A stretch of DNA of 59,749 bases from contig NZ_JACJRC010000032.1 in assembly GCF_014697025.1 (NCBI RefSeq), forward strand, positions 1 to 59,749. The letters are read 5' to 3'. The translations under genes were made by a program, and so were the position numbers. Source of the stretch: Alkalinema sp. FACHB-956 (GTDB lineage Bacteria; Cyanobacteriota; Cyanobacteriia; Leptolyngbyales; Leptolyngbyaceae). This document shows positions 1 to 59,749 of this stretch, in pieces. The notes beneath the pieces are model-generated. The model was given only the letters and a program-made list of their open reading frames with translations, was not told the origin of the DNA and ran no database searches. The number at the start of each line of letters is the position of its first letter. Within the stretch, counting starts at the first letter, position 1.

Positions 1-63
1 TTGGCGGGTTGGATTGGCAACTGCAGGGAGTCGGCTCATCGTCAACGCTTGAATGCAACACAT

Positions 64-318
64 TTACAATAAAAAATGTCGGAACCTGCCTTTGCCTCTC
101 TTTAGATTCTCTTTAGAACTCAGCTCTAAGAAGAATGCTCTTTGCTCTAATCCTATCCTATGGATAGAATCTGCCACTGTTTTTTCGACTAATACAATTT
201 CATTTAGTGTCGATGCTGATTGAGCTTGAACTTTAGACGGATCGTGAATAACATATGCACTTAAAAGAATGAGAATGCTGCTTCGTAGGAAATTAGCGCT
301 AAATTTGCTGACGTTCAT
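64..318 (-). CDS. putative small secreted protein
   Basis: I do not recognise this protein. The 84-residue reading frame begins with a plausible signal peptide: a short basic start (MNVSKF), a hydrophobic core (SILILLSAYVI) and a possible AQA-type cleavage site near residue 32. The remainder is charged and ends with a basic tail. A longer version could begin at 399, but the internal ATG at 318 gives the better signal peptide. The ribosome binding site is weak. It lies tail-to-head beyond the brnA antitoxin on the same strand with about 200 bases between. It could be a spurious frame. Confidence 0.3.
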   Translation of the reverse strand: MNVSKFSANFLRSSILILLSAYVIHDPSKVQAQSASTLNEIVLVEKTVADSIHRIGLEQRAFFLELSSKENLKRGKGRFRHFLL

Positions 319-516
319 TCTCAACCCACAAAAAGATAAGGAACTCTTTCTTATCAAGTAAGACAAGAAAAATATACGCGAAATGCAATATTTTTTCACA
401 TGTTCACTTGTAAAGGAACGTTCTGGATCAACGGCTCCGAAGCCACGTTATGCTGCTTATAGATCAATCCTACGAGTCCGCTGCATCCGGGTTGTTGTAC
501 TGCTAGCAAGTACAGG

Positions 517-810
517 TCAACTAGCTGTGGCTTGCACCACCTCGCTCAACGCTTCATCAATCACGGTATCGCTCACACCTCGCCGCTTCAAACTCGCAAT
601 CAAAGCACTCACCGTCTCACCTTCAAAGCGCTCCAAATCAGCACGTAATCCCTGGCCGATGTATGCCCGAACCAACGGCTGATAACCGGAAAATCCTAAC
701 AATGGCGCAATTCGCTTCAAATCCTCAACCACATCTTCCGGCATCCGAATCGTCACGCTCGTCATGGGCCGATTCTTATCTAATCGCTTCTTTAACGCTT
801 CAACTTTCAT
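517..810 (-). CDS. brnA: BrnA-family antitoxin
   Basis: 97-residue antitoxin of the BrnT/BrnA type II system. In the family, BrnA is a DNA-binding protein that neutralises the BrnT ribonuclease and represses the shared operon. The sequence shows the typical TSVTIRMPEDVVEDLKRIA stretch (residues about 17-35, ribbon-helix-helix-like) followed by the GYQPLVRAYIGQGLR segment. A longer frame to 921 exists, but the ATG at 810 overlaps the 3' end of the brnT reading frame by 11 bases, the usual arrangement of this pair. Because the toxin is frameshifted, this may be a solitary antitoxin now, retained or decaying. Confidence 0.8.
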   Translation of the reverse strand: MKVEALKKRLDKNRPMTSVTIRMPEDVVEDLKRIAPLLGFSGYQPLVRAYIGQGLRADLERFEGETVSALIASLKRRGVSDTVIDEALSEVVQATAS

Positions 811-1097
811 ATTCTTTCCTCTCTTGTCGCGTTGCTGTCCGCGCCGAAATAATCCGAATGCAGTCACCTTCCTGCTCAATATGGACGACATAGAGCAAGT
901 TATAGCGAGTATCCAAGCCAATTACTGCATCTCTTGCTTCATCATTGCGACTCGCATCAACTAAAACTAGGAATGGATCGAAAAACGCCTCAGCTGCCTG
1001 CTGAAAGGTAATCCCATCATGATTGACCGGATTAAATCCGCGCCTTCTCTACATTCCAGATAAACGTAATGCCATTCAGCACAAAGTAAACGTCCAT
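800..1097 (-). pseudogene. brnT: BrnT-family toxin, single-base frameshift
   Basis: Reading from ATG at 1097 gives MDVYFVLNGITFIWNVEKARI and then a stop. Dropping one base from the AAA run at 1034-1036 (TTT on the coding strand) continues the frame as NPVNHDGITFQQAAEAFFDP and on to an ERKEYES end. The rejoined product, about 98 residues, has the BrnT hallmarks: FxWxxEKA near the start, the HxGITFxxAAExFFDP block, and RIISARTATRQERKEYE at the end. BrnT is a RelE-fold ribonuclease. Its 3' end overlaps brnA. The lesion sits in a homopolymer, so a sequencing error or a reversible slip is possible, but as read the toxin is truncated at 21 residues. Confidence 0.75.
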
Positions 1098-1335
1098 GCT
1101 CATCATTCTAAGCAAGACGTATGTACAGTGTCAATACGCATTCGCGGAAATCGACAATTCTTAACTTGCTGCCACAACCTGGAACGAAGCGGTACAACGT
1201 TCCGGTTGAGCGGCAGCAGATTAACCTAAACGATAGACACGAAGACTCTCAACTGTCCGCTCCAAGCGATTATGTTATGCCATTCAGACAGTATAGTAAA
1301 AGATGCTCCTCGAAATGCAATGGATGTACCATAAT

Positions 1336-1572
1336 TCAGTCATCTGATGAATTGTCAGAAGACGAAGATGAACGCAATATACCTAGTAAGAACGAGATTC
1401 CGATAGCTTGGAGAAGAGAAATTTTTGATAATCCAAACAAATCTGGTATGAGCCAGTTCCACAAAAGAACAATCAATACAGAGTTAATGACTGCCCAAAC
1501 GATAGCACTAATCAGTATTGTTAAGCAGCCACTACCGCAACCAATATTAAAAAAATTGCTCGAACTATTCAT
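1336..1572 (-). CDS. small membrane protein, paralogue 1
   Basis: 78-residue hydrophobic protein with two probable membrane segments (about residues 12-36 and 50-66) joined by a loop reading LLWNWLIPDLFGLSKISLLQAIGI. The pattern LWNxLxPxLFGLxxIxxLQAxG is known from small membrane proteins of unknown function in several bacterial phyla. The tail is Ser/Asp-rich. The next gene upstream on the same strand carries the same pattern, so the two are tandem paralogues separated by about 45 bases. The opposite-strand frame at 1121-1597 looks like a shadow. Confidence 0.55.
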   Translation of the reverse strand: MNSSSNFFNIGCGSGCLTILISAIVWAVINSVLIVLLWNWLIPDLFGLSKISLLQAIGISFLLGILRSSSSSDNSSDD

Positions 1573-1617
1573 GAGAAATATTTCCCCATTTACTTAGCTC
1601 TATCTGGAACCGAAAGC

Positions 1618-1860
1618 TTACTTACTTGAAAGCAATAGTCTTGCTAACAAAAATAAGCCAACTGCTTGCAACCAAGATATTTGCTTCAATCCGAATAGAG
1701 TAGGCATAAGTGAATTCCATAGGAAGACTGTTAATGGACTGACCAAAATAGCCATAAACACTAACAACGGAATGCTGATTAAGAGAGCTATCGCAGTAGC
1801 AGAGACATACCATCGCCAGTATGACAATCCTGATTGTTGCGGGAAGGGAGAAGGATCCAT
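1618..1860 (-). CDS. small membrane protein, paralogue 2
   Basis: 80-residue membrane protein starting MDPSPFPQQSG, with hydrophobic segments at about residues 20-46 and 60-77 and the loop FLWNSLMPTLFGLKQISWLQ that matches its downstream neighbour. I chose ATG 1860 because GAGGTG lies a few bases upstream. The GTG at 1866 overlaps that ribosome binding site. Function unknown. The shared loop in two tandem genes suggests a duplicated or hetero-oligomeric membrane unit. Confidence 0.6.
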   Translation of the reverse strand: MDPSPFPQQSGLSYWRWYVSATAIALLISIPLLVFMAILVSPLTVFLWNSLMPTLFGLKQISWLQAVGLFLLARLLLSSK

Positions 1861-2342
1861 GTACACCTCGTAGTAAGGCTTAAAGCTACTTCATAATGGT
1901 CTATCTGCTAGAAAAACTCAACCATACGTAAAACCTAACACTTCTTTACAATAATCTGGATGTCAGCTAGCGTACTTCCGGATTTTTTCCAATCCATAAT
2001 TTAAGCCGCATAACGCAAAGTTCACCTGCTGTGGGTTGATTTTGCTGAAAACAGTTTAGCATTGCCAGTCAGGTGCGACGACGGGTTAGGCTGGGCTAAT
2101 GAGGAAGTTTTTCTAAAGATTTAATTCAGAACGACTGCCCACGAAACTATTTGGAAAGCCGATCGAACTTTGTATCACACAAATGAGGGAGGAAATGAAC
2201 GATCACTCTCAACTACCACGATCGCTGCTTTCGCAGACGGGTTTCTGGGCCAATGAGCTGATCGCTTTTGCAACACCCCGTGAGGTGCCTACAGTCTGCC
2301 AGATGAACAAACTTGTAGGGCACCTCAGCTTCATCGTTACCG
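1861..2342. other. intergenic stretch, no gene recognised
   Basis: About 480 bases with only short frames on both strands. Translations show no family I recognise, no good ribosome binding sites and no tandem repeat. It holds the presumed promoter for the tandem membrane genes and the sequence downstream of small-protein copy C1. Confidence 0.4.
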
Positions 2343-2561
2343 TTATCGCAGCCGTTCGCGGCTGAGGATGCTGATGTATTGTCCGTCCGAATGCACGATC
2401 TTCATCGGTTGACTCCAATGAATCCTGTCTGCGATTCGATGGGCATGGAATTGATTAATTGTGTCCTGCACGAACTCCTTGTGACCGATTAAGTGGATCT
2501 GTAAGCGTTGTTTCTCAGGTTGAACTGTGCGATCGCTCCGATCGCTAGAACCGTTTGCCAT
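2343..2561 (-). CDS. conserved small protein, family copy C1
   Basis: 72-residue protein of unknown function and one of three homologues in this window (with 51328-51543 and 59309-59521). After a variable charged N terminus it shows the shared pattern LQIHLIGHKEFVQDTINQFH, then RIxWSQPM and YISILSRER. The family pattern is LxxxGxxExVxxxINxLxxxxFxxRxxWxxPxPVxGxxxxYxS. It has no signal peptide or membrane segment, so it is probably cytosolic. AGGAGAAG lies about 11 bases before the ATG, in a block (CACTACAAACAGGAGAAGCT) also found before copy C3. A structured leader and a promoter lie upstream; see those entries. Confidence 0.7.
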   Translation of the reverse strand: MANGSSDRSDRTVQPEKQRLQIHLIGHKEFVQDTINQFHAHRIADRIHWSQPMKIVHSDGQYISILSRERLR

Positions 2562-2610
2562 AATGTGAGCTTCTCCTGTTTGTAGTGAATCTCATCCCTA
2601 CTGCAATCTT

Positions 2611-2652
2611 GCTCCCTTCGCCTGCGTGTGGGAGAAGGGCCGGGAATGAGGG
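2611..2652 (-). repeat. interspersed palindromic repeat, CCCTCA...CTCCC type
   Basis: Read on the minus strand this is CCCTCATTCCCGGCCC, then TTCTCCCACACGCAGG and GAAGGGAG. It belongs to the same family as the elements at 55561-55596 (inside a coding region) and 59555-59622. It sits between the structured leader and the C1 start codon and could fold into a CTCCC/GGGAG hairpin. Confidence 0.55.
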
Positions 2653-2659
2653 CGAAGAA

Positions 2660-2898
2660 AGCCCAAAAATTTAGAGCCACCCCGTTTGACATCACAAACA
2701 AGAGTGGCTCGATCGAATGTTAAAATTCTCAACAAGCCTCCTTGCTGGCGCTACAGCGAGGGGGAATAGCTACCCGGAGTTGCTCCAACAACAAAGGGTA
2801 GTGCCCTAAATTTTCAGGATCCCAGCGGCCCCGCGCTTCATACCGTACCGTCAATCGTAAGCCCAACTGAAAGAAGGATGTCCACGGAACCGCTATGA
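2660..2898 (-). ncRNA. structured 5' leader RNA, copy 1 (candidate cis-regulatory RNA)
   Basis: Leader between the promoter at 2905-2933 and small-protein copy C1. A closing helix pairs 2806-2818 with 2662-2674 (13 bp including two G-U). Inside it are a hairpin 2796-2802/2769-2775 (CUACCC/GGGUAG core, with an inner GUUG/CAAC stem) and a hairpin 2702-2710/2674-2682 (GAGCCACUC with GGGGUGGCUC). The segment 2710-2726 (ATTTTAACATTCGATCG on the minus strand) is identical in copy 2. The same helices occur at 51576-51827 with compensatory changes, which is the main evidence that the RNA structure is selected. It matches no riboswitch class I know. Ligand or role unknown. Confidence 0.6.
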
Positions 2899-2904
2899 AA
2901 AGCT

Positions 2905-2933
2905 AGATTACGAATAAAGCAAGCCCCTGTCAA
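2905..2933 (-). promoter_or_regulatory. sigma-70-type promoter of leader copy 1
   Basis: On the minus strand TTGACA (2928-2933), a 17-base spacer and TAATCT (2905-2910). The predicted transcript starts near 2898, about 340 bases before the C1 start codon. The same -35 hexamer, the same 17-base spacing and a TTTCATAGC block just downstream recur at leader copy 2. Confidence 0.6.
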
Positions 2934-2984
2934 TCCGTATTTACAAAACCATTACAGGTAACATTTGCTACCTACCCAGCCCCA

Positions 2985-4184
2985 CTAGCGCCCCAGCCGA
3001 TTCGGAATCCCCTCACAGCCCCCCGGCACCGTCGCCCGCGTCTTCGAGCCGCCCCAAGAACACACATAAATCCGCTGATCCTCCGACATATCCTCCACAT
3101 TCGTAAAATCAGCATTCTCCACCACAGCCCCCGTTTGCGCCCCCGTCTTATAATCCGGCGGTTCCGTACGGCTGCGCGGCGTCGCCGTTTCCAGCTTGCC
3201 GTAGAACAACCGCGCGCTATTAATATCCGCCGCTTCCAAATTCGCACCCACCAAAATCGTCCGCGCCAAATTCGCCTTCACCAACTCACAATTGCGCAAA
3301 TCCGCCCGAATCAAATTGGCATCACTCAAATCCACCCAGCGCAAATCCGTATTCTTCAAATCCGCCCCCGCCAACATCACCCCCAAATCAATCACCCGCA
3401 CCCCATGCAGCCGATCCTCCGCATAGCCGCCCTGCCCATCCAAAATCGGACGCCCCAACCGCTGATCTCGCTTCAACGGCGACAGCAACCGCGCCCGTGA
3501 CAAAAACCGCAAAATCTTCGCCTTCCCCAACGCATCCACACTGCTGAAGATCGACGCCGTACGCCCCTCCGCGATCGCCCGTTCCTGGGGCCAATCCTCC
3601 AGCAACCCCTCTTCATCCAACACCAAATCCGAAATCCCTTGGAAATAGGTATCGATCGTTTGTTGCTGCGTAATGTTATTTTGCTGAATCGTCAGATCCT
3701 TCGAAATCACATACTGCCGCCAAGCGATATACACCGCCAACACCGCAATCAAAATCTGACCCAACGCCCCAAACACTTCTCCCAACGCCCCGATCGCATC
3801 CCAGTTCGCATCCGCCAACTGCTCCGACAACCACCGACTCGCCCCAATCACACTCAACAAACCCAACAATCCCAAACCCAGCCCAAAGGATGCTAAAAGA
3901 ATCGCACCATCCTTCGTCGTAAACAGATCCTCCACCGCTGGCTGAATCGTTGGATAAAAAACTTGTAACGATAACCCCAACGCTACCAATGATCCAATCA
4001 GAAGTAGCCAAGTATTGCCTAGAAAAAATCCAATTAAAATAATCGCGATCGCAATGAGCGTTAGCGCCGCAGCGGCATTCACCTTAGGCCCAGAGTCCAC
4101 CGATCGCGAGACAGGAACGATCGACTGAGATGCCGTGGACGTTTCCAAATTCGGCTTAGCGGGAGGTTTAGGATCAACAGTCAT
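2985..4184 (-). CDS. membrane-anchored pentapeptide-repeat protein
   Basis: 399-residue protein. A polar N terminus is followed by about four hydrophobic segments (residues roughly 38-80, 92-115 and 130-155), then a linker rich in Gln and acidic residues. Residues about 265-320 carry pentapeptide repeats of A(D/N)LxX type (GADLKNTDLRWVDLSDANL, then more), which fold as a right-handed quadrilateral helix. The C terminus, with two Cys (YVCSW, GGCEG), has no clear assignment. Such proteins sit in the plasma or thylakoid membrane in cyanobacteria, mostly with unknown roles. The gene is upstream of, but separated by a promoter from, the C1 small-protein leader. Confidence 0.75.
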   Translation of the reverse strand: MTVDPKPPAKPNLETSTASQSIVPVSRSVDSGPKVNAAAALTLIAIAIILIGFFLGNTWLLLIGSLVALGLSLQVFYPTIQPAVEDLFTTKDGAILLASFGLGLGLLGLLSVIGASRWLSEQLADANWDAIGALGEVFGALGQILIAVLAVYIAWRQYVISKDLTIQQNNITQQQTIDTYFQGISDLVLDEEGLLEDWPQERAIAEGRTASIFSSVDALGKAKILRFLSRARLLSPLKRDQRLGRPILDGQGGYAEDRLHGVRVIDLGVMLAGADLKNTDLRWVDLSDANLIRADLRNCELVKANLARTILVGANLEAADINSARLFYGKLETATPRSRTEPPDYKTGAQTGAVVENADFTNVEDMSEDQRIYVCSWGGSKTRATVPGGCEGIPNRLGR

Positions 4185-4374
4185 ACCAACAAGAATGACG
4201 AACTAGCAGGTCAAACAGGCTAGCCCTATGGTACCCCAAGCCTCCCAAGTTGCACCGAATTCCCACTCTTCCTGCCTTCACCCCTCCCACGCTCCTACCC
4301 GCCCACCTCCCTCAATCACAGATTCGAGTGGCCAAGTCGCCCCATTTCTGGTACCTTAGCCCATGGCCTGACCA

Positions 4375-4803
4375 ATGGCTCAACCCTCCGGTCTGCTTGC
4401 GCTCTTTACCCCCAATGCCCCACCTATGGAACCGAGCACTGACTTCCTCACCGTTGAAGAATGCGCCCTCGTGGATGCCGCTCTGTTGACCTCACGGGAC
4501 AAGTTCACCACCCGCGTCGCCATCTACGCCCTACGATCGCTCAAACAAATCGCCAACACCAAAACCTGTACGATCGCCGAACTCTCTCCCCAGGACATCG
4601 CCCACTGGATTGCCGCCGACCCCAGTTTGCAATCCAACGTGGACAGCAATTTCAAAACCTTCTTTACCCAACTCGTGCTCTCTTCCCTCAAACCCCTCAA
4701 CCAAGCCGCAGAATCCATTCCCGTTTCATTAGAAAACCTGTCGATCGAACAGCTAATCCACTGGTTCGAGCAACAGGCCAAACAAAAGTTGGAAAGTAAC
4801 TAA
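4375..4803 (+). CDS. conserved cyanobacterial hypothetical protein
   Basis: 142-residue soluble protein without a domain I recognise. It contains a helical block with VDAALLTSRDKFTTRVAIYA, a TIAELSPQDIAHWI segment and a second, similar LSIEQLIHWFEQQAK segment near the C terminus, suggesting two related helical motifs. No signal peptide or membrane segment. The start could instead be the ATG at 4426, since neither site has a strong ribosome binding site. It is convergent with the dynamin-partner gene, with only about 15 bases between the stops. Confidence 0.6.
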   Translation: MAQPSGLLALFTPNAPPMEPSTDFLTVEECALVDAALLTSRDKFTTRVAIYALRSLKQIANTKTCTIAELSPQDIAHWIAADPSLQSNVDSNFKTFFTQLVLSSLKPLNQAAESIPVSLENLSIEQLIHWFEQQAKQKLESN

Positions 4804-4817
4804 GATCGGAGAAGCAA

Positions 4818-6188
4818 TTAATTAGCAGGCTGTAGGTAGTGGTAGAGATTCGCGATCGTGGCTTCTGACGCAGTACTCAAGTTATCAGCCAATAAAGCCT
4901 TCAATCCTTTCTTGGAAGCTTGAGTTTCGATCGCTTGCATATAGGATTCACGCAACTCTGGAGCCAACTTCAGCTTCAGTTGATCCTTTAATGCAACAAA
5001 GTGAGACTTTTGCTTAAACGCCTCATACTGGACTTGCTCAGGAGGTACAGCCATTACATCAATCACCAAGGGTTCAGAATTTACAATCTCAGCACTAGCT
5101 GACAATTCTAAGGGCTGTAACTCAGATGGACTGAGCAGTTTGACTTCCTCAGCAGATAAACTCCGTGCCCAGTCTAGCTGCGTTTGCCAAAGGTCTAGTG
5201 CCACTAAATCATGATTACAAATGTGCAGGATTTCAGGAAATAAGAAATCCAACTCTGCTTCTGTTCCTACCAGATCCAGAGCACTCTGGGCGTTACGACG
5301 AATCGTAGCTTGCAACTCCTGTAAACGACTGCTGGCAGATTGGTGCTCTCCTTGCAGTTGGTAAGTCATGATGATGGCTTGCTGGATCGCCCAAACACAG
5401 GCACGGCGGCGAATATACCCCGCAGCACAAACATTCTGTAAAAGATGGGGGTTCTCATAATCTGCAAGAGCCTTGAACATCATATCCCGCGCAGAATTAA
5501 TATCCGCATCGCGACGCATGGGATCTTCCACCATTAAAGCCACCTTAAGCCGATCGGTCGCTTGAACAAACAACGCATAGGCCCTCGATAAAATTGTGCG
5601 ATGGGAACGAAATTCTACATCATCCGCTACCCGATCGATGTGGGCAATGATTTCTGCTCCCTGATCTGCCAAGCTTTTCTTCAGGTCAATAAATCCATCC
5701 TTAACTTCGGCCCGAAGCTGTTTGACATCTTCCCGGAGCTTTAAGGTTTGGTGTAAATTGACTGCGGAGATGGCAATATTCGCCACCACACCCACACCAA
5801 TAAATGCTGTTGTTGCTTGCAACACCCCAACCGACTGCGTAAGAGCCGTAACCCCCTGCAAAATTTGGCGACTACATTGCAGAATCTCCTCTCCCTGCTT
5901 CTTAATTTGATGGTTTTGATAGATAGTTACACTTCCAGTAACTAGTCCTGAAATAACTTGTGTAGTTATCACTGCGGGATGCAATGAAATTACAGACATT
6001 GGATTGATAGGAAATTTGGGAAGTTCATCCAGTTTATAAGCAATTCCGATAGCATGGGCAACAAATTTGCGGGTTTTAGGATCTACTGCAATGGGTAAAA
6101 TTTGCCCCATCTTTGAAACCAGTGGAACCAACTGACCAGAATTGATGAGGGCTTGGATAGCAGGAGCAAACTCAAATAGAACACTCAT
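4818..6188 (-). CDS. hypothetical protein downstream of dynamin-like GTPase
   Basis: 456-residue protein of unknown function. The N-terminal ~80 residues are soluble. Residues about 75-150 are hydrophobic with Gly/Ala/Val-rich stretches (VITTQVISGLVTGSVTIY, then TTAFIGVGVVANIAISAV) that could be membrane-associated. Then comes a coiled-coil-like region (LREDVKQLRAEVKDGF) and a mostly helical C-terminal half. The ATG at 6188 is preceded by GAAGGTG six bases upstream, so I prefer it to the longer frame from 6227. The gene follows the TerB-dynamin gene by about 70 bases on the same strand, implying co-transcription and perhaps a shared membrane process. Confidence 0.6.
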   Translation of the reverse strand: MSVLFEFAPAIQALINSGQLVPLVSKMGQILPIAVDPKTRKFVAHAIGIAYKLDELPKFPINPMSVISLHPAVITTQVISGLVTGSVTIYQNHQIKKQGEEILQCSRQILQGVTALTQSVGVLQATTAFIGVGVVANIAISAVNLHQTLKLREDVKQLRAEVKDGFIDLKKSLADQGAEIIAHIDRVADDVEFRSHRTILSRAYALFVQATDRLKVALMVEDPMRRDADINSARDMMFKALADYENPHLLQNVCAAGYIRRRACVWAIQQAIIMTYQLQGEHQSASSRLQELQATIRRNAQSALDLVGTEAELDFLFPEILHICNHDLVALDLWQTQLDWARSLSAEEVKLLSPSELQPLELSASAEIVNSEPLVIDVMAVPPEQVQYEAFKQKSHFVALKDQLKLKLAPELRESYMQAIETQASKKGLKALLADNLSTASEATIANLYHYLQPAN

Positions 6189-6256
6189 GGGATACACCTT
6201 CAAGTAATTGATTGATAACTGCAACAAGAACAGGCCAATAAATAAATAGCAGAAAA

Positions 6257-8905
6257 CTAGTCAAGAGACTCCCGCAGTAGGGACAAATCCCGCTGACATT
6301 CCTGATAAACTTCAAGCTGCAAAGCAGCTTGCTCTGGGGTCAGGCGTTGCTTTTGCTCCCAATCTTCCAGTAGTGAGTTGAGTAAGTACAAATAATCCTC
6401 AGTGATCCGTTGCATTGATGTAAGCCTCTGTTGAAACAGGTGCTCTACCAAGGTGGATATTGACTGTCTCATACGATCGATATTTTCAGTAGTAGCAAGC
6501 TGTTGAAAACCTGCATTCAGAACGTCTTTTTTGATAGTTTCGAAATCCGGTGGTGCAAAGAAGCCTAAGGTGCCTCCGATCGCGGTACCAAGTGCCGCTC
6601 CAGCCGCCGCAATTCCTGCGATCGCTGCTCCCGACAGAACAATGGGGAAAAACGCAATTGAACTCACGGCAAAAGCTAGCCCTCCTACAACAACTCCACC
6701 AGCCCCTAGGCCAACACCACTACCAATTCCCGTATTCCACATCGTTTCCCAATCATCTGCATCCATTTTCTTGTGTAGCTTAAGCTGCGGAAAAATCTTT
6801 TGGACTTCTAAATTTAATTGATTCTCTAGGTAGGAGCCAATTTCACCATCAATCGCTGCTAAGTTATCTTGAAACTCCACAAGCATTTGATGAATCCCAT
6901 AGTCAAAATCCTTCAAGACCGGAAGCAAATTTCTCTGCAGTGCTTCCTTTTCCGTCCATTCTTGGAGCGTTGTATTAGTATCATCTTGGAACTTAGCTAG
7001 AAATGCCTGTTGAATTTTGCCTTTCTCAGTATGCTGCGTTGACCATTCTTTCGAACACTGTTGAAGAGTGTCTTGAAATTGAGCATCCAAAAAGCAGCTT
7101 AATCGTCCCAGGATATTTTGCTGTTGTTCCGCTTGTGTTCTGGTAATGTCAATTTCCAGTTTGCTCACATATCCCACCGCTTGACCTATCTGCTCAATAA
7201 TTTTCTGTTTATTGGCCGCCGAAATTATGATCTCTCCTTCAATCACTTTCCTATGCTCTTGAATTTCCTCTTCAATTTGCTGAAGTAATCCATACAAAGG
7301 CGAAACAATTTTTTTGAGTTTAACTGTACCCCTTTCTTCGGTTAGAAACGCTTGGAGCAATCGAGAAAAGTTTTGCAGTCCCTGGACATACGGATCACCC
7401 ATTTCACCTTTGATGATGGCATCTAAAGCTGCTTGCGCAGAGATGAAATGTAAGCGTTCCGGTTGACTCAGAATCGGATTCTCACCGAGAAGAAACCGCT
7501 CAAACAATTGCTGTACCTGTTGCCGATCTTGTTGACGCCGCAACAGATCCATAAAGTTCACTAGGACAAATAAATTATTAACAGGTTGCGCTGTTTGGCC
7601 GTAATTTAAGCATTTTCTCACATCTAGTAATAGCTCGCGTTCCCCTTGGGTTAGAGGCCGTTGAGCATTCACCAGAAAAATCACTGCATCCACATTGTCG
7701 AGCAGTTGCTGGGTTAATCGACTCCGTTCTGGATGCTCATTTAAACCGGGGGAATCCACTAACTCCACGCCCTGTTTGCATAGCGTTAATTGAGGATGTT
7801 CCAATACCAACTCGAAGAGATCTGCATTCGCTAATGCATCCTCGCGATTTCCCAAAGCGGCATCCTCAGAAAGCGCTGCTTTTTCCTGGTACTGGTCAAA
7901 GGGCATTTCTTCCTCTCGCCCATCCCGATAACGACCAATCACTTGGATTTGCGGCCCATACCGTAAGACCGTAACCGTACCACTACAGGGAATCGCCCGT
8001 ACAGGCTGAATTTCCTCGCCGAGCAAGGCATTGAGTAACGTGGATTTGCCTTGGCTAAATTCACCGACGATCGCCACTCGGAAGATTGCAGAATTCAAAT
8101 TTTGCTGCACTGTAGCAATATCTTCGTAAATCGATTTTGGCAAACTGAGATGCTCATCATACTTGTTAAGGAGCAACTCCAGATTTCCAACCACTTGTTT
8201 GAGGCTGTGCTGACGAGTTTGAAACTTCTCCAGATCACTATAATCAGTTGTTATCTTAGAATTAATTGCTGGACTGTCTACTGAGGTCTTGGATTGGGTC
8301 GCTTCTGTTAACAGTCGATCGGAAATTCGTTCTGCGGCTCGACAAAAGACCGGATCCAACGCCCGAAATCTTGCTGGATCAAGCTGAAGTAGAACCTCCA
8401 GCACCAAGTCTGGGTCAGCCGTCATATCTGTAGCCAAAGTAGCTTTAATGGTATGAGTTAACGTAAGGTCAATCTCAGATTGCTGGGCTATTTGCACCAA
8501 ATAGTCTTCTTCTGCGGCATCAATCGTCCCATCTGCCATTGCCAATTCATACCCCAAAGACAACAGCAATAGGATCTCTGACTCTGATAGCTCCTGGGTG
8601 AAAATCCTCAGGGCTTGTAGCTTATGATGCAATTGATGGGCTATCACACCCTTCAACATTAGTTGTAATAAATTGTATAGAGAGCTACTTTTAGGAATAA
8701 ATTCGTTCAAAATAGCAACTAGACGTTTCTTTTCTGCTTCCGTAACCTGTCGATCTGCAAAGGCTACTCCAACCAATAACGTAGACAACGCACTAACAAA
8801 GACCACTAACTTAGAAACCTGGGCTGGAGAAATTTCTTGGTTAGTCAGTTGACTCAGTAACTTCGCAATGGTAGTCCGATCGGTCACAGGAGCAGCAGCA
8901 ATCAT
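6257..8905 (-). CDS. TerB-dynamin fusion GTPase (bacterial dynamin-like protein)
   Basis: 882-residue protein. Residues about 20-155 resemble a duplicated TerB/tellurite-resistance helical domain (FADRQVTEAEKKRLVAIL and MADGTIDAAEEDYLVQIA). A dynamin-superfamily GTPase follows: G1 GEFSQGKST (about 281-289), G3 DSPGLNEH (384-391) and G4 NFMD (about 450-453, where T/NKxD is usual). Long helices make up the stalk. Around 725-790 a Gly/Ala-rich hydrophobic hairpin (GSGVGLGAGGVVVGGLAF) is a probable membrane paddle. Bacterial dynamins remodel membranes in a GTP-dependent way, and some act in stress or phage tolerance. I prefer ATG 8905 to a TTG at 8926. Likely operonic with the next gene. Confidence 0.85.
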   Translation of the reverse strand: MIAAAPVTDRTTIAKLLSQLTNQEISPAQVSKLVVFVSALSTLLVGVAFADRQVTEAEKKRLVAILNEFIPKSSSLYNLLQLMLKGVIAHQLHHKLQALRIFTQELSESEILLLLSLGYELAMADGTIDAAEEDYLVQIAQQSEIDLTLTHTIKATLATDMTADPDLVLEVLLQLDPARFRALDPVFCRAAERISDRLLTEATQSKTSVDSPAINSKITTDYSDLEKFQTRQHSLKQVVGNLELLLNKYDEHLSLPKSIYEDIATVQQNLNSAIFRVAIVGEFSQGKSTLLNALLGEEIQPVRAIPCSGTVTVLRYGPQIQVIGRYRDGREEEMPFDQYQEKAALSEDAALGNREDALANADLFELVLEHPQLTLCKQGVELVDSPGLNEHPERSRLTQQLLDNVDAVIFLVNAQRPLTQGERELLLDVRKCLNYGQTAQPVNNLFVLVNFMDLLRRQQDRQQVQQLFERFLLGENPILSQPERLHFISAQAALDAIIKGEMGDPYVQGLQNFSRLLQAFLTEERGTVKLKKIVSPLYGLLQQIEEEIQEHRKVIEGEIIISAANKQKIIEQIGQAVGYVSKLEIDITRTQAEQQQNILGRLSCFLDAQFQDTLQQCSKEWSTQHTEKGKIQQAFLAKFQDDTNTTLQEWTEKEALQRNLLPVLKDFDYGIHQMLVEFQDNLAAIDGEIGSYLENQLNLEVQKIFPQLKLHKKMDADDWETMWNTGIGSGVGLGAGGVVVGGLAFAVSSIAFFPIVLSGAAIAGIAAAGAALGTAIGGTLGFFAPPDFETIKKDVLNAGFQQLATTENIDRMRQSISTLVEHLFQQRLTSMQRITEDYLYLLNSLLEDWEQKQRLTPEQAALQLEVYQECQRDLSLLRESLD

Positions 8906-9014
8906 AGAAGAACCCACACAAGTCAAAACTTAGGGTATTTTGCCCATTCTGGTTCTCAGTATTGACAGGTTCAAAGAAAAAATCTCCCTACGCCTCCCTG
9001 GGTTTTAGCTCTTT

Positions 9015-9098
9015 TCAAAATTGAGTGTAGGCAATCAAAACCCATTCTCTATCGTAACGGTTGCGAATTTCTTCTAAAGTGAGAATTCCAGTTGCCAT
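9015..9098 (-). pseudogene. remnant of small conserved gene
   Basis: From ATG 9098 the frame gives MATGILTLEEIRNRYDREWV and a few more residues, then stops after 27 codons. It resembles the first third of short cyanobacterial proteins that begin with an EIxxRYDxEWVLI-type motif and often sit beside retropepsin-like genes, as at 41155-41788. Just upstream on the same strand (about 9120-9200) is another short frame starting MDHSKDIDSLAWVKM. This looks like a decayed cassette. The family assignment is from memory of the motif only. Confidence 0.35.
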
Positions 9099-9292
9099 GG
9101 GTTTGGCTAACTCAGCATCCTAATTGTAGAAAACTGTTCTAGAGGGTTTAGGCATCTTCACCCAAGCAAGAGAGTCAATATCCTTGCTATGATCCATTTA
9201 GAGATGATCAAGATCGTAAGAGGATCGTAAATTGTATTCTTTGAGTAGCTTGCAACCATCTGGCAAGCATTGTCTATGTTTAACCATAACCT

Positions 9293-10462
9293 ATGCCCCA
9301 GCCTCAACGACTTGTTTTAATCGGGGGTGGCCATAGCCACGCGATCGCCCTGCGGTTGTGGGGGATGCAACCCTTACCCCATGTGCAAGTCACGCTCATC
9401 AGCGATGTCACCGAAGCCCCCTATTCCGGCATGTTACCAGGACATCTTGCTGGATTCTATCGCCACCAGGATTGCCATATTGATTTACGATCACTCGCAA
9501 CATTTGCCAACGCAACATTAATTTTAGATTCTGCGATCGGTATTGATAGCAATCAACAAAAAGTAATCTGCCAAAATCACGATCCCATTGCCTTTGATAT
9601 TCTCTCCATTGACATCGGCAGCACTCCCCAGATTCCCCATGAACCTAATTCGTTCATTATTCCTGCCAAACCCGTTCCGCAGTTTCTCACCTGGTGGAAA
9701 CAGCTTTGCGATCGTATTCAACAAACCTCTCACCCAACCATCACCCTCAGCATCATCGGCGGTGGTGTGGGTGGGGTAGAACTCGCCCTCAACCTACAAG
9801 CCCGCCTCGCCCAACTGATGGATCCTACACAAATTCAGATCCACCTCTTCCATCGCAGCCCCGACCTTCTACCCCAGCAAGCCCCTTGGGTGCAACACTA
9901 TCTCCAGCAGCAACTGCAAGCACGCCAGATCCAGCTTTACCTCAACGAAACCGTCACCGCCGCGATCGCCCCAACCGTCCACTGCGCCTCCGGTTTGACC
10001 GTGACCTGTGATGCCAGCCTCTGGGTCACCCAAGCCACCGCCCCAGCATGGCTCCGCACAACGGGATTGGCACTGGACGATCGGGGATTTATTGCCGTCA
10101 ATGCAGCCCTGCAATCCCCATCCCATCCCCACATTTTCGCAGCGGGCGATATTGCTACTCTGATCGATCGGCCCTGCCCCAAGGCGGGCGTCTTTGCCGT
10201 GCGCCAGGGCCCCCCGTTATTCCAGAACCTACGCCACGCCCTGCAAGGTCAGCCCCTCCAGGCGTATCACCCCCAACGACGTTACCTGAGCCTGATTGGC
10301 ACGGGCGATCGATCAGCGGTGGCCACCTGGGGCCGTTGGGGCTGGGCATCGCCGTTGTGCTGGTGGTGGAAGGATTGGATCGATCGACGCTTCATGCGAC
10401 AATTTCAGACACTGAAAAATCCCCTCTCCGCAGAAATTCCTACACCCAGCGAACGACCCTGA
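9293..10462 (+). CDS. FAD-dependent pyridine-nucleotide oxidoreductase, SelD-partner type
   Basis: 389-residue NDH-2-like flavoprotein. It has the N-terminal FAD-binding LVLIGGGHSHAIAL, an APYSGMLPGHLAGFY block, a second nucleotide-binding site (IIGGGVGGVELAL, about residue 153) and the FAD-ribityl motif HIFAAGDIATL near 285. The GGGHSHA and PYSGMLPG signatures mark the oxidoreductase that in many cyanobacteria is the N-terminal half of a fusion to selenophosphate synthetase SelD. Here the protein ends after WKDWIDRRFMRQF and no SelD domain follows. It heads a tight run with the next two genes (gaps of 35 and 5 bases). Substrate unknown. Confidence 0.8.
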   Translation: MPQPQRLVLIGGGHSHAIALRLWGMQPLPHVQVTLISDVTEAPYSGMLPGHLAGFYRHQDCHIDLRSLATFANATLILDSAIGIDSNQQKVICQNHDPIAFDILSIDIGSTPQIPHEPNSFIIPAKPVPQFLTWWKQLCDRIQQTSHPTITLSIIGGGVGGVELALNLQARLAQLMDPTQIQIHLFHRSPDLLPQQAPWVQHYLQQQLQARQIQLYLNETVTAAIAPTVHCASGLTVTCDASLWVTQATAPAWLRTTGLALDDRGFIAVNAALQSPSHPHIFAAGDIATLIDRPCPKAGVFAVRQGPPLFQNLRHALQGQPLQAYHPQRRYLSLIGTGDRSAVATWGRWGWASPLCWWWKDWIDRRFMRQFQTLKNPLSAEIPTPSERP

Positions 10463-10497
10463 GCTAGGGTTAAGGCATCGAATTCACCCTAGCAACC

Positions 10498-10860
10498 ATG
10501 CAACTACAACTTTTAGACGATCGCCTGGAAATCCATCTAACGGGCTGGGAACGCCTCTGGGCCTTCCATTTCTCTACCCCGATCACGATTCCTCTCAGCC
10601 ATATCACCCAAGCCTCCACCGAGCCCCCAGCCAGTAGTTGGAAAGAACTTCGGGCTCCCGGTAGCTTTTTGCCAGGGGTGATCAAAGCCGGAACCTACTA
10701 CACCCCTCGGGGCCGCGAATTTTGGTATGTGACCCGCTCGACCGACTACTTAACCCTGGAATTGACGGTTGAACCCTTTCAACGAATCGTACTCAATGTC
10801 GATCGGAGTGTTCCTTGGGCTGATAGGATTAACCATCAGAGAGCGAGATTGCAATCCTAA
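10498..10860 (+). CDS. PH-like small conserved protein
   Basis: 120-residue soluble protein with a beta-rich pattern like bacterial PH domains: a conserved core WKELRAPGSFLPGVIKAGTY then GREFWYVTR and LTLELTVEPFQRIVLNVD. Homologues of this kind are widespread and usually annotated as hypothetical. The function is not known. It lies between the oxidoreductase and the RNA methyltransferase, five bases before the latter, so it is probably co-transcribed. Confidence 0.65.
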   Translation: MQLQLLDDRLEIHLTGWERLWAFHFSTPITIPLSHITQASTEPPASSWKELRAPGSFLPGVIKAGTYYTPRGREFWYVTRSTDYLTLELTVEPFQRIVLNVDRSVPWADRINHQRARLQS

Positions 10861-10865
10861 TCCCA

Positions 10866-11819
10866 ATGGCGCAACCGTCTAATCTCCTATTGAAACTGGC
10901 TAGACAACTGTTTCCTGATGGTGTAGAACGTGATCAATTTGTCGATGCATTAGTGCATCCCAAAGCGTTTCATCCCTGTATCCTCTGGTGCCAGCCCCAG
11001 GCAGAAAGTTTTACCACCCTGCCCCCCCTGGAATGGCAACCTCAGTTTGTCGATCGGCTGCAATTAGGACAACAACCTGGCAAACACCCACTGCACGATC
11101 AAGGGGCTTTTTACTGTTTAGATTTTTCCTCGGTTTTTGCCGCATCGGTGTTGCTGGCCATTGCGCCCACTGTTGCTAAGTGCAAATTAGTCTTTGACAT
11201 GTGCGCCTCTCCCGGCGGCAAAAGCGTGTTTGCGTGGCAAGCCTTGCACCCCGAATTACTCCTGGCCAACGAGGTCATCGGTAAACGCACAGGCGCACTC
11301 ATTTCCAACTTCCGGCGTTGTCATATTAGCCCCTCTGCGGTGATGAGCGTGGATTCGCAAATTCTGGCAGAGGTGATTCCTGCGATCGCCAATGTCGTCT
11401 TAGTCGATGCGCCCTGTAGTGGTCAGTCTCTCCTGGCTAAGGGCATTCCCAATCCGGGCTGCTTCCATCCGGTGAACGTAAATAAAAATGCCAATCGCCA
11501 AAAGCGGATTCTAGCCAATTCCGCCCACCTTGTTGCCTCCCAAGGCTATTTAGTGTACATGACCTGCACCTACGCCCCCGAGGAAAACGAGCGCGTTATC
11601 GAATGGCTCCTAGACCGCTTTCCAGACTTCCAAGCCGTTGAAGTAGACCATTTACACCCCTACCGATCGCACCTCACCGATCTGCCTTGTTATCGAATTT
11701 TTCCCCACGATCGTCTGGGTGCAGGAGCTTTCACCACCCTTTTACAAAATACATCCGGTACCGCCTCAAGACCATTACCTGAAGCATTTCTCAATCAACC
11801 TCGTATTACAGTCATTTAA
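10866..11819 (+). CDS. NOL1/NOP2/Sun-family RNA cytosine-5 methyltransferase
   Basis: 317-residue class I SAM-dependent methyltransferase of the RsmB/NSUN type, which forms m5C in rRNA or tRNA. The SAM-binding motif I is FDMCASPGGKS (about residues 112-122). The motif IV catalytic region is DAPCSGQSLL with its Cys, and the motif VI nucleophile Cys lies in MTCTYAPEENE. It lacks the N-terminal NusB-like domain of RsmB, so it is a short form. Which RNA it modifies cannot be told. It is last in a probable three-gene operon. Confidence 0.85.
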   Translation: MAQPSNLLLKLARQLFPDGVERDQFVDALVHPKAFHPCILWCQPQAESFTTLPPLEWQPQFVDRLQLGQQPGKHPLHDQGAFYCLDFSSVFAASVLLAIAPTVAKCKLVFDMCASPGGKSVFAWQALHPELLLANEVIGKRTGALISNFRRCHISPSAVMSVDSQILAEVIPAIANVVLVDAPCSGQSLLAKGIPNPGCFHPVNVNKNANRQKRILANSAHLVASQGYLVYMTCTYAPEENERVIEWLLDRFPDFQAVEVDHLHPYRSHLTDLPCYRIFPHDRLGAGAFTTLLQNTSGTASRPLPEAFLNQPRITVI

Positions 11820-11902
11820 TATTGGTCATTGAATATCATAGTGATGAGCGATCTGTTGCAAATTCAAATGATTCAATTCCAACCCTGCTACCCACCGCTT
11901 GG

Positions 11903-12796
11903 CTAATCCCATTCGCCCGCCCGTCGATCGAGTTTCATCCAAGCAATACATTTCTGCATTTCGCGGTTCATTGTTGACCGATCGGCTTGATAGCGCCGCC
12001 CATGCCCCGGCAACACCCACTCAAAGGCGTAGGTGGCCAACCGTTCCATCGATCGAATCTGTGCCTCCCAGGAATACCAACAGACTTCCCGAAACCCCAC
12101 CAATTGATTCTGCTTCGGCGACCAAGCTAGATGATCGCCACTGAAAAGAATCCGATCGTCGTAGAGTAGAACTGTGTGACCTTCCGTGTGCCCCGGAACC
12201 GGAATGATGCGCACATCCGGGGCGAGTTCGTAGGGTTCCGAACCCGTCAGTTGCATTTCCACCGTTTCCGTCTTTGGGGTGATTTCATCACGATGGAGAA
12301 TGCGATCGCACTGAAAATGATCCCGAAATTTTTGGTGATCGGCCACATCGTCCCGATGGGTGAGATAGAGATATCGAATGCCGCCCAGTTTTTCCAACTG
12401 CTTGACCAATGGGGGTGCAAACCGGGGAGAGTCTACTAAAATATTGCCTTCCGATTGCACAATTAGATAACTTGCGGCCCCAAAGGAACTTTCAGCATGG
12501 TAGCCGCAATGGTAAACATGATCGACAATGGGAATGGGAATACTGGAATGAACGGATTGGATATCCTGCGGTTTCTCCACTGTGCCGATCGAAGCCGTGG
12601 GACAGGACAGCAAGGCTTGCATGGCAGCAAGACGATCACCATCTGACTGCGGTTGGTGATAGACCGCCGATTGCCGATTCTCCCGAGTAAAGACCGTCGG
12701 AGCCATCCAGCGACAGGTATCGCAATCAATGCAAGACTGATCGACATAAAATTCACCCGCAACATTTTCCGATCGCCGATGGGTTAGGTGTGCCAT
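11903..12796 (-). CDS. ferredoxin-metallo-beta-lactamase fusion hydrolase
   Basis: 297 residues. The first ~75 residues form a single-cluster ferredoxin-like domain: CIDCDTC near residue 22 and a fourth Cys in LLSCPTASIG. The rest is a metallo-beta-lactamase fold with the metal motif LTHRDDVADH (THxDDxxDH variant), HTEGHTVLLY, a FSGDHLAW loop and the final LPGHG His. The fold hydrolyses thioesters, lactones, phosphoesters or RNA; the substrate here is unknown. The Fe-S domain suggests redox control or a structural role. Short intergenic spaces separate it from its convergent and divergent neighbours. Confidence 0.85.
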   Translation of the reverse strand: MAHLTHRRSENVAGEFYVDQSCIDCDTCRWMAPTVFTRENRQSAVYHQPQSDGDRLAAMQALLSCPTASIGTVEKPQDIQSVHSSIPIPIVDHVYHCGYHAESSFGAASYLIVQSEGNILVDSPRFAPPLVKQLEKLGGIRYLYLTHRDDVADHQKFRDHFQCDRILHRDEITPKTETVEMQLTGSEPYELAPDVRIIPVPGHTEGHTVLLYDDRILFSGDHLAWSPKQNQLVGFREVCWYSWEAQIRSMERLATYAFEWVLPGHGRRYQADRSTMNREMQKCIAWMKLDRRAGEWD

Positions 12797-12960
12797 CGTA
12801 GTCAGACCTCCTAAAGCGTCAGGGAACCATCCTGCCCCATTCTATCGATTTCAGACCCAGATGACGGCAAACCCATCCCCGAAGGGGGGCAATCCTCACC
12901 CGCCGTGCTCTATGGAGATCGGGCAGAACCCCCTATCATGCTGTTACAGCGGTTTTGTTA

Positions 12961-13032
12961 CAGAGTATTTCACAGAACATTTCGCAGAATATTTCACAGA
13001 ATATTTCACAGAATATTTCACAGAGTATTTCG
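12961..13032 (+). repeat. 12-bp tandem repeat, six units
   Basis: Six consecutive 12-base units of the form CAGA(A/G)(T/C)ATTTC(A/G), three of them identical. Translated in the frame of the downstream gene each gives TEYF, TEHF or AEYF. The array ends at the GGAG ribosome binding site of the gene at 13044, so it forms part of that gene's 5' region. Confidence 0.9.
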
Positions 13033-13043
13033 GAGTTCTCCCC

Positions 13044-13238
13044 ATGCCACAGCTTGTTCCCCCCAGCCCCCGTTGGCGGAAGTTTCTGCTGAAAGCGGCA
13101 GCAGTCGTAACCACTGAAGTAGTTCTAAATGCAGTGGGTTTAGACACGTTAGCGAACTACGTTGAATTTTTAGAAAATCATAGTTCCACTGTCAGTACGA
13201 TCGCTGAAACGGTTTCTAATTGGATTACTTTTGTATAG
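13044..13238 (+). CDS. small conserved cyanobacterial protein
   Basis: 64-residue protein beginning MPQLVPPSPRWRKFLLKAAA, then a hydrophobic AAAVVTTEVVLNAVGLDTLA segment that could be an amphipathic or membrane helix. Function unknown. ATG 13044 is chosen because GGAG lies eight bases upstream. The longer frame from 12861 would include six TEYF repeats encoded by the tandem array and is probably not translated. The array could influence translation. Confidence 0.6.
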   Translation: MPQLVPPSPRWRKFLLKAAAVVTTEVVLNAVGLDTLANYVEFLENHSSTVSTIAETVSNWITFV

Positions 13239-13513
13239 AAGGCTTGCATTTTATCCAGTTAAATTTTTGTTGATCATTTTTTGAAGATAAATGTTTTAGA
13301 ACTCTTTTTTAGCCATCTGTGTTAGCGATCTATGTTAGCAATCTTTAGCATGGGTCATTTCAAACAACTCATTATCTGACATTCGAGCCAATGATCTAGA
13401 AGTTGTACTCGACCATTTGGCTTATTTGATTAAGGAGTGTAAGGAGGTTGGACGACTTCATTATCGGTGTATTAGAGTGTGGGAAAGATCTCTGGTATCC
13501 CGGCTAGGACAGT

Positions 13514-16500
13514 ATGACTTCATCCAACCTGTCATCCACACCTTTAGACCGAAGTCAGCAATTGGAGCGATCGCTCCGCCTGGTCAGAGTATGCCACCAT
13601 ACGCTAGTTCATGCCAAGGAAGAACAGGAACTTTTGCACACCCTGTGTCAGCTCATTGTGGACGTGGGGGGATATTCGTCAGCTTGGGTGAGTTCTCCTG
13701 ATCAGGATGCCGAAGCCATCCACCAGACCTTAAGCAATGCGGGCGATCGATCAGACCCACTTCAACGAGCCGCGATCGCACTACCGCTAATCTACGACAA
13801 TCAGTGCTTTGGCACCCTGCATATTGCCGCAATTGATGTCACTGACATCATTGATGTAGCTGACGTAACTGACGTAATTGAGGCCGCACAGATTGCCCCC
13901 TTCCCGCCGGAAGAGCTTGAGATCCTCACTGAGTTGGCCGATCACTTGAGCTATGGCATTCACACATTACGGCAAACCCAAAAACACCAAGATCTCCAAA
14001 CAGCACTGGAATCACAAATCAAACTCGATCGCCTAATTAACCACCTCACCAGTAGCCTGATTCAAGCATCGCCCCAAGCCATTGATCAATGCATTAACCA
14101 AGCGTTGCGAGCAATTGGCGAATTTGCACAAGTCGATCACAGCTATATTTTTCACTATTCCGACGACCATCTCACCCACAGTATGACCCACGAATGGGTC
14201 GCCGACGGCATTCCCTCTCAGATTCACCATACCCAAAACTTTCCCCTGGCCCAGTTGCCCTGGAGTACAAAACGCCTGCAGAACGGAGAAATTGTCCATA
14301 TCAGCAGCGTTGCCAACCTAGGCCCCGACGCTGATCGCGATCACCAAACCTTTCAGCGCTTTGGTATTCAATCTGCTCTTGCCCTGCCTCTCCGTACTCG
14401 GAACCAAATCATTGGCCTCGTGGGGTTCATTTCCTTTCACCAAGAGCTGCTTTGGCCAGAAGATCATATCCATCTCCTGCGCAGTTTTGCCGATGTATTA
14501 GCCAATGCCCTCCAACGACAACGAGCAGAATGCCAATTACAGGAGAGTGAGCAACGCTATGCATCCTTAGCAGCGGCGGCCCCCGTCGGCATTTTCCGAA
14601 CCAATGGCAGCGGCCACTGCATTTATGTCAACGATCGCTGGAGCCAAATGACGGGCTTATCCCGAGAAGACGCGCTGGGTGACGGTTGGATGGCTTGCTT
14701 ACACCCCGACGATCGGGCACAGGTGATCCAAACCTGGCAGCAGCAACTCCAACACAAAATCCCCTCTAGCACAGAATATCGACTACAACACACCAACGGT
14801 CAAACCCTTTGGGTCTTTTGCCAAGCCGTTGCCGAATATGACACCAGTGGTCAGATTAGCGGTTATGTGGGCACCATAACTGACTTAACCGATCGTAAAC
14901 AGGCAGAACTGTCCCTCCAACAAGCCACCCAAGCCCAGATTCACCTGCAATATCTTGCAGTGGTCATTGAGCAGGTGCCCATCTCCATTGCCCTGTTCGA
15001 TCGCGACATGAACTACCTGGCCGCCAGCCAGCAATGGTTAACGGATTATAAGGTCGATCGACCCTCACTCATTGGTCACAACCATTACGAAATTTTCCCG
15101 GAAATTGGGGAGGATTGGAAAACGGTTCACCAGCGTTGCCTACAGGGAGAATTTGTCAGTCAACTAGAGGAGTGCTTCCAGCGGGTAGACGGCACCCTCC
15201 AATGGATTTCCTGGGATGCGCGCCCTTGGTTTACGCCCACTGGGGAAATTGGCGGGATTCTGCTATTTACCGTCGATATTTCAGAACTCAAACAACTAGA
15301 ACAGCAGCGCCGCGAACAGGAAATCGAAGTATCCCTGGTGTTGCAAGGGGCAAAGGCAGGAACCTGGCGATGGGATCCGGTCAACTGTCATTCCATCTGG
15401 TCTGAGGAAAATTATGGCTTACTGGGGTATGCACCAGGGGATTGCGAAGCATCCTACGAAAATTGGTTAAATGCAGTCCACCCAGAGGATCGAGGTATCG
15501 CTGAAACCTGCATTCAAAAAGCACTAGAGCAAGGCAATGATTTTGCCTTTGAATATCGAGCCTTGCTCCCCGATGGTTCAGAACGGTGGCTGACCTGTCT
15601 GGGACAGGTTTTTTACAACGATCAGCTACAACCTAGCAGCCTGATTGGCATTCAGTTTGATATCAGCGATCGCAAACAAGCAGAACTCGCCCTACAACAA
15701 CTGAATCAGGAACTAGAAACCCGCATCGCCCAACGCACCGCAGAACTCGAAGCAAGTGAAGAACGATTACGCCTTGCGCTGGAATCGGCCAATCAAGGCA
15801 TGTACGATCTCAATCTCCAAACGGGAAAAGTCTGGGTTAACCCAGAATATGCCACGATGCTGGGCTACGATCCAGTCACGTTTGAAGAAACCAACGCCAA
15901 TTGGGCTGATCGTCTCCATCCTGCCGATCGCGACTTGATTACACAGACCTACCACAACTACATCACCGGAACCATTCCAGAATACAAAGCAGAATTTCGT
16001 CAACGCACTCCTACAGGTAATTGGAAATGGATTCTCTCCCTCGGGAAAATTGTTGCCTGGGATGAACAGGGGAACCCTCTGCGCATGGTTGGCACCCACA
16101 CCGATATCACCGATCGCAAACAAGCCGAAGAAGAACGCCTCAAATCAGCCCAACTACAACAGGAACTAAATCTTTTAGAAAGCCTTCTGGATACTGTCCT
16201 AGCAGGTTATTGGGACTGGGATATTGCCAATCATACGGAATACATGAGTCCTGGTTTAAAGAAAATGCTGGGCTACGAAAATGACGAACTAGCAAACGTT
16301 CCAGAAACTTGGCAAAATCTAATTTTTCAGGAAGATCTCCCCAAGGTTTTTGAGAGTTTTGAGCGCCACGTCCAAAGCCATGGAACCCTTCCCCACTACA
16401 ACGAAGTGCGCTATCACCATAAAGATGGTTCGACGGTTTGGGTGATCTGTGCCGGACGAGTGATTGAGTGGGATGCCAGCGGACAGCCCTTACGCATGAT

Positions 16501-18463
16501 TGGCTGCCATGTCGATATCACCGATCGTAAACGGGCAGAAGCCATTCTCCAAACCAGTGAGGAACGCCTACAACTCGCCCTAGAAGGATCGGGGGATGGA
16601 TTGTGGGACTGGGATATTCCCAGCGGCGCAGTCTATCTCAGCCCTCGCTGGTTGGAAATGCTAGGCTACGGCGTCGGCGATCTCCCCGGCCATGTCCACA
16701 CCTGGCAACAGCTCATCCATCCCGATGATGCTCCTTATGTTACGGCCACTCTGCAAGCCCATCTCAAAGATAGTTCGATTCCCTATGCCTTTGAGTACCG
16801 CATGAAGCATCGATCGGGGGAATGGCGCTGGATCGCGAACTATGGCAAAGTCGTCACCTATGATCTAGCCGGGAAGCCCCTACGCATGGTCGGGATCCAT
16901 CGTGATATCACCGATCGCAAGCACGCAGAAGCTGCCCTCCAAGAAAGTGAAGCCCGTTTCCGATATTTAGCGGACTACGCACCCGTCCTGATGATAATGA
17001 CCGATGCCGAGCAGCATTGCATCCACGTTAACAAACGCTGGCTTGAATTCACAGGTCGGACGTTAGAGCAAGAAATCAATCATGGCTGGATGAAAAGTAT
17101 CCATCCCCACGATCGCGCTGTATGTTCAAAAACCTATACCATAGCCTTTCAAGCCCATCACCCCTTTGAATTAGAATTTCGTTTGCAGCGGGCTAATGGT
17201 GCCTATCGATGGTTCCTGACCACCGGCATTCCCCGATTTGATTCAAATGGTGTTTTGTTAGGCTACATTATCTCGGGCACTGACATCACTGGTCGTAAAC
17301 GGGCAGAAGCTCAAGTTTTGCGCCTCAAAACCGCCCTGGAAAATGCCCTGGAAGGCATCTCTCAGCTGAACCTCGATGGCTACTATATTCAAGTTAACCA
17401 AGCATACGCTGCCATCTGTGGGTATGAGCCGGAAGAACTCATCGGCCAACCCTGGCAAGTAACCATCCATCCCGAGGATTTACATTCCTCAGAACAGGTT
17501 TACCAAACCATGCTGGAGCTGGGGAAGTCTGCAGCGGAGATTCGGGGAATTCGGCAAGATGGCTCGCAATTTTATAAAGAAGTTTCCCTCATCCTCGCTT
17601 GCGATGACCAAGGCAATGCGATCGGTCATTATTGCTTTATGAAAGATATTACAGCCCGCAAACAAGCGGAGGAACAGCTCAAACAAGTCAATATTGAACT
17701 TCAACGATCGAACCAAGAACTTGAGCAGTTTGCCTACATTGCTTCCCACGATCTGCAGGAACCCCTGCGCGCCATCATTGGCTATACCCAGCTCCTGGAA
17801 GACATTTATCACCAGTCTCATTCTGCCGAATCCCCGATCGCCGATCCCAAAACTCAGGAATACATGACATTTATTATCCAGGGGGCGAAGCGGATGAGAG
17901 CATTGATTCAAGATTTACTCGCCTATTCCCGGGCTGGTAGTCGTCCCCTAACCCCAAGCCTCACGGACTGCAATGCTGTGCTAATCGATGTGTTAAATAA
18001 CTTAGCAATCGCGATCGCGGAATGTAAAGCCACTATCACGCACGATCCCTTACCGACGCTATTCATCGATCGCATCCAACTCGCCCAAATCTTCCAAAAC
18101 TTAATTAGTAATGCAATTAAGTTTAATCAGGCAGACAACCCCCAAGTCCATATTTTTGTGAGGGAGTTTCCTGCCGATCCCACACGATCCGATCCCCACC
18201 GTCCGCCAGAGCACCATTGGCAATTTGCCGTCCAAGACAATGGGATCGGGATTAAACGCCAATACCTCGATCGCATTTTTGAAATCTTTCGCCGACTCCA
18301 CAGTCAGCAGAAATTTCCCGGCACCGGCATTGGTCTAGCGATTTGCAAAAAAATTGTTGAACGCCACGGGGGAACCATTTGGGCAGAGTCAGAATTAGGC
18401 CAAGGAACAACTTTTTACTTTACAGTGTTAAATTTAAATTCCACAGGTTTCAGCCCCCAGTAA
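13514..18463 (+). CDS. giant cytoplasmic histidine kinase, two GAF and eight PAS domains
   Basis: 1649-residue sensor kinase with no membrane segments. By motif: a GAF-like domain (about 20-150), a second GAF (170-335, ending QRQRAE), eight PAS/PAC modules of ~125 residues (345-1390, most ending in an ITDRK(Q/R)AE-type PAC tail), then HisKA with the phosphoacceptor in ASHDLQEPLRA (about 1415) and an HATPase domain with DNGIGI and GTGIGLAICKK. It lacks a receiver of its own. The response regulator 64 bases downstream is the likely partner. The tandem PAS modules imply integration of several ligands or redox states, or scaffolding; ligands cannot be read from sequence. Confidence 0.92.
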   Translation: MTSSNLSSTPLDRSQQLERSLRLVRVCHHTLVHAKEEQELLHTLCQLIVDVGGYSSAWVSSPDQDAEAIHQTLSNAGDRSDPLQRAAIALPLIYDNQCFGTLHIAAIDVTDIIDVADVTDVIEAAQIAPFPPEELEILTELADHLSYGIHTLRQTQKHQDLQTALESQIKLDRLINHLTSSLIQASPQAIDQCINQALRAIGEFAQVDHSYIFHYSDDHLTHSMTHEWVADGIPSQIHHTQNFPLAQLPWSTKRLQNGEIVHISSVANLGPDADRDHQTFQRFGIQSALALPLRTRNQIIGLVGFISFHQELLWPEDHIHLLRSFADVLANALQRQRAECQLQESEQRYASLAAAAPVGIFRTNGSGHCIYVNDRWSQMTGLSREDALGDGWMACLHPDDRAQVIQTWQQQLQHKIPSSTEYRLQHTNGQTLWVFCQAVAEYDTSGQISGYVGTITDLTDRKQAELSLQQATQAQIHLQYLAVVIEQVPISIALFDRDMNYLAASQQWLTDYKVDRPSLIGHNHYEIFPEIGEDWKTVHQRCLQGEFVSQLEECFQRVDGTLQWISWDARPWFTPTGEIGGILLFTVDISELKQLEQQRREQEIEVSLVLQGAKAGTWRWDPVNCHSIWSEENYGLLGYAPGDCEASYENWLNAVHPEDRGIAETCIQKALEQGNDFAFEYRALLPDGSERWLTCLGQVFYNDQLQPSSLIGIQFDISDRKQAELALQQLNQELETRIAQRTAELEASEERLRLALESANQGMYDLNLQTGKVWVNPEYATMLGYDPVTFEETNANWADRLHPADRDLITQTYHNYITGTIPEYKAEFRQRTPTGNWKWILSLGKIVAWDEQGNPLRMVGTHTDITDRKQAEEERLKSAQLQQELNLLESLLDTVLAGYWDWDIANHTEYMSPGLKKMLGYENDELANVPETWQNLIFQEDLPKVFESFERHVQSHGTLPHYNEVRYHHKDGSTVWVICAGRVIEWDASGQPLRMIGCHVDITDRKRAEAILQTSEERLQLALEGSGDGLWDWDIPSGAVYLSPRWLEMLGYGVGDLPGHVHTWQQLIHPDDAPYVTATLQAHLKDSSIPYAFEYRMKHRSGEWRWIANYGKVVTYDLAGKPLRMVGIHRDITDRKHAEAALQESEARFRYLADYAPVLMIMTDAEQHCIHVNKRWLEFTGRTLEQEINHGWMKSIHPHDRAVCSKTYTIAFQAHHPFELEFRLQRANGAYRWFLTTGIPRFDSNGVLLGYIISGTDITGRKRAEAQVLRLKTALENALEGISQLNLDGYYIQVNQAYAAICGYEPEELIGQPWQVTIHPEDLHSSEQVYQTMLELGKSAAEIRGIRQDGSQFYKEVSLILACDDQGNAIGHYCFMKDITARKQAEEQLKQVNIELQRSNQELEQFAYIASHDLQEPLRAIIGYTQLLEDIYHQSHSAESPIADPKTQEYMTFIIQGAKRMRALIQDLLAYSRAGSRPLTPSLTDCNAVLIDVLNNLAIAIAECKATITHDPLPTLFIDRIQLAQIFQNLISNAIKFNQADNPQVHIFVREFPADPTRSDPHRPPEHHWQFAVQDNGIGIKRQYLDRIFEIFRRLHSQQKFPGTGIGLAICKKIVERHGGTIWAESELGQGTTFYFTVLNLNSTGFSPQ

Positions 18464-18527
18464 TCCTTGGATAGATTATCCATTCCAGCATCCCTAGCTC
18501 CAGATCCTTACTTTACAAGTTTTCGCC

Positions 18528-18986
18528 ATGTCCTCCAGCCAGCATCCCTCCATGGGGCGTCCGATCGAAATTCTACTCGTTGAAGATTCACCGAGTGATG
18601 CAAACCTGACAATCCGTAATCTAGAGAATGGGAAACTCAACAATCATATCCATTGGGTCGAAGACGGTGATTCTGCAATGGCCTACTTACACCAAGAGGG
18701 TGAGTACAGTCAGCGACCGCTCCCAGATATTATCTTGCTAGATTTAAACTTACCGGGTATGGATGGACGGGAAGTCCTGGAAGCCATTAAGACCGATCCA
18801 CACCTGCGCCACATTCCAGTGGTCGTTTTAACGACTTCGGACAACGAAGTTGATATCTTAGCTGCTTACCAAATGAGTGCTAATTGCTACATTACCAAAC
18901 CTGTAGACATTCATCAGTTTATTCAAGTCATCCGGTTAATTAACGATTTTTGGTTAACGATTGTCAAGCTCCCTAATCTACCGTGA
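18528..18986 (+). CDS. Rcp1-type single-domain response regulator
   Basis: 152-residue receiver domain without an output domain. The acidic pocket is VEDSPSDAN, the phosphoacceptor Asp is in IILLDLNLPGMDG, the switch Thr in VVVLTTSD and the invariant Lys in YITKPVD. The SPSDANLT and long beta4-alpha4 features fit the Rcp1 class, which pairs with phytochrome-like and multi-PAS kinases. It directly follows the eight-PAS kinase and probably receives its phosphate, passing it on to a partner or to a phosphorelay. Confidence 0.9.
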   Translation: MSSSQHPSMGRPIEILLVEDSPSDANLTIRNLENGKLNNHIHWVEDGDSAMAYLHQEGEYSQRPLPDIILLDLNLPGMDGREVLEAIKTDPHLRHIPVVVLTTSDNEVDILAAYQMSANCYITKPVDIHQFIQVIRLINDFWLTIVKLPNLP

Positions 18987-19725
18987 TAGATCTACCGCGA
19001 TAGATCTCCCGTGACGGAATCTATCATGACCGTCGATCGTGAAAGCTGGACTATGAAGGCTCTACGATTGCAGCCTTGCAGCCAACAGATTGCCTCGCTA
19101 GGCAGACATGAGAATTGTTGTAGCAAAAAATTGATGATAAGCAAAGGAAATTATAGGGCACAATATTGAGTGGTTATGGTACTTAGTCTAGTCAAAATCA
19201 TCTAAGTATATATAACTATTCACTACGGCGTCCTGTAATTCGCACTCTAATCAGCCATCCTAGTCAACAAATCAGTTGGATATATTGGACACTTGAATAC
19301 CTGTAACACCCAATTTGCAATTAGGCAATCACTCTGATTGATTTGTAAAGTGAGTCGCAAAAATTGTAGGTTGTACCTATGAGAAATTTTGACCTGTCAA
19401 ATACACTCAAAAAATCCCTGGAGATGCTGGGCTAGTCGCATTGAGCTAGTCACATTAGGCTAGTTACACTGGGCTATTTACTGGGCTCATTATACTGGGC
19501 TAGTGACGCTGAATTCAGTTGGACTGGGCTGCATCCAGTTTTCGTATTTGCATTCTGCGGCCAACAGGCTGATGAGTCAGGATGGAATAGATGATTTCAT
19601 TCAAAACCAATCACCCCACTGAGAGTGATTGCCCAATCTAGCCCACAAATTAATGCAAGGCTTCGAATATCTGACGGAGTTTATATCACTCGTTTGAGTG
19701 GCAATTTATTGATTCAGGCTCTGGA
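18987..19725. other. intergenic region with degenerate tandem repeats
   Basis: About 740 bases without a credible gene. At 18985-19015 TAGATCT(A/C)CCG(C/T)GA recurs. At 19426-19511 a degenerate 13-16-base unit of GGGCTAGT(C/T)(A/G)CA(C/T)T type runs about six times. It probably holds the promoter of the hybrid kinase at 19726. No hairpin with a T run was seen. Confidence 0.5.
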
Positions 19726-20940
19726 ATGACACAATCACACGCTATCAATATTCTTCTAGTTGAAGATAATCCAGCAGATGCCAGCCTTTTCCGTCGCGTA
19801 TTTTGGAGGCTAGAGCAGGATACCTGGAAGTTAGTTGAAGTCCAAACCCTGGAAGACGCGATCGACACCTATTGCAACTACTCTAATCTCGTCCCAGGGC
19901 AGCGAACCTTTGATGTTGTGTTGCTAGATTTAGGGCTACCTGATGCAACTGGATTAGACACGCTCAAGCAATTTCGCATGGCCCTTCCCAACGCAGTGGT
20001 GATTGTTTTAACGGGATTAGATGATGAAACGATTGCATTACAAGCCGTTGGAGAAGGAGCCCAAGACTATCTCGTCAAGGATCAAGTCACGCCACAATGG
20101 TTACTCCGAACCATCCGGTTTGCGATCGAGCGCAATAACCTGTTGAGTCAACTTAAATACAGTGAAGAATGTACCCGCAATTCCCTAGAGCGGGAGCAAG
20201 AGTTAAATCACTTGAAATCCAGCTTTGTCGCGATGGTGTCCCATGAATTTCGGAACCCCCTAGGCGTCATCCGGAACGGCATGGAAATTGTCCGACAACT
20301 TTTGCCGGACACCCTGGAAAACAATGTGGAGAAATGGTTCAACCAAATTGAATCCGCTACGGAGCAACTCGTTTACCTGGTCAACGATGTTCTGCTGTTG
20401 AGCCAAGTGCAAGCCACGAGCTTAAGGTGTAATCCGGCTGTCGTAGATCTGGAGGATTTTTGTAGTGAAATTATAGAAACCATCTCCCAAAGCTTAGACG
20501 ATCGCCTGCACTCGATTTGGTTTGACATCACGGGCGACTCCGTCAGCGTGTTTACAGACCCCAATTTACTTTGGCATATTTGCACCAATCTGCTGTCCAA
20601 CGCAATTAAATATTCCCCCCAAGGCGGTGTGATTCAATTGGGGTTAACCTACCAGGCCGATCAAGTCATCCTCCGCGTGAAAGATCCAGGGATTGGAATT
20701 TCTGAAGAAACCCAGCGTCATTTATTTGAAAGCTTCTATCGGGGCAGTAATGCCAAGGGGATTACTGGCACTGGACTGGGGCTAGTGATTGTGAAACGCT
20801 GTGTAGATGTTCTGCAAGGAAACATTGAGATTACCAGCGCTCTGAATGTTGGAACAACCGTCACCATTACGCTCCCCCTCAACCAGCCAAGCTCCGCCTC
20901 TGAAAGACATCAAGTGAGTGAAACCCGTGAAGTTCCATAA
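19726..20940 (+). CDS. REC-histidine kinase hybrid
   Basis: 404 residues. The N-terminal receiver has LLVEDNPADASLF, phosphoacceptor Asp in VVLLDLGLPDATG, IVLTGLDD and the Lys in DYLVKD. A short helical linker follows, then HisKA with MVSHEFRNPLG (about residue 169) and HATPase (NLLSNAIKYSPQGG, DPGIGISEE, GTGLGLVIVKR). REC-first kinases usually act as relays receiving phosphate from an upstream kinase. With the giant kinase and the Rcp1-like regulator 0.7-6 kb upstream on the same strand, it may be a further step of one pathway, though it has its own intergenic region. Confidence 0.9.
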   Translation: MTQSHAINILLVEDNPADASLFRRVFWRLEQDTWKLVEVQTLEDAIDTYCNYSNLVPGQRTFDVVLLDLGLPDATGLDTLKQFRMALPNAVVIVLTGLDDETIALQAVGEGAQDYLVKDQVTPQWLLRTIRFAIERNNLLSQLKYSEECTRNSLEREQELNHLKSSFVAMVSHEFRNPLGVIRNGMEIVRQLLPDTLENNVEKWFNQIESATEQLVYLVNDVLLLSQVQATSLRCNPAVVDLEDFCSEIIETISQSLDDRLHSIWFDITGDSVSVFTDPNLLWHICTNLLSNAIKYSPQGGVIQLGLTYQADQVILRVKDPGIGISEETQRHLFESFYRGSNAKGITGTGLGLVIVKRCVDVLQGNIEITSALNVGTTVTITLPLNQPSSASERHQVSETREVP

Positions 20941-20957
20941 ATTCTGATTGCAATCAT

Positions 20958-20971
20958 CCCCCGTAGGGGGG
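20958..20971. terminator. possible bidirectional transcript end hairpin
   Basis: CCCCCGTAGGGGGG forms a 5-bp G-C stem with a three-base loop between two convergent genes. There is no T run on either side, so this is a weak prediction. Confidence 0.2.
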
Positions 20972-20993
20972 AGCGCAAGCAGGAGCCCCTGAT

Positions 20994-22073
20994 CTAGCCT
21001 CTAAGCGCTTTCAATAAGCGATCGCAATCGACATGATCGGCAGACATTTCATAGACACACTCCACCTTAATGGGTTCATGGAGCCGCACCTGCCCAAAGG
21101 CATGATCGATAATTTCGACCGTGGTCAACGTATCCAAATCCACCGAGAGAATAGGAATCTCCATTTCCTCTGCACGGGCTAGGATTTCTTTAGTTGGCGA
21201 AAGATGTCCTGTCAGGATCAGGCATTGGGTTGAGGTTTCCAAGGCAGCCAGTTGCAGATCCGTACGATCGCCCCCGGTAACCACCGCCATGTTGTGACCT
21301 TGACGGAAATATTTCAACGCAGAGTTGACATTCATCGCCCCGATCGTCAAGCTTTCTACTAACAGATCTAACCGATCGGCCCGACACAGGACTTCCGCCT
21401 TCAACTGGTGCACCAACTCGGCCACACTCACACTGCGCAGCAGCGTACTACTGGGCAGAATGCCAAACACTGCAATGCCCTGCGCCTCCAAGAAGGGTTT
21501 GACTTGTTGCGTCACCGTCGTCCACTGCTTACTAGGCACGTCATTGATCACGACCCCCAACAAGCGATCGCCCAGTTGCTGCTTCGCCGCCAACAAATTA
21601 TCTAACAGCAGAATAGAGTGATACCGGGCCACCAGCAAAATTGTGCCCCCCACCGCATTGGCCATTTGCCCCAAGGAGAAATCAAACAAACGCCCTTCAT
21701 CCAACGATCCGGGGCCTTCTAGAATGACTAAGTCTCCCTCCTGCGCAACGCACTGCTGCTGCAATTGAGCCAAGTAAGGGGGACGATCGTTGGCCCCCAG
21801 TCGGTGAGCGATCCGCTCTGCATTGAGGTTGAGTACCGTCGGTTGGACGCGATCGTCCGCCAATTTCAGGGTTTCCGGAATAAACGGAATATCCTCATCT
21901 TCATCTTCGCTATTGCCAATGTCTCCACTCAGAGGCTTGCCATAGGCAATGTCTAGCCCTTGGGCTTGTAATTGATGCGCAACCCCTAAAATGACAGCCG
22001 ATTTACCACTGTAGGCTTCTAGAGAACCCACAACCAGATATTTTGCGGACTTTGCCACGTCCTCGCTTCCCAT
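20994..22073 (-). CDS. phosphotransacetylase-family / DRTGG-domain protein
   Basis: 359 residues. The N-terminal half is a BioD-like P-loop NTPase domain (YLVVGSLEAYSGKSAVILG around residue 12; ILEGPGSLDEGRLFDFSL near 115). The C-terminal half (about 220-335) matches the DRTGG domain (VTGGDRTDLQLAALE, LILTGHLSPTKEI). This is the regulatory N-terminal architecture of large Pta enzymes without the catalytic phosphotransacetylase domain. Cyanobacteria commonly carry it as a separate gene. It is probably a nucleotide- or ligand-sensing protein; the exact role is not established. Confidence 0.8.
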   Translation of the reverse strand: MGSEDVAKSAKYLVVGSLEAYSGKSAVILGVAHQLQAQGLDIAYGKPLSGDIGNSEDEDEDIPFIPETLKLADDRVQPTVLNLNAERIAHRLGANDRPPYLAQLQQQCVAQEGDLVILEGPGSLDEGRLFDFSLGQMANAVGGTILLVARYHSILLLDNLLAAKQQLGDRLLGVVINDVPSKQWTTVTQQVKPFLEAQGIAVFGILPSSTLLRSVSVAELVHQLKAEVLCRADRLDLLVESLTIGAMNVNSALKYFRQGHNMAVVTGGDRTDLQLAALETSTQCLILTGHLSPTKEILARAEEMEIPILSVDLDTLTTVEIIDHAFGQVRLHEPIKVECVYEMSADHVDCDRLLKALRG

Positions 22074-22542
22074 GCAGATTCCGATCCTATGCGTCTAAGC
22101 AATGCATTTTAAACAATGCATTTTAAGTAGTATAGAGGACGATGATTCCCTTCGGGTTGACCTCAAACAAGCAAACACAATGCAGGCAACCAGAAAACAA
22201 AACAGACAACAAAAAGGGGTACCGTCACACCTAACTTGCTAGTTCCTAGCTTAGGCCCATGACCAATGCCCCTCCCTGGATGGATATGCTTTTGGATGGA
22301 TATGCTTTTGGATAGATATATTCTGCTTGACCGTTCAACTTGCGCTATAGTTGCAATCCTTTCGCGCAAGGTGTAACCCTTGTCGCGCCAGAGGGATAAC
22401 TCTTGCACTGAAGGTGTAACCCCCAGCAACCGTTCCCCCCAGCGATCCTCACCCACGGACAGCATCGATCTACTCAGCTGAGTTCTCAATGCACCTAGTT
22501 GTCAACGAACCTAGTTGTCAACGAACCTAGTTGTCAACGAAC
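22074..22542. other. intergenic region with two 16-bp tandem arrays
   Basis: Non-coding as far as I can see. At 22278-22320 TGGATGGATATGCTTT repeats about 2.6 times. At 22494-22547 CCTAGTTGTCAACGAA repeats three times plus a partial unit, ending just inside the 3' end of the next gene. The frame at 22163-22489 has no recognisable features. Confidence 0.55.
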
Positions 22543-22920
22543 CTAGTCCTCAATGCGCAGGAGCTTACGGTAGAACCCTTGGGAAAAGTCTGCTAGACGG
22601 CTGCGTTTGAAGTTCATAATGACTTCAATCAAAAAGTCAACAAACTCAAAATTGGCCATCATCACTTCATAGCTCAACTCTGCATTGCCATCAAACTGGA
22701 TGCGGCAGCGGCAGAGATCAGCGGGAAGAGAAGAGACATTCCAAGTTGCAATGAATGGGATACTATCCGCCCCTTCAATATTTCGCTGACCTTCTAAACT
22801 GCCTCGTTGATACAGGCTAATCGCGAAGGGCAGAATTTGCTTTTTAGTAGTCTGGGGATAGTAAGGAACATACACCCCACATTGAGGAGCAGGCGCTGGT
22901 TGGAGTTTCTCGATGGACAT
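22543..22920 (-). CDS. conserved cyanobacterial hypothetical protein
   Basis: 125-residue soluble protein. The conserved-looking core includes GVYVPYYPQTTKKQILPF, a YQRGSLEGQ segment, IQFDGNAELSYEVMMANFE and FVDFLIEVIMNFKR. I recall homologues of this length in many cyanobacteria, but no function. The last codons overlap the 16-base tandem array downstream. It is on the same strand as the large GTPase gene upstream, about 155 bases away. Confidence 0.6.
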   Translation of the reverse strand: MSIEKLQPAPAPQCGVYVPYYPQTTKKQILPFAISLYQRGSLEGQRNIEGADSIPFIATWNVSSLPADLCRCRIQFDGNAELSYEVMMANFEFVDFLIEVIMNFKRSRLADFSQGFYRKLLRIED

Positions 22921-23075
22921 GGATCTATGGATTCAGGCGATGAACTCAAGCGTAACGCAGGATAGATAAAGGAAGAGTAAATTTCGGAAAAAGATTAAAT
23001 TCCTCTATCTCCGCTCAATTTAATTCACCTTATTCTGCCCAGGATATTTCTACTTGTACCCTTTTGAGAAGAATT

Positions 23076-25004
23076 TCAGCCCATGGGAATAACCAATCCA
23101 CGATCGAGGAACTGGGTAAAGCGATCGGCCAATTTTTCCCCTGGCAGCCCCCCCGTCCAATATTCCACAACAGTATGACCAAAGGCCCAGGCATTGCGAT
23201 CGGCGGTTCCCGCAGGATTTGTCAACACCGGCCAGAGTGTTAGTAAATCGAAGGCAGGCCCCGGAGGAGCTTTGGGCCGATCGGCCAGCAAGGTATACAA
23301 TTCGTAGGCCATCTGCAACTTACCAATCACCAGTGGTAATTGCTCAACCGGAATTTTTTCAGCTAGCAGAATAGCCAGGGCGGGAGATCCCGTTGCTAGG
23401 GTGGAGAGAAAATTGAGCACGGGGCTTTTGAGAAAGGCCGTTAACCCTTGGGTCGTCGTCATTTGGAAGCTGTACTGATCAATAATTTTGGCCGCAGCGA
23501 GACTTCGGCTGTCGAGGTCATTGAGAAACCGAGCAAGGCGCAATTGTTTAGCAGGATCCAGAACTTGGATGATCGCTTGGGAAAGATCTGCAAGCCCCCA
23601 GGCTGGGCGATCGGTACTCTGGGTCACTAGGGGAAAAATATCTTGCAGGAGGGGCAAGGTTTCACGACGGTAGGCGATCGCCTCGCGGATGGCGATTTCC
23701 TTGGGTTGGGTGCCCGTGCGCCAGTCGTAGGACGGTTGCCACTCCCGTAGGGGCCGCAGGCGATCGACCTGGGTGACAACGCCCAGCAGCGGCAGATCCG
23801 GCGCAACGGCTTGTAGATCTTGCAAAAATTCCAAGTCCATTTGTAAGGCTGGATCCAAGGCAGGTGTCACTAATAGCAACCCATCACAATCCTGGGCGTG
23901 CTCCAACACCTGATCCCGCAAGTCCGATCGCTGCACCTGCTCATACCCCGGCGTATCCCAGAGGGTCAGCGTTTCCCCCGTAGGAGCCTGCCAGCGGTAG
24001 TCCCGAATCCTATCGGTACTAGGTAATGCATCCACCTCGGCTTGGGGCTCTACAAACAGGGTGTTAATTAAGCTGCTCTTGCCCGCCCCTGTGCGACCCA
24101 CCAGCAATAGGTTCACGGGCTGCTGCGCAACCGTTTCCGGGGGGCTAGCTTGGGCCAGGATTTCCTTCAGCGTTCGGGTTTCGGCCTTGGGCAGGGCGGG
24201 TTGGGGCGTATCGGGTAGGGCCGTTGCAGGTTGACCGCTGTAAAGGGCGATCGCCTGTTGGGCCAGGTTGCGCAGGGTGGCTTCCCGCAGCAGTTGCCCC
24301 AGGTTGCCAATCAACTCCTGGGTGGCGCGGTTGTTCGTGCCTTGGGTGAGGGTGCGGGCCGCAGCAGTTACAGGATTGAGGATCCATTGAGCCCACTGCC
24401 AAAGTTGCCAGACCCTGCGGGCGGAGGGGGCTAACTTCTGGTAGATTTCGTAGGCTTCGTAGGCTTGGCCGATCGTCAGTTGATTCAAGACGGGGGAGAG
24501 CTTTTGCATCCATTGATCGAGGTCGTCCACCGTCCCCCGCAGCAAGGCGTAGGCTTGGGGCACGTAGATATTCAGCAAGGGTTGCTTGGCTTGGGGTGCG
24601 TAGAGGTGGGCGATCGCGCTAATCAAACTGAGACAGCGTTGCCAAAATAGATTCCAGTCCTGCCACACTGGGGGATCGCTGCGGGACTCGTCTAAAATTC
24701 GCCGGAGTTCTGCGTCTGCTTGGCTATCTAGGGAGCCTCCCATCGCCGGAGCCGGGGCTGAATCATCCACGGGGGGCAATTGGCTGGACAGTTCCGCGAT
24801 CGCGGCTTCTACCTGGGTTAACGCGGGTTGCGTCCACTTCACCAACAGCCAGCGCCAACCAACGAAGAGAAGGCCGATGACTGCCCAGATCCAACTGAGG
24901 CCCCAGGCGTGGATTTGGAGACCTGCGGCAATCAGCAGAAAGGTCAGAACTAGGGCGATCGGCGCAGCGAGAACCCCCCACTGCCAAGTTTGCAAACGCA
25001 CCAT
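23076..25004 (-). CDS. membrane-anchored GTP-binding protein
   Basis: 642 residues. Two hydrophobic helices at the N terminus (about 9-30 and 36-52) anchor it. A long helical region precedes the GTPase domain, which has G1 GRTGAGKS (303-310), G3 DTPG (350-353) and G4 TQVD (411-414; T/NKxD is usual). A hydrophobic segment near 535-560 may be a second membrane contact. It resembles the HSR1/Era-related GTPases common in cyanobacteria. The role is unknown, plausibly membrane or division related. Confidence 0.8.
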   Translation of the reverse strand: MVRLQTWQWGVLAAPIALVLTFLLIAAGLQIHAWGLSWIWAVIGLLFVGWRWLLVKWTQPALTQVEAAIAELSSQLPPVDDSAPAPAMGGSLDSQADAELRRILDESRSDPPVWQDWNLFWQRCLSLISAIAHLYAPQAKQPLLNIYVPQAYALLRGTVDDLDQWMQKLSPVLNQLTIGQAYEAYEIYQKLAPSARRVWQLWQWAQWILNPVTAAARTLTQGTNNRATQELIGNLGQLLREATLRNLAQQAIALYSGQPATALPDTPQPALPKAETRTLKEILAQASPPETVAQQPVNLLLVGRTGAGKSSLINTLFVEPQAEVDALPSTDRIRDYRWQAPTGETLTLWDTPGYEQVQRSDLRDQVLEHAQDCDGLLLVTPALDPALQMDLEFLQDLQAVAPDLPLLGVVTQVDRLRPLREWQPSYDWRTGTQPKEIAIREAIAYRRETLPLLQDIFPLVTQSTDRPAWGLADLSQAIIQVLDPAKQLRLARFLNDLDSRSLAAAKIIDQYSFQMTTTQGLTAFLKSPVLNFLSTLATGSPALAILLAEKIPVEQLPLVIGKLQMAYELYTLLADRPKAPPGPAFDLLTLWPVLTNPAGTADRNAWAFGHTVVEYWTGGLPGEKLADRFTQFLDRGLVIPMG

Positions 25005-25176
25005 AGGAAAAAGCTAGAAGCAAAGGTCAATCAGTTCAGCCCTTGGGCCTGCCTTTCAGTCTAATCAAGGAAATGGTATCTCGCTCGAATAGAGGTCGGA
25101 TTGCTTGTCCCGCCTGGGTTGAGGAGATTTTCCCGAACCGTCATGGGGGGAATACCCCCTCGAAATTTCGGAGTTC

Positions 25177-25205
25177 TTTACAAATCGAAATATCTTTATT
25201 AAGAT
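25177..25205 (+). promoter_or_regulatory. sigma-70-type promoter of the hli gene
   Basis: TTTACA (25177-25182), 17-base spacer and TAAGAT (25200-25205), giving a leader of roughly 40 bases before the Hli start codon. Palindromes CGAAATTTCG (25161-25170) and GGGGGAATACCCCC (about 25146-25159) lie just upstream and could be regulator sites. Confidence 0.5.
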
Positions 25206-25252
25206 AAGTTAAGAATATGAAGCACTTCGAAAACAAATCTTGAGGAAACCCC

Positions 25253-25468
25253 ATGAGAAGCGGTGGAATTATTGACGACCAAGGCAAAATGAACAACTTC
25301 GCGATCGAGCCGAAGATGTCCTACGTTGAGAATGGCCAGTCTCAGTTTGGTTTCAATGCCTATGCTGAAAAGCTGAATGGTCGGTTGGCGATGATTGGTT
25401 TTATTTCTGCGATCGTCCTAGAGATCGTCACGGGGCATGGTGTTGTCGGCTTTTTGACTGGACTGTAA
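25253..25468 (+). CDS. hli: high-light-inducible protein (Hli/Scp)
   Basis: 71-residue single-helix chlorophyll a/b-binding-like protein. Residues about 43-53 contain the chlorophyll-binding signature EKLNGRLAMIGF, followed by a membrane helix ending HGVVGFLTGL. Hli proteins sit in the thylakoid, bind chlorophyll and carotenoid, and protect or help assemble photosystem II under high light and stress. GAGGAAACCCC before the ATG is a good ribosome binding site. It is monocistronic, with its own promoter and a strong terminator. Confidence 0.95.
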   Translation: MRSGGIIDDQGKMNNFAIEPKMSYVENGQSQFGFNAYAEKLNGRLAMIGFISAIVLEIVTGHGVVGFLTGL

Positions 25469-25564
25469 TTAGGTTGATCGTTGATTCAGTTCATACTTGC
25501 ATTTTGCATTGATCGCACATCACTACGGGGTGAAATAGATCAGTAGTGGAATAAACAATAGAAA

Positions 25565-25608
25565 ACTCGGGGCTTCAGTATCGTTACGGTGGAAGCCTCG
25601 AGTTTTTT
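25565..25608 (+). terminator. intrinsic terminator after hli
   Basis: A 12-bp stem (25565-25576 with 25592-25603, one G-U pair) and a 15-base loop, followed by a run of six T. It lies about 95 bases after the Hli stop and before the convergent polA gene. Confidence 0.8.
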
Positions 25609-25685
25609 GTTGTTCTTTGTTGCGCTTTTCTGCGATCGCTTTTGTAACTTAAATAGATCACAGGCTCGGCCTACTGGTATTAGGC

Positions 25686-28592
25686 TTACTTGGTTTCCAT
25701 CCAGTTATCTCCCGCATGAATTTCCACCACGAGGGGTACCGTTAATTCAACCGCCTGCTCCATCGTATTTTTGATCACAGACTGTAACTCTGGCCAAATG
25801 TTCGGTTCTACTTCTAGCACTAATTCATCGTGCACTTGTAGCAATAAATTCGCGTCATACTGCTTTAGTTGCTCATGTAACCGAATCATGGCCAGTTTAA
25901 TAATATCCGCACTGGAACCCTGAATCGGTGCATTGGCCGCCGCCCGCAGTAACTGAGCATCGTACTGATCCCGTAATTTAATCTGACTTAAATCGATCGT
26001 GTTGGGATCTTCCCCCCGTAACCGTTTCAGCACATCACTCCCGAAGGAGAAATAACGCCGCCGCCCACAAATCGTTTCCACATAGCCCTGGGCGATCGCG
26101 TCCCGTTGCATTTGTTGTAAGTAGGCAAACACGCGGGGATAGCGTTCGTTAAAGCGATCGATAAACCGTTTTGCCTCGGTCGCTTTGACCCCGGCTTCCC
26201 GCGCAAACCGCTGGGCACCCATGCCATAGATCACACCGAAGTTAATAATTTTCGCCAATCGCCGCTCTTCGGATGTGATCTCTTCCTTCTCAAATAGCAA
26301 GGTAGCCGTTAAACGGTGGACATCCTGGTTATTGCGATAGGCATCCAAGAGCGTCGGTTCCTGACTCAGGTGGGCTAAAATCCGCAGTTCAATCTGGGAA
26401 TAATCCGCCCCCACCAGTAACCACCCCTGTTTCGGCAGAAATGCCTTGCGAATTTGCCGACTGAAAGCTGTGCGGATGGGAATATTCTGCAAGTTCGGTT
26501 CCGAGGACGATAAGCGCCCCGTAGCCGTCACAGCTTGGTTGAAATCCGTATGCACCCGCTGGGTATCGGTACGCACCAGGGTAGGCAGTTTATCAATGTA
26601 GGTTGATTTCAATTTTGACAAAGTGCGATGCTCAATAATGGCATCAATCACAGGGTGATCTCCTTGAAGTTTCTCCAGCGTTGCTGCGTCCGTTGAGTAA
26701 CCTGTTTTCGTTTTTTTGGATTTCTTTCGATCGAGCCCCAATTGATCAAACAATAATTCACTCAGTTGCTTCGGCGATCCCAAATTAAAGGTCTGTCCTG
26801 CATCCTGGTGTGCTTGTTCTTCCAGCTTTTGCAAATCCTGTTCTAGGGTTTTAGAGAATTCATTCAGATAGCCACTATCGATGCGAATCCCGATCGTTTC
26901 CATTTCTGCCAATACGGGTTCTAAGGGCAGTTCCACCGTTTCAAACAATTTCCGTAGGCTGGGAATCTGTTGTAATTGCTCCTGGAGCTTGGCTCGTAGT
27001 AGAAATGTGGTGTACACATCCGCACCACAGTAATTGGCTGCCGCCGCGATCGACACATCCGCGATCGTTTTGCCCTTAGGAACTAATTGGTCATAGCTTT
27101 GCTGGGTCACCCCCAAATGGATTTCACTCAGTTCCTTCAGTCCATGTTTCTGTTCGGGATTGATAACATAGCTAGCCAGCATCGTGTCAAACACCACCCC
27201 CGCCAACTGAACGCCCTGGAATCGCAGAATGAGGCGATCGTATTTGGCATTTTGCAGCACCTTGGGATAGTCCGCACTTTCCAAAATGGGTCGTAGAGTT
27301 TCCAGCACCTGGTGTTTCGGCAAATTTTGACCTGTGGTGTGGTGTAGGGGAATATAGGCCATCCCATCGGAGGTTCCCGCCCAACAGCAGCCAATCCCCA
27401 CCAATTCCGCATCGCGGGGTTCCAATGATGTCGTTTCCGTATCCCAAGCCACAGGCAGGTTAATATCCGTCTGTTGTTTTAGCCGTTCTACTAGTTCGTT
27501 GAGTTGCTCTATCGTATCCACAATCCAGGGCGTAATCTTCATCGTTGGCGGAGGAGTTGCCGCTTCGGTTTCCTCAGGGCTAAAGAACCAAGTATCGTCA
27601 AAACTATCGTCGATCGAATTCGCACGATTCGCTGCAGACTTCCCAGAATCCACACCCGCAGACTCACTCACCTCCCCCGATAGTCGCTGCCGCAGCTTTT
27701 CCAGCTTGGATTTAAACGTGCGGAATTCCAAACGTTCCATTTCCCGTTCCACCGCCTGACTGTCAAAGGGGCGTAACTGACAATCTTCAAGCTGCACCGG
27801 CAACGGAGTATCGAGATGAATTTGAGCCATCCATTGGGAATGGAGCGCTGAGTCTTTTCCATCTTCTAATTTTTTCTTGACGGCTCCCTTGAGTTGTTCG
27901 ATCGCGTCATAAATCCCGTGCAAGGAACCGTAGGTATTAATCAGTTGAGCCGCCGTTTTTTCCCCAATGCCCCGCACCCCCGGAATATTGTCCGAGGTAT
28001 CCCCACAGAGGGCTTTGAAGTCCACAATTTGTGAAGGCAAAACCCCCATTTTATCTTTGACTTCCTCCAGTCCAAATTCCTTGGGGGGCGGAGTCGCTTT
28101 ACCAAAGGTGGTGCTCATGTAGAGGATTTTGATGCGGCCTGCGTCATCCACCAGTTGAAATAAATCCCGATCACCGCTCAATACTTTAACCTGAAACCCT
28201 TCCGCACTGGCTTTGCGCGCCATGGTGCCAATCACATCATCGGCCTCATAACCGGGAGACACCACAATTTGCAAATTCATCGCCTTGAGGACTTCCTGCA
28301 AATTATCCAGATCGGGAATAAAGTCCTCGGGGGTTTCCGCGCGGTTGGCTTTGTAGGTCTCGTCGGCCTCGTGGCGATAGGTGGCCCCCCCGAGATCAAA
28401 GGCGATCGCGATATAGTCGGGATTTTCCGCTTCGATCGTTTCTAGCAACGCTTTGATGAACCCATAGGAAACGCTAGTAGGAATTCCAGTGGAAGTGCGA
28501 AGTCCGCCATCACGACCCTTGGCAAAGGCATAATAGGATCGGAACGCGAGTGAGTGTCCGTCTACAAGGAGCAGTTTTGGAGAGGCAGTCAT
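25686..28592 (-). CDS. polA: DNA polymerase I
   Basis: 968-residue family A polymerase for repair and Okazaki-fragment processing. The N-terminal 5'-3' exonuclease domain includes SPGYEADDVIGT, LSGDRDLFQLV and the helix-hairpin-helix GIGEKTAAQLI. The 3'-5' proofreading domain appears active: DTET (about 378), NAKYDR and YCGAD. Polymerase motifs A (GADYSQIELRILAH), B (INFGVIYGMGAQRFA) and C (VHDELVLEVE) are intact. The length is normal for cyanobacteria. It is divergently oriented from hsdM with about 175 bases between. Confidence 0.97.
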   Translation of the reverse strand: MTASPKLLLVDGHSLAFRSYYAFAKGRDGGLRTSTGIPTSVSYGFIKALLETIEAENPDYIAIAFDLGGATYRHEADETYKANRAETPEDFIPDLDNLQEVLKAMNLQIVVSPGYEADDVIGTMARKASAEGFQVKVLSGDRDLFQLVDDAGRIKILYMSTTFGKATPPPKEFGLEEVKDKMGVLPSQIVDFKALCGDTSDNIPGVRGIGEKTAAQLINTYGSLHGIYDAIEQLKGAVKKKLEDGKDSALHSQWMAQIHLDTPLPVQLEDCQLRPFDSQAVEREMERLEFRTFKSKLEKLRQRLSGEVSESAGVDSGKSAANRANSIDDSFDDTWFFSPEETEAATPPPTMKITPWIVDTIEQLNELVERLKQQTDINLPVAWDTETTSLEPRDAELVGIGCCWAGTSDGMAYIPLHHTTGQNLPKHQVLETLRPILESADYPKVLQNAKYDRLILRFQGVQLAGVVFDTMLASYVINPEQKHGLKELSEIHLGVTQQSYDQLVPKGKTIADVSIAAAANYCGADVYTTFLLRAKLQEQLQQIPSLRKLFETVELPLEPVLAEMETIGIRIDSGYLNEFSKTLEQDLQKLEEQAHQDAGQTFNLGSPKQLSELLFDQLGLDRKKSKKTKTGYSTDAATLEKLQGDHPVIDAIIEHRTLSKLKSTYIDKLPTLVRTDTQRVHTDFNQAVTATGRLSSSEPNLQNIPIRTAFSRQIRKAFLPKQGWLLVGADYSQIELRILAHLSQEPTLLDAYRNNQDVHRLTATLLFEKEEITSEERRLAKIINFGVIYGMGAQRFAREAGVKATEAKRFIDRFNERYPRVFAYLQQMQRDAIAQGYVETICGRRRYFSFGSDVLKRLRGEDPNTIDLSQIKLRDQYDAQLLRAAANAPIQGSSADIIKLAMIRLHEQLKQYDANLLLQVHDELVLEVEPNIWPELQSVIKNTMEQAVELTVPLVVEIHAGDNWMETK

Positions 28593-28697
28593 CGGTGCGA
28601 CCCAGAAAAATCAACATCCTCCATTGTATAAGGCGAGGGGGTATCAGGCTAAGGGAAGATCAGGCGATGTTCTTCCCTGGAAGCTGAGACTGACGAT

Positions 28698-28730
28698 TTG
28701 AAACGATTCAAACGTTTTTGAAACGATAAT
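28698..28730 (+). promoter_or_regulatory. possible operator/promoter upstream of hsdM
   Basis: GAAACGAT occurs twice (28700-28707 and 28720-28727) around an inverted repeat TTCAAACGTTTTTGAA (28707-28722), followed by a GATAAT -10-like hexamer (28725-28730). No well-spaced -35 element was found. It may bind a regulator of the methylase operon. Confidence 0.25.
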
Positions 28731-28767
28731 GTAGCATGGTAGGCAGGATCAGGGAGACGCACGGCCA

Positions 28768-30252
28768 ATGATCACGGGTGAGTTGAAATCCAAAGTTGAT
28801 AAATTATGGACAACCTTTTGGAACAACGGCATTAGCAATCCCCTCTCGATCATTGAACAAATTTCCTATTTACTATTCCTGAAACGGTTAGATGATTTGG
28901 AACTTGCCAAAGAACGCAAGGCTGAGCCGCTTTGTCGATCGATTGATCATCCTGTTTTCACCCCAGAACAGCAGCATTTGCGTTGGTCACAGTTCAGGCA
29001 TCTTAATTCTCCAGAAGAAATGTTGCGGATTGTCCGAGATGAGGCATTTCCGTGGATGAAAACCTTAGGGCAAGGGGCAAGCAAGACAGCCTACACCCAA
29101 CATATGCAGGATGCCATTTTTTTGATCACCTCTCCGGCCTTGCTAGCAGCGGTGGTGGAGCAAATTGAACAAATTCCCATGGACGATCGGGATACGAAGG
29201 GGGATCTGTATGAGTACATGCTCTCAAAACTCAATACAGCGGGCACCAACGGCCAGTTTCGCACCCCCCGCCACATTATCCAGATGGTGGTGGAACTGAT
29301 GGCTCCGGGGATACAGGATACGATTTGTGATCCAGCCTGTGGGACAGGTGGCTTCTTAGTCGCAGCAGCGGAATACGTGCAGAAATTGAGGGATCAAGCC
29401 GGAAATTTACAACTGAATACACCGAGTCATCGAGCCCATTTTGACCATGACATGTTCCATGGCTTCGATTTTGATGGAACCATGCTCCGCATCAGCAGCA
29501 TGAATTTGTTACTGCACGGCATTGAAGATCCTACCATCAAGGCACAGGATTCGCTGGCAGAAGATCATGCGGGGGTGCAGGAAGCCTTTACGATGATTTT
29601 GGCAAATCCTCCGTTCAAAGGTTCAGTCGAGAAATCCACGATCGCCCAGAATCTGACCCAAACGATTCGCACCACCAAGACGGAGCTATTGTTTCTAGCG
29701 TTGTTTTTGCGGTTGCTGAAGCCGGGGGGACGGGCAGCGGTCATTGTGCCGGATGGCGTCTTATTTGGATCTTCTAAGGCGCACCAAGAGATTCGCAAAG
29801 TGCTATTGGAAAACCATCGGGTGGATGGCATTATTTCCATGCCTTCAGGGGTCTTTAAGCCCTATTCAGGCGTATCCACCGCGATCGTAATGTTTACGAA
29901 GCTGGGGGTATCCCAGGGAGGAACGGATTGGGTTTGGTTTTATGACATGCAGGCGGATGGATTTTCATTGGATGATAAGCGGCAACCGTCCGCAGACAAT
30001 GATATTCCGGAGGTGTTACACCGTTGGCAAACCCGTGACCCGGCAAAGCAGACCGATCGCCGTTGCAAAGCATTTTTTGTGTCCCGTGGGGAAATTGCAG
30101 CAAATGGCTATGACCTATCGATGAATCGCTATCGGGAGGCCCCCTATCAAGCCGTGGCCTACGACGCACCTCAGGTGATTTTAAACCGATTACGGGTCTT
30201 GGAGAATGAGATTCGGGCTGATCTCGATGCGATCGAAAAAATGTTGGGATAA
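28768..30252 (+). CDS. hsdM: type I restriction-modification DNA methylase subunit HsdM
   Basis: 494-residue N6-adenine methyltransferase. An N-terminal HsdM helical domain (ISYLLFLKRLDDLE) is followed by SAM-binding motif I DPACGTGGF (188-196) and catalytic NPPF (280-283). GVLFGSSKAHQEIRK and the SGVFKPYSGVSTAI segment are typical of type I M subunits. It pairs with the HsdS subunit 1.3 kb downstream; three small genes sit in between. No hsdR is found in the window, so it may act as a solitary modification system or with a distant R subunit. Confidence 0.95.
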   Translation: MITGELKSKVDKLWTTFWNNGISNPLSIIEQISYLLFLKRLDDLELAKERKAEPLCRSIDHPVFTPEQQHLRWSQFRHLNSPEEMLRIVRDEAFPWMKTLGQGASKTAYTQHMQDAIFLITSPALLAAVVEQIEQIPMDDRDTKGDLYEYMLSKLNTAGTNGQFRTPRHIIQMVVELMAPGIQDTICDPACGTGGFLVAAAEYVQKLRDQAGNLQLNTPSHRAHFDHDMFHGFDFDGTMLRISSMNLLLHGIEDPTIKAQDSLAEDHAGVQEAFTMILANPPFKGSVEKSTIAQNLTQTIRTTKTELLFLALFLRLLKPGGRAAVIVPDGVLFGSSKAHQEIRKVLLENHRVDGIISMPSGVFKPYSGVSTAIVMFTKLGVSQGGTDWVWFYDMQADGFSLDDKRQPSADNDIPEVLHRWQTRDPAKQTDRRCKAFFVSRGEIAANGYDLSMNRYREAPYQAVAYDAPQVILNRLRVLENEIRADLDAIEKMLG

Positions 30253-30293
30253 TAGGGGTAACTGTAGCCCGTTCTTTTGGAGGTGTGGCTTCT

Positions 30294-30884
30294 ATGACAG
30301 TTGCAATGACTGCGATGGGGTTAGCAGACTTCTTGGCCTACGAAGATGGCACCGAAACCCTGCATGAGTTGGAAGATGGAGCATTAATTGTTATGCCGCC
30401 GGAAAGCGATCGAAATCGTCGGATTGCAACGTTTTTGATGATTTATTTAGCCCAGTGCGGTGTCTTACCCCAGTACTTAACCATGAAAACCGAGTTGGTC
30501 GTGATGGGGGCGCGGGTTGGAGTGCGGGTGCCGGATTTGATGGTGTTGTCAGAAGAGTTAGCGGCAGAACTGGCTGGGGCCACCCGATCGACGGTCACAC
30601 TAGAGATGCCTCCTCCTCGGTTAGTCGTAGAAGTGGTGTCTCCGGGAAAGGAGAATATCGATCGGGATTATCGCTATAAGCGATCGCAGTATGAAGCGCG
30701 GGGAATTGCGGAGTATTGGATCGTTGATCCGATCGTGGATCGAGTCACCATCCTGACGCGGATAGAGGGGCTCTATGAAACCGCAACGTTTGAGGGTGAA
30801 ATGGCCATTCGATCGGCGTTATTGGCAGAGTTCGCGCCTAACCAGCAATTGACCGCAGCCCAGGTTTTAGCATCTGGCACATAA
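30294..30884 (+). CDS. Uma2-family (DUF820) putative endonuclease
   Basis: 196-residue member of the Uma2 family, abundant in cyanobacteria, with a PD-(D/E)XK nuclease-like fold. Visible features are VRVPDLMVLSEE (Asp of the core), LVVEVVSPGKEN (ExxS) and a YRYKRSQYEARGIAEYWIVD block. ATG 30294 is chosen because GGAGGT lies nine bases upstream; the GTG at 30285 abuts that site. The biological role of Uma2 is not established. It lies 41 bases after hsdM in the same direction. Confidence 0.88.
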   Translation: MTVAMTAMGLADFLAYEDGTETLHELEDGALIVMPPESDRNRRIATFLMIYLAQCGVLPQYLTMKTELVVMGARVGVRVPDLMVLSEELAAELAGATRSTVTLEMPPPRLVVEVVSPGKENIDRDYRYKRSQYEARGIAEYWIVDPIVDRVTILTRIEGLYETATFEGEMAIRSALLAEFAPNQQLTAAQVLASGT

Positions 30885-30906
30885 CAGCAGTTCGAGGAGA
30901 GATAGA

Positions 30907-31215
30907 ATGGGCGTTGAGAATAAGCAGCAAGTCATTCGCTTAGTTGAGGATCATCACCAAGTCTTACAACAATTGGGGGTGAATCGTTTTGGATTGTGTG
31001 GTTCATTTCGACGCGATGAGATGACCAAAGTCAGTGATGTAGATGTATTGGTGATATTTCAGCCAGGAATGAAGACGTTTGCTAACTTTATGGATCTATG
31101 TTTCTTCTTAGAGGAGCTATTTGGGCGGAAAGTCGATCTTTTAACACCAGAGTCATTAAGTCCTTATTTAAAAGATAAAATTCTCGCTGAGGTGGAATAT
31201 GTCTCGTTCCCTTAG
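30907..31215 (+). CDS. mntA: MntA-type minimal nucleotidyltransferase antitoxin
   Basis: 102-residue minimal nucleotidyltransferase. The GSFRRDEMTKVSDVDVLV stretch (about residues 31-48) supplies the GS...DxD catalytic signature. In the MntA/HepT system MntA silences the HEPN ribonuclease by transferring AMP to a Tyr near its active site. It overlaps the downstream HEPN gene by 17 bases and lies inside the type I modification operon. GAGGAGAGA precedes the start. Confidence 0.9.
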   Translation: MGVENKQQVIRLVEDHHQVLQQLGVNRFGLCGSFRRDEMTKVSDVDVLVIFQPGMKTFANFMDLCFFLEELFGRKVDLLTPESLSPYLKDKILAEVEYVSFP

Positions 31216-31549
31216 GGTGTATTTACTGCATATTCTAGAGGAAACAACTTATCTACTGGAAACCTGTGAAGGGCTCAATAAACAGGATGTTCTCAATAAC
31301 GCAACGTTTCAAAGATCTTTTGTAAGAAGTTTAGAAGTAATCGGCGAAGCTACCAAAAACTTACCAGAAGATTTTAGGCAAAGGCATCCACACATTCCCT
31401 GGAGACGAATGGCTGGTATGCGAGACAAGTTAATTCATGACTATTTTGGAGTGGATTATGATATCGTTTGGGATGTGGTTGTCCATCAAATCCCAGAGCT
31501 ACACGACCAGATCGAAACCCTAATTCAGAGAATTCAGATCAACGAATAA
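31199..31549 (+). CDS. hepT: HepT-type HEPN ribonuclease toxin
   Basis: 116-residue DUF86/HEPN protein. The catalytic R-x4-H-x-Y motif is seen as RDKLIHDY (about residues 80-87); the Tyr is the residue AMPylated by MntA in characterised pairs. Helical throughout. HEPN toxins cleave RNA, often tRNA. The pair sits between hsdM/Uma2 and hsdS, so it may stabilise the modification cassette or act as a back-up when the cassette is inhibited. Confidence 0.9.
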   Translation: MSRSLRVYLLHILEETTYLLETCEGLNKQDVLNNATFQRSFVRSLEVIGEATKNLPEDFRQRHPHIPWRRMAGMRDKLIHDYFGVDYDIVWDVVVHQIPELHDQIETLIQRIQINE

Positions 31550-31588
31550 AGAAATTTAGATCGGTTGACATAGTAGACAAATATATCA

Positions 31589-32803
31589 ATGAATTGGCAA
31601 CATGTTTCTCTACGATCGATCGCGACAGTCATCACGAAAGGAACCACCCCAACGTCGATCGGTCATGGGTTTTCTGACACTGGAATTCCATTCCTACGAG
31701 TTCACAATATTCACAATCATCACATCAGCCTTGACGATGTTCTCTTCATTGATGAAACGACTGATGAAGCCCTAGCTCGCTCCCGCATTTACCCCAAGGA
31801 CGTACTAGTTTCGATCGCGGGAACTGTGGGAAGAACCGCTGTCGTTCCACCGGAGGCTCCCCCAATGAACTGTAACCAAGCGGTTGCCATTATTCGACCG
31901 CAAGATGGAGTTAATCCCTATTATTTATCCTATTGGTTCAACACCGAAGCAGCAATTCAGCAGATTCAAGGGTTACAAGTCACTGGTACGATCGCGAATC
32001 TAAGTCTCAGCGGAATCCAGACCCTACACCTTCCTTTGCCTTCCCTGCCCGAACAACAGCGAATGGTCGCCATTTTGGATCGGGCCCATGCGGTGCGACA
32101 GAAGCGCAAGCAGGCCATTCAATTAATGGAAGACCTGCTGCGATCGATCTTTCTAGATCAATTCGGCGATTCCGTTACCAAGCCGAAAGGCTGGAATCGG
32201 CTAACGTTAGGGGAAATGGCTAGCATTCAGAAGGGCTTACACGTCACGCCCAAACGGCAAGACTACCCTTTAGAAGTACCCTATTTGCGCGTTGCCAATG
32301 TGTACCGAGATCAGCTGCACCTAGAGGATCTCAAAACCATGCGAGTCACCCCCCAAGAACTCCAAAAAATCAAACTCGAAAAAGGCGATCTACTCTTAGT
32401 AGAAGGCCATGGAAACCCTGAAGAAATTGGCCGATCGGCAGTTTGGGACGGTTCCATGCAAACTTGTGTCTATCAAAATCATCTGATTCGGGTCAGAGTC
32501 GATCCCAAGATCGCCGATCCCACTTACATCAGCACCTATCTCAACAGCGAAGGCGGTCGTCGGCAATTCACAAAATTTGGGAAAACAACATCGGGACTCA
32601 ATACGATTACTGCATCCAACGTAAAAGCAATCACGATCGTCTGTCCTCCCCTAGAATTGCAACAACAATATTGTGAATGGCAACGGCAACTCACCCACAC
32701 CCTTCAGATTGCCCAAGCAAGTTTCCAGGAATCCGAAGCTCTGTTCAACACGCTTCTCCAACGTACCTTTCGCGGAGAATTACAGCCGGTTCCGCCCCGT
32801 TAA
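31589..32803 (+). CDS. hsdS: type I restriction-modification specificity subunit HsdS
   Basis: 404 residues with two target-recognition domains. The first runs from the start to about 170. A conserved coiled-coil follows (SLPEQQRMVAILDRAHAVRQ, then a KQAIQLMEDLLRSIF tail), then the second domain (about 205-360) and a C-terminal coiled coil (QASFQESEALFNTLLQRTF). This symmetrical arrangement predicts recognition of a bipartite DNA site. The start overlaps nothing; 39 bases separate it from hepT. It terminates the operon, and the next gene is on the other strand. Confidence 0.95.
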   Translation: MNWQHVSLRSIATVITKGTTPTSIGHGFSDTGIPFLRVHNIHNHHISLDDVLFIDETTDEALARSRIYPKDVLVSIAGTVGRTAVVPPEAPPMNCNQAVAIIRPQDGVNPYYLSYWFNTEAAIQQIQGLQVTGTIANLSLSGIQTLHLPLPSLPEQQRMVAILDRAHAVRQKRKQAIQLMEDLLRSIFLDQFGDSVTKPKGWNRLTLGEMASIQKGLHVTPKRQDYPLEVPYLRVANVYRDQLHLEDLKTMRVTPQELQKIKLEKGDLLLVEGHGNPEEIGRSAVWDGSMQTCVYQNHLIRVRVDPKIADPTYISTYLNSEGGRRQFTKFGKTTSGLNTITASNVKAITIVCPPLELQQQYCEWQRQLTHTLQIAQASFQESEALFNTLLQRTFRGELQPVPPR

Positions 32804-32855
32804 ACTCATTCGGGCAATGGCATCTGCAGTTTGATGCTATCTTTCAAGCTTGTAT

Positions 32856-35114
32856 TCACTCACAATCGGTCTGATCTGCGATCGCAAACTGGCTCTTACC
32901 CGCCTGTTTAGCTCGATACATCGCCGTATCCGCCTGTTTCAGCAACGTTTCTAGATCTTCCGCATGGTTGGGATACAGACTAATTCCAATGCTGGTGGTG
33001 ACTCGCACGGTGTGACCCTCTAGGATAAACGGTTGAGCGAGGGTGTGGAGTATTTTTTCCGCCACCCGAATCACCTCCTGAATTCCAGGAACCGCTGGCA
33101 AAATGACTGTAAATTCATCACCGCCCAATCGTGCCACCGTATCACTTGCCCGCAGGCAGCAGGTCAACCGTTTCGACACCGATCGCAATAACTGATCGCC
33201 AATCCCATGGCCTAACGTATCATTCACTTGTTTAAAACCGTCCAGATCCAGAAATAGCAAAGCAACCTGGCGGCGGTTGACCTCCGCCCATTCGATCGCT
33301 GCTTGCAGTTTTTCTTGGAAGTACTGACGGTTCGGGAGTCCTGTTAATGGATCATGATTGGCGAGGTAACTTAAACGATTTTGGGATTGCCGCAACTCTT
33401 CATTGGACTTCGACAATTCCGCTGTGGTACGGCGCAATTCTTCCTCCACACTCTTACGCTGGGTAATATCCCGAATCACCCCAACAAGGAATAAATTACC
33501 CGCCGCATCCTTGTGCAGCGATCGCTTGGTCGCAATGCAATAGGTGGTTCCGTAAATGTTGGTCAATTGTTCTTCGTTTTCCTGCTCGGTTTCCCGCCGA
33601 AACACTTGAGCGTCCTGCTGCCAGAACACATCGGCTTCCTGCTTGGGAAACACATCGTAAACGGTGCGTCCAACCAGATCCGCAACGGGAACCCCCACAA
33701 AGCGGGCATAGGCTTCGTTCAGCACAATCCAATGATGCTGTTTATCTTTGACAAACACAGGATCAGGAATCGTATCAATCACCCGCCGCAGAAATTCCGT
33801 CGATCGCTTCAACTCCTCTTCCGAATGGGCGACATAGCTGGTAATCGCTGCTGCTGCCCCTACAAGGCCCAGAATCGGGGGAACAACAGGAATCATCCAG
33901 CTATAACGAAACGCTGCATAGCCTAACCCAACCACAATCATGCAAGCCAGACTAATCGCGGCTAACGATCGCCGGGGTGTCCGCAATCGCCAACACATTG
34001 CCGTCCCCAACCACGTCCAGAGCCCAATCCACAACCACTCCAGGGGCTCGGCCCCATTGCGCAAAAGGGGACGCTGATCCAAAACAGCACTAATGATTTG
34101 ACTGACAAAGTGGGCCTGCAACTCCACACCACTCATCAATTGCGTACGCTGGTGCTTACCCACGAGATAGGGATCAGAATTGTACGGGGTGGCGGAAAAG
34201 TCTTTCAGGCTGGTGGCCGTTGATCCAATCAGGACAATGCGATCGCGGAGCTCATCCTGGGAAAGACGACGCTCTAGCACATGGCTTAGGGGAATCATGC
34301 GGAAAGAGCCGGTCTTGCCTCGGAAATTGACCCAGACTTGGTAAGCACCGACATCCGCCCGGACGTAATTTCCATCATCCGCCTTGAGTTGCTGAAACAC
34401 AGCGGAACCCAGTTTTAAATTACGGGAATTAGGCGTAGCAGGCTTGGGCGCAATGCCATAGGGAGCCAGGTAAAGCTGCGCTAACTTGAGGGCAAAACTT
34501 TCTTGATAGCGGGGACGATGTTCTGTCTGCCAGTAGAGAATCGATCGCCGTACGGTTTGGTCTGGGTCGAGAATAATATTATTGAATCCCACTTGTCCCA
34601 ATTCATCCAACGGAGCCGGAGGCTTGATGCCAGCCGCATTACTTTGATCCGGCAGTTGCTCAATGCCGATCAAATTGGGCATGGATTTCATCACATTCAC
34701 CAGTTCAGGATACTGACGATCGTTGGGTAAATCTCGATAGAGATCCAAGCCGATCGCCCGCGGCTGGGCGGCCTTGAGGGTTTGCAAAAGCTGCGTCAAG
34801 GTTTGATTGGAAATTGGCCAGCCCCCCGCCTGCTGAAGATCGCCCTCCTCAATCGCAACAATGACAATCCGGTGATCGATCGGTTCAGTGGGGCGTAGGC
34901 GAAAAAATTGATCACTCACGCTAAATTCCCAGCCTTGCAGAATTCCCGTTGACCGCAATGCAATGATGCAGCCTGCTACCCCAACCGCTGTCAACAGGGT
35001 GCCACTCCTTGCCCAAACTCGTCGGCAACGATCGACCCATACCGATCGCGACTGAACTTGGGCAGAGGCACTAGATTGACGGGGATGCAAAAATCGGAGA
35101 ATCACTGCTAGCAA
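32856..35114 (-). CDS. CHASE2-PAS-GGDEF diguanylate cyclase
   Basis: 752-residue membrane sensor that makes cyclic di-GMP. A first membrane segment (about 35-52) is followed by an extracytoplasmic CHASE2 domain (VIVAIEEGDLQQAGGWPI, GSTATSLKDF) and three hydrophobic segments (about 345-425). Next are PAS (FLRRVIDTIPDPVFVKD) and GGDEF with intact RLGGDEF. RASD lies five residues upstream of GGDEF and is a feedback-inhibition I-site (RxxD). No EAL domain. The start codon is uncertain (TTG at 35114 or GTG at 35105). CHASE2 ligands are unknown. A second CHASE2 protein, with a kinase output, occurs at 46365. Confidence 0.92.
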   Translation of the reverse strand: MLAVILRFLHPRQSSASAQVQSRSVWVDRCRRVWARSGTLLTAVGVAGCIIALRSTGILQGWEFSVSDQFFRLRPTEPIDHRIVIVAIEEGDLQQAGGWPISNQTLTQLLQTLKAAQPRAIGLDLYRDLPNDRQYPELVNVMKSMPNLIGIEQLPDQSNAAGIKPPAPLDELGQVGFNNIILDPDQTVRRSILYWQTEHRPRYQESFALKLAQLYLAPYGIAPKPATPNSRNLKLGSAVFQQLKADDGNYVRADVGAYQVWVNFRGKTGSFRMIPLSHVLERRLSQDELRDRIVLIGSTATSLKDFSATPYNSDPYLVGKHQRTQLMSGVELQAHFVSQIISAVLDQRPLLRNGAEPLEWLWIGLWTWLGTAMCWRLRTPRRSLAAISLACMIVVGLGYAAFRYSWMIPVVPPILGLVGAAAAITSYVAHSEEELKRSTEFLRRVIDTIPDPVFVKDKQHHWIVLNEAYARFVGVPVADLVGRTVYDVFPKQEADVFWQQDAQVFRRETEQENEEQLTNIYGTTYCIATKRSLHKDAAGNLFLVGVIRDITQRKSVEEELRRTTAELSKSNEELRQSQNRLSYLANHDPLTGLPNRQYFQEKLQAAIEWAEVNRRQVALLFLDLDGFKQVNDTLGHGIGDQLLRSVSKRLTCCLRASDTVARLGGDEFTVILPAVPGIQEVIRVAEKILHTLAQPFILEGHTVRVTTSIGISLYPNHAEDLETLLKQADTAMYRAKQAGKSQFAIADQTDCE

Positions 35115-35325
35115 AGGCGTAGGCGAGTATCAAGCAAAAACACTCTATCGATTGATACATTCACTCGTTGGCCCCCAATCTTTTCGGCCAACCGATGCAA
35201 CACCATCCATGCTGATGCAACATCACAAGTGTCAGTATTAGACTATCAAGCGCGAATCAATCCTACAAAATGTAAGTTGGAATGGCCTTTTGGAAAATCA
35301 TACTTGGGAGATAAAAATCATTAAA

Positions 35326-36297
35326 TTAAGTTTTTTGTCGAGATTGAGCAACCCACTCAATGACCTGATGTCCAAGGCGGACATGGCTGAGCCGATCGAT
35401 CTCCCGAATGCCCGTGGGACTGGTGACATTCACTTCCGTCAGGTAACCACCAATGATATCAATGCCGACGAAGATGAGACCATCCCGCCGCAGGGTCGGC
35501 GCAAGTTGGGTGCAAATTTCCCGATCGCGATCGGTGATATCAATTTGGTCAGCCCGTCCCCCAACGGCCATGTTGCCCCGGAACTCTTCCCCGGTGGGAA
35601 CACGATTCACTGCACCGATCGGCTCGCCATCCAGCAAAATCACCCGCTTATCCCCCTGCTTGGCGTCGGGGAGATAGGTTTGCACCATGATGGGCAGGCG
35701 GCCTTGGTGGGTGCTGATTTCAACCAGGGAGTTGAAGTTGCGATCGCCCGGTTCCAGAAACAAAATCCCTTCTCCTGCCTTGCCCCCCAGAGGTTTGAGC
35801 ACCGCTGCCCCCTGGTCTTCCAAGAACTTGCGGATGACTTGTTTATCTTGGGTGACGATCGTCGTGGGGACGGCCTCGGTAAATTGCAGGGCATACATCT
35901 TTTCGTTGGCGGCCCGTAACCCACTGGGCGCATTCAGCACCAAGGTCTTGCGGCGATCGATGTAGTCCAAAATATAGGTCGTGTAGAGGTAGAGGGTATC
36001 CACCGGCGGATCGACCCGCATAAAGACCGCATCCATGGACTCCAACGGTTGCAACGACGATTCGCCGAGCGTATACCAATGGGCAACCGCCACCCAGCGA
36101 TTGGCCCCTGGCGTAACCGGAATCAGTTGCACAGGTTGCAGCGTGGCCCAAGCTTTGCCGTCGATGACGCTGAGTTGGTTGGCATAGGTGATCCAAACTT
36201 CGTGGCCCAGTTCCTGCGCAGCTTCCATCATGGCAACGCTGGAATCATGGGTTGGATCAAGGTGATCGATCGGGTCAATGATGAATGTCAGTCTCAC
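35326..36297 (-). CDS. gshB: glutathione synthetase
   Basis: 323-residue ATP-grasp enzyme that joins gamma-glutamylcysteine and glycine to give glutathione in the cytosol. It starts with MRLTFIIDPIDHLDP. Family features include the MRVDPPVDTLYLYTTY segment, LKPLGGKAGEGI in the ATP-binding loop and FVGIDIIGGYLTEVNVTSPTG near the C terminus. I chose the GTG at 36297, with AGAGGA upstream, because prokaryotic GshB proteins begin at this point. A TTG 24 bases earlier is less likely. Confidence 0.95.
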   Translation of the reverse strand: MRLTFIIDPIDHLDPTHDSSVAMMEAAQELGHEVWITYANQLSVIDGKAWATLQPVQLIPVTPGANRWVAVAHWYTLGESSLQPLESMDAVFMRVDPPVDTLYLYTTYILDYIDRRKTLVLNAPSGLRAANEKMYALQFTEAVPTTIVTQDKQVIRKFLEDQGAAVLKPLGGKAGEGILFLEPGDRNFNSLVEISTHQGRLPIMVQTYLPDAKQGDKRVILLDGEPIGAVNRVPTGEEFRGNMAVGGRADQIDITDRDREICTQLAPTLRRDGLIFVGIDIIGGYLTEVNVTSPTGIREIDRLSHVRLGHQVIEWVAQSRQKT

Positions 36298-36438
36298 GAA
36301 AGGGTTCCTCTGATTCAGCAAACGAAACGTCTCTCACCATAGCGCAAACTGACTGATTCCCTGTGTCCACCCGATCGACGGCTCAATCGGCGCGATCGAG
36401 GGGCTCCCCCGACTCTTCTCCGTTATCTCCGAGGAAGC

Positions 36439-38292
36439 TTACTGGGATTGGTACTCCTCCAGCAGGCGCAGGGTTTGTTCATATAGTTCAAGCCCTAGAA
36501 CGCGGATCAGATCCGCCTTTTCCTGCTCTAGCAGCAGTGGAAACTGTTCCCCCAACTTGCCTTGCAGGATAGTCAGCAAGCCTGCCGCCTGTCGCCACTC
36601 CGACGCCTCCAGGAAATGCAGGTAATGGATCGCCAGCATACCTGCATAGACCACTTGATCCATCTCCCCCAATTGGTAGCAAGCCTCCGCCATGGCAATC
36701 AAATTAATTCCATAGAGATAAATATCTCCCGATAGGCGCAGGGAACTGAGACCCGTCTTGATGTGGGCCAGGGCCTGCTCCGGTTGGCTGAGGGCAATGT
36801 AGGCAATCCCCAAACTGGTAGCGCACAGTCCTTCGCAGACGGGGTCTTCCAAGACATGGGCCACTTGCAGACCTTGGGTCAGGTAGGCCATGGCAGGTTC
36901 GTAGACCTCCGGCGCGAGTTCTAGGGCTTGGGCACGGCAAACTTCGCTATAGCCCAAGTTCGCCAAAGCATGGGCTTCCCCGAGCCGATCGCCGTGTTGC
37001 CGACTCAGGATTAAGGCCCGTTGGCTGTAGTCGATCGCGGCCTCGTACTGCTTGAGGGCGACGGAGGTCTGGCCCATCATGTTGAGGGCTGCCACCTCGC
37101 AGAGGCTGTCGGCGGCAGCTTGGGCAATTTCGCGGGCGGAGGTGTAGATTTCCAGGGCATCGCGATGCAGCCCCCGATTGCGCAGGAAGGAGCCTAGCAG
37201 GGTCAACAGCCGCGCCTTTTCCTGGGTGCCGTCCACTTGGCGCAGGGGGGCGCTGAGGTAGTCCATGGCCGATCGAAAGTTGTTGGTACCGATGATGCCA
37301 AAGCTGCTGTTGTAGAAAGGAAAGTACGATCGCTGGGCCAGGGTGCGCAGAACTTGCAGAGCCGCTCGAAAGGCAGCGGTGGCGTACTGTTCGCGGTGGT
37401 GGGAATTAAGTAACGTGGCATGGGTCAGCCCATTGGCCAAGCCCACCCACACGGCCGAAAAGCCGACAAAAATGGCGGCACTCAGCTTCGCTCCCAGCTT
37501 GGAATCGTAGACCCGCTGATCCGCCCAGATGCCTAACCCCTGTTGCAGCCGCTGCAAAACCAAGGTCAGTTCCACCCAATCCTGCATTTTGACGGCGGTT
37601 TGTTGGGAGGCCCAGACATCGATCGCCTGATCCAGTTCGATCGCGTGAAAGAGCGATCGGGGCAGACTGCCGATCGGTTGCTTGGCCCAGTAGCCCCAGG
37701 GACTCAGCCGTTGGCTACTTTCCGTAAAGCCCAAACCCTGCCGTTCGTAAATCCAGGCCACGAGGTGTTCCCGGAGCGCCTGCCAGGATTGCAGTCCTTG
37801 CAGAATGCCCGCTGCTAGTTGCTGCAAATCCTGTTTGGTGTCGGGATCGGTGAAGGCTTGGCGCAGGGCGATCGCTAACTGGTTGAGTTGATCGGTCGTG
37901 AGGGGATTGGCCTGGTTCGGATCAATCACCGTCAGAAAGGCCAGTAACCGTTGCTGCGGTTCAGCGGTGGTGATTTGGTGGATGGCAGTGGCGATCGTGC
38001 CTCGGGCTTGGTTGTCCTGTTGGTAGCGGCTCCAGGCACTTTCCAAGGTTTTCAGCGCGCGCAGGGCCCGTTGGGCTTTGGCTTGTTTCAGTTCATCACG
38101 GGAATCTTCCGCCTGTTGCTGGGTGCTGCTACTGCGATCGGTCAAACAGGTGGAAAATTCTTCATCACTGCCCGGTTCCAGTTCCTCCACCAACATCTCA
38201 TACACCTGCTCCTTCGATCGGATTTGACCTTTTAGCGTCATTTGCACAATGTTTTCGATCAAGGTGGTGTAACGGGCTTGGAGATCGGCCAT
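36439..38292 (-). CDS. TPR-repeat protein, cyanobacterial
   Basis: 617-residue soluble helical protein. The C-terminal third (about 370-560) carries several tetratricopeptide repeats (LHRDALEIYTSAREIAQ, KQYEAAIDYSQRALILSRQ, HALANLGYSEV, LSQPEQALAHIKTGL), a scaffold for protein interactions. The first 60 residues form a distinct helical start (TLIENIVQMTLKGQIRSKEQ). A Gly/Ala-rich hydrophobic patch lies near 280-300. No partner can be inferred. It is upstream of gshB on the same strand, about 140 bases away. Confidence 0.75.
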   Translation of the reverse strand: MADLQARYTTLIENIVQMTLKGQIRSKEQVYEMLVEELEPGSDEEFSTCLTDRSSSTQQQAEDSRDELKQAKAQRALRALKTLESAWSRYQQDNQARGTIATAIHQITTAEPQQRLLAFLTVIDPNQANPLTTDQLNQLAIALRQAFTDPDTKQDLQQLAAGILQGLQSWQALREHLVAWIYERQGLGFTESSQRLSPWGYWAKQPIGSLPRSLFHAIELDQAIDVWASQQTAVKMQDWVELTLVLQRLQQGLGIWADQRVYDSKLGAKLSAAIFVGFSAVWVGLANGLTHATLLNSHHREQYATAAFRAALQVLRTLAQRSYFPFYNSSFGIIGTNNFRSAMDYLSAPLRQVDGTQEKARLLTLLGSFLRNRGLHRDALEIYTSAREIAQAAADSLCEVAALNMMGQTSVALKQYEAAIDYSQRALILSRQHGDRLGEAHALANLGYSEVCRAQALELAPEVYEPAMAYLTQGLQVAHVLEDPVCEGLCATSLGIAYIALSQPEQALAHIKTGLSSLRLSGDIYLYGINLIAMAEACYQLGEMDQVVYAGMLAIHYLHFLEASEWRQAAGLLTILQGKLGEQFPLLLEQEKADLIRVLGLELYEQTLRLLEEYQSQ

Positions 38293-38470
38293 GGAGGGTG
38301 GTATTCAGGGAAAAACAGCTTGTACTTCCAGAGTAAAGGATGAACTTAAAAGGTGGAAGGATCGATCGAGAATCTCTCACGGGGGATCCGATCGAAGGAG
38401 GTGGCCCAGCGGTGCAGTCAGCCTGCGATCGATGCATGTAGCAGTGCGATCGTTCGGGGGCTAGCCCTGA

Positions 38471-39385
38471 CTAATTCCGGTGATGGTTGCTGTAACGAAT
38501 TCTCGCTCCGGCCCATTGCAACTTCTCTTCTAGAGTACGGTAATAGGAGTAATTTTCCCGCAGTATAATAAACTGCGCTTCACAGTCCGCCACCCGAATA
38601 TCCACCCGCTGTCCCGGCCAAATGGCAGTAGCTAACACCCCATCCATCCAGAGCTTGGTATTTACATCAGGATCCATGAGCGGCCAGATACTCACGATGC
38701 AACCGGGAGGCAGCACGATCGGACGGCTGGATAGACTGAGGGGACAGATGGGTGTCACGACGATCGCTTCCATACCGGGATGGACGATTGGGCCATTGGC
38801 TGCCACGGTGTAGCAGGTGGAACCCGTGGGCGTGGCGACGATCAGCCCATCCCCCTGGTACTGATCCACCACTTCGCCGTCGATTTCCATTTCCAGGATG
38901 GAAGTCAGCATGCGATCGGCGGCAGCGGGTTTAATACACATTTCGTTGAGGGCGAGAAACGTATCGCTCTGGGGTTCCCGATCGCGGTGGCCTTCGTAAA
39001 TGGCCGCTTGCAGCATCATGCGCCGTTGGATGGCATAGCGATCGTCCAAGAGCCGATCCCAAATGGTTTCGCTGTCGAAGTCATCGGGCGACTCCGCCAG
39101 AAAGCCCAAATGGCCGCCGATGTTGACCGCCAAAATGGGAATTTGGGCTGCGGCCAGGTTGCGGGCAGCGCTCAGGGCAGCTCCATCCCCCCCGAGAACT
39201 ACTGCGAGATCGATCGAATTCCGTACCGAGCCGAGAAACACCGGGTAGGGATTATCGTGGGGGCCACTGGGGCCAAGGAGGACGTTAATCCCGCGTTGCT
39301 CTAGGGCTTGGGCACACCGTTCCGCCGATCGCTTGGCCAGGGCATCCCCTGATTTGTAGGCCACAATCACCTGTTCCAGCTTCAT
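38471..39385 (-). CDS. nadK: NAD(+) kinase
   Basis: 304-residue ATP-NAD kinase producing NADP. Key motifs are VVLGGDGAALS (about residue 62), the HLGFLAES loop, LNEMCIKP (NE dyad) and the glycine-rich TPTGSTCYTVAANGPIVHP. CPLSLSSRPIVLP is the conserved C-terminal segment. Cyanobacteria often carry two NadK paralogues; which one this is cannot be decided here. It is next to the TPR gene on the same strand with ~180 bases between. Confidence 0.93.
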   Translation of the reverse strand: MKLEQVIVAYKSGDALAKRSAERCAQALEQRGINVLLGPSGPHDNPYPVFLGSVRNSIDLAVVLGGDGAALSAARNLAAAQIPILAVNIGGHLGFLAESPDDFDSETIWDRLLDDRYAIQRRMMLQAAIYEGHRDREPQSDTFLALNEMCIKPAAADRMLTSILEMEIDGEVVDQYQGDGLIVATPTGSTCYTVAANGPIVHPGMEAIVVTPICPLSLSSRPIVLPPGCIVSIWPLMDPDVNTKLWMDGVLATAIWPGQRVDIRVADCEAQFIILRENYSYYRTLEEKLQWAGARIRYSNHHRN

Positions 39386-39558
39386 GCGCTATCCTGCTGC
39401 CGAAATTGCTTTTCCTTAAGCTACTCTGCTTTGGCAAAGGAGGGACAATGCTGGTGAGCTAAATTCTGGGCAGGACAGACAACTGCCTTAGATGACAGTA
39501 GATAGACCCAGGAAATTAGATAGACCCACGGGCTTGAGATTCCAGCCGCAGGCGGCCA

Positions 39559-39840
39559 TCAAGCGATTTCGTTGGCTTTTTTCGCCCATTCAATATCCTT
39601 GAGCGTAATGCCCCCTGCATCATGGGTCGTCAGTTCGACCGTGACGCGATTGTAGACATTAAACCACTCTGGGTGGTGTCCCATGGCCTCCGACACCAGC
39701 GCCATACTGGCCATAAAGCCAAACGCCCGCACAAAATCAGCAAATTGGAACTGGCGGTAGAGTTTGCCGTTTTGCACTGACCATCCTTCTAGTTGGCTCA
39801 GTTGGCTTTCCAGATCTTGGGGGGATAACACGATCGCCAT
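39559..39840 (-). CDS. phhB: pterin-4a-carbinolamine dehydratase
   Basis: 93-residue enzyme (4a-hydroxytetrahydrobiopterin dehydratase) that dehydrates pterin-4a-carbinolamine. The signature GHHPEWFNVYNRVTVELTTH followed by GGITLKDIEWA is complete, with the catalytic His pair present. ATG 39840 is used because AGGAG lies five bases upstream; a GTG six bases earlier overlaps that site. There is no aromatic hydroxylase nearby, so its substrate source is unclear, and PCD-like proteins can also have RuBisCO-assembly roles. Confidence 0.92.
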   Translation of the reverse strand: MAIVLSPQDLESQLSQLEGWSVQNGKLYRQFQFADFVRAFGFMASMALVSEAMGHHPEWFNVYNRVTVELTTHDAGGITLKDIEWAKKANEIA

Positions 39841-39967
39841 GGGCACTCCTGATTATTTTTAGGTAGATAGATAAAATTTGGCAGAGAGCTTGTTTAAAGA
39901 ACTTGGCAGAGAACTTGCTGCGAGAAATTGGCAGAGAATCAGAACTCCTGAAATCACGAAGTCCGGC

Positions 39968-40738
39968 TTAAACCGCCATTTTGAGGGGGATTTCGCAGCG
40001 ATCGCCCGGTTTGGGTTCCAGGACTTGGGTGGCTAGACCTTTGGCTGTGAGTTGTTTTTGCAGATCCGCAGGGCCACCATCGGCAGACAGGAGCTTGATT
40101 AACATCCCATCAAATTCAATATCTCCCCCGGCAGCGGTGGGCAGCATGACTTGAGGCTTGACCCATTGCGCCAATTCCAGCGCACTGGAGGTGCCTTTAA
40201 TAAAAGATCCCAGCAATGGCAATTTCAGATCCACCATGGGTGTCAGCACCACATCGATCGTGCCTTGCTTCTTCAGTTCTGGGGAATGGTAGCCGTGGGG
40301 TTCATAGTACAGCGTTGTCCCCTGGGTCAAATCTTTGAGCAGGTAAGCATTTTCCTTCGTAGTCGGGCCGACGGGTGAGCCTTCCAACGCTTGGACTTTA
40401 ACCGTCTTATCCAAGGTAAAAACGTGGTGGTGGGGAAGGGCCGTCACTTGGGCGAATCCCAGCGATTCTGCAACTTTGGCCGCATTGGGCGAACCCACCA
40501 CGGGAATGGACTTGTCCAGTGCCTTGAGGGTGGCAGGATGGGCGTGATCTTCTAACCCTTGGGAGAGCAAAATCAGATCAATATTTTCGGGAATGGCCCG
40601 ATCGTGGCTGCGAAACCCTCGGAAAAACCATTTCGCGTTGCCGAACATCAAGTCATCAACCAACCAAGGATCGAGGAGAATCCGCTTACCAGCCAGTTCA
40701 ATCAGCCAAGAGTTGCTATCAAGCCAAGTCAAGTACAT
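39968..40738 (-). CDS. metallo-beta-lactamase-fold protein with degenerate metal motif
   Basis: 256-residue UlaG-like protein. The start YLTWLDSNSWLIELAGKRIL and DPWL are typical. The position of the HxHxDH zinc motif reads LSQGLEDHAH, so the first two metal-binding His are missing and only the DH part remains. A later His (EPHGYHSPEL) and PVVGSPNAAK follow. It may use a different metal set or be non-catalytic. It is common among cyanobacterial homologues as I recall, but the function is unknown. Monocistronic. Confidence 0.75.
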   Translation of the reverse strand: MYLTWLDSNSWLIELAGKRILLDPWLVDDLMFGNAKWFFRGFRSHDRAIPENIDLILLSQGLEDHAHPATLKALDKSIPVVGSPNAAKVAESLGFAQVTALPHHHVFTLDKTVKVQALEGSPVGPTTKENAYLLKDLTQGTTLYYEPHGYHSPELKKQGTIDVVLTPMVDLKLPLLGSFIKGTSSALELAQWVKPQVMLPTAAGGDIEFDGMLIKLLSADGGPADLQKQLTAKGLATQVLEPKPGDRCEIPLKMAV

Positions 40739-40883
40739 TGGAAAATTGGAAAGTGAAGGACGGGATCTCTTTCAGGGTAGCACCCTCGATTCTGTCCTGG
40801 TTTATCCCTGGGTTGTTTTCCCAGGGTCGTGTTCCCTGGGTCGTTTTCACGAGAATGCTTACATTGGCAGTTGCAAGGGGCCT

Positions 40884-41099
40884 TTACGCCCAGGCATCCT
40901 GATCGCCCACCAGTTCCACTTCGAAGGTTTCGCCCATGGTCGTCACCCGATCGCCATTGACTAACTTACGACCTCGCCGCAGTTCGATCGTGCCGTTGAC
41001 CCGCACCCGACCATCTTGGATTAACAGTTTGGCTTGGCCACCGGTGTCCACAACACCGACTAATTTCAGAAATTGATCCAGTTTGATAAAGTCAGCCAT
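40884..41099 (-). CDS. S4-domain RNA-binding protein (YbcJ/YaaA-like)
   Basis: 71-residue S4-like RNA-binding protein. The fold signature is IKLDQFLKLVGVVDTGGQAK, then LIQDGRVRVNGTIELRRGRK and GDRVTTMGETFEV. Such proteins bind structured RNA, possibly rRNA; the exact target is unknown. It is cytosolic. The stretch between it and the metallo-hydrolase gene holds three imperfect CCCTGGGTYGTTTTC repeats (about 40797-40851). Confidence 0.88.
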   Translation of the reverse strand: MADFIKLDQFLKLVGVVDTGGQAKLLIQDGRVRVNGTIELRRGRKLVNGDRVTTMGETFEVELVGDQDAWA

Positions 41100-41154
41100 G
41101 GGGAGAGGCTACCGCTAGTGGTGGTGGGGTGAAATGTGAAATTCTAGGAAGCGC

Positions 41155-41520
41155 TTACAACTCATCGATCGTCACTAATCCGCCCTCTATGAATTGAATC
41201 ACAAGTTCTTGCTCATTCAGCATCGCCGTTCCAATCAGAGGTCTGCGCCCTGTCGCAAACACACGGATATCCCGCTCCACGCCATTCCAAAAAATTGTTG
41301 CTTGATGAACGGCTAAAGAAACTGTGCTGTTATCTGCCAAATTCACAGGCAGGTTATACAAGAATGGAAGCCTCAGCAAATTTACCGCTTCTGGTGGTAA
41401 ACACAGGTAATCCGTAAAACCGGTATCTACAACAAACTCGATCGGGAAAGTTGAACCATTTACCAAGAGAAATGTCAATGATACGATCGCATGTCTGTCA
41501 GTCACTATACCGGAAATCAC
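41155..41520 (-). CDS. retropepsin-like aspartic protease, small
   Basis: 121-residue single-domain clan AA protease-like protein. The catalytic motif is VVDTGFTDYLCLP (D-T-G, about residue 32), and IGTAMLNEQELVIQF near the C terminus is the second conserved (G-x-x-xL) element. Like retropepsins it should act as a dimer. It overlaps the upstream partner gene by 23 bases, so the two are translationally coupled. Pairs like this are common in cyanobacteria; whether they are toxin-antitoxin-like is unproven. Confidence 0.85.
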   Translation of the reverse strand: MISGIVTDRHAIVSLTFLLVNGSTFPIEFVVDTGFTDYLCLPPEAVNLLRLPFLYNLPVNLADNSTVSLAVHQATIFWNGVERDIRVFATGRRPLIGTAMLNEQELVIQFIEGGLVTIDEL

Positions 41521-41788
41521 TGCTCACCCTCTCCATAACACCCCCTAACGAAGCCGCTACATTGTAGCCAATGCGAATCCCAAAAAGTCTTGCAAAGGGA
41601 TGTTTTGCATTGAGATTGTGTGCTGCTTGCAGTCCAGTTTCATCAATCTCGTAGTCACCTGTCTCAATATCAATGATGACCATCTTACCAATATTTTCCT
41701 CCGTCTCAACGACTTGACGGATTTGGTTATCGTAAAGTTGGTTGGCACGTTTCGCGACTTCTTCGCTGCTTAATAGGATCGCTTGCAT
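41498..41788 (-). CDS. conserved partner of retropepsin-like protease
   Basis: 96-residue protein. It begins with a helix (LLSSEEVAKRANQLYDNQIR) followed by a beta-rich part (VIIDIETGDYEIDE) and ends RIGYNVAASLGG then a polar tail. I do not recognise a named family. It precedes and overlaps the protease gene. The second of two adjacent ATGs (41788) sits six bases from GGGGG and is preferred. It may be the substrate, chaperone or antitoxin of the protease. Confidence 0.7.
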   Translation of the reverse strand: MQAILLSSEEVAKRANQLYDNQIRQVVETEENIGKMVIIDIETGDYEIDETGLQAAHNLNAKHPFARLFGIRIGYNVAASLGGVMERVSSDFRYSD

Positions 41789-41973
41789 CATTGACCCCCG
41801 ATCGCTACGCTATCTCTTTGAATTCTTTCATACTAACCTACGAATAGTATGATGAGCATTGCCCACCCCCCATGCAGGCTGACCCAGATTTGCTTTGGAT
41901 AGACTCAACAGATAGCCTTTAAACCGCACTCCAACCCATACATGAAGTAGGCTAACTAGGATCCAACCGCACT

Positions 41974-43704
41974 ATGCCCACGAATTCCGATCTTCTTTCC
42001 CGTTTGCAATCCCTCGATGGAGCCAGCTACAAAGCCTATCGAGAGATTCAGGGTCGCCATGACTTTCCGGACTTCACGCTATGGATCGATCGGGTACAAG
42101 GGGATCCCTTTGCCACCCCGAGCCAAGTCCGGGTCATCGTACCGCAGGCGATCGCGCAATTTCCATCCCACCTCTTCCGTAATCAAATTCGCGAAATTGC
42201 GTTGCGGGATTGGCTGACTCGGCAATTCGATCGGGTGGTGCGATCGCTGTGGCATCAACTGCCCCGCGCAGGTACAGGGAATAGTGGCACGATTCAGATG
42301 GTGCAGCCGGGACAGGCCATTTTGGAACGTACATCGGTCTTGATTTCAGGAGAGGCAGTAGAAGCACGATTCAGGGTGGGATTACCGGCCTTCGGTCGGA
42401 GGATTGCTGGGAGAGAAGCCAGTGAATTACTCTGTAAAGTTCTACCCAGAGTCGTTGAACAAACACTGATCTATACAAATTTAAATTCTGAAGAGATTCG
42501 AATTCACATTGAACAGGCGGAAGATACAGATTTCATTCGCCAACAGTTAACCGAGCAGAATTTAATCGCGTTTATTGCAGATCAGGCAATTCTGCCCCGG
42601 CGCAGTGGCGTGGACGATCGACCCCTGTTAGAGTCTGTCATTTCCTTTCAAACACCGGAAACGTTACGGGTCGAATTGACCTGCCCAAATCGCGGTCAAG
42701 TCACTGGCATGGGCATTCCCGCTGGAGTCACCTTGATTGTAGGCGGTGGCTACCATGGCAAATCGACCTTACTGCGGGCGATCGAACGGGGCATTTACAA
42801 TCACATTCCGGGGGATGGGCGCGAATGGGTTGTAACAAATCCGACAGCGATGAAAATTCGGGCTGAGGATGGACGCAGGATTCCCCCGATCGATCTCTCG
42901 TCCTTTATCAACCATCTCCCCCAGGGTCGATCGGTGCAGCAATTTACAACCGATAACGCCAGTGGCAGCACCTCCCAAGCCGCGAATATTCTGGAAGCGT
43001 TGGCAGTGGGTACCCAAGTTTTACTGCTGGATGAAGACACCTGCGCGACGAATTTTATGATTCGCGATCGGCGGATGCAAGCCCTGATTCGTAAAGACCA
43101 GGAACCCATTACCCCCTTCATCGATCGCATTCGGCAACTATACGAAGAACATGGGGTGTCCACTGTATTAGTGATGGGGGGCTGTGGGGATTATTTAGAA
43201 GTGGCTGATACGGTGATTGCGATGCAGGAATTTCAGCCGCAGGATGTAACCGTCCAGGCTCAGCACGTGGTCAAGACCTATGGGGGCGATCGCCTTCGGG
43301 AAGTCACAACGCCCTTGGAGCCTCGACTATCGCGATCGATTCAGCCCGGTTTCCTCGCTCTGCGTCAGGAGGATCAATTTCCCAAAATTAAGCTACGAGG
43401 ACTACAGCAGTTAGAAATTGGGCCTTATACCATTGATCTGTCAGCGGTAGAACAACTGATCGAACCGGGACAACTCCGGGCGATCGCCTCCGCCCTCCTG
43501 ATGCTGAACGAACCCAGTCCGCACGGAAATCGTTGGGATCTCCCAGCCCAACCCATCTACCTACAAGAGTTAAATTCTTTACACCTGTATCCCCAGGGTG
43601 ACTTGGTGGAATTTCGACCTCAAGAATTAGCTGCTGCCCTCAATCGCCTACGAAAAGCGAGTTCACGCCATCGAGATGATGAGGATTCTGTGAAGTCTTT
43701 CTAA
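41974..43704 (+). CDS. ABC-ATPase domain protein (PF09818-like)
   Basis: 576-residue predicted ATPase of the ABC class without membrane segments. The Walker A is GGGYHGKSTLLRAI (about residue 252), an unusual GGGYHGKS form typical of this family. The Walker B is QVLLLDEDTCATNFM. The signature-like segment TDNASGSTSQAANILEAL precedes it. The N-terminal ~230 residues are specific to the family. Function is unknown; related proteins occur in fungi and many bacteria. It is transcribed away from the retropepsin pair. Confidence 0.88.
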   Translation: MPTNSDLLSRLQSLDGASYKAYREIQGRHDFPDFTLWIDRVQGDPFATPSQVRVIVPQAIAQFPSHLFRNQIREIALRDWLTRQFDRVVRSLWHQLPRAGTGNSGTIQMVQPGQAILERTSVLISGEAVEARFRVGLPAFGRRIAGREASELLCKVLPRVVEQTLIYTNLNSEEIRIHIEQAEDTDFIRQQLTEQNLIAFIADQAILPRRSGVDDRPLLESVISFQTPETLRVELTCPNRGQVTGMGIPAGVTLIVGGGYHGKSTLLRAIERGIYNHIPGDGREWVVTNPTAMKIRAEDGRRIPPIDLSSFINHLPQGRSVQQFTTDNASGSTSQAANILEALAVGTQVLLLDEDTCATNFMIRDRRMQALIRKDQEPITPFIDRIRQLYEEHGVSTVLVMGGCGDYLEVADTVIAMQEFQPQDVTVQAQHVVKTYGGDRLREVTTPLEPRLSRSIQPGFLALRQEDQFPKIKLRGLQQLEIGPYTIDLSAVEQLIEPGQLRAIASALLMLNEPSPHGNRWDLPAQPIYLQELNSLHLYPQGDLVEFRPQELAAALNRLRKASSRHRDDEDSVKSF

Positions 43705-44061
43705 GGGATTGAACCCTGTTCTCAAAAAACGTGTTCGAAAGGATACACTAGATCATGCATCAGGGCTACTGTAGATTCTGCTAAATTGGCGGGGTCTTCT
43801 CAAATTTCTCCGCATTTTGGATCATTTTTGAAGATGAATCGATCGGGCTCCACGGGTCTCAACCGGATTCGCTTAGGCAAAGCATTGATGGAATCAAAGC
43901 ATTGACTTGATCAAAGCATTGGTTGAAACCAAGGATTGACTTAAGCACAGCATTGGCTTGCGTAGAGTGCTTGTGCCCTGTGATCAATACTCTGTGATCA
44001 ATACCCTGTGATAAATGCCCTGTGATAAAACCTGTGATAACAATGCCCTGCCTGCAATGCA
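43705..44061. other. intergenic region with two sets of short repeats
   Basis: No gene recognised. AAAGCATTG-type words recur about every 17-24 bases at 43877-43965, and CCCTGTGAT(C/A)AAT(A/G)-type 16-17-base units recur about five times at 43977-44041. The minus-strand frame at 43859-44203 is largely these repeats translated and is not accepted. Confidence 0.5.
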
Positions 44062-44394
44062 ATGCTAGATCAATCTTCCGATAGCCCTCTTTTCTCTGAA
44101 TTAACAGAGTACTTCGAGATACAAACCTCGCGGGAGATTGAACTGCTGGAAAATCCTTGGCGGAATGCCCCCAGCCTCCTCCGGCCTCGTCAGCCGTCTG
44201 CACCAGTGCTAGACCATGCTGAGCCTATTGCCGTTTTGCGCGATCGCGATTGGAGCGAACTCATGAATCTCTTCGATCGTGGGGAAATGCCTGAGATTGA
44301 GCAAGAACTAGAACAACGCCTACGGATGCTATTTCCGGCACCCTACTGGGAAGATGATGAAAATTGGCAGTTTGTTCAACATTTGTTGGAATAG
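44062..44394 (+). CDS. hypothetical protein
   Basis: 110-residue acidic soluble protein. It contains FEIQTSREIELLENPWRN, a proline-rich middle and EMPEIEQELEQRLRMLFPAP near the C terminus. I do not recognise a family. Codon use resembles the neighbours, and the composition is protein-like, so it is probably real. It is flanked on both sides by intergenic tandem repeats. No strong ribosome binding site. Confidence 0.5.
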   Translation: MLDQSSDSPLFSELTEYFEIQTSREIELLENPWRNAPSLLRPRQPSAPVLDHAEPIAVLRDRDWSELMNLFDRGEMPEIEQELEQRLRMLFPAPYWEDDENWQFVQHLLE

Positions 44395-44416
44395 CCACGA
44401 TTTAAGCAGCGATTTA

Positions 44417-44534
44417 GTGCACAAGTTAGTGAGCACAAGTTATTTGCCGCAAGTTATTGAGTACAAGTTATTGAGTACAAGTTATTTGCTGCAAGTTATT
44501 GAGCACAAGTTATTTGCCGCAAGTTATTTGGTGC
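44417..44534 (+). repeat. degenerate tandem repeat, ACAAGTTATT(T/G)
   Basis: Eight to nine units of about 14-16 bases around GCACAAGTTATT(T/G)G and CCGCAAGTTATTGAG between two genes. It resembles the other short intergenic arrays of this window in unit size but not in sequence. Confidence 0.85.
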
Positions 44535-44674
44535 AGCAGCAATTTGCCGTAGCAGTGTGGCAATCCTGGAAGACTGTGCCCTGTCGTGGAAAATCGAGGT
44601 TCTTGATTGACTAATCGAATGCTCGTAATGGCTACCCTGTATTGGAGTCACGCACTACTGAGCAATCGATCGCA

Positions 44675-45193
44675 TTAATACTCAACTTTTTCAATGAACC
44701 CGCGAATGCCGTTCAAATCAATGTATCGATCGGTGGCATTGCGGAGTTCACGGGCGATCATGCCTTCCGTGGAAACAACCGTGATGTGGGTGTTTTTGCA
44801 CCGCAAAAGTTCAACCGCTCGCTCAAAATCCCCATCCCCACTGAATAGAACGACGCGATCGTACAACTCCACCGTGTTGAACATGTCCACAACAATCTCG
44901 ATATCGAGGTTTGCCTTCTGGGAATAACGCCCCGATGAATCGTCGTAGTACTCCTTCAGGATCTTCGTCCGCACGGTGTATCCCAGACTAATCAACGCAT
45001 CCCGAAACCCGCGCTGATCTTGCGGATCCTTCAAACCTGTGTACCAAAAGGCATTCACTAACTCGATGCCTTGTTCACTTGCAAAGTACTCCAAAACCCG
45101 TTTCGGGTCGAAGAACCAACCGTTCTTCTGTTGCGCATAGAACATATTGTTGCCGTCCACAAAAATGGACAGACGACTGAGTGGGTAAGGCAT
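44675..45193 (-). CDS. NYN-domain protein (LabA/DUF88 family)
   Basis: 172-residue PIN-like NYN nuclease-fold protein. Conserved acidic residues are seen in LSIFVDGNNMFYAQ (about residue 13), KANLDIEIVVDMFN and VVLFSGDGDFERAVELL. In the family these form an RNase-like metal site. The Synechococcus homologue LabA affects circadian gene expression; whether this one does is unknown. Monocistronic, with a long upstream intergenic region. Confidence 0.9.
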   Translation of the reverse strand: MPYPLSRLSIFVDGNNMFYAQQKNGWFFDPKRVLEYFASEQGIELVNAFWYTGLKDPQDQRGFRDALISLGYTVRTKILKEYYDDSSGRYSQKANLDIEIVVDMFNTVELYDRVVLFSGDGDFERAVELLRCKNTHITVVSTEGMIARELRNATDRYIDLNGIRGFIEKVEY

Positions 45194-46364
45194 AGGAATT
45201 TAAAAACCTAGAATTTTTGTATGCAAAACGAGCGATCGCGCTTCATAAATAAGAACTGGCTGCTCAACATCAGCACTCACTGAGTGGGGGCGAAGATGAG
45301 ACTTGGGAGGTATCCAAGCATATTTCAGGGCATATTCAGTCGAGCAAATAGTTAGGATAAAAGTTCTCCAAATGGAGTTAGCTTTCTTTCCTTAGAGAAC
45401 TTAGAAGTTAATTTAACTAATCTCTCAGCGTACCTGGTATGGATAGTGCAGTTGAGTCTGTCCTAGGACAGAATTTCTACAAGAACTTTTAATAGAGCAT
45501 ATTCGGTGTATTCGATCACTGCCATCACAAAGAACACGGAGTCCAACTAGTTTTTTCAATGGAGTCAGTGTATCTATCTACGTTAACTTACGGCTGGAAA
45601 AGTTTACCAGACCTTGCAAAGAGACTACCCTTGCAAAGAGACTGCGAATTTAACCACGTTGTTAATCATTGTGCCGATGAAACCTTATAAAAACTAGTAT
45701 CTGAAGTCGTAGGTGTAGACAGGTTTGAATGGTATCTGACTCAAGTTTTCTATCGGGTTAACTCTATCCTCATGCAAGACACACTGGAAGATATCCGGCC
45801 TCCGTGTTTTGGAAAAGTCCATTACAGATCGAGGAATAGGAACTTTATTGGCTGTTGCAGATTGTCAAACAGTTTCTTGATAGATTCCCTGGAATCCTAA
45901 AGTCCTCCGAAACAAGCCATGACTACAAGCCCTATGAAACAGAAGCCCTATGAAACAGAAGCTCTATGAAACAAATACAGATTAGACTGTTTGGGAGAGA
46001 CGACAATAATTCTTCTTTCCTGAATACGTTCTTCTTTCCTGAATACGTTCTTTTTTCCCGAATATGTTCTCCTTCCCTGAATAAACTGGGTTAGCAACCT
46101 CCACGCCTAAAATTCTCGATTATGCTGAATTCTATAGTGTCTTAACCCCATATAGAGAAATTTAGGCTGCTAGATAGAAGCGGTTGCCCCGTAGTAGGGT
46201 GCTAGAACTGTAAAGGGTGCTTCCTCGGATTTTGAGTTCACAGCTTTGGATTCACAGTTTTGGATTCACAGTTTGAACACCCCTTGGATAGCCAGTTTCC
46301 CAAGTCAGAGTGCCTGAAGCTGATCTAGCCCACCTAAATTTTGAGTCATGGTTTAGAGTGAAGC
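45194..46364. other. long intergenic region, several tandem repeats
   Basis: 1.17 kb with no frame I can support. It contains a perfect 16-bp palindrome TCTGTCCTAGGACAGA (45457-45472), a 16-base AAGCCCTATGAAACAG array (45927-45975), a 19-base TTCTTCTTTCCTGAATACG array of four units (46010-46085) and a 15-base TTGGATTCACAGTTT array (46235-46275). It must hold the promoters of the divergent NYN and CHASE2-kinase genes; none was clear enough to call. Confidence 0.6.
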
Positions 46365-48848
46365 ATGCCACGAGGATCCTCCAATTCTGCGACTGAAACT
46401 TTGCCTCTGCCTCCTAAATCGCGGCTCAGTCGCTTGCAAAAGCACTTTCGTTGGCCCCAACCTAAGTTTGAACAGGTGGTTCACTTAATCGCAGGGGCGG
46501 GGGCAGTTGTTATGGCGATCGCCACCGCCACCAATCCCCTGTGGGTGCAGGTCGCTGAACGCAATGTTCAAAGTGCCTTCCAGCAAATGCGTGGACAAAA
46601 ACCTGTCCCGAACAACATTGTGATTGTGGAAGTTGATGAACAGTCCATCAGCTTGCTGGGAGCCTGGCCCCTGCGGCGGGAAATCTACGCCCAAGCCCTA
46701 GACCGGATCATGCAGGCCGGAGCCAAGGCGATCGCGGTGGATGTGATTTGGGATTTGCCCAGTAGCTATGGCTCAGGGCAGGGGGCACCGGAGGACTGCC
46801 TCGATCCGACAACCTATCCAGCATCGGCAGATGATCGGGCGCTCCAAAAAGTTTTACAACGCTACGATGGGCGGATTGCCTTAGCGACCCATTTTCTCCC
46901 CAAGACCAATGTTTGGAACCAGTACCAACTGTCTCTGCCGTCATGCCCTTTCCGCACGCCCCAAGCCACCTTTGGCATTGTCAATGTGCTGTTTGAACCG
47001 GAAGGCATTGATCCGAGTCAGCAACGGGTTTATCGGTTGGGGGACGCCTTTATCAATACCAAGATTCGACCGGATTTCGACCAGAATGAAATTTTGGACG
47101 TGACGGGGGCACTCTCCTTTCCTCAAGCGGCATTAAAGGTGGCTGGATTGACCCAGAAGCCCCACGCAGGGGACACCCTGTCCTTTTATGGGCCGCCGGG
47201 GGTGCCCTTTCAAGACCAAACCCTTTCCTTTAGCTACGTTCTATCGCCGGAAAACTGGAGCGATCGCCTGCAGAATGGCCAGGTTTTCAAAGATAAGCTG
47301 GTGGTGATTGGGTCCGCGTTGGAAAATCCGCCCGATTTTGTCCAGACGCCGGTGGGTCGGATGAAGGGAGTGGAATACCAGGCCACCGCGATCGCGAACC
47401 TGATGCAAGGGGTGACGCTCAAAGAAGCGCTACCCAACACCTGGGCGCAGGGAGCAGTCACCTTTGGGCTGGTGCTGGTGGGCATTCTTCTGCAAGGTCG
47501 ATCGCAGCGGGCGATCGTGCGGCTGACAATTGGCAGCTTCAGTATCCTGGCTTGGCTCTCTATCAGCTATGCCTTGATGAGTGGGGCACTGCTCCTCGTG
47601 CCAACGGCTTTGCCCGTTTGGGGCATGATTTGGGTGGGGGGAACCTACGGGATCGCTGGAATTATCGGCGATCGGCGGACGCAGGATCGCTTACGCCAGA
47701 CCTTGAAACGCTACGGAGCCTCACCCGTTGTCCAAGAAATTATTGACCAACAGGAAGACAGCAAGATTCGCAATTTACTGCATGAGCGGCAGTTAGAGTT
47801 GCAGGGCAAAAAGCTGGGTGGACGCTACAAAGTCATTCAAATCCTCGGCTCCGGCGGGTTTGGCGAAACCTATGTCGCAGAAGATACGCAACGTCCAGGC
47901 ACCCCCCGTTGTGTCGTGAAGCAACTCCATCCCACCAGCGACAATCCACGCCACCTCCGGTTAGCCCGACGGCTATTCAAACGGGAGGCCGAGGCCTTGG
48001 AGCAACTGGGCAGCCATGATCAAATTCCCCGCCTTCTGGCCTACTTTGAAGAAGAGAATGAATTTTATCTCGTCCAAGAAATGGTGATTGGGCGACCCCT
48101 GAGTGAAGAGTTTGCCCTAGGGCGACATTTTCCCGAGACGAAAGTGGTCTCCATGGTGCGGGAACTGTTGCAAATTCTCAGCTTTGTGCACCAGCACGGG
48201 GTGATTCACCGCGATATCAAGCCCAGCAACATCATCCAGCGGGAATCCGATAGCAAGCTGGTGTTGATTGACTTTGGGGCAGCCAAGGCGATTCAAACGG
48301 GACTGCCCCTGGATGATAAAGCCAGCGACCTCACCGTTGGCATCGGCACCCAGGGGTATATGCCGCCGGAGCAATGTACGGGCAATCCGAGGCTCAACAG
48401 TGACCTGTATGCTGTGGGCATGTTGGCGATTCAAGCTTTGACGGGACGCCCGCCGAGCCAATTGAAAGCCCATCCGGTGACTGGCGAAGTTGATTGGCTG
48501 GATTACAGTTATGTCAGTAACCAATTTGCAGCGGTGCTGGCGAAGTTGGTGCGCTATGACTTTCAAGCCCGCTACCAAACGGCCCAGGATGCCCTGCAAG
48601 ATCTGCGTCAACTGGCGACCTTCCCCACGGCTCCCGCCCTCGTGGAAAAAGCAGTGCAGGAAGCGACAACCGTGACGAGCGAAGAAATTAACAGTGACAC
48701 GCGCATCTGGCCCCAAAACTTTGGGGCAGCCCAAGAGATTCCGCCGACCGATCCCCAGTCGCTCAAGGTGACCGATGCCCCTCCCCGCGAGCCGGAGCAG
48801 TCTGATGCCATGCAGGAAACGCCACCAACGGATCCTCCCTATGCTTAA
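46365..48848 (+). CDS. CHASE2-Ser/Thr protein kinase
   Basis: 827-residue membrane kinase. A signal-anchor helix (about 40-60) leads into an extracytoplasmic CHASE2 domain (NNIVIVEVDEQSISLLGAWP, VIGSALENPPDF). Three membrane helices follow (about 360-440). The cytoplasmic Hanks-type kinase has ILGSGGFGETYVAED, CVVKQL (Lys of the ATP site), HRDIKPSN (about 622), DFGAAK and a GTQGYMPPEQ activation loop, all intact. A proline/acidic tail ends the protein. It probably phosphorylates proteins in response to an external cue. Confidence 0.93.
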   Translation: MPRGSSNSATETLPLPPKSRLSRLQKHFRWPQPKFEQVVHLIAGAGAVVMAIATATNPLWVQVAERNVQSAFQQMRGQKPVPNNIVIVEVDEQSISLLGAWPLRREIYAQALDRIMQAGAKAIAVDVIWDLPSSYGSGQGAPEDCLDPTTYPASADDRALQKVLQRYDGRIALATHFLPKTNVWNQYQLSLPSCPFRTPQATFGIVNVLFEPEGIDPSQQRVYRLGDAFINTKIRPDFDQNEILDVTGALSFPQAALKVAGLTQKPHAGDTLSFYGPPGVPFQDQTLSFSYVLSPENWSDRLQNGQVFKDKLVVIGSALENPPDFVQTPVGRMKGVEYQATAIANLMQGVTLKEALPNTWAQGAVTFGLVLVGILLQGRSQRAIVRLTIGSFSILAWLSISYALMSGALLLVPTALPVWGMIWVGGTYGIAGIIGDRRTQDRLRQTLKRYGASPVVQEIIDQQEDSKIRNLLHERQLELQGKKLGGRYKVIQILGSGGFGETYVAEDTQRPGTPRCVVKQLHPTSDNPRHLRLARRLFKREAEALEQLGSHDQIPRLLAYFEEENEFYLVQEMVIGRPLSEEFALGRHFPETKVVSMVRELLQILSFVHQHGVIHRDIKPSNIIQRESDSKLVLIDFGAAKAIQTGLPLDDKASDLTVGIGTQGYMPPEQCTGNPRLNSDLYAVGMLAIQALTGRPPSQLKAHPVTGEVDWLDYSYVSNQFAAVLAKLVRYDFQARYQTAQDALQDLRQLATFPTAPALVEKAVQEATTVTSEEINSDTRIWPQNFGAAQEIPPTDPQSLKVTDAPPREPEQSDAMQETPPTDPPYA

Positions 48849-48895
48849 GGTGCTTAAGGCATTCCCTGGGCTGTCTGAATTATGGGCTGTCTGGG

Positions 48896-50185
48896 TTATG
48901 GGCTATCTGGGGCTGCGATCTGGGGGGCACGGCCCGTTAGCCCGAGCATCAACCGCAGGATTTGGGTCTTAATCGGTTGAATATTGCCGAGGATCCAGAG
49001 ACCCAGGCGGCGGAGTCCCACGATCGGGAGAATCCGGTTGGAGAACAGGCGATCGAGGCAATCGGTAAAGGCCAGCACGATGACATTTTCAACCATGCGC
49101 CACCGCTCATAGCGCTTGAGTACCTTGAGGCTGGCAAAATCTTCGCCTCGGTGGTGGGCTGTGCGGATGACCTCCGCCAGGGCCGCTGCATCGCGCACAC
49201 CGAGATTCATGCCTTGGCCGCCGACGGGATGGCAGCAGTGGGCCGCATCGCCAATCAGCGCCAGCCGAGGTTTGACGTACTGGGTACTGTGGAGCAGCCG
49301 CACGGGAAAAACATAGGGATCCCCCACAAGGTCGAGCTGGCCCATCTGGGAGCCGTAGCGCTGGGTCAGTTCCTGTAGGAAGCTAGCGCGATCGAGCTGC
49401 ATCAGACGTTCTGCTTCTGCGTGGGGCACCGTCCAGACAATGCGGCATAGATTATCTGGCAAGGGCAGGATGGCGAAGGGCCCATCGGTTTGGAAGCGCT
49501 CGTAGGCGATGTTGGCGTGGGACTTTTCGGGCTGGATAAAGGCGACCACACAGGATTGCCAATACTGCCAGCCGTAGGTGCGAATGCTGGCCTGTTGCCG
49601 CAGGGGAGATCGGGCACCGTCCGCCCCCACGACGAGCCGACTGCGCAGGGTGGTGACTTCCCCCGACTGGTCGATCGTCAGCCGTGCAACCTTGGCTTGA
49701 AAGTCTGTCTGCACGACCTTGGCAGGGCAGAGCCAAGTGATGTCAGGGCATTGGCGCAGTTGGGTTTGCAATTCCGCCAGGAGAATCCGATGTTCGGCCA
49801 CATAGCCCAACGTGTCTGACTGGATATCCTGGGGCGAAAACTGGACAACCCCTGGATGACGCCCATCGGAGAGATAAACCTGGGTATAGGTTTCGATTTG
49901 GGGGCGAATCCGTTGCCAGAGGCCCAATTGGTCAAAAATTTGGCTGGAGAGCAGATTGAGGGAGTACGCCTGTCCACGAGCCACGGCCAAGGATTGTTCG
50001 CTCGCTTCAATCAGGGCAATTTTGAGTCCTGAACCGGATAGGGCACAAGCCGCCAAGCTCCCAACGATCCCACCGCCCACGATCGTGACATCGTAATCGT
50101 AGGTGGCTTGATTGTCATCGGTCTCAGCGTCCTGGGAGTTTTCACGCGGAGCGTATGCAGATGTGACAGCCTTCACCTGAGCCAT
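48896..50185 (-). CDS. FAD-dependent hydroxylase, UbiH/COQ6-like
   Basis: 429-residue flavoprotein monooxygenase. Features are the N-terminal VTIVGGGIVGSLAACAL FAD site, VGADGARSPLRQQA (DG motif, about residue 190) and LALIGDAAHCCHPVGGQGMN (GD motif, about 315). The family hydroxylates aromatic rings in quinone synthesis; in cyanobacteria it could serve plastoquinone or another phenolic. There is a ~30-residue acidic extension before the FAD motif. Monocistronic; it is convergent with the CHASE2-kinase gene. Confidence 0.88.
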   Translation of the reverse strand: MAQVKAVTSAYAPRENSQDAETDDNQATYDYDVTIVGGGIVGSLAACALSGSGLKIALIEASEQSLAVARGQAYSLNLLSSQIFDQLGLWQRIRPQIETYTQVYLSDGRHPGVVQFSPQDIQSDTLGYVAEHRILLAELQTQLRQCPDITWLCPAKVVQTDFQAKVARLTIDQSGEVTTLRSRLVVGADGARSPLRQQASIRTYGWQYWQSCVVAFIQPEKSHANIAYERFQTDGPFAILPLPDNLCRIVWTVPHAEAERLMQLDRASFLQELTQRYGSQMGQLDLVGDPYVFPVRLLHSTQYVKPRLALIGDAAHCCHPVGGQGMNLGVRDAAALAEVIRTAHHRGEDFASLKVLKRYERWRMVENVIVLAFTDCLDRLFSNRILPIVGLRRLGLWILGNIQPIKTQILRLMLGLTGRAPQIAAPDSP

Positions 50186-51327
50186 ATTATCTAACCGTTA
50201 TTATCCAACCGTGAAGAAAGGGGTTAGCCCCTAAGCAAGGGGTAACTGTTAAGAAACGCAAGAAACCGTTACATTTCTATTCTGACCTGAAGAAATCCGA
50301 GTCGGCAAGCAGATCGATCGATTCTGGCCGGGATCAAGGGGATGGATCTGGGCTATGGGGTATACGTGTGATCGTTTGACGATGGGCAACGGGAATGGGT
50401 TTAGCGATCGGAATCACGATCGAACCACCTGCAAAATCGATCGATCGTGGGCGATGCAGCAAGGTTGAACGAGATCACGATGACAGGCATTGACTGCACG
50501 TTTTCGGTCAGCAGTAGCCGGAAATTTGGCTGGGAATTTAGCCAGGAATTTGGCTGGGAATTTAGCCAGGAATTAGCCAGCCGTAATTGCGTCAATACTC
50601 AACTAAAGACGCTGATGGTCTATCAATCCGGTGTACTCCTGTACAAAGGATTGAGGGGGTTAGGCCCGATCGAAATTATTTTCACCCATTTGGATGATCT
50701 CATCAGAGGAGGTAGGAATGGTCTTCCATTGGGTATCCTGAAGAGGTATAGAGCACAAGACATCTCAGAAAGCGCTGGATGGGGCATCCGGATTGCTTTC
50801 TGGGATTTTTCTGTTTTGGAGAGACCTATTTAGATAACGAATGAAGGAACAGAGATCACAAAAAGATGTGATTGTTAAACGCTTCAAGAGCATGTTCAAT
50901 GAAATACTCACTAAAATACTGGTTGCAAAGTTCACAGAAAAAATTTCCTGAGAAGTTCAATACAGTCTATTAATCTATTTTTTATTTGCCTCTAAAAAAC
51001 AAATCTTGCAAGACTTAGGACATCGGAAATGGAACAGATCTAGCAACTTTGACGGCATGTCGTAGTTGAGCCAGCCGATACAAATTCCCCCACAGTGAGA
51101 TGAATCCAGGAAGGCTGTGTCGTGATTCTGCACAGTCAACGACGAGTTAACGACGAGTTAACGACTGGTTAACCGTCAGGTAGCCATCATGTAGCCATCA
51201 GGTCAGCATCAGGCCACGCAGCTTCAGTCGATCGTCGAGTGGGTTGAGATCCGTAGGAGGCCCCCGTAGACGCATGGCGGGGGCTGGCCGATCGCGCCCT
51301 AAACCCAGGCGCACGGAGGCGCACGGA
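50186..51327. other. long intergenic region with repeats
   Basis: About 1.1 kb with no gene I accept. GGAATTTGGCTGGGAATTTAGCCA repeats at 50519-50579, and (AACGACGAGTT)-type and (GTAGCCATCA)-type short direct repeats occur at 51137-51214. At 50704-50719 a strong AGAGGAGGTAGGA ribosome binding site is followed by a seven-codon frame (MVFHWVS) that may be chance. The frame 50447-50833 translates the repeats and is rejected. Confidence 0.5.
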
Positions 51328-51543
51328 CTACGACGCCTGTTCGCGCTCCATCATGCTGATGTATTTCCAGTCGGAACCGAGAACGGGGATGGGGGGACTC
51401 CAACGAATGCGCTCACAAAACCGCAGCACTTGCAGTTGATTGATCGTCGCTTGGACTTCTTCGCGGGTGCCCACGAGGTAGAACTGGAGCGGTCTGCGGC
51501 TATCGTCGATCGGGTGATCGGCGTGATCAAAACCAATAAACAT
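51328..51543 (-). CDS. conserved small protein, family copy C2
   Basis: 71-residue homologue of the products at 2343-2561 and 59309-59521. It shows LQFYLVGTREEVQATINQLQ, then RIRWSPPIPVLGS and KYISMMERE. ATG 51543 is chosen because TTTAGGAG lies seven bases upstream; a TTG at 51582 is less likely. Cytosolic, function unknown. It has the structured leader and promoter upstream and is transcribed divergently from the TIR-AAA gene at 52006. Confidence 0.7.
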   Translation of the reverse strand: MFIGFDHADHPIDDSRRPLQFYLVGTREEVQATINQLQVLRFCERIRWSPPIPVLGSDWKYISMMEREQAS

Positions 51544-51575
51544 GGGATTTCTCCTAAACGTTGTAGCGGGAAGAA

Positions 51576-51827
51576 ATCCCAAAAATTAAAGCCACCCTTT
51601 TGCGCAGGACAAGTAGGGTGGCCCGATCGAATGTTAAAATCCGTGTCAGACCGCCTAGCTGCCTAGACCAGCTTCGGGGTTTAGCTGCCTTACGTTGTTG
51701 ACGCAACTGGGGCAGCGCTTTAATTTTTGGGGTCTAGCTGATTGATTGACCGACGGGCGGTCTGTGCCCTACGAGCCGTTTTCCACGGCTGTAGTCAGCT
51801 ATAAAAAACAGCTGTAGTCAGCTATGA
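51576..51827 (-). ncRNA. structured 5' leader RNA, copy 2 (candidate cis-regulatory RNA)
   Basis: Homologous to the leader at 2660-2898. The closing helix pairs 51717-51731 with 51578-51592 as a perfect 15-bp match (CCCAAAAATTAAAGC with its complement). Hairpin A, 51711-51716/51684-51689, has CUGCC/GGCAG where copy 1 has CUACC/GGUAG, a compensatory change. Hairpin C, 51615-51622/51591-51598, pairs GCCACCCU with AGGGUGGC. Segment 51624-51640 is identical in both copies. The structure is followed by a ribosome binding site and the C2 start codon, so it could gate translation or transcription. Confidence 0.6.
51803..51825 (-). terminator. terminator-like hairpin at the start of leader copy 2
   Basis: On the minus strand ATAGCTG-ACTA-CAGCTGT forms a 7-bp stem (one G-U) followed by six T. 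It lies within the first 25 bases of the predicted transcript and is part of a duplicated 23-base unit (51788-51830). Leader copy 1 lacks it. Confidence 0.35.
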
Positions 51828-51833
51828 AAAATA

Positions 51834-51862
51834 ACAGTACGAAGAAAGTCCCACCCTGTCAA
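51834..51862 (-). promoter_or_regulatory. sigma-70-type promoter of leader copy 2
   Basis: On the minus strand TTGACA (51857-51862), 17 bases, TACTGT (51834-51839), then TATTTTTCATAGC. Hexamers, spacing and downstream TTTCATAGC match copy 1. Transcription would start near 51827. The divergent TIR-AAA gene begins at 52006. Confidence 0.55.
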
Positions 51863-52005
51863 CCGTATTACGAAAGTTTATGCTCTGTGATATTTGGCAA
51901 CAGGGAAGGGCGTCTCCGGCAGGCGCGATCGCGGGTGCAGATCCCCTTCTGGGAAAGTGCAGTAAATTGATAGACGAAGGCATTGCAGGAAGTCAATCGA
52001 TCGCC

Positions 52006-53607
52006 ATGGCACGGATCTTTATCAGTTATCGCAGTCGCAATCCCGATATGAGTTTGGCGCAGACGTTCCATGATGCGTTCCAGGCGGCAGGCCATGGGGC
52101 ATTTATGGCGGGGGAAAGTATCCGACTGGGGGAAGATTGGGCCAAGCGAATTGATTTGGAATTGGAACGCTGTGATTATTTTCTATTGCTGCTGTCGGAA
52201 CAGTCCGCTGTGAGTGAAATGGTAACGGAGGAAGTCCGGCGGGCGAAACAATTGCGGGATCAAACGGGAAAGCCAATGCTATTTCCGATTCGGGTCAATT
52301 TCCCGATCGATTCGCCCCTCAATTATGATCTACGGGGTTATTTGCAACGTATTCAACAACGGGAATGGCACCGTGAGACGGATACCGATAGTATTTTTCA
52401 AGAAATTCTGGCGTTAATTGCCGATCGCACTCCAGTTACGCCAAAGACAACAGCTATAGCAGCACCTACTGAGAACCCCGAAGCCACGCAGCCCGAAGAA
52501 GCCCACCCCGAAGCCTTAGATCCGCCCGCGATCGAAACCCGGTTTGCCCAGCGGGAGTCGGTGCAGATGCCGCCGCTCCCTGTGGCCGAGCCGGAACTGC
52601 CGGGGGGACAGGTGGATTTGGCGTCACAGTTTTATGTGGAGCGTCCTCCGATCGAAGCGCGCTGTTATGAAGCGATTTCCCAACCCGGTGCCCTGATCCG
52701 CATTAAAGCGCCTCGGCAGATGGGGAAAACGTCGCTGATGTCGCGGATTTTGCGCTATGGCGAACAGCAGGGGTGCTTGGGGGTGCCTTTGAGTTTTCAG
52801 ATTGCGGATTCTGTGGTGTTTGGGGATTTGGATCGCTTTCTGAAATGGTTTGCGGCTAGTGTGGGGCGGCGCTTGCAATTGCCGAATAAGCTGAAGGATT
52901 ATTGGGATGATATCTTTGGCAGCAAGGATAATTGCACGGCTTATTTTGAAGAATATTTATTGCAGGAGTTAACGCAACCGTTAACGCTCTGTTTAGACGA
53001 AGTGGATATGGTGTTTCAACATCTCAGTATTGCCAATGATTTCTTTGGATTATTGCGCAATTGGCATGAGATGGGTAAGACGAGCGAATTGTGGAAACGC
53101 TTTCGCTTAGTCGTGGTGCATTCCACGGAGGTTTACATCCCAATGAATATCAATCAATCGCCGTTTAATGTGGGACTCCCGATCGAATTGCCGGAGTTTA
53201 CCGCTGAGCAGGTGCAGGATTTGGCCGATCGCCATGGCTTGAAGTGGAATACGTCGCAGATTGGGCGGCTGATGGGTATGGTGGGGGGGCATCCCTATCT
53301 GGTGCGGTTGGCGCTGTACCACATTGCGCGGGGCGATACGACGCTGGAAGGGTTGCTGCGGGAGGCTCCGACGGAGGCGGGGTTGTATGGCGATCATCTG
53401 CGGCGGCATTTGTGGAATTTGGAGCAGCATCCGGAGTTGGCGGCGGCGGTGCGGCAGTTGGTCGCGACGGAGCAGGCGGTGCGGTTGCCCTCGGTGCAGG
53501 CGTTTCAACTACACAGTATGGGGTTGGTGGATCTGTTGGGCAATGATGTGGGCTTTCGGAGTGAACTGTATCGCAGCTATTTTGCCGATCGCTTACGATC
53601 GGAGTAG
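52006..53607 (+). CDS. TIR-domain protein with AAA-like ATPase domain
   Basis: 533-residue protein. Residues 1-100 form a TIR domain: ARIFISYRSRNPD, a FMAGESIRLGEDW loop, FLLLLSEQSAVSEMVTEEVR, in which E75/E76 lies where the catalytic Glu of NAD-cleaving TIR domains is found. After a Pro/Glu-rich linker comes the cyanobacterial AAA-like domain (PF14516 type) with Walker A RQMGKTSLMSR (about 236) and Walker B LCLDEVDMVF (about 327). A helical C terminus follows. I chose ATG 52006 since the TIR fold starts there; a longer frame runs from 51880. TIR-STAND-like proteins act in antiphage defence, so defence is an inference. Confidence 0.85.
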   Translation: MARIFISYRSRNPDMSLAQTFHDAFQAAGHGAFMAGESIRLGEDWAKRIDLELERCDYFLLLLSEQSAVSEMVTEEVRRAKQLRDQTGKPMLFPIRVNFPIDSPLNYDLRGYLQRIQQREWHRETDTDSIFQEILALIADRTPVTPKTTAIAAPTENPEATQPEEAHPEALDPPAIETRFAQRESVQMPPLPVAEPELPGGQVDLASQFYVERPPIEARCYEAISQPGALIRIKAPRQMGKTSLMSRILRYGEQQGCLGVPLSFQIADSVVFGDLDRFLKWFAASVGRRLQLPNKLKDYWDDIFGSKDNCTAYFEEYLLQELTQPLTLCLDEVDMVFQHLSIANDFFGLLRNWHEMGKTSELWKRFRLVVVHSTEVYIPMNINQSPFNVGLPIELPEFTAEQVQDLADRHGLKWNTSQIGRLMGMVGGHPYLVRLALYHIARGDTTLEGLLREAPTEAGLYGDHLRRHLWNLEQHPELAAAVRQLVATEQAVRLPSVQAFQLHSMGLVDLLGNDVGFRSELYRSYFADRLRSE

Positions 53608-53624
53608 TTTCTATCTAATCGATC

Positions 53625-53679
53625 TGTGATTGCGATGCGAACGATCCCCCTCAATCCCCCTTAATAAGGGGGACTTTCA
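53625..53679 (+). repeat. interspersed repeat, half element
   Basis: TGTGATTGCGATGCG followed after two bases by CGATCCCCCTCAATCCCCC and TTAATAAGGGGGACTTT. The same block, in the opposite orientation and with an extra arm, is found at 59184-59285. It contains a CCCCCTTAATAAGGGGG palindrome and sits between the TIR-AAA gene and the nuclease gene. Confidence 0.75.
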
Positions 53680-53728
53680 AGAAATTCAGCCGAATACCCT
53701 TCTTTTTTCTAGTACAGAGGAAGCGACG

Positions 53729-54349
53729 ATGACTGCAATTCAAATTAATCAATTAACTTTGGATGAGGTAATTGGGCAATTCCAATTAGTCGAAACAACC
53801 GATCTGGATTTTTTCTCGGAGTGGCAAGGGGAATTGCCAGAGATTGACGATCGTACTCAAGAGGATCTCGATCGTATAAAGGCGAATTATGCCTATCTCA
53901 GCCGCAAATCCCTAGATGAGGGGGTGGTGAAACTCGTGGTTCTGGGGCGGTTATTGTCGCTGGCAGGATTTTATGAACCGCCCTTTCGCTTAATCACGGA
54001 AAAGGCGGTTCAGATTAGTGCCGTAGACGAAGACCAGATTTTCCGAGGGATGGTGGATATTTTGGCCATGCATGAGAAGGTGTGGGTGTTGCTGGTTGAG
54101 GCGAAACATAATCGCTTTTCCCTAGAGCCTGCGTTGCCCCAAGCGTTGGCCTACATGAGTGCGGCTCCCTATCCAGATTATCCAACCTTTGGATTAATCA
54201 CCAATGGGCAGAACTTTTTGTTTTTGAAGATGTTGAATCAAGTTTATGGCACATCCAAGGAGTTTGCCATGCGGAATCCAGGAGATCTAACGCAGGTGTT
54301 GCAAGTAATGCGACGGTTAGGGGAAATTGTACGCAGTTGGGAAGTTTAG
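53729..54349 (+). CDS. small PD-(D/E)XK nuclease, HsdR N-terminal-like
   Basis: 206-residue protein resembling the N-terminal nuclease domain of type I restriction R subunits, as a stand-alone protein. The catalytic core is FRGMVDILAMHEKVWVLLVE followed by AKHNRF: Asp, then ExK (VEAK). FGLITNGQNFLFLKM is also typical. No helicase domain is attached. ATG 53729 follows GAGGAAGCGACG; the longer frame from 53630 starts inside the interspersed repeat. Proteins of this type are common in cyanobacteria. It lies between two AAA-like genes in an accessory region. Confidence 0.8.
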   Translation: MTAIQINQLTLDEVIGQFQLVETTDLDFFSEWQGELPEIDDRTQEDLDRIKANYAYLSRKSLDEGVVKLVVLGRLLSLAGFYEPPFRLITEKAVQISAVDEDQIFRGMVDILAMHEKVWVLLVEAKHNRFSLEPALPQALAYMSAAPYPDYPTFGLITNGQNFLFLKMLNQVYGTSKEFAMRNPGDLTQVLQVMRRLGEIVRSWEV

Positions 54350-54375
54350 GGAAAGGAAGGAGTTCAAGGAGTTCT

Positions 54376-54627
54376 ATGAATCGACAGTTGGTAGAAGGTT
54401 TAGTCCGAACAATTCGGGCGCTGTCTTCTGAAGAACGGCAAATGCTTTGGGCTGAAGTGCAGCACGATCGGACGCGGGACGCCATCCGTGAGAAATTACG
54501 CGGTTATGAACAGCAGTACAAGATTCCCAGTGAACAGTTTTATCGTCAATTTATGGCTGGTGAGTTGGGAGATGAAATAAATTATGTTGAGTGGGCAGGA
54601 TTTTACGAAACGTTATTACAGAGATAG
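54376..54627 (+). CDS. antitoxin-like small protein
   Basis: 83-residue helical protein with the opening VEGLVRTIRALSSEERQML, resembling the N termini of small cyanobacterial antitoxin-like proteins, and ending VEWAGFYETLLQR. AAGGAG is four bases before ATG 54376. No toxin of a known family (PIN, RelE) follows. It lies 26 bases after the nuclease gene, so it may be co-transcribed with it. Function is inference only. Confidence 0.55.
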   Translation: MNRQLVEGLVRTIRALSSEERQMLWAEVQHDRTRDAIREKLRGYEQQYKIPSEQFYRQFMAGELGDEINYVEWAGFYETLLQR

Positions 54628-54809
54628 GTTTAACTGTTACTAATTTTAATGGTCTTGCATTATCACTAACCATCATTGTTCAGGGAATCCGTGATGATTG
54701 ATGGGACGATTGAGTCCCTCGATGGAGTGAGGATTCACTGTAAGCTGGAACGGATAATTTTTCCACTGGTATAGTGATAGTGCCCTCTTGTTGCTCTATT
54801 GCATTGCCC

Positions 54810-57800
54810 ATGACGAATGCGAGTTTCTACCAAGTTGGCGGGACGTTGCCGGGGGACAGTCCAGCCTATGTGACGCGACAGGCGGATGCGGATTTGTATG
54901 CGGGTTTGCAGGCGAGTCAGTTTTGCTATGTGCTGAATTCTCGGCAGATGGGGAAGTCGAGTTTGCGGGTGCGGGTGATGCAGCGCTTGCAGGCGGAGGG
55001 GGTGGCCTGTGCGGCGATCGATATTACGGCGATCGGCAGTCAGAGTCCGAATTTGGAGCAGTGGTATGCGGGGGTGGCGCGGCAGATTTTGGCGGGGTTG
55101 GGGTTGACGGGGCAGTTGCCGTTGCGCAGTTGGTGGAAGGAACGGGAGTATTTGCCGCCGGTCGATCGCTTGGGGGCGTTGATTGAGTGGCTGCTGGGGG
55201 CGTTGCCGGGGAAGATTGCGATTTTTGTGGATGAGATTGATAGTGTTCTGAGTTTGCAGTTTCCGATCGATGATTTTTTTGCGTTTATTCGGGCTTGTTA
55301 TAACTTGCGGGTCGATCGGCCTGAGTATGAGCGGATTACGTTTGCGTTGTTTGGGGTGGCGACACCGGGGGAGTTGATTCGGGATAAGACGCGGACGCCG
55401 TTTAATGTTGGGCGGGCGATCGAGGTGGCGGGGTTTACGGCGGGGGAGGTGGCTCCGTTGGCGGCGGGGCTGGGGCCACGGGGGGCGGAGATGTTGGCGG
55501 AGATTTTGCAGTGGACGGGGGGCCAGCCGTTTTTGACGCAGCGGGTGTGTCGGCTAGTGGCCCTCACCCCTGGCCCCTCTCCCGCAGGAGAGGGGAAGTT
55601 GGAGGAGTCGATCGCGCGTCTTGTGCAGAGTCAGGTGATTGACCGTTGGGAGGCGAATGATGAGCAGACGCATTTGCGGACGATTCGCGATCGGGTGTTG
55701 GAGCGGCCTGAGCAGGAGCGGCGGGAGATTTTGGGGATTTATCAGCGGGTGTTGGCGGCGGGGTCTGTGCGGGCGGAGGATAGTGGGGAGCAGATGGCGC
55801 TGCGGCTGAGTGGGTTGGTGGTGAAGCGGGATGGGCGGTTGTGGAGTTATAACCGGATTTACCGATCGGTGTTTGATGGGGCTTGGATTGAGGGGGAGTT
55901 GGCGCGGTTGTGTCCGTTTGCGGAGCAGATGATGGCGTGGATGCGCGATCGGGATGATTCGCGGTTGTTGCGGGGGCAGGCGTTGCGGGAGGGCCGCGAG
56001 TGGGGGATGGCGCAGGTGCGGCTGCGATCGGAGGAGGTGGGGTTTATTCAGGCGTCGTTGGATCTGGAGCGGCAGGAAGAGCGGGTGGCGGCGCAGGGGG
56101 CGTTGGCGGTGCAGGAGGAGGCGAATCGGATTTTGCAGGCGGCGACGGCGGAGGCGCAGGGGAAGCTGGCCGTGGCGGAGGAGGAAGCGGAACGGAAGGT
56201 GGCGGCGGCGACGCGGAAGGCGAATCGGCGGAATGCGGTTAGTTTGGTGGGGGCGGCGTTGGCGTTGACGGTGGCGGCGATCGCGGTGCCGAGTTCGATT
56301 AAGGCAGGGATGGAAGCCCAGAGAAATCTGAAGATGGCTCAAACTGAAACGAGTTTGGAGCGGCAAGCAACCAACTTACTGCGTTATCCCTTTGAACGGT
56401 TTCGAGAATTAGAAATTTTGCTGGCTGCGACGAAGCTGGGAATGGCGTTGAAACAGCAAGAGCAACCTATAGGTCTTGCGGAAGTGCCTGCCAGTGGTAA
56501 AAGTACAATCTTGGCCTTGCACTTGGCAATCAGCAGCGTAATTGAAGAAAATATCCTGGAATTCCAGGGATCCTTTGGGGGCTTCAGCAATGATGGCCAA
56601 CGGCTGGCCACCTATTCTGATGAAAATGGCGTTGTCACCAGTCGCATCTTTGATGCCAATGGCAAAGAACTGCTCAAACTCCCCGGATACTTTAGCGGCT
56701 TCAGCAAGGATGGCCAACGGCTAGCCATCTCTTCTAATGAAAATGGCATTACCGCTCATATCTTTGATGTCAATGGTAAAGAACTGCTCAAACTCCCCGG
56801 ATACTTTAGCGGCTTCAGCAATGATGGCCAACGGCTAGTCATCTCTTCTAATGAAAATGGTGGCACCATTCGCCTGTTTGATGCCAATGGCAAAGAACTG
56901 CTCAAACTCCCCGGATACTTTAGCGGCTTCAGTAATGATGGCCAACGGCTAGCTATCTCTTCTGATAAAAATGATATCGTCACTAGTCGCCTGTTTGATG
57001 TCAATGGCAAAGAACTGCTCAAACTGCCTGGAGAATTTAGCGGCTTCAGTAATGATGGCCAACGGCTGGCTTCTTCTTCTGATAAAAATGGCGGTACCAC
57101 CCATATCTTTGGTGCCAATGGCAAAGAACTACTCAAATTACCTGGATCCTTAATCAAGACTGGCTTATCTCTGTCCATCTCTCGTGGGAAAATTCTTACA
57201 TTCCTTGGAGACTCTGGTGGCTTTAGCAATGATGGCCAAAAGCTAGCTACCTATTCTAGTGAAAATGGCGGCACCACCCGTATCTTTGATGTCAGTGGCA
57301 AAGAACTGCTCAAACTGCCTGGAGAATTTAGCGGCTTCAGCAAGAATGCACAACGACTGGCTACCTATTCTAGTGAAAATGGCGGCACCACCCGTATCTT
57401 TGATGTCAATGGCAAAGAACTACTCAAACTGCCTGGAGAATTTAGCGGCTTCAGCAAGGATGACAGCAAAGTTATTACCAGAAACACTAAAGCGATACTT
57501 GGGATGGCTAACTTTGAGATAGTTCGCTTAATGAATGTTCGAGGGAGACAATTTCCTAAGCTAGACCGCCAAGACTTTAGCAGTTTTAGCAAGGATGGAC
57601 AGTGGCTGGCCACCTCTTCTAGGGAAAATGACGTTGCCACCAGTCGCTTGTTTGATGCCAATGGCAAAGAACTACTCAAACTCCCAGGAAACTTTAGAGG
57701 CTTCAGCAATGATAGACAAAGACTAGCAACCGATTCTTGGGGAAATGGCGGCACCAGTCACCTGTTTGATACAAATGGTAAAGAACTACTCAAAGTCCCC

Positions 57801-58691
57801 GGAGAATTTCAAGACTTCAGCAATGATGGACAAAGGCTGATCATCAATTCTAGAAAAAATGACGTTGTCACCAGTCGCTTGTTTGATGCCAATGGTAAAG
57901 AAATTCTCAAACTCCCTGGAAAATTTAACAGCTTCAGTAACGATGGACAACGGCTGGTCATTGATTCCGCTGAAAATGGCATTGTCACCAGTCGTTTATT
58001 TGATGCCAATGGCAAAGAACTCCTCAAACTCCCTGGAAAATTTAGAAGCTTCAGCAATGATAGACAACGGCTGGCCACTTTTTCTGATGACAATGGCGAT
58101 ACCATTCATATCTTCGATGCCAATGGTAAAGAACTGTTTAAAGTCCCAGGATACGATAACAGATTCAGCAATGATGGCCGACGGCTGGCTACCTTTTCTT
58201 TTGCAAATGGCGGTACCACTCATATTTTTGATGCCAATGGTAAAGAACTCCTCAAACTCCCTGGATACCTTAGAGACTTCAGCAATGATGGCCAACGGCT
58301 GGTTACCTATTCTGAGATAATTGGCGGCACTACTCGCCTATTGGATACCAATGGCAAAGAACTCCTCAAACTCCTAGGCGACTTTATAAGCTTCAGCAAT
58401 GATGGCAAAAAAATGCTGATGTATGCCCAAAACGAAGATATGACTCGCCTCTATGACGCCGCCTCTGGCAACCTCATCGCAGAATTTCTAGGAGAATCTG
58501 TTTATCGTAGCCCTGATGACAAAACTCTCATTACCCTAGACAACACCGGACAATTCCACCTCTGGGACATGAACGCCAATTTAGACACCCTCCTCACCCA
58601 AGCCTGCCAAAAGCTCAACCTCTATCTCACAACCCATCCTGAAACTGCTCCCGACGTGCAATCATTCTGCCAAGCACACCGAAAATCATGA
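54810..58691 (+). CDS. AAA-like ATPase with membrane segment and 17-unit propeller repeats
   Basis: About 1293 residues. The AAA-like domain (PF14516 type) has Walker A NSRQMGKSSLRVR (about 42-52) and Walker B IFVDEIDSVLSL (about 138). After a charged coiled region (400-470) one membrane helix (AVSLVGAALALTVAAIAVP, about 475-495) follows. From about 585 to 1245 are 17 units of ~38-39 residues with consensus FSNDGQRLATYSxENGxxT then FDANGKELLKLPG, related to WD40/beta-propeller blades; the last two are more WD-like. Such STAND-like fusions sense ligands through repeats. A short repeat element is inserted in frame near residue 251. ATG 54810 fits the AAA start. Confidence 0.85.
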   Translation: MTNASFYQVGGTLPGDSPAYVTRQADADLYAGLQASQFCYVLNSRQMGKSSLRVRVMQRLQAEGVACAAIDITAIGSQSPNLEQWYAGVARQILAGLGLTGQLPLRSWWKEREYLPPVDRLGALIEWLLGALPGKIAIFVDEIDSVLSLQFPIDDFFAFIRACYNLRVDRPEYERITFALFGVATPGELIRDKTRTPFNVGRAIEVAGFTAGEVAPLAAGLGPRGAEMLAEILQWTGGQPFLTQRVCRLVALTPGPSPAGEGKLEESIARLVQSQVIDRWEANDEQTHLRTIRDRVLERPEQERREILGIYQRVLAAGSVRAEDSGEQMALRLSGLVVKRDGRLWSYNRIYRSVFDGAWIEGELARLCPFAEQMMAWMRDRDDSRLLRGQALREGREWGMAQVRLRSEEVGFIQASLDLERQEERVAAQGALAVQEEANRILQAATAEAQGKLAVAEEEAERKVAAATRKANRRNAVSLVGAALALTVAAIAVPSSIKAGMEAQRNLKMAQTETSLERQATNLLRYPFERFRELEILLAATKLGMALKQQEQPIGLAEVPASGKSTILALHLAISSVIEENILEFQGSFGGFSNDGQRLATYSDENGVVTSRIFDANGKELLKLPGYFSGFSKDGQRLAISSNENGITAHIFDVNGKELLKLPGYFSGFSNDGQRLVISSNENGGTIRLFDANGKELLKLPGYFSGFSNDGQRLAISSDKNDIVTSRLFDVNGKELLKLPGEFSGFSNDGQRLASSSDKNGGTTHIFGANGKELLKLPGSLIKTGLSLSISRGKILTFLGDSGGFSNDGQKLATYSSENGGTTRIFDVSGKELLKLPGEFSGFSKNAQRLATYSSENGGTTRIFDVNGKELLKLPGEFSGFSKDDSKVITRNTKAILGMANFEIVRLMNVRGRQFPKLDRQDFSSFSKDGQWLATSSRENDVATSRLFDANGKELLKLPGNFRGFSNDRQRLATDSWGNGGTSHLFDTNGKELLKVPGEFQDFSNDGQRLIINSRKNDVVTSRLFDANGKEILKLPGKFNSFSNDGQRLVIDSAENGIVTSRLFDANGKELLKLPGKFRSFSNDRQRLATFSDDNGDTIHIFDANGKELFKVPGYDNRFSNDGRRLATFSFANGGTTHIFDANGKELLKLPGYLRDFSNDGQRLVTYSEIIGGTTRLLDTNGKELLKLLGDFISFSNDGKKMLMYAQNEDMTRLYDAASGNLIAEFLGESVYRSPDDKTLITLDNTGQFHLWDMNANLDTLLTQACQKLNLYLTTHPETAPDVQSFCQAHRKS
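55561..55596 (+). repeat. interspersed repeat inserted in frame in a coding region
   Basis: CCCTCACCCCTGGCCCCTCT continuing CCCGCAGGAGAGGGG, a palindromic element of the CCCTCA...CTCCC family. It is translated as ALTPGPSPAGEGK within the AAA-like domain of the 54810-58691 gene. Related elements are at 2611-2652 and 59555-59622. Confidence 0.8.
56566..58400 (+). repeat. tandem coding repeat, unit about 114-117 bp
   Basis: Near-identical DNA units encode propeller blades of the upstream AAA gene. The segment GATGCCAATGGCAAAGAACT recurs in most units. DNA-level identity shows recent duplication or gene conversion, and the copy number may vary between strains. Unit 8 is the most diverged and unit 5 carries an extra ~20 residues. 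Confidence 0.95.
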
Positions 58692-58758
58692 TTCTCGCTA
58701 ATCTAAATCAAAAAGATTCAGCAACGTATCTGACAATCAATTATTGAACTCTAGAGAA

Positions 58759-58805
58759 AACACGATCGACTATTCTAAAACCAACACTAACAAGTCGCGA
58801 TCGAT
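58759..58805 (+). repeat. 47-bp direct repeat, left copy
   Basis: AACACGATCGAC followed by a variable stretch, CCAACAC and CGCGATCGA. It aligns without gaps to 59119-59165 (about 39 of 46 bases identical) exactly 360 bases away. It ends at the stop codon of the antitoxin-like gene. Confidence 0.8.
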
Positions 58806-59017
58806 TAATAACCAGCCATCTCCCGCCGCACCTTATCAATCTCCTCCTCACTAGGAGCCTGCCCCAAATGCGCCAACGCTCCCAAGGAAGACACCCTCGG
58901 CTGTCTCTCCCCCGCACTCATTGCCGCCTCCATATCCCCCACAAGCTGCCTCACCAACCTTAACTGCTCGATCGGAGACAACTGGTGTGCAGCCATTAAA
59001 ACTTGTTCCAGCGTCAT
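58805..59017 (-). CDS. orphan antitoxin-like protein
   Basis: 70-residue helical protein with MTLEQVLMAAHQLSPIEQLR at the start and SEEEIDKVRREMAGY at the end, the pattern of small cyanobacterial antitoxins that normally precede a PIN-domain toxin gene. Here no toxin follows; the 110 bases downstream are non-coding. Of three adjacent ATGs the third (59017) is best placed from GGGTGAG. It is bracketed by 47-bp direct repeats and could have moved or survived alone. Confidence 0.6.
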   Translation of the reverse strand: MTLEQVLMAAHQLSPIEQLRLVRQLVGDMEAAMSAGERQPRVSSLGALAHLGQAPSEEEIDKVRREMAGY

Positions 59018-59118
59018 CATCATCTCACCCAATCAGTGGACTTCTAAAAACATTATATCCTCACCCTTTCAAGCTTGCCTCCACAGGCCAGCTCAGACCT
59101 TGAGTGAATAAAATAACC

Positions 59119-59165
59119 AACACGATCGACAACGCTAAACCCAACACAAACAAACCGCGATCGAC
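59119..59165 (+). repeat. 47-bp direct repeat, right copy
   Basis: Partner of 58759-58805. The two copies flank the antitoxin-like gene, 360 bases apart. Confidence 0.8.
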
Positions 59166-59183
59166 TTTGTCCATCTCAATTCC

Positions 59184-59285
59184 GATCCCCCCTACCCCCT
59201 TAAAAAAGGCGAAATTCAAGCAAATTCTCTCAAAGTCCCCCTTTTTAAGGGGGATTTAGGGGGATCGACGCATCGCAATCACAAA
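59184..59285 (-). repeat. interspersed inverted-repeat element (MITE-like)
   Basis: About 100 bases. Arms GATCCCCCCTACCCCCTT at one end and AAGGGGGATTTAGGGGGATC at the other are imperfect inverted repeats, with an inner CCCCCTTTTTAAGGGGG palindrome. The flank (CATCGCAATCACAA) matches the flank of the half element at 53625-53679 in reverse orientation. It encodes nothing and may be a non-autonomous mobile element. Confidence 0.7.
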
Positions 59286-59308
59286 TTGATTGAGTATAAC
59301 CTCAAGCG

Positions 59309-59521
59309 TTACCAACGTCGCTGCAACACACTCACCCATTCCCCTTCCACACCAGGAACCGGCATCGGTTTACCCCAATAAACCCTGTCCACAAACCCGA
59401 TCGAATGCAATCGGTTAATGATTGACTCCACCGTTTCCTTCGTGCCAAAAAGTTGTAACCGATAGTATGGATGCAACTGTTCGATCGAGCGATCGCCGCG
59501 ATCGCCAGAACCTTTCGCCAT
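59309..59521 (-). CDS. conserved small protein, family copy C3
   Basis: 70-residue homologue of the C1 and C2 products: YRLQLFGTKETVESIINRLH, then VDRVYWGKPMPVPG and GEWVSVLQRR. Its N terminus MAKGSGDRGDRS closely resembles C1 (MANGSSDRSDRT). AGGAG lies 10 bases upstream in the block CACTACAAACAGGAGAAGCT shared with C1. Unlike C1 and C2 I could not find the structured leader upstream; the interspersed repeat is there instead. Function unknown. Confidence 0.7.
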   Translation of the reverse strand: MAKGSGDRGDRSIEQLHPYYRLQLFGTKETVESIINRLHSIGFVDRVYWGKPMPVPGVEGEWVSVLQRRW

Positions 59522-59554
59522 AACTGAGCTTCTCCTGTTTGTAGTGAGTCTTTG

Positions 59555-59622
59555 CCCTCACCCTAACCCTCTCCCAAAGGTAGAGGGAACCCGATCGCAT
59601 TCTCCCTTCTCCTGCGTGTGGG
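59555..59622 (-). repeat. interspersed palindromic repeat, CCCTCA...CTCCC type
   Basis: CCCTCACCCTAACCCTCTCC followed by AGAGGG, then a second TCTCCCTTCTCCTGCGTGTGGG half that matches the element before copy C1. It lies in the leader of C3. Confidence 0.6.
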
Positions 59623-59663
59623 CTACCGTGTACACACAAGTCGGAATAAACTAGGAAAAAGCT

Positions 59664-59749
59664 ATGAAAGCGCTATTTTCTATGAATAACCCGATTTTAA
59701 TTCGTGCTGAGCAAACCAAAGACCGCAATACGGTCTTTGGTGATCCGCG
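59664..59749 (+). CDS. partial gene, cut by window end
   Basis: From ATG 59664, preceded by AGGAAAAAGCT, the frame MKALFSMNNPILIRAEQTKD continues open to the window edge (28 codons). I do not recognise the protein from so short a start. It is divergent from small-protein copy C3, with about 140 bases between the starts. The perfect inverted repeat CCAAAGACCG-CAATA-CGGTCTTTGG (59716-59740) falls within it. Confidence 0.35.
   Translation, partial: MKALFSMNNPILIRAEQTKDRNTVFGDP

What the first reader, a model, noticed from the sequence alone, without database searches (positions are those of the whole stretch)
51576..51862. Two-copy structured leader RNA with compensatory base changes before a small-protein gene
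The leaders at 2660-2933 and 51576-51862 share promoter hexamers with identical 17-base spacing, similar length (about 270-285 bases), a long-range closing helix (13 and 15 bp), hairpin A changed from CUACC/GGUAG to CUGCC/GGCAG, hairpin C present in both, and a 17-base identical segment. The primary sequence between these parts has drifted, so structure is what is kept. It resembles a riboswitch or cis-acting RNA but no class I know; the B12, glutamine and Yfr patterns do not fit.
Basis: partly seen in the sequence, partly recalled or inferred. Interest (0 to 1): 0.82.

Follow-up and report, generated by a model that had tools for sequence, protein, structure and literature searches.

The report
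Barcoded leader RNAs before small genes
This cyanobacterium carries about 77 copies of an elaborately folded RNA, usually in front of a small gene, and the copies differ mainly in two short RNA loops, which suggests that each gene is controlled by its own private opposite-strand RNA.

Summary
Both leaders (minus strand, about 51826 to 51544 and 2897 to 2562) belong to one structured RNA with 77 sense places in this genome and relatives in other cyanobacterial families. Covariation is strong: 38 of 45 pairs change on both sides, 89.4% of cells paired, 0 of 500 shuffles as high (the alignment was fitted to the structure). Rfam has no match. A protein of about 70 aa without a Pfam or NCBIfam family follows.

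The apical loops of hairpins A and B are hypervariable: 71 of 71 own copies read have distinct loop pairs, and loops differ at orthologous loci, while hairpin T's loop hardly varies in group A. An extended -10 on the opposite strand is conserved in 59 of 64 rows (1.4 expected), placed to transcribe the complement of the two variable hairpins.

Best explanation: a family of small-protein genes, each repressed by its own cis-antisense RNA through copy-specific kissing loops, as in plasmid copy control or type I toxin-antitoxin. Structure and variability are shown; the antisense transcript, repression and protein function are inferred. A riboswitch is not supported.

The parts
51834..51862 (-). 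Sense promoter TTGACA-17-TACTGT of copy 1
   Evidence: read; TTGACA-type box upstream in most of the 70 own copies listed. The consensus scan did not call it
51578..51732 (-). RNA core of copy 1: helix P1 enclosing hairpins A, B and T
   Evidence: R1 134.9 bits; covariation
51684..51716 (-). Hairpin A; hypervariable loop 51698-51703 (CGTCAA)
51657..51673 (-). Hairpin B; hypervariable loop 51662-51668 (GTCTAGG)
51590..51623 (-). Hairpin T, terminator-like, followed by TTTAATTTTTGGG; loop nearly invariant in group A
51632..51640 (+). Predicted extended -10 (TGTTAAAAT) of an antisense promoter
   Evidence: same motif in 59 of 64 aligned rows, 1.4 expected
51647..51728 (+). Predicted antisense RNA of copy 1 (about 82 nt), complement of hairpins B and A; extent inferred
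   Evidence: folds into two hairpins; no transcript data
51544..51580 (-). Hairpin that pairs the ribosome-binding site of copy 1
51328..51543 (-). Small protein gene of copy 1 (71 aa)
2905..2933 (-). Sense promoter TTGACA-17-TAATCT of copy 2
   Evidence: not called by the consensus scan
2663..2818 (-). RNA core of copy 2; loop A 2783-2788 (TTGGAG), loop B 2748-2753 (TAGCGC)
   Evidence: R1 138.8 bits
2718..2726 (+). Predicted extended -10 (TGTTAAAAT) of an antisense promoter, copy 2
2733..2815 (+). Predicted antisense RNA of copy 2 (about 83 nt); extent inferred
   Evidence: no transcript data
2343..2561 (-). Small protein gene of copy 2 (72 aa)
59309..59521 (-). Third related small protein gene (70 aa); 228 bases remain upstream before the contig end, no R1 match there

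Best explanation
The two leaders belong to a large paralogous family of gene switches. SHOWN: a conserved, covarying leader RNA (helix P1 enclosing hairpins A, B and T) precedes a protein of about 70 aa; there are 77 sense places in this genome and homologues in other cyanobacterial families; the A and B loops are hypervariable while most of the rest is conserved within a group; an extended -10 motif is conserved on the opposite strand; in many copies a further hairpin pairs the ribosome-binding site. INFERRED: the opposite-strand motif is a promoter that makes an antisense RNA of about 80 nt, the exact complement of hairpins B and A. It recognises its own leader by loop-loop kissing, extends into a duplex and keeps the gene off, by favouring the terminator-like hairpin T, by leaving the ribosome-binding site paired, or by duplex cleavage. 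Because each copy has its own loops, the pairing is private and copies do not repress one another, as with plasmid incompatibility groups. The small soluble protein may be toxin-like or regulatory; its activity is unknown.
For: 77 sense places, 67 of them at 127 bits or more (150 of 2152 candidates scored); covariation, 38 of 45 pairs, 0 of 500 shuffles as high; 69 of 70 fetched own copies keep an ORF of 60-85 aa. Hypervariability sits in the two loops that the antisense RNA would cover: group D 10 of 10 loop columns vary against 7 of 148 others (loops picked after seeing the alignment); group A loop B 0.624 and loop A 0.414 against T loop 0.028; loops change in place at orthologous loci. Opposite-strand TGnTAnnnT in 59 of 64 rows (1.4 expected) and TAnnnT in 64 of 64 (20.3 expected), against 5 rows on the leader's own strand. 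Predicted antisense RNAs fold into two hairpins.
Against: No transcript data; the -35 of the antisense promoter is not conserved and the sigma-70 scan calls no promoter on either strand. The 64 rows are related, so they are not independent. No P1 in single-sequence folds. Sequestration of the ribosome-binding site is not universal. No sharing of both loops in 71 copies is also expected by chance (0.056), so avoidance of cross-talk is not proven. The 12-nt joiner differs by 0.55 in G031 and 0.20 in G057. In G057 and some others the antisense terminator is unclear by eye. The protein shows no toxin similarity.
Confidence: 0.5

Rival explanations
1. A riboswitch or protein-sensing leader: P1-A-B-T is a sensor that controls termination or the ribosome-binding site, and the two loops are simply unconstrained.
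For: Compact junction closed by P1 with a terminator-like hairpin and a hairpin over the ribosome-binding site.
Against: 77 copies in one genome at unrelated places. Loop B differs more than third codon positions in group D (0.656 against 0.193), so mere lack of constraint is not enough unless ORFs are homogenised. The best conserved unpaired stretch reads as a promoter on the other strand.
Confidence: 0.13
2. The RNA acts in trans: the two loops are seeds that target other RNAs (cellular or phage), with a different target set for each copy.
For: Loops diversify in place; no complementarity to own flanks.
Against: No target search was made. The small ORF stays attached and under purifying selection in group D (0.010 at codon positions 1 and 2 against 0.193 at position 3), which a pure guide RNA would not need.
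Confidence: 0.12
3. The hypervariability is only mutational: loops between inverted repeats flip or mutate by template switching, without any role in specificity.
For: Loop A occurs in C..A, T..G, G..A and T..C classes (14, 5, 4 and 3 of 26 six-base loops), and some loops are exact reverse complements of others.
Against: Hairpin T has a comparable stem but a nearly invariant loop in group A. The inversion signal is not significant (23 pairs against 16.4 +/- 4.5; 21 of 200 shuffles as high) and no B-B pair was found.
Confidence: 0.13
4. A selfish mobile unit of about 600 bases whose RNA and protein serve mainly its own spread.
For: Dispersed among neighbours that look unrelated; homology ends near the -35 box and near the stop codon.
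Against: No transposase, no terminal repeats or target duplications established, no empty site tested; the most similar own copies in the listed alignments reach 93.9%, so no very recent copies were seen; ORFs intact in 69 of 70.
Confidence: 0.15

Closest known systems
Cis-antisense plasmid copy control (ColE1 RNAI/RNAII, pT181, pIP501: recalled); in cyanobacteria pSYSA asRNA1/ssr7036 (PMC9978351: start of abstract and passages seen)
   Same: Opposite-strand RNA with a few hairpins; kissing loops proposed; loops set specificity (recalled for plasmids)
   Different: Here chromosomal and in about 77 places, no replication protein; P0002 has no tblastn match on a Synechocystis plasmid
Type I toxin-antitoxin, cyanobacterial candidate msoT1/msoA1 of Microcystis (PMC12390103: abstract and passages seen)
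   Same: Small ORF with a cis antisense RNA of two hairpins
   Different: MsoT1 is a predicted membrane protein and MsoA1 pairs at the 3' end; here the protein is not hydrophobic and the predicted antisense covers the 5' leader
Paralogous type I loci such as AapA/IsoA of Helicobacter (recalled; no paper read)
   Same: Several paralogous loci with cognate antisense RNAs
   Different: Tens of copies here, with targeted loop hypervariability

Membership tests
Any Rfam 15 family | match at the family's gathering score | tested here: not met
   0 matches in the window and in 18 loci
Type I toxin-antitoxin | small ORF with a cis-encoded antisense RNA | tested here: inconclusive
   ORF met; antisense only predicted from a conserved -10
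Type I toxin-antitoxin | protein toxic, relieved by the antisense RNA | not testable with these tools
   needs expression assays
Type I toxin-antitoxin | hydrophobic membrane peptide (usual; SymE and RalR are exceptions, as stated in PMC12390103) | tested here: not met
   highest 19-residue Kyte-Doolittle mean 0.37, -0.08 and 0.32 for the three window proteins
Antisense-controlled leader (plasmid type) | promoter on the opposite strand inside the leader | tested here: inconclusive
   extended -10 in 59 of 64 rows; no -35; transcript not testable
Antisense-controlled leader (plasmid type) | hypervariable recognition loops in the overlap | tested here: met
Riboswitch | conserved ligand-binding core upstream of functionally related genes | not testable with these tools
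   conserved core met; ligand binding needs the bench
Loop-guided mobile RNA (IS110 bridge RNA, group II intron EBS; recalled) | loops complementary or identical to the insertion flanks | tested here: not met
   5- and 6-mer loop words show no consistent enrichment in own flanks against other copies' loops

The most novel reading that the evidence does not exclude
A genome-wide set of some 75 mutually private RNA switches: each copy of one small-protein gene carries an antisense lock keyed by two hypervariable kissing loops, and the loops diversify faster than synonymous sites, through selection against cross-talk or a dedicated diversifying process.
Probability: 0.3. Interest if true: 0.92.

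Novelty: new variant of a known kind. Interest (0 to 1): 0.82.

Why it matters
If true, it is a natural library of tens of orthogonal antisense switches in one cell. It would show how many loop sequences suffice for specificity and how fast they turn over, and would give cyanobacteria a further, unrelated kind of antisense-controlled small-protein locus. Whatever the mechanism, it is a widespread structured RNA and a small-protein family absent from Rfam, Pfam and NCBIfam as searched here.

Tried and rejected
Loop A pairing with loop B of the same copy: mean longest run 2.79 observed, 2.79 in permutations. Loops matching own flanks or own unit: no consistent enrichment; single bins stood out (loop A, same strand, 6-mers, 330-250 bases upstream: 10 against 3.0; loop B complement in the ORF: 8 against 3.3) and were not followed further. 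Loop complementarity between copies: 23 pairs against 8.3 with letters shuffled but 16.4 +/- 4.5, 21 of 200 as high, with column composition kept, so not claimed. Function from neighbours: genes read by eye look unrelated. Phage origin: 16 pattern hits in viral contigs, none confirmed. Protein: no Pfam, NCBIfam, PADLOC or PHROG match with a low E-value (best 0.095-0.25); beta-alpha-beta-beta model, mean pLDDT 75.8; Foldseek no PDB match at E <= 0.001; best second-look Z 5.2, rmsd 4.2, 56 aligned, to the HPV-18 E2 DNA-binding domain, in the range the tool calls common; PDB sequence search best E 0.94. Consensus scans called neither promoter nor hairpin T. Ten paper searches showed no description of this family in their listings; three papers were opened, in passages only (PMC12390103 with its abstract, PMC5126843, PMC9978351).

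Rows dropped and limits: one search left out 3 of the 67 rows of A7 (two reverse-strand matches, from L059 and L025, and the poor match L187), which remain. In one search, T loops were read for 30 of 30 copies of group A, 0 of 24 of B, 3 of 9 of C, 13 of 14 of G057 and 4 of 6 of G031. L141 (stop) and L148 (frameshift) were left out of A8. Phylum searches scored only 14 (protein) or 7 (RNA) candidates per genome, so copy and genome counts there are lower bounds.

Full report
WHAT IS THERE. Both leaders run on the minus strand: TTGACA, 17 bases, a TANNNT hexamer, a leader of roughly 283 (copy at 51 kb) or 336 bases (copy at 2.6 kb) counted from an assumed start 7 bases past the -10, then a small ORF. 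The ORFs encode 71 aa (51543..51328) and 72 aa (2561..2343). A third related ORF lies at 59521..59309; only 228 bases remain upstream before the contig end, and the model finds no core there.

HOW MANY. The small protein has 76 rows in its own genome at E <= 10, 70 of them at E <= 6e-8. I fetched those 70; 69 of 70 have an ORF of 60-85 aa. I sorted them into groups A (L001-L032), B (L033-L057) and C (L058-L070). A covariance model of the RNA core, R1 (12 sequences, 45 pairs), gives 80 rows in the genome, with 150 of 2152 candidates scored. Three are reverse-strand shadows of sense hits; 77 are sense places, 67 at 127 bits or more and 10 between 37 and 82 bits. The weaker ones include group D (L179-L185), whose protein is a more distant relative. 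Neighbouring genes, read by eye, look unrelated. Homology between copies generally ends a little upstream of the -35 box and near the stop codon.

RELATIVES. A protein profile matched 31 of 58 genomes, this one included, mostly with 1-5 copies; G031 had 12 and G057 16. In 386 genomes of the phylum, this one included, the protein was found in 34 (14 candidates scored per genome) and the RNA in 12 (7 scored per genome; one of them, G051, is weak). Of 24 RNA loci read (23 in other genomes, and L186 here), an ORF of 50-110 aa that looks like the family by eye follows in 22; in two none was found within the stretch read. G031 and G015 have contigs of the same lengths as the MAG records JAAFJU and JANXWB, both labelled Synechococcales. 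On plasmids, one member of the family (L210) matches 13 records, 12 annotated 'hypothetical protein' and one without annotation.

STRUCTURE. On the model-fitted alignment A7 (67 rows, 65 distinct), 89.4% of cells pair, 38 of 45 pairs have changes on both sides, and 471 cells carry such changes, against 149 +/- 10 in column shuffles (0 of 500 as high) and at most 96 with slid partners. The alignment was fitted to this structure, and the training rows include both window copies, which favours it. Cells paired: P1 95%, hairpin A 79%, B 84-100%, T 94.5%. Minimum-energy folds of the two full window leaders do not form P1. Between T and the start codon many copies have a further hairpin that pairs the ribosome-binding site, with different stems that still pair: GGGAUUUCU/AGGAGAAAUCCC in group A, GGUUUUCCUC/GAGGAAAACC in D, GGGGUUUCC/GGAAACCCC in G057. 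This is not universal: in the g49 copies the site lies free after the hairpin, and many group B copies have a long spacer.

HYPERVARIABLE LOOPS. In group A the mean pairwise difference is 0.414 (loop A) and 0.624 (loop B), against 0.028 (T loop) and 0.006 (a 12-nt joiner). The joiner is less conserved elsewhere (B 0.077, C 0.15, G057 0.20, G031 0.55), and the G057 T loop differs by 0.116. Group D is clearest: 10 of 10 loop columns vary against 7 of 148 other leader columns (Fisher p 1e-11; loops chosen after seeing the alignment); loop B differs by 0.656 and loop A by 0.60, third codon positions by 0.193, first and second by 0.010. In group B, loops A and B differ by 0.58 and 0.64 against 0.32 at four-fold sites. 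All 71 own copies with both loops read have a distinct pair; 14 copy pairs share loop A, 10 share loop B, none both; 0.056 would be expected, so distinctness alone proves nothing. Gene conversion of ORFs could make loops look faster than they are.

LOOPS CHANGE IN PLACE. In genus g49, upstream flanks mark L153 and L156 as one locus in two species; L151 and L152 probably belong to it too, with the shared flank farther away. L164/L174 (both flanks) and L169/L170 (upstream flank) are two more loci. L153 and L156 cores without loops agree at 138 of 144 positions and share loop A, but loop B is GAATCAG against ATCACAG. L164 and L174 agree at 125 of 137 and differ in both loops. L169 and L170 agree at 135 of 144, share loop A and differ in loop B. 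L151 and L153 agree at 140 of 144 with loop A TTGCGAG against CTGGTAA.

OPPOSITE-STRAND PROMOTER MOTIF. The variable positions are those that -10 elements tolerate (recalled). The rows are related, so these are not 64 independent cases. In this genome TGNTANAAT occurs somewhere in the reverse of the 330 bases upstream of 64 of 70 copies (no null computed for this count). A transcript from it would start just before hairpin B and run through B and A to the T-rich complement of P1, about 82 nt, folding into two hairpins. It would cover both hypervariable loops and not the T loop. That coincidence is the main argument for antisense control. No -35 is conserved, and a sigma-70 scan calls no promoter on either strand, the sense one included.

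MECHANISM. I infer that the antisense RNA meets its own leader by loop-loop kissing and keeps the gene off. Both RNAs are read from the same DNA, so loop changes stay complementary and pairing stays private to each copy. The off-step (attenuation at T, a hidden ribosome-binding site, or duplex cleavage) is open. What the protein does is unknown: no Pfam or NCBIfam family, not hydrophobic, predicted beta-alpha-beta-beta without an informative structural match.

COMPARISON. It would work like plasmid copy control and type I toxin-antitoxin, but membership is not established. MsoT1/MsoA1 (PMC12390103; abstract and passages seen), described there as the first cyanobacterial type I candidate, has a membrane toxin and an antisense RNA that pairs at the 3' end. 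pSYSA asRNA1 (PMC9978351; start of abstract and passages seen) is a cyanobacterial plasmid analogue with proposed kissing. Rfam has no match. The listings of my ten paper searches showed no description of this family.

Mended: genome tallies now say that this genome is included; the number of candidates scored is given; the failure of P1 in single-sequence folds, the joiner values outside group A and the firmness of each orthology call are told. Confidence in the best explanation is 0.5 with these counted.

Noticed in passing
L191-L197, L200, L208-L210: Relatives of the small protein in other genomes carry a different leader: by eye one hairpin with a HIP1-like or GGTGATC/GATCACC stem and a variable loop of about 20 nt; L208 and L210 seem to have two in tandem.
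   Followed up: partly
Hairpin A of L001/L063, L014/L022, L162/L164: Some loop A sequences are exact reverse complements of loops in other copies, as if hairpin loops invert; not significant against column shuffles.
   Followed up: partly
window 51880-53607 (+): A gene whose product looks like a TIR-domain protein lies divergent from the 51-kb copy; no family search was made.
   Followed up: no
window 2985-4184 (-): A gene that looks like a pentapeptide-repeat protein lies directly upstream of the 2.6-kb copy on the same strand; no family search was made.
   Followed up: no
window 59309-59749; L183, L188-L190: Several copies lie at contig ends, as expected if this repeat breaks the assembly, so the true copy number may be higher.
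   Followed up: no
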